Positions 1-10,538 of a DNA stretch of 10,538 nucleotides are shown piece after piece. The stretch comes from a bacterium. GTDB lineage: Bacteria > Coprothermobacterota > Coprothermobacteria > Coprothermobacterales > JAADFF01. Position 1 is the first letter of the stretch; each line of letters begins with the position of its first letter. The DNA lies in assembly GCA_027063755.1 (NCBI GenBank), contig JAMORD010000057.1, positions 1-10,538 of the forward strand, written 5' to 3'. The notes beneath the pieces are model-generated. The model was given only the letters and a program-made list of their open reading frames with translations. It did no database searches and had not been told where the DNA came from. Both the position numbers and the translations under genes were made by a program.

Positions 1-1
1 T

Positions 2-631
2 GCCACCGTATATATAAAAAACCTCTCTTACCTTAGAGCTATTCACAAAACCCAAGAGGAAACACTAAAACTCCTCGGTAAGGCCCTTGAGGTCAGAGAT
101 ATTGAAACGAAGGGCCACACTGAACGCACCGCTAACCTTACCTACCTACTCGCTCAAAAACTCGGCTTTACAGATATCAAGGGTATTGTCTGGGGTGCCT
201 ACTTACACGATATCGGCAAACTCGCCATCCCCGATAAAATCCTTCTCAAACCTGGCAGGCTCACTCCTGAAGAATTTGATATTATCAAGTCTCATGTCGT
301 TCACGGATACAACCTCATCAAGCATATTGAAGGCCTCTCTGAAACCACCAAGAATGTTGTCCTATACCATCATGAAAAGTGGGATGGTTCTGGTTATGTC
401 CATGGCCTTAAGGGCGAAGATATCCCTCTTGAAGCCCGCATATTTGCCGTTGTTGATGTCTACGACGCCCTCATATCTGAAAGGCCCTATAAGAAACCAT
501 GGCCTACAGATAAGGCCCTTCAGGAGATTAAAAAAGGGGCTGGATTCCACTTTGACCCCAAGGTTGTAGAAGCCTTTGAAGAGGTTATAAGAGAAGAGCA
601 AGGAAAGAAGAAAATGGGGCAAACAGAGTAG
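2..631 (+). CDS. HD-GYP domain protein, C-terminal part (5' end outside window)
   Basis: The reading frame is open from the left edge to TAG at 629-631, so 209 residues of a longer protein are seen. The fragment starts with a likely helical linker, then LEVRDIETKGHTER (fragment residues 29-42), the HDIGK metal-binding motif (69-73), and HHEKWDGSGYV (123-133), followed by ARIFAVVDVYDAL and RPY. This is the order of an HD-GYP domain, a family that hydrolyses cyclic di-GMP in the cytoplasm, usually behind a receiver, GAF or sensor domain; that part lies off the window. The third signature reads GYV instead of GYP, while the His and Asp ligands I can see are intact. Codon use is unlike the pyr genes: no CTG or TTG among 22 Leu codons and only 4 ATA among 17 Ile codons. 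The family call is firm; the partner domain and activity are unknown. Confidence 0.93.
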   Translation, partial: ATVYIKNLSYLRAIHKTQEETLKLLGKALEVRDIETKGHTERTANLTYLLAQKLGFTDIKGIVWGAYLHDIGKLAIPDKILLKPGRLTPEEFDIIKSHVVHGYNLIKHIEGLSETTKNVVLYHHEKWDGSGYVHGLKGEDIPLEARIFAVVDVYDALISERPYKKPWPTDKALQEIKKGAGFHFDPKVVEAFEEVIREEQGKKKMGQTE

Positions 632-896
632 ATCTCATATGAGACATGTCCTACCCTGTTATCACCACAACATACACAAAACCTATACTTAACTATTCCA
701 AAAACTTGCATATTTCACAGATATAAAGAAGATTAATGCATAAAACATTTGGCATGCAAGGCACCAATATGATAAAATAATATTTTCCGCCAGAAATATC
801 AAAGGGCAGCATTTTGCATACCAAAGGATTTTTGGGGTAGGAGATTATTATAGCACGGAAAATCGTCAAAAAATACCACACAGACAAAATTTTTTC
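632..896. other. Intergenic stretch, no convincing gene
   Basis: Stop codons are frequent in the plus frames. The only longer minus-strand frame would need a TTG start and resembles no known protein. The stretch holds a 12-bp perfect palindrome TCTCATATGAGA (633-644) just after the HD-GYP stop codon, without a T run, so it is not a standard terminator. It also holds the left copy of a 20-base element shared with the pyrF upstream region. At 847-852, read on the minus strand, there is an extended -10 box (TGCTATAAT), but I see no product for it. Confidence 0.6.
730..749 (+). repeat. 20-base element shared by pyrB and pyrF upstream regions, copy 1
   Basis: AGATTAATGCATAAAACATT matches 4680-4699 with one mismatch (T741 versus C4691). 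It contains AATG-N7-CATT as a short inverted repeat. It lies 345 bases before the pyrB start; the other copy is 57 bases before the pyrF start. An operator for a shared pyrimidine regulator is the natural guess, but the different distances leave this open. Confidence 0.5.
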
Positions 897-928
897 TTAA
901 CACATATTTTGCAGTTCGTGGATATAAT
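897..928 (+). promoter_or_regulatory. Candidate pyr operon promoter
   Basis: A perfect -10 box TATAAT lies at 923-928. The best -35-like match, TTAACA at 897-902, sits 20 bases away, which is longer than the usual 16-18, so the -35 is doubtful. A TG at 919-920 is one base off the extended -10 position. Transcription would begin near 934-941, giving a leader of about 155 bases before pyrB. This is the best promoter match between the HD-GYP gene and pyrB. Confidence 0.5.
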
Positions 929-935
929 AAGAAAA

Positions 936-1061
936 AACTTGGGGGTTCATTAGGGGGATGCGAAAGACAACAATGAGAGCAAGCGGGGGGAAATTAAAGA
1001 TATCCATCACTGCGGTGCATCCTCTGGTCTTTGGGAGCCTTTACGGCTCCCTTTTTTTTTT
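936..1061 (+). promoter_or_regulatory. Structured pyrB leader, probable attenuator
   Basis: Between the -10 box and pyrB the RNA can form a 9-bp helix 953-961 with 1017-1025 (two G-U pairs) that closes a 55-base domain and ends eight bases before the terminator hairpin. AAAGAC (963-968) can instead pair with GTCTTT (1027-1032), so two exclusive or pseudoknotted folds are possible. Three G runs (941-945, 953-957, 985-990) could also pair with the CTCCC arm of the terminator. I do not see the PyrR-binding consensus of Bacillus pyr leaders and do not recognise a known riboswitch. Termination control of pyr genes is well known; the mechanism here is inference. Confidence 0.5.
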
Positions 1062-1107
1062 GGCCGAAAAACACGGTTATAAGGGGGGATTTTCATGGAT
1101 CTTCTGA
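958..1107 (+). CDS. Possible leader peptide overlapping the attenuator and pyrB start
   Basis: A frame of 49 codons starts at ATG 958 (second ATG at 973), passes through the terminator hairpin, encodes Phe-Phe-Leu across the T run and ends at TGA 1105-1107, just inside pyrB. This resembles the layout of the E. coli pyrBI leader, where a translated peptide spans the UTP-sensitive attenuator. Against it, the G run at 953-957 is directly next to the first ATG and 15 bases from the second, so no properly spaced ribosome site is visible. It may be a chance frame. Confidence 0.2.
   Translation: MRKTTMRASGGKLKISITAVHPLVFGSLYGSLFFLAEKHGYKGGFSWIF
1033..1061 (+). terminator. Intrinsic terminator in pyrB leader
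   Basis: The stem is GGGAGCC (1033-1039) with GGCTCCC (1045-1051), a perfect 7 bp with a five-base loop TTTAC. It is followed at once by ten T residues (1052-1061). It lies 33 bases before the pyrB start and after the only promoter-like sequence in the gap, so it would stop transcripts before pyrB unless an antiterminated form is made. Confidence 0.88.
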
Positions 1108-1976
1108 GTATCACAGACCTTAGCAGAGACGATATTATGGGCATTATCAACAGGGCACTGGAGTTTAAAAAGATGAAGAAACAGCCTCAGATACTAAACG
1201 GAAAATTTATTGTCACAGCATTCTTTGAGCCATCTACCCGCACAAAGCTCTCTTTTCACAGGGCTATCAAGGGACTGGGAGGCAAGGTAATAGACTTCAT
1301 AGCCTCTGTATCTGCCATACAAAAGGGAGAAACAGATATTGACACACTACTGACACTGGAGGCAATGGATATTGATGCCTTCGTTGTCAGGGTAAGGAGA
1401 AATGGGGCACCTATAGAATGGAAAAACTATGTAAGGGTACCTATTATCAACGGTGGAGATGGCACCAACCAGCACCCCACTCAGGCACTACTGGACCTTA
1501 CCACCATGTATGAGCACTTTGGCAGACTAAACCTTAAAGTTGCCATTGTAGGAGACATACTACACTCCCGTGTGGCAAACTCACTCACACAGGGGCTTCT
1601 CATGTTCGGAGGAAATGTGCGTTTCTGCGGACCTAAAGAGTTTGTTCCTTCCAGATATGATGGTGTAGAGCTTATCACCGACAACCTTGAAGAGGCCCTT
1701 GATGGTGTAGATGTTGTATATGCCCTTAGGGTGCAAAAAGAGAGAATAGAGAAACTACCTATTAACATAGATGAGTTTTTCAGGAGATACCAAATCAACC
1801 ATAAGACCATAAAATTGGCACCAGAACATGCCGTGCTCATGCACCCAGGACCTTTCAACAGAAATATAGAGGTATCAGATAACATTGTGTACTCTGAACG
1901 ATCCCTTATTCTGCAGCAGGTAAGAAACGGTGTCTATTCCCGTATGGCTGTGCTTGAAAGGGTGGTTGGCTCATGA
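1095..1976 (+). CDS. pyrB: Aspartate carbamoyltransferase, catalytic chain
   Basis: PyrB joins carbamoyl phosphate and L-aspartate to form N-carbamoylaspartate, the committed step of UMP synthesis, in the cytoplasm as a trimer. Visible motifs are FFEPSTRTKLSF (43-54, carbamoyl-phosphate loop), the 80s-loop Lys in QKGET (76-80), GDGTNQHPTQALLDL (121-135), GDILHSRVANS (153-163), the aspartate-side LRVQKER (211-217) and HPGPFNRN (250-257). At 293 residues it is close to the usual catalytic chain length. The start is fixed by a G run, AAGGGGGG (1081-1088), six bases before ATG 1095. No pyrI follows, so it is likely an unregulated trimer or regulated only by transcription. It is the first gene after the attenuator; its TGA overlaps the pyrC ATG by 4 bases. 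Confidence 0.97.
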   Translation: MDLLSITDLSRDDIMGIINRALEFKKMKKQPQILNGKFIVTAFFEPSTRTKLSFHRAIKGLGGKVIDFIASVSAIQKGETDIDTLLTLEAMDIDAFVVRVRRNGAPIEWKNYVRVPIINGGDGTNQHPTQALLDLTTMYEHFGRLNLKVAIVGDILHSRVANSLTQGLLMFGGNVRFCGPKEFVPSRYDGVELITDNLEEALDGVDVVYALRVQKERIEKLPINIDEFFRRYQINHKTIKLAPEHAVLMHPGPFNRNIEVSDNIVYSERSLILQQVRNGVYSRMAVLERVVGS

Positions 1977-3088
1977 AACTCTATGATCCTATAAAGAAGA
2001 TAGAGTATACAGCAGATATACCTATCCCCCATGGCAGTGGCGAGGGACTCTTAGGAGTCCCTCTTTTTTTAGATATGCACACCCATGTAAGGTATCCCCA
2101 GTTTGAAGGCTACGACATCCTTGGGGAGGCATGCCTAAAGGGTGGATTCGGTATATGCACCATTCAACCCAACACCAAGCCAAGACTGGAAAGGGCATCT
2201 ACCATTGAAATACACAAGAGGGCATCGCAGGGGTACCCTGTCAAGTTTCTCTTCACCTCCAGTTTATTTGGAGAAGACACATCTATGGGTGTGGCATACT
2301 CCACCGATGGGCTACAATATGATACATCACAGCTGTGGTACGCCCTAAAAACCCATACCCCAAGACTACTGATGGACCACAGTCAGATATATGAGATAGA
2401 TGGCATGTTTTACCCCGGGGCACCATACCCATCGTATAGGCCACTGCGTGGTGAATCTATAGCCGTATTCCGTACGGTGATGCTGGGTATAGAGGCAGGC
2501 TGGAGCAGATTTCATATACAGCACATCACATCACCACATACAGTAGAAACTATACAGCACCTAAAGAAGTATACCAGTGTCACATCTGAAATCACACCAC
2601 ACCATCTGCTTTTATCTGCCGAGGACATAAGTACTCCCAATATGAAGATAAACCCACCACTGGCACCAGACAAGGATAGAAAAACACTTGTTGACATGAC
2701 AAAGAAAGGGCTCATTGATGTGCTGGCAACAGACCATGCACCACATCCACCTAAATCTGCAGACTATGCCAAAGCACCATACGGCTCTTCGCATATAGAA
2801 GTGGCATTTTCGGCTTTCTACACAGCCCTTGAAGATATACACCTTGTTGTAGATATGCTGACAGTGAAACCGGCAAAGATATTGGGGGTAGATATTCCCC
2901 CCATGCCAGAGAATATGGTTGTTATAGACCCACAGGCAACCTTCATCGTAGACAGTAAGGAGTTTGTCTCCCTGGGGAAAAACACGGCATTTGAGGGTAC
3001 GACACTGAGGGGCAAAGTTGTTGGTGTAAAGGTTGGTGGCACATGGAGATACTGGGACGGCAGTTTATGGAGGTGTAAACATGCATAG
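1973..3088 (+). CDS. pyrC: Dihydroorotase, short divergent form
   Basis: PyrC cyclises carbamoylaspartate to dihydroorotate, using zinc bound by an amidohydrolase barrel. Motifs seen are DMHTHVR (34-40, first zinc His pair), QPNTKP (65-70), His136 in DHSQ, His184 in QHITS, EITPHH (206-211), KINPPLAP (225-232) and ATDHAPH (252-258). At 371 residues it is shorter than the usual class I enzyme (about 420). The common REPG after the first motif reads RYPQ, and the FxDDG segment reads YSTDG (109-113), so one of the two Asp residues there is Thr. Catalytic competence is likely because the other ligands are kept. It starts by the ATGA overlap with pyrB and ends 8 bases inside pyrK, a sign of translational coupling. 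Confidence 0.93.
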   Translation: MKLYDPIKKIEYTADIPIPHGSGEGLLGVPLFLDMHTHVRYPQFEGYDILGEACLKGGFGICTIQPNTKPRLERASTIEIHKRASQGYPVKFLFTSSLFGEDTSMGVAYSTDGLQYDTSQLWYALKTHTPRLLMDHSQIYEIDGMFYPGAPYPSYRPLRGESIAVFRTVMLGIEAGWSRFHIQHITSPHTVETIQHLKKYTSVTSEITPHHLLLSAEDISTPNMKINPPLAPDKDRKTLVDMTKKGLIDVLATDHAPHPPKSADYAKAPYGSSHIEVAFSAFYTALEDIHLVVDMLTVKPAKILGVDIPPMPENMVVIDPQATFIVDSKEFVSLGKNTAFEGTTLRGKVVGVKVGGTWRYWDGSLWRCKHA

Positions 3089-3740
3089 GTGGGAAAACAA
3101 GACCATACACATAAAAAAGCGGTTTAAGCTCACAGATGACACATACATACTGGTGCTAAGAGAACATATAGATTTCACGCCTGGACAGTTCATTATGATA
3201 GAAAACCCTATGGCAACCCGCAAACCCTTTATACTGGGCTACTTTGGTGAAGACACCGCCCTTGCCGTACAGGTTAAAGGTGAAGGCACAAGGTGGATTG
3301 TCAACCAGTCGGTGCTAAGGGCACACTATCCGCTGGGTAAACCGTTTATACCACCACAGGGTAAAGGCATAGCCATTGTCTCACCGGCCAGTTTGACATT
3401 TGGATGCAGCATGTTCAGAATATATGGCACCGATGTCTTGCTGGGCTCCCGCAAAGAGATACTCACAGATATACCCTTTCCCTCTGTCATAGGTGATAGT
3501 GCATTTGCAGATAAGATCAGGGAGATAAAAGGTGGGTACGACTATTATGTTGTCAACGGTTCACGGGGCATGGAAAAGTTTGTATACGACACCGTAGGAG
3601 AGGGTGTTTTTGTATCTCTTGAAGAATATATGGCATGTGGCATTGGTGCATGCAAAGGCTGTGCTATAGAGACGAAAGATGGCATTAAGCATGTGTGCAC
3701 CGATGGTCCCATTTTCAGAGGTGATGAGATATGGTTTTAA
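3081..3740 (+). CDS. pyrK: Dihydroorotate dehydrogenase electron-transfer subunit, short variant
   Basis: PyrK pairs with class 1B PyrD and normally passes electrons from dihydroorotate through FAD and a [2Fe-2S] cluster to NAD+. The cluster motif is clear: ACGIGACKGC with a later Cys (C186, C191, C194, C206), preceded by SLEEYM. An FAD-type PGQF (34-37) and RKPF (47-50) are present. The middle is unusual: where the family has a GGGxGxAP nucleotide loop the sequence reads IVSPASLTFG (99-108), and where it has CGPxxM it reads NGSRGM (159-164). Total length is 219 against about 255-260 usually. ATG 3081 is chosen over an upstream GTG at 3033 because GGAGGTG (3069-3075) precedes it. It overlaps pyrC by 8 bases and pyrD by 10. 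The subunit call is safe; use of NAD is doubtful. Confidence 0.92.
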   Translation: MHRWENKTIHIKKRFKLTDDTYILVLREHIDFTPGQFIMIENPMATRKPFILGYFGEDTALAVQVKGEGTRWIVNQSVLRAHYPLGKPFIPPQGKGIAIVSPASLTFGCSMFRIYGTDVLLGSRKEILTDIPFPSVIGDSAFADKIREIKGGYDYYVVNGSRGMEKFVYDTVGEGVFVSLEEYMACGIGACKGCAIETKDGIKHVCTDGPIFRGDEIWF

Positions 3741-4567
3741 ATCTCAGAAGCCCGCTTGCTGTAGCATCTGGACCCGGTGGCATGGGCGAGTATATGGAGT
3801 TTATAGATCCTGAGACTCTTGGTGCCTATATACTGAAAACCATCACGCTACATCCCAAAGAAGGGGCCACACCTCCACGGCTCAGGGCAGGGAAAGACTT
3901 TGTCATCAACCGTATAGGACTTGAAAATCCGGGTATAGATGTCTTTGTAGAAGATGTGGCATCTGGCAAATACAACTACCTCTTTGAAAAAGTGCCTGTA
4001 ATACTCTCCCTTGGTGGAGACTCCCCAGATGAGTATAAGGAGATCGCACGGAAGTCTCTCCCCATCATAGATAGATTTATAGCTGTGGAATACAACTTCT
4101 CGTGTCCCAATGTGGAGGCAGGAGGGCTTGCCATTGTCTCAGATAGAATGGTGCTAAAAGACATTATGGTATCTGTCAGAGATATACTGAAAGACACCTT
4201 TCTCATAGCCAAGTTTGGCATAGAGGGTATATTTGTAGAGCAGGCATCAGATATGGTGAAAGATACAGGTTGGAATGGCATCACACTTATCAACACTATT
4301 AGGGGCATAGTAAAAACACCAGATGGCTACATCAGAGGAGGCATATCCGGTGCAGTGCTAAAACCTATTGGCATGAGGGCTGTGTATGAAGTCAGACAGA
4401 GGCATGGGGATATGTTTATCATGGCATCAGGTGGTGTGTATACACCAGAAGATGCCAAAGACTACCTTGATGTAGGTGCCAATGCCGTTCAGATAGGCTC
4501 GGCCCTATTTAAAAATCCATCAATTATTGACGAGCTATATGAGGGCTTATCTGACAAATCATCGTGA
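3731..4567 (+). CDS. pyrD: Dihydroorotate dehydrogenase, class 1B catalytic subunit
   Basis: PyrD oxidises dihydroorotate to orotate on FMN. The class 1 active-site Cys is seen in NFSCPN (122-127, C125), and FMN or substrate residues in LKTIT (35-39), NRIGLENPG (60-68), AKFG (160-163), LINTIRG (186-192), GGISGAVLKPI (203-213), ASGGV (232-236) and NAVQIGSALF (251-260). Presence of pyrK directly upstream and Cys rather than Ser as base mark class 1B. At 278 residues it is slightly short of the typical 300-310. The start at 3731 has AGAGGTGA (3717-3724) at correct distance and overlaps pyrK by 10 bases. Its TGA lies inside a 21-bp palindrome. Confidence 0.96.
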   Translation: MVLNLRSPLAVASGPGGMGEYMEFIDPETLGAYILKTITLHPKEGATPPRLRAGKDFVINRIGLENPGIDVFVEDVASGKYNYLFEKVPVILSLGGDSPDEYKEIARKSLPIIDRFIAVEYNFSCPNVEAGGLAIVSDRMVLKDIMVSVRDILKDTFLIAKFGIEGIFVEQASDMVKDTGWNGITLINTIRGIVKTPDGYIRGGISGAVLKPIGMRAVYEVRQRHGDMFIMASGGVYTPEDAKDYLDVGANAVQIGSALFKNPSIIDELYEGLSDKSS

Positions 4568-4581
4568 CAAATTGTCACGAT
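4561..4581. promoter_or_regulatory. 21-bp perfect palindrome over the pyrD stop codon
   Basis: Arms ATCGTGACAA (4561-4570) and TTGTCACGAT (4572-4581) are exact reverse complements around a single A. As RNA it could form a 9-bp stem with a three-base loop, followed after AGGGG by five T residues, a mediocre terminator. As DNA it looks like a dimeric operator. The pyrD stop TGA is inside it. Its half-site TGTCAC recurs three more times in the next 75 bases, which favours protein binding. Confidence 0.55.
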
Positions 4582-4634
4582 AGGGGTTTTTGTGTCACAT
4601 TGGAGGTATTTTTTGTCACATTAAAGGGCATATA
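4573..4634 (+). repeat. Three phased TGTCAC repeats upstream of pyrF
   Basis: TGTCAC occurs at 4573, 4593 and 4614, spacings of 20 and 21 bases, close to two helical turns. Flanks are also alike: each is followed by a two- or three-base A/T step, a purine-rich GG segment and then a T-rich or AT-rich stretch. The second and third share TGTCACATT exactly. This layout resembles binding sites on one DNA face for a cooperative regulator. No such array is seen elsewhere in the window. Confidence 0.55.
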
Positions 4635-4653
4635 CAAGGCTTCAATGTGACAA
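4613..4653. promoter_or_regulatory. Inverted repeat TTGTCACATT / AATGTGACAA
   Basis: Perfect 10-bp arms at 4613-4622 and 4644-4653 are separated by 21 bases. The left arm is the third unit of the TGTCAC array; the right arm is the same half-site in reverse. It may be a looped operator or an RNA hairpin. No T run follows the right arm beyond four T residues, so termination is less likely. Confidence 0.45.
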
Positions 4654-4679
4654 TTTTGGGATCTAACAGAACATAACAG

Positions 4680-4699
4680 AGATTAATGCACAAAACATT
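4680..4699 (+). repeat. 20-base element shared by pyrB and pyrF upstream regions, copy 2
   Basis: AGATTAATGCACAAAACATT differs at one base from 730-749. It lies just upstream of TACAAT (4729-4734), the only -10-like box before pyrF, for which no good -35 box is visible. An activator or repressor site is possible. Confidence 0.5.
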
Positions 4700-4756
4700 A
4701 AAGTGAAGGCAAATTCACTGGAGTGTTTTACAATAAATAGTGAGGGGGGATGCAAT

Positions 4757-5398
4757 ATGAATACACCGGTGCTGAGCCTTGACATGAAAGACCCACTGCA
4801 TTTTATTGACACACACGGTAGTTTTGCCGTTGTCAAGGTGGGTCACAATCTGGCGGTTAATGGCAAGGGCATTATTTCAGCCTTGGCAGACAGGGGGCTA
4901 AAGGTCATCTTAGACTTAAAATTTGTAGATATACCATCAACTATAGAGCGCTCCATCAAATCGTGGGATCATGAGGCCATTATAGGTTTCACCGTGCATT
5001 CTGCATCAGGACTTGAGGCCATGAAAGCTGCACGGCAGGCAACAGACAAGCATGTCTTTGCCGTCATAAAGCTGACATCTATAACGGGTACGCTAGAAGA
5101 TTACATGGACACTATACAGAAACTGTATGAGATAGGACTTGACTTTGTGCTTCCGGGACAGTGGGCTATAGCATTAAGAGACAAGCTGAAAGATGCTGCC
5201 TTTCTTGTGCCCGGTATACGCATGGATATACCGGCAGGAGACCAGAAAGATGTCGTTTCTGTGGAAGATGTAAAGTGTATAGCAGACTATCTCGTTATAG
5301 GCAGAGAGGTATACCTGTCGGAAAATCCACGCGTTAAAATGCAGAAGATTAAAGAAGTGTTGGGCGTAGGGAGAGACGGATATGGACACTGTTATTAA
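4757..5398 (+). CDS. pyrF: Orotidine 5'-phosphate decarboxylase
   Basis: PyrF decarboxylates OMP to UMP, the last step of the pathway. The catalytic DLKFVDIP (53-60; Asp53, Lys55, Asp58) is complete, Asp9 and Lys27 are likely ligand residues, and the phosphate side is seen in TVHSASG (79-85), VPGIR (151-155) and [11 protein letters not shown] (181-191). At 213 residues it matches the short bacterial and archaeal type. ATG 4757 is chosen over GTG 4703 because the G run GGGGGG (4744-4749) lies seven bases before it and because the family starts near its LSLD segment. Like pyrB, it uses a poly-G ribosome site, unlike the internal genes. It opens the second part of the operon after the repeat-rich gap and overlaps pyrE by 17 bases. 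Confidence 0.96.
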
Positions 5399-5951
5399 AA
5401 AGCTTCTTGAAAAGACCGGGGCCCTACAAAAAGGACATTTTATACTCTCTTCTGGCAAACATTCTGAATACTATGTGCAATGTGCAAGGCTCTTTGAAAA
5501 CCCATCTATTGGCGACACTGTAGGTGCCATGGTAGCACAGCTTATTACGAAGTACAGCCCTCAAACCATTGTGGGACCTGCCATGGGTGGTATTCATCTG
5601 GCATACACTACAGCAAAGTATCTGGGAATAAGAAATATCTTTGCGGAGAGGGAAAAAGATACGGGCAAGATGGCCCTCAGAAGGGGCTTTACAGTCTCAC
5701 CCGGCGAAAAGGTTGCCGTTGTTGAAGATGTCGTTACAACAGGTGGCTCTGTCAAGGAGGTTATAAAGGTGCTACAGAAACATGGGGCCGATGTGGTAGC
5801 CGTGGCATCTATTGTGTATAGGGGGCAGAATGTAGACTTTGGCGTACCATATTACTACCTTATCAAGCTTGACTTTCCTGTGTATGAACCTGAAAACTGT
5901 CCCCTGTGCAAACAGGGAATACCGGCAGTCAAACCGGGCAGTAGAAAGTAG
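5382..5951 (+). CDS. pyrE: Orotate phosphoribosyltransferase
   Basis: PyrE joins orotate to PRPP giving OMP, the PyrF substrate. The PRPP-binding signature [11 protein letters not shown] (113-123) is intact, with the N-terminal [12 protein letters not shown] (20-31), GPAMGG (65-70) and the flexible-loop Lys and Arg of [15 protein letters not shown] (88-102). The C-terminal CPLCKQG (173-179) is found in many bacterial members. Length 189 is normal. AGGGAG (5368-5373) lies eight bases before ATG 5382, inside the end of pyrF; the 17-base overlap argues for coupled translation. No clear plus-strand terminator follows it. Confidence 0.96.
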
Positions 5952-6346
5952 AGACAACATCACGATAAGATAGAACATATAGATGATCGGATATCACACA
6001 GCTTCAGTCAGAAGACAACATATGGCTAGGAAACATGCCAGCATATAACAAAGGTTGGGAATCTACCTAATAAGAAGGGGGTATTCCATTGCATAGTTAC
6101 AACAAAAGAGTTAACAATACTTCCTTACAAATGGAACTCATTCAATAGTACAGATGATGAAAATGTTTCACGAAACTCACCCTTAAAATTTCGTCTTTCA
6201 ATTAACACTAGAAAGAGAGGAATAAGTAATATCGGCAGAATAAAAAAATTTGGATCCGGATATTGCTGAAAGATGAAACAACAGAAACCTATATACTACT
6301 ATGTTAAGAGGACAATGTTTCGCGAATTTAGAATTATAAAAAAGCA
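5952..6346. other. 395-base stretch without a convincing gene
   Basis: No frame has both a good start and a recognisable product. It contains a plus frame without a start codon (listed separately), a TTG frame of 19 codons (6089-6148) behind AAGGGGG (6075-6081), and two copies of AATGTTTCRCGAA at 6162-6174 and 6314-6326. The first of these is part of GTTTCACGAAAC, a short inverted repeat; the second holds the palindrome TTCGCGAA. I see no tRNA, CRISPR or transposon end. A plus-strand terminator for the pyr operon is not evident. Confidence 0.6.
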
Positions 6347-6410
6347 AAGGGGGCTACAGCCCCCTTCATCTATACACCATTATCTTCTGAGGCCTTTACA
6401 TAAAACATAA
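6030..6410 (+). other. Long open frame with one TGA and no start codon, possible gene remnant
   Basis: This frame runs 79 codons from just after a TAG to TGA 6267-6269, then 46 more codons (with an ATG at 6273) to TAA 6408-6410. Within the first part there is no ATG, GTG, TTG or CTG. Sample translation: KKGVFHCIVTTKELTILPYK and LSINTRKRGISNIGRIKKF, then MKQQKPIYYYVKRTMF. I recognise no family. From about 6347 it only reads through the terminator and the antisense of the lipoprotein gene. It may be chance or a decayed gene. Confidence 0.15.
6341..6366 (-). terminator. Terminator of the minus-strand lipoprotein gene
   Basis: Read on the minus strand, the stem AAGGGGGC with GCCCCCTT (8 bp, plus positions 6359-6366 and 6347-6354) has a four-base loop. 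It is followed by TGC and a T run. It begins three bases after the lipoprotein stop codon. On the plus strand no T run follows, so it would not serve pyrE. Confidence 0.9.
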
Positions 6411-8043
6411 GGCTATCATACTGACCATCGGCATCTACATCTTCGGCGAGGAACAGGTAATCATATCCGTCTTTCTGCCCTACATAGTAAACATCTACAC
6501 TGCCATCATCGTTGGTATCTTTATAAAGATCATCATCAGATACAGAAACACCAAAAGCCTCTGTAACAACATCCCTTATAAATTTCCTTATACCCTTTTC
6601 CGTGTAATCATCCTCTTCATCTCTCAGGTCGTTGCCAAAGTAAATAAGATGCCCTATCTCTTCTTTGTGCATGTCTATAAATGCCATCTCACTTTCCCAG
6701 CCATAGTAAACACCAAGATCGTCGTAAAGGGTTGTCATAAACTGCTTATATAGCTCAAATGGACCTTCAGCAGGTATATTGTCTACATAATCTGTCAGCC
6801 CCACTTTTGGGGTAGTGCACACCCTGGTGCTCCCGCCCTCAAGTGAATGAACCTCTCCATCAAGGTTTTTCTCTTCTATATATGCCTTTACTTCATCCTC
6901 ACTGACCCCTTCTATATCAAAGCACAGGGCCTCTTCATCTTCTGGGAAGTTTTCAAAACCATCTACACCAGTATCGGTAAGCATGAGATATGTAGCCTTA
7001 AAGTGCCTTGCAACATCTGCCCACTGGGGAGATGCCACATAATCAAGTACATGATTGATAACATCAGAAAACACGGTCTTTGTCTCTTCGGTATTGGAAG
7101 TAGATGAAGAACCATTATCTTCTTTTTCATCGGTATTTGACGATGTATTCTCGGAACCCTCATCCATGACAAACGACCAAGGACCGGCAATCTCTATGGT
7201 AAATGTGTAATTGGTGTCTACGCCAATGTAAAGCTCTTTTCCACCCTCATCAAAGGTGTAAAAACAACCGTCTTCATCGCAATAGATACCATCCTGTGTT
7301 ATATCTTTAACACCTGCCTTTTTAAACAAACCACACATATAGCTCTTTGCATCAGAAAGAGAAGAGAAATCTCCACTGGAAAATTCCATACGACTACGGA
7401 AAAATTTGCCTGAAAAAGTCTCGTCAACATCTTGATATGGGGCAGTAGTATTATCTTTGGTGGGAATAGAGATGTAAAAATCTTTAATAGAGACATCGCC
7501 AAGGTTACCAAGGGCATATTTGTAATACTCCATAAGACCTGTAGATGGATCAGATTTAATAGCATTAAGCACATCGGGTATTTCTCCCCTTATACGGAAA
7601 AATAGTATATCGTTATCTGTATCTGCATAGGGTTCATAATCATCTGGCACACCAAAGGCAGCAGCCAATGTTTTTATATCTTTGTCCTTTATATCAGATA
7701 TGTCAAGGGCATAACTGCTACCTCCGCTGTCTACGGCAAAGTATCTTACACGACATACATATTTCTGGAGAATAGCTGTTCCCTTATCTCCGGCATGATT
7801 GGCTATCCACTCCTGAAGAGAGGCATACGCACCCTCGCCACCGTCACATGTCTCAACGGAAAAAGAACTTTCAGAAGAAGATTTATTTGAGCTGTTATTT
7901 TCGCTACTTTCAGATGTCTGTTGGGAAGAGTTATTTTCTGAACTCTGGGAAGAGCCTCCTCCTGATGGACCACATGCACTCAGCACAAGGGAAACAGACA
8001 GCAAAAGGACAATAAGAATAAATAGTTTCTGCAATCTCTTCAT
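6370..8043 (-). CDS. Secreted lipoprotein with two related domains, function unknown
   Basis: The N-terminus is a lipoprotein signal: basic MKRLQK, a hydrophobic core, and the lipobox LSAC with Cys24 as the lipid site, so it should be anchored outside the membrane. Residues 25-60 are a Ser/Asn/Gln-rich linker. Two domains follow, about 74-288 and 326-549, joined by a second Ser/Thr/Asp-rich linker (293-323). They look like a diverged duplication: GVKDITQDGIYCDEDG (244-259) lines up with GVSVSDDDLYKDTNDDG (498-514). DTNDDGSVD (509-517) and DVDADGQYD (535-543) resemble calcium-binding loops. Seven Cys besides Cys24 could form disulfides. GGAGGTG lies seven bases before the ATG. It starts 80 bases after the membrane gene with no terminator between, so they are likely co-transcribed. 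I do not recognise the family. Confidence 0.9.
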   Translation of the reverse strand: MKRLQKLFILIVLLLSVSLVLSACGPSGGGSSQSSENNSSQQTSESSENNSSNKSSSESSFSVETCDGGEGAYASLQEWIANHAGDKGTAILQKYVCRVRYFAVDSGGSSYALDISDIKDKDIKTLAAAFGVPDDYEPYADTDNDILFFRIRGEIPDVLNAIKSDPSTGLMEYYKYALGNLGDVSIKDFYISIPTKDNTTAPYQDVDETFSGKFFRSRMEFSSGDFSSLSDAKSYMCGLFKKAGVKDITQDGIYCDEDGCFYTFDEGGKELYIGVDTNYTFTIEIAGPWSFVMDEGSENTSSNTDEKEDNGSSSTSNTEETKTVFSDVINHVLDYVASPQWADVARHFKATYLMLTDTGVDGFENFPEDEEALCFDIEGVSEDEVKAYIEEKNLDGEVHSLEGGSTRVCTTPKVGLTDYVDNIPAEGPFELYKQFMTTLYDDLGVYYGWESEMAFIDMHKEEIGHLIYFGNDLRDEEDDYTEKGIRKFIRDVVTEAFGVSVSDDDLYKDTNDDGSVDVYYVGQKDGYDYLFLAEDVDADGQYDSLMFYVKASEDNGV

Positions 8044-8123
8044 AGTTATACACCTCCATAGAAAACTGACGGGACATAGCCCTTACCACATTTTACAAAA
8101 TTTTGAGAGGGGATAAACTTATT

Positions 8124-9281
8124 TTACACACCTATATGAATAAGACCCAGATATACCCCCATGAAGAAGGCATTGGCTTCTTGAGAAGAAACAGAGGTAT
8201 ATGCAATAGCGTCAATCATCTTTACCTTGTGAGGAAACTTATTGTGATATTTTTGTCGCATATAGTTCCATACACGATATCGGTTATACCATGGAATGGA
8301 TGGATGATAGATACTTGACGGCACATACAGATAGGCCACCGAAAAGCTCACAATGGCGGCAAGAAACGCAAAATATGTCAACCCAAAGTAAGGAATAGAC
8401 CATGCCAATGTAGACATAAAGAAAGAAAGGGCATATGTAGACTTATATTTATCATAGGCAAGCATAATATGCCGCGGTAAATTAAATGGAGGATATCTAT
8501 CAAAGGGATATGGAGGCTTAAACTCCGTAATAATATGGGTAAACATAATTAAACCAATGTGTTGTATACGGGTAAAAGCCTTGCTTTGTCTATCAATAGC
8601 AGCCTGTATATCAGGCTCTGAAAGATATTTTATCAGAGTGCTAATGGTAAGAGCATACTGAAAATCGTCACGATTATAATCTATAGATATAGTTTCCCTA
8701 ACAGCAGCTTTTTTCAAAACATCACACACCTCATCAAACACAAGAGATACACCACCACATTTTCTAACATACATAACAATATCATCGTCGTAAGGTTCGG
8801 CTACAATAAGACCACCTTTTATCATTTCAAGAAGAGTCCCCCAAAACACCTGCTCTCCCAATGCAGCATATTTCATCATGCGCTTATATATATAAGAGGG
8901 AATATTTTTCTTTGTGAGAAAGCCAATATATACATGGTACGGATCTTTACCATCTACAATATCCTCTATCATCGTAGGATGATACAATGCACCCCTTCTA
9001 TACGGTTTGCCAACATCTGCCACCACACCATCAATTTTAGCCCCTTCATTTTGATAAAAATCAACAAATATATGTCTTGTACGCATAAATACCCGATAGG
9101 ACACATATCCCATGATGAGTGCTCCCATGATAAAAGGTAATGTGTATATAAACAGCCATGTGCTATCACCAATATACACAAAGTAAAGCGACAATACCAG
9201 AGAAAACACAAGATACCCCCAAGTAAGTTGGGCCGTTTTATACCGCCTGAGAGCATTGAACATCCTCTGCAATCTTTTCAT
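8124..9281 (-). CDS. Integral membrane protein, function unknown
   Basis: The 385-residue product has two hydrophobic segments near the N-terminus (about 19-38 and 42-62) and a hydrophobic C-terminal region (about 283-321) that could form two more. Between them is a soluble part of some 220 residues containing KKNIPSYIYKRMMKYAALGE and a GGLIVAEPYDDD stretch. The C-terminal tail has several Tyr and Trp residues. No known family motif is seen. It begins with MKRLQRMF, close to MKRLQKLF of the next gene. There is no ribosome site ahead of the ATG; instead TATAAT lies six bases upstream, so the transcript may be leaderless. It is probably transcribed with the lipoprotein gene, and the two may act at the cell envelope together; that is inference. 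Confidence 0.85.
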   Translation of the reverse strand: MKRLQRMFNALRRYKTAQLTWGYLVFSLVLSLYFVYIGDSTWLFIYTLPFIMGALIMGYVSYRVFMRTRHIFVDFYQNEGAKIDGVVADVGKPYRRGALYHPTMIEDIVDGKDPYHVYIGFLTKKNIPSYIYKRMMKYAALGEQVFWGTLLEMIKGGLIVAEPYDDDIVMYVRKCGGVSLVFDEVCDVLKKAAVRETISIDYNRDDFQYALTISTLIKYLSEPDIQAAIDRQSKAFTRIQHIGLIMFTHIITEFKPPYPFDRYPPFNLPRHIMLAYDKYKSTYALSFFMSTLAWSIPYFGLTYFAFLAAIVSFSVAYLYVPSSIYHPSIPWYNRYRVWNYMRQKYHNKFPHKVKMIDAIAYTSVSSQEANAFFMGVYLGLIHIGV

Positions 9282-9287
9282 ATGTTT

Positions 9288-9293
9288 ATTATA
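9288..9293 (-). promoter_or_regulatory. Candidate -10 box for the membrane protein gene
   Basis: Minus-strand TATAAT ends six bases before the ATG at 9281. At 18 bases upstream the sequence is TTCAGA, a weak -35. If real, transcription starts at or next to the ATG, giving a leaderless message that would carry the membrane protein and lipoprotein genes. Confidence 0.4.
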
Positions 9294-9353
9294 CTCTCAT
9301 CAATAGCCATATCTGAATAATAAGTACCTTATGTGAAAGCAAAAGACATATAT

Positions 9354-9363
9354 TTGTATACAA
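9354..9363. promoter_or_regulatory. Palindrome TTGTATACAA, possible XRE operator
   Basis: A perfect 10-bp palindrome overlaps the -10-like box TACAAT (9359-9364) ahead of the helix-turn-helix gene and lies in the divergent gap. Small XRE regulators often bind such sites and repress themselves. No convincing -35 is visible, so the promoter itself is uncertain. Confidence 0.4.
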
Positions 9364-9387
9364 TAATAATGAGCGGAGGTGATAACA

Positions 9388-9630
9388 TTGAGAAAGATGA
9401 AGATCATGATGAAGCCGGAAGCAGTATTAAAGCACACAGCCCGTAGAGGACTTACAATATACGGTGTAGCCCTCCATGCAGGCATCTCACCAACGCATAT
9501 GTACAACATGATGAGTGGAAGGAGAAATGCCAGCCCACGGGTAGCACTGGCTATAGCAAAGACACTGAGGGTAGATGTTACCGACGTCTTTGATATTACT
9601 TACCAGGCACAAGACCGGCACGAAGCATAA
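9388..9630 (+). CDS. Small XRE-type helix-turn-helix regulator
   Basis: The product has 80 residues with a Cro/C1-type fold read as LTIYGVALHAGISPTHMYNM, then SGRRNASPRVALAIAKTLRV and DVTDVFDI, the usual order of recognition helix and following helices. It fits a DNA-binding dimer with no other domain. The start is taken as TTG 9388, because GGAGGTGAT (9375-9383), a near-perfect ribosome site, is spaced for it; the GTG at 9379 lies inside that site and ATG 9397 is too far. It is divergent from the membrane protein gene and may control that transcript. Its last 35 bases overlap the convergent gene on the minus strand. Confidence 0.82.
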   Translation: MRKMKIMMKPEAVLKHTARRGLTIYGVALHAGISPTHMYNMMSGRRNASPRVALAIAKTLRVDVTDVFDITYQAQDRHEA

Positions 9631-10538
9631 TCTCTGAGGGACGCAGGCCTACTTTAGAAGCATAAATCTGTATTAACCTACCCGAAACATCGCGACACCT
9701 ATTATAGGACCGAGCGATAATTTCAAGCGATATGTCCTCAGGAGCCACATCAAACAGCCTGCGTACCCCTTCATCTGAAACCTTCTCCAGTATACATGGG
9801 TTCTTCACCGTATACAACAAAGCCGGCATCTTTATGAGGCTATATGTATCCTCTGGATATTGCTTTATCCACTTATCTAACACTTTATCGGAGATAAGGG
9901 GAACAAATACCTTTAAAGATGTATCTACAACCTCTTGGGGAGATGCCAAACACAAGATATCATCTACCCTATCTCTTATAAGATATGAAATAGCCATCAC
10001 ATCAGTTTCTGACATATCCATTAGTGCTTCTTTTAAAGTAGGAGTACTGACATGAGGCAATATAACACTACAGTGAGGACCGTATATGCCAATAGCAAAC
10101 ACCAAGAGACGGGGGGGTATATATTTCCACATGTCAGATGGAGCTGATAACATATCCGTTATCAGTGGGGCATCAAGGCTCTGCCACAATTTCCAAAATA
10201 CATCTGTGGTATAACCACCTCTATTTTCAAGAATCTCAATAATATTTTTTCTGGTTCTCTGGGGAAGCATATCTACAACCTCGGCAAGATATTCCTCATG
10301 GCTAACCAACCAACGAACAAATGTGTCTGGTAATACATCGGCGGATAGTTCATGCCCTCTACGCAGCAGAGTGTATATAGAATGAGATGATAGTAGAGGA
10401 ATAATCTCATAGGGAACGAGTATATCTACATCTGCAACTTTAAGAAGTTCATCTATCTCAGATGGAGAAAAACAAGACACATCACCTGATAACCTATATG
10501 CCTCTTCAATAGATATATAGCCCTGTCTATACAAGGCT
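9596..10538 (-). CDS. Large helical protein of unknown function (5' end outside window)
   Basis: The frame stays open to the right edge. A TTG at 10534-10532 could be read as a start, but no upstream sequence is available, and the protein most likely continues. The 313 visible residues are mostly predicted helix with repeating blocks of 30-40 residues, each with Leu/Ile/Val-rich helices and short breaks, such as VRWLVSHEEYLAEVVDMLP and DVMAISYLIRDRVDDILCLA. This suggests a HEAT- or ARM-like solenoid, that is, a binding scaffold. There is no signal peptide, membrane segment or catalytic motif in the visible part. It converges on the XRE gene with a 35-base overlap. The family is not recognised. 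Confidence 0.8.
   Translation of the reverse strand, partial: ALYRQGYISIEEAYRLSGDVSCFSPSEIDELLKVADVDILVPYEIIPLLSSHSIYTLLRRGHELSADVLPDTFVRWLVSHEEYLAEVVDMLPQRTRKNIIEILENRGGYTTDVFWKLWQSLDAPLITDMLSAPSDMWKYIPPRLLVFAIGIYGPHCSVILPHVSTPTLKEALMDMSETDVMAISYLIRDRVDDILCLASPQEVVDTSLKVFVPLISDKVLDKWIKQYPEDTYSLIKMPALLYTVKNPCILEKVSDEGVRRLFDVAPEDISLEIIARSYNRCRDVSGRLIQIYASKVGLRPSEIMLRAGLVPGK

Follow-up and report, generated by a model that had tools for sequence, protein, structure and literature searches.

Variant PyrK subunits without the usual NAD-site motifs in a clade of Thermotogota and in a pyr operon probably acquired from it

Dihydroorotate dehydrogenase (DHODH) catalyses the sole redox step of pyrimidine synthesis, and its forms are classified by their electron acceptor. 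Class 1B enzymes have been described as NAD+-linked, and in the Lactococcus lactis enzyme electrons travel from FMN through a [2Fe-2S] cluster to FAD and on to NAD+ (PMC8097209). The stretch of DNA analysed here (the window, 10,538 nucleotides) encodes a PyrK in which both signatures of the NAD domain are replaced, and so raises the question of where the electrons of its PyrDK complex would go.

The pyrK gene, encoding this variant electron-transfer subunit (3081–3740, plus strand; 219 aa and a stop codon), overlaps pyrC upstream and pyrD downstream. It belongs to a compact operon of the order pyrB-C-K-D-F-E, in which most gene ends overlap and all genes lie on the plus strand. Aspartate carbamoyltransferase (pyrB, 1095–1976) was identified by a Pfam match, the partner dihydroorotate dehydrogenase (pyrD, 3731–4567) and orotidine-5'-phosphate decarboxylase (pyrF, 4757–5398, with the start taken at 4757) by Pfam and NCBIfam, and orotate phosphoribosyltransferase (pyrE, 5382–5951) by a Pribosyltran match together with its place in the operon. 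The dihydroorotase gene (pyrC, 1973–3088) is of the Thermotogota type according to NCBIfam and sequence comparison. Its product scores 19.4 bits with Pfam Amidohydro_1, below the cut-off of 25, and 451.6 bits with one of the NCBIfam models for dihydroorotase; judged by sequence, PyrC of this type appears to form a divergent dihydroorotase clade. Two minus-strand open reading frames, one encoding a lipoprotein-like protein of 557 aa with an LSACG lipobox (6370–8043) and the other a protein of 385 aa with apparent membrane segments (8124–9281), have counterparts downstream of the operon in the congeneric genome L004. No plasmid record of the locus was returned by megablast.

PyrD is a class-1-type DHODH by its NCBIfam matches. 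The catalytic residues, Cys, Lys and Asn, are present in 38/38 variants, the motif NFSCPN keeping the Cys, and with this active site intact the oxidation of dihydroorotate at FMN should be normal. In the window's genome (1.5 Mb in 251 contigs, 88% complete) no other DHODH was found, a PF01180 search returning this PyrD alone. Two further proteins with the PyrK-type cluster domain (PF10418) are encoded on other contigs, C78 and C127; the one on C78 resembles a hydrogenase gamma subunit and keeps CGP. These searches were directed at a compensating second DHODH or NAD-competent PyrK, a copy of which may yet lie in the part that the assembly lacks.

The sole Pfam domain of the window PyrK is PF10418, the PyrK [2Fe-2S] domain (residues 181–217, E = 5.5e-16), with a score of 58.4 bits (cut-off 23.9). 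The protein was compared by alignment with 35 ordinary PyrK drawn from several phyla, and 36 variant PyrK were aligned as well. As the initial annotation had stated, the four cluster cysteines are intact (C186, C191, C194 and C206; 3636–3698, by Pfam and alignment), and they are likewise present in 36/36 variants. Its reading of both NAD-domain signatures as changed is borne out by the alignment, in which VSPASLTF (residues 100–107; 3378–3401) replaces the GGGxGxAP pyrophosphate loop and NGSRGM (residues 159–164; 3555–3572) replaces CGPxxM. The Gly at the fifth position of the glycine loop occurs in 35/35 ordinary PyrK and in 1/36 variants; the latter have Pro at loop position G3 in 31/36 cases and the Cys of a replacement motif, Ser-Pro-x-Cys, in 32/36. 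The Cys of CGP is likewise invariant in ordinary PyrK (35/35) and absent from the variants (0/36), all 36 of which read GS where GP stood. Opposite the T-D-D-G-S of ordinary PyrK lies VIGDSAF (residues 136–142; 3486–3506), a segment whose Gly-(Asp/Asn) is found in 36/36 variants. Since the replacement motif is conserved, the altered site has a role, possibly as a rebuilt nucleotide site or as a dock for a partner. Separately, a histidine precedes the last cluster cysteine (His 204, in KHVC) in 35/36 variants and in 1/35 ordinary PyrK, and it may tune the cluster potential.

The FAD region, earlier taken to be intact, is so in part. GxGT and KPF are kept, but RKPFI (residues 47–51; 3219–3233) stands in place of RRPFS, retaining the basic residue and the aromatic while an Ile replaces the serine that contacts flavin N5. 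That serine is present in 33/35 ordinary PyrK and in none of the 36 variants, in which the position is occupied by T (10), V (8), I (7), G (5), A (4) or M (2). In plant FNR, Ser96 hydrogen-bonds flavin N5 and modulates NADP+ affinity, semiquinone stability and electron-transfer rate (PMC9687028). Across the variants GxG and K-P are found in 36/36, and there is hardly any variation in GxG(T/S), K-P-(F/Y) or the Leu-Gly that comes next.

Taken singly, such changes are tolerated. Thermotoga maritima NfnA is without the Cys of CGP, still binds NADH and has Thr at the N5-Ser position, as do ten variants; seven ordinary PyrK read CGS, and Thermotogota PyrK outside the variant clade combine CGS with an intact glycine loop. 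What counts in these alignments is the joint, clade-wide loss of NAD-site elements: the glycine loop, the Cys and Pro of CGP and the N5 Ser are absent from 36/36 variants. None of the 36 matches Pfam NAD_binding_1, compared with 18 rows of a 41-row control set containing 32 ordinary members, and loss of the NAD(P)-binding signatures, suggested at first for the window protein, is strongly supported for the whole clade. The same comparison for Pfam FAD_binding_6 gave 0/36 and 17 of the 41 rows (32 ordinary members), the FAD domain of the variants having diverged below Pfam detection. In the ordinary Thermotogota-type PyrK L153, L157, L159, L160, L162 and L073, the glycine loop is largely kept and so is the Cys, with CGS in place of CGP, and several of them are without the usual DDGS segment; such sequences perhaps represent an intermediate state of the NAD site.

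Protein length adds little to this picture. The window PyrK is indeed about 40 residues shorter than the L. lactis protein (261–262 aa), but this is not diagnostic, because L069, L071 and L074, ordinary PyrK from the window's order, are nearly as short, with open frames of 227–236 aa and intact motifs. One of these, L074, served as the control for structure prediction. An AlphaFold2 model of the window PyrK, computed from 69 aligned sequences, has a pLDDT of 95.5 and a pTM of 0.91, and the control model a pLDDT of 95.1. VIA-align superposes the window model onto L. lactis PyrK with Z = 22.0 and an r.m.s.d. of 2.7 over 218 residues (5KSW_B) and Z = 21.8 (1EP1_B), the L. lactis matches overall spanning r.m.s.d. 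values of 2.6–2.7 over 216–218 residues; L074 reaches Z = 26.5 to 5KSW_B. The FNR-like flavin/Rossmann fold is kept, including a beta-barrel predicted with pLDDT above 90. At the pyrophosphate loop, a strand-turn-helix occupies the same place in both models, with LISG-GAGIAP in L074 and AIV-S-PASLTF in the window protein. The loop backbone is kept, with Ser, Pro, Ala and Ser at the glycine positions; Ser-Pro forms a plain helix cap, and the modelled helix begins at P102. The helix after the second strand, present in the control, is coil in the window PyrK. The outcome for an intact Rossmann pocket, which the initial annotation had named as its refuting condition, is mixed: the fold is there (pLDDT ~97–99), but the loop carries Ser-Pro-Ala-Ser, not glycines, and the model indicates an intact fold without the NAD-binding chemistry.

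How widespread the variant is was addressed with a pattern search of contigs, which found it in a Dictyoglomota-labelled MAG (L004, 95%), whose contig agrees in length and coordinates with that of the congener G001, and in two Thermotogota MAGs (L005 and L006). A profile built from these variants and searched against 103 Thermotogota genomes gave strong matches in 38 (E ≤ 2.4e-32), and the next match (G115, E = 1.9e-25) is an ordinary PyrK. In those 38 genomes the variant is the PyrK of the pyr operon, and T. maritima, recognised by an NfnA reading the same as the chain of PDB 4YLF, is among them. Judged from these genomes, the variant is fixed in a clade of heat-loving Thermotogota. None of about 100 other PF10418 proteins was without both NAD motifs; the comparison includes the window itself as row L165, and its one variant row marked 'GGxG' reflects a loose pattern match. 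Among 386 broadly sampled genomes, a non-exhaustive sample, the variant occurred outside Thermotogota only in the window's genus and in G303, which has the same protein as the Thermotogota genome G127. In L104 (genome G152), PyrC and the variant PyrK are fused in one 599-aa frame from 352 (VMIDGERLLLTKKK...), the junction that lies between the two in T. maritima apparently having been deleted; either the fusion of PyrC with PyrK is natural or the assembly is at fault.

In the PyrK tree the variants form one clade (support 100/100). The window and L004 lie inside it, within a 15-row set (99/96) and a 7-row set (96/87), and the nearest Thermotogota row to the window is L112. The PyrK of the window's own order and phylum are ordinary and lie in the opposite half. 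The clade recurs in the PyrD tree (100/100), where a 28-row variant set (95/80) includes the window pair, and the stem branches are long for both PyrD and PyrK (1.23 and 1.19 changes per column, respectively). The window PyrC and PyrD share 41–57% identity with the Thermotogota variants and about 30% with same-order proteins. With the window placed inside the Thermotogota clade and ordinary PyrK in its own order and phylum, the trees are most simply read as a transfer of the pyr operon, which the window's genus very probably obtained from Thermotogota. Having crossed into another phylum, the variant enzyme functions away from the host in which it arose, and this implies that its acceptor is widely available.

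Between the window and its congener L004, dN/dS is 0.076 for pyrK and 0.14 for pyrD, so that both genes are functional. A frameshift, a misassembly or a decaying pseudogene, for which the changed motifs and nothing more would speak, was rejected on the strength of the full-length frame, this low dN/dS for pyrK and 36 conserved copies from many independently assembled genomes; we give it a negligible chance of being correct. The same replacements in 36/36 clade members, with purifying selection on pyrK, exclude chance or sequencing error.

We consider it likely that NAD+ is not the physiological acceptor of the variant PyrDK. The reading we favour, with a probability of roughly 0.57, is a class-1B-derived DHODH of PyrD and PyrK that makes no hydride transfer to NAD+ and passes electrons singly to a protein carrier. 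Dihydroorotate would reduce FMN in PyrD, and the electrons would move one at a time via the [2Fe-2S] cluster of PyrK to its FAD. The FAD, if bound, or otherwise the cluster, would then release electrons one by one to a soluble redox protein docked at the position that nicotinamide would occupy, with no hydride exit to NAD+. Rubredoxin would be the favoured candidate, and ferredoxin or flavodoxin are possible. By potential, rubredoxin is the thermodynamically easier acceptor and a low-potential ferredoxin a difficult one. Rubredoxin is encoded in 36/39 variant genomes, the window's included, a count made in variant genomes alone and hence not discriminating. The pyrB-C-K-D-F-E operon contains no acceptor gene, and nothing in operon or genome singles out any one acceptor, be it the ferredoxin, the flavodoxin or the quinone that the initial annotation had put forward.

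The conservation that shows the altered site to have a role can also be read as selection for nucleotide binding. NAD+ or NADP+ would then still be used, held by a rebuilt site that combines the conserved GS with the N-terminal end of the helix following Ser-Pro-x-Cys. Several observations are in keeping with this: the Rossmann-like fold is modelled with high confidence, Pro, Cys and GS of the replacement motifs are kept as counted above, NfnA tolerates loss of the Cys, the Pro of CGP is dispensable in the seven ordinary PyrK with CGS, and ten variants share the Thr of NfnA at the N5-Ser position. Yet three separate nicotinamide-site elements have gone together, Pro, Ala, Ser or Cys in place of the loop glycines should hinder pyrophosphate binding, and no helix follows the second strand, so that we regard such a site as unlikely, if a serious contender. 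Doubt may also fall on the flavin of PyrK. Were FAD weakly bound or lost, electrons would exit from the [2Fe-2S] cluster, or PyrK would mainly stabilise PyrD, an effect that is mutual between the two subunits in L. lactis (PMC8097209). The missing FAD_binding_6 matches and the loss of the N5 Ser in all variants fit this arrangement, but the near-invariant flavin-domain motifs are as expected if flavin is kept, and the beta-barrel is predicted with confidence; we judge it quite improbable.

The variant may tentatively, at somewhat less than even odds, be regarded as a separate DHODH class, fixed in a large Thermotogota clade, exported horizontally and reoxidised not by NAD+, fumarate or quinone but by a protein that carries single electrons (rubredoxin, ferredoxin or flavodoxin). 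Variant PyrK are likely annotated as ordinary NAD-type subunits, and if NAD+ is unused, the acceptor question reopens for a large Thermotogota group that includes T. maritima. A search of the open-access literature gave no account of a Thermotogota PyrK without the NAD site.

Among known systems, the variant shares with the class 1B PyrK of L. lactis (PDB codes 1EP1–1EP3, 5KSW) the gene order pyrK-pyrD, the fold (Z = 21.8–22), the four [2Fe-2S] cysteines, K/R-P-F and GxGT in the flavin domain and a PyrD partner with the catalytic Cys. It differs in being without the NAD glycine loop, the Cys and Pro of CGP and the flavin-N5 Ser, in an NAD half that lacks one helix, and in length (219 against 261–262 aa). 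T. maritima NfnA (PDB codes 4YLF/4YRY) belongs to the same PF10418 family, has an FNR-like fold (Z = 20.3) and occurs in the same genome as a variant PyrK. NfnA, however, keeps GGGVG, TDDGS and GP, motifs that the variant is without. The NfnA cluster has an Asp ligand (PMC8097209), in contrast to the four Cys of the variant. The partner of NfnA is NfnB, and that of the variant is PyrD, whose gene adjoins. The type 1S DHODH of Sulfolobus solfataricus has two subunits, has been reported without NAD+ use and employs Ser as catalytic base; we know of no natural acceptor established for it. The variant would resemble it as a two-subunit DHODH without NAD+ use, but keeps the catalytic Cys of PyrD in place of that Ser. 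The existence of a type 1S enzyme in Sulfolobus is cited in PMC8107416, and the Sulfolobus acidocaldarius control genome gave no PF10418 match. From its motifs and gene neighbour on the one hand, and its catalytic Cys on the other, the variant enzyme appears to be neither an NfnA nor a type 1S DHODH.
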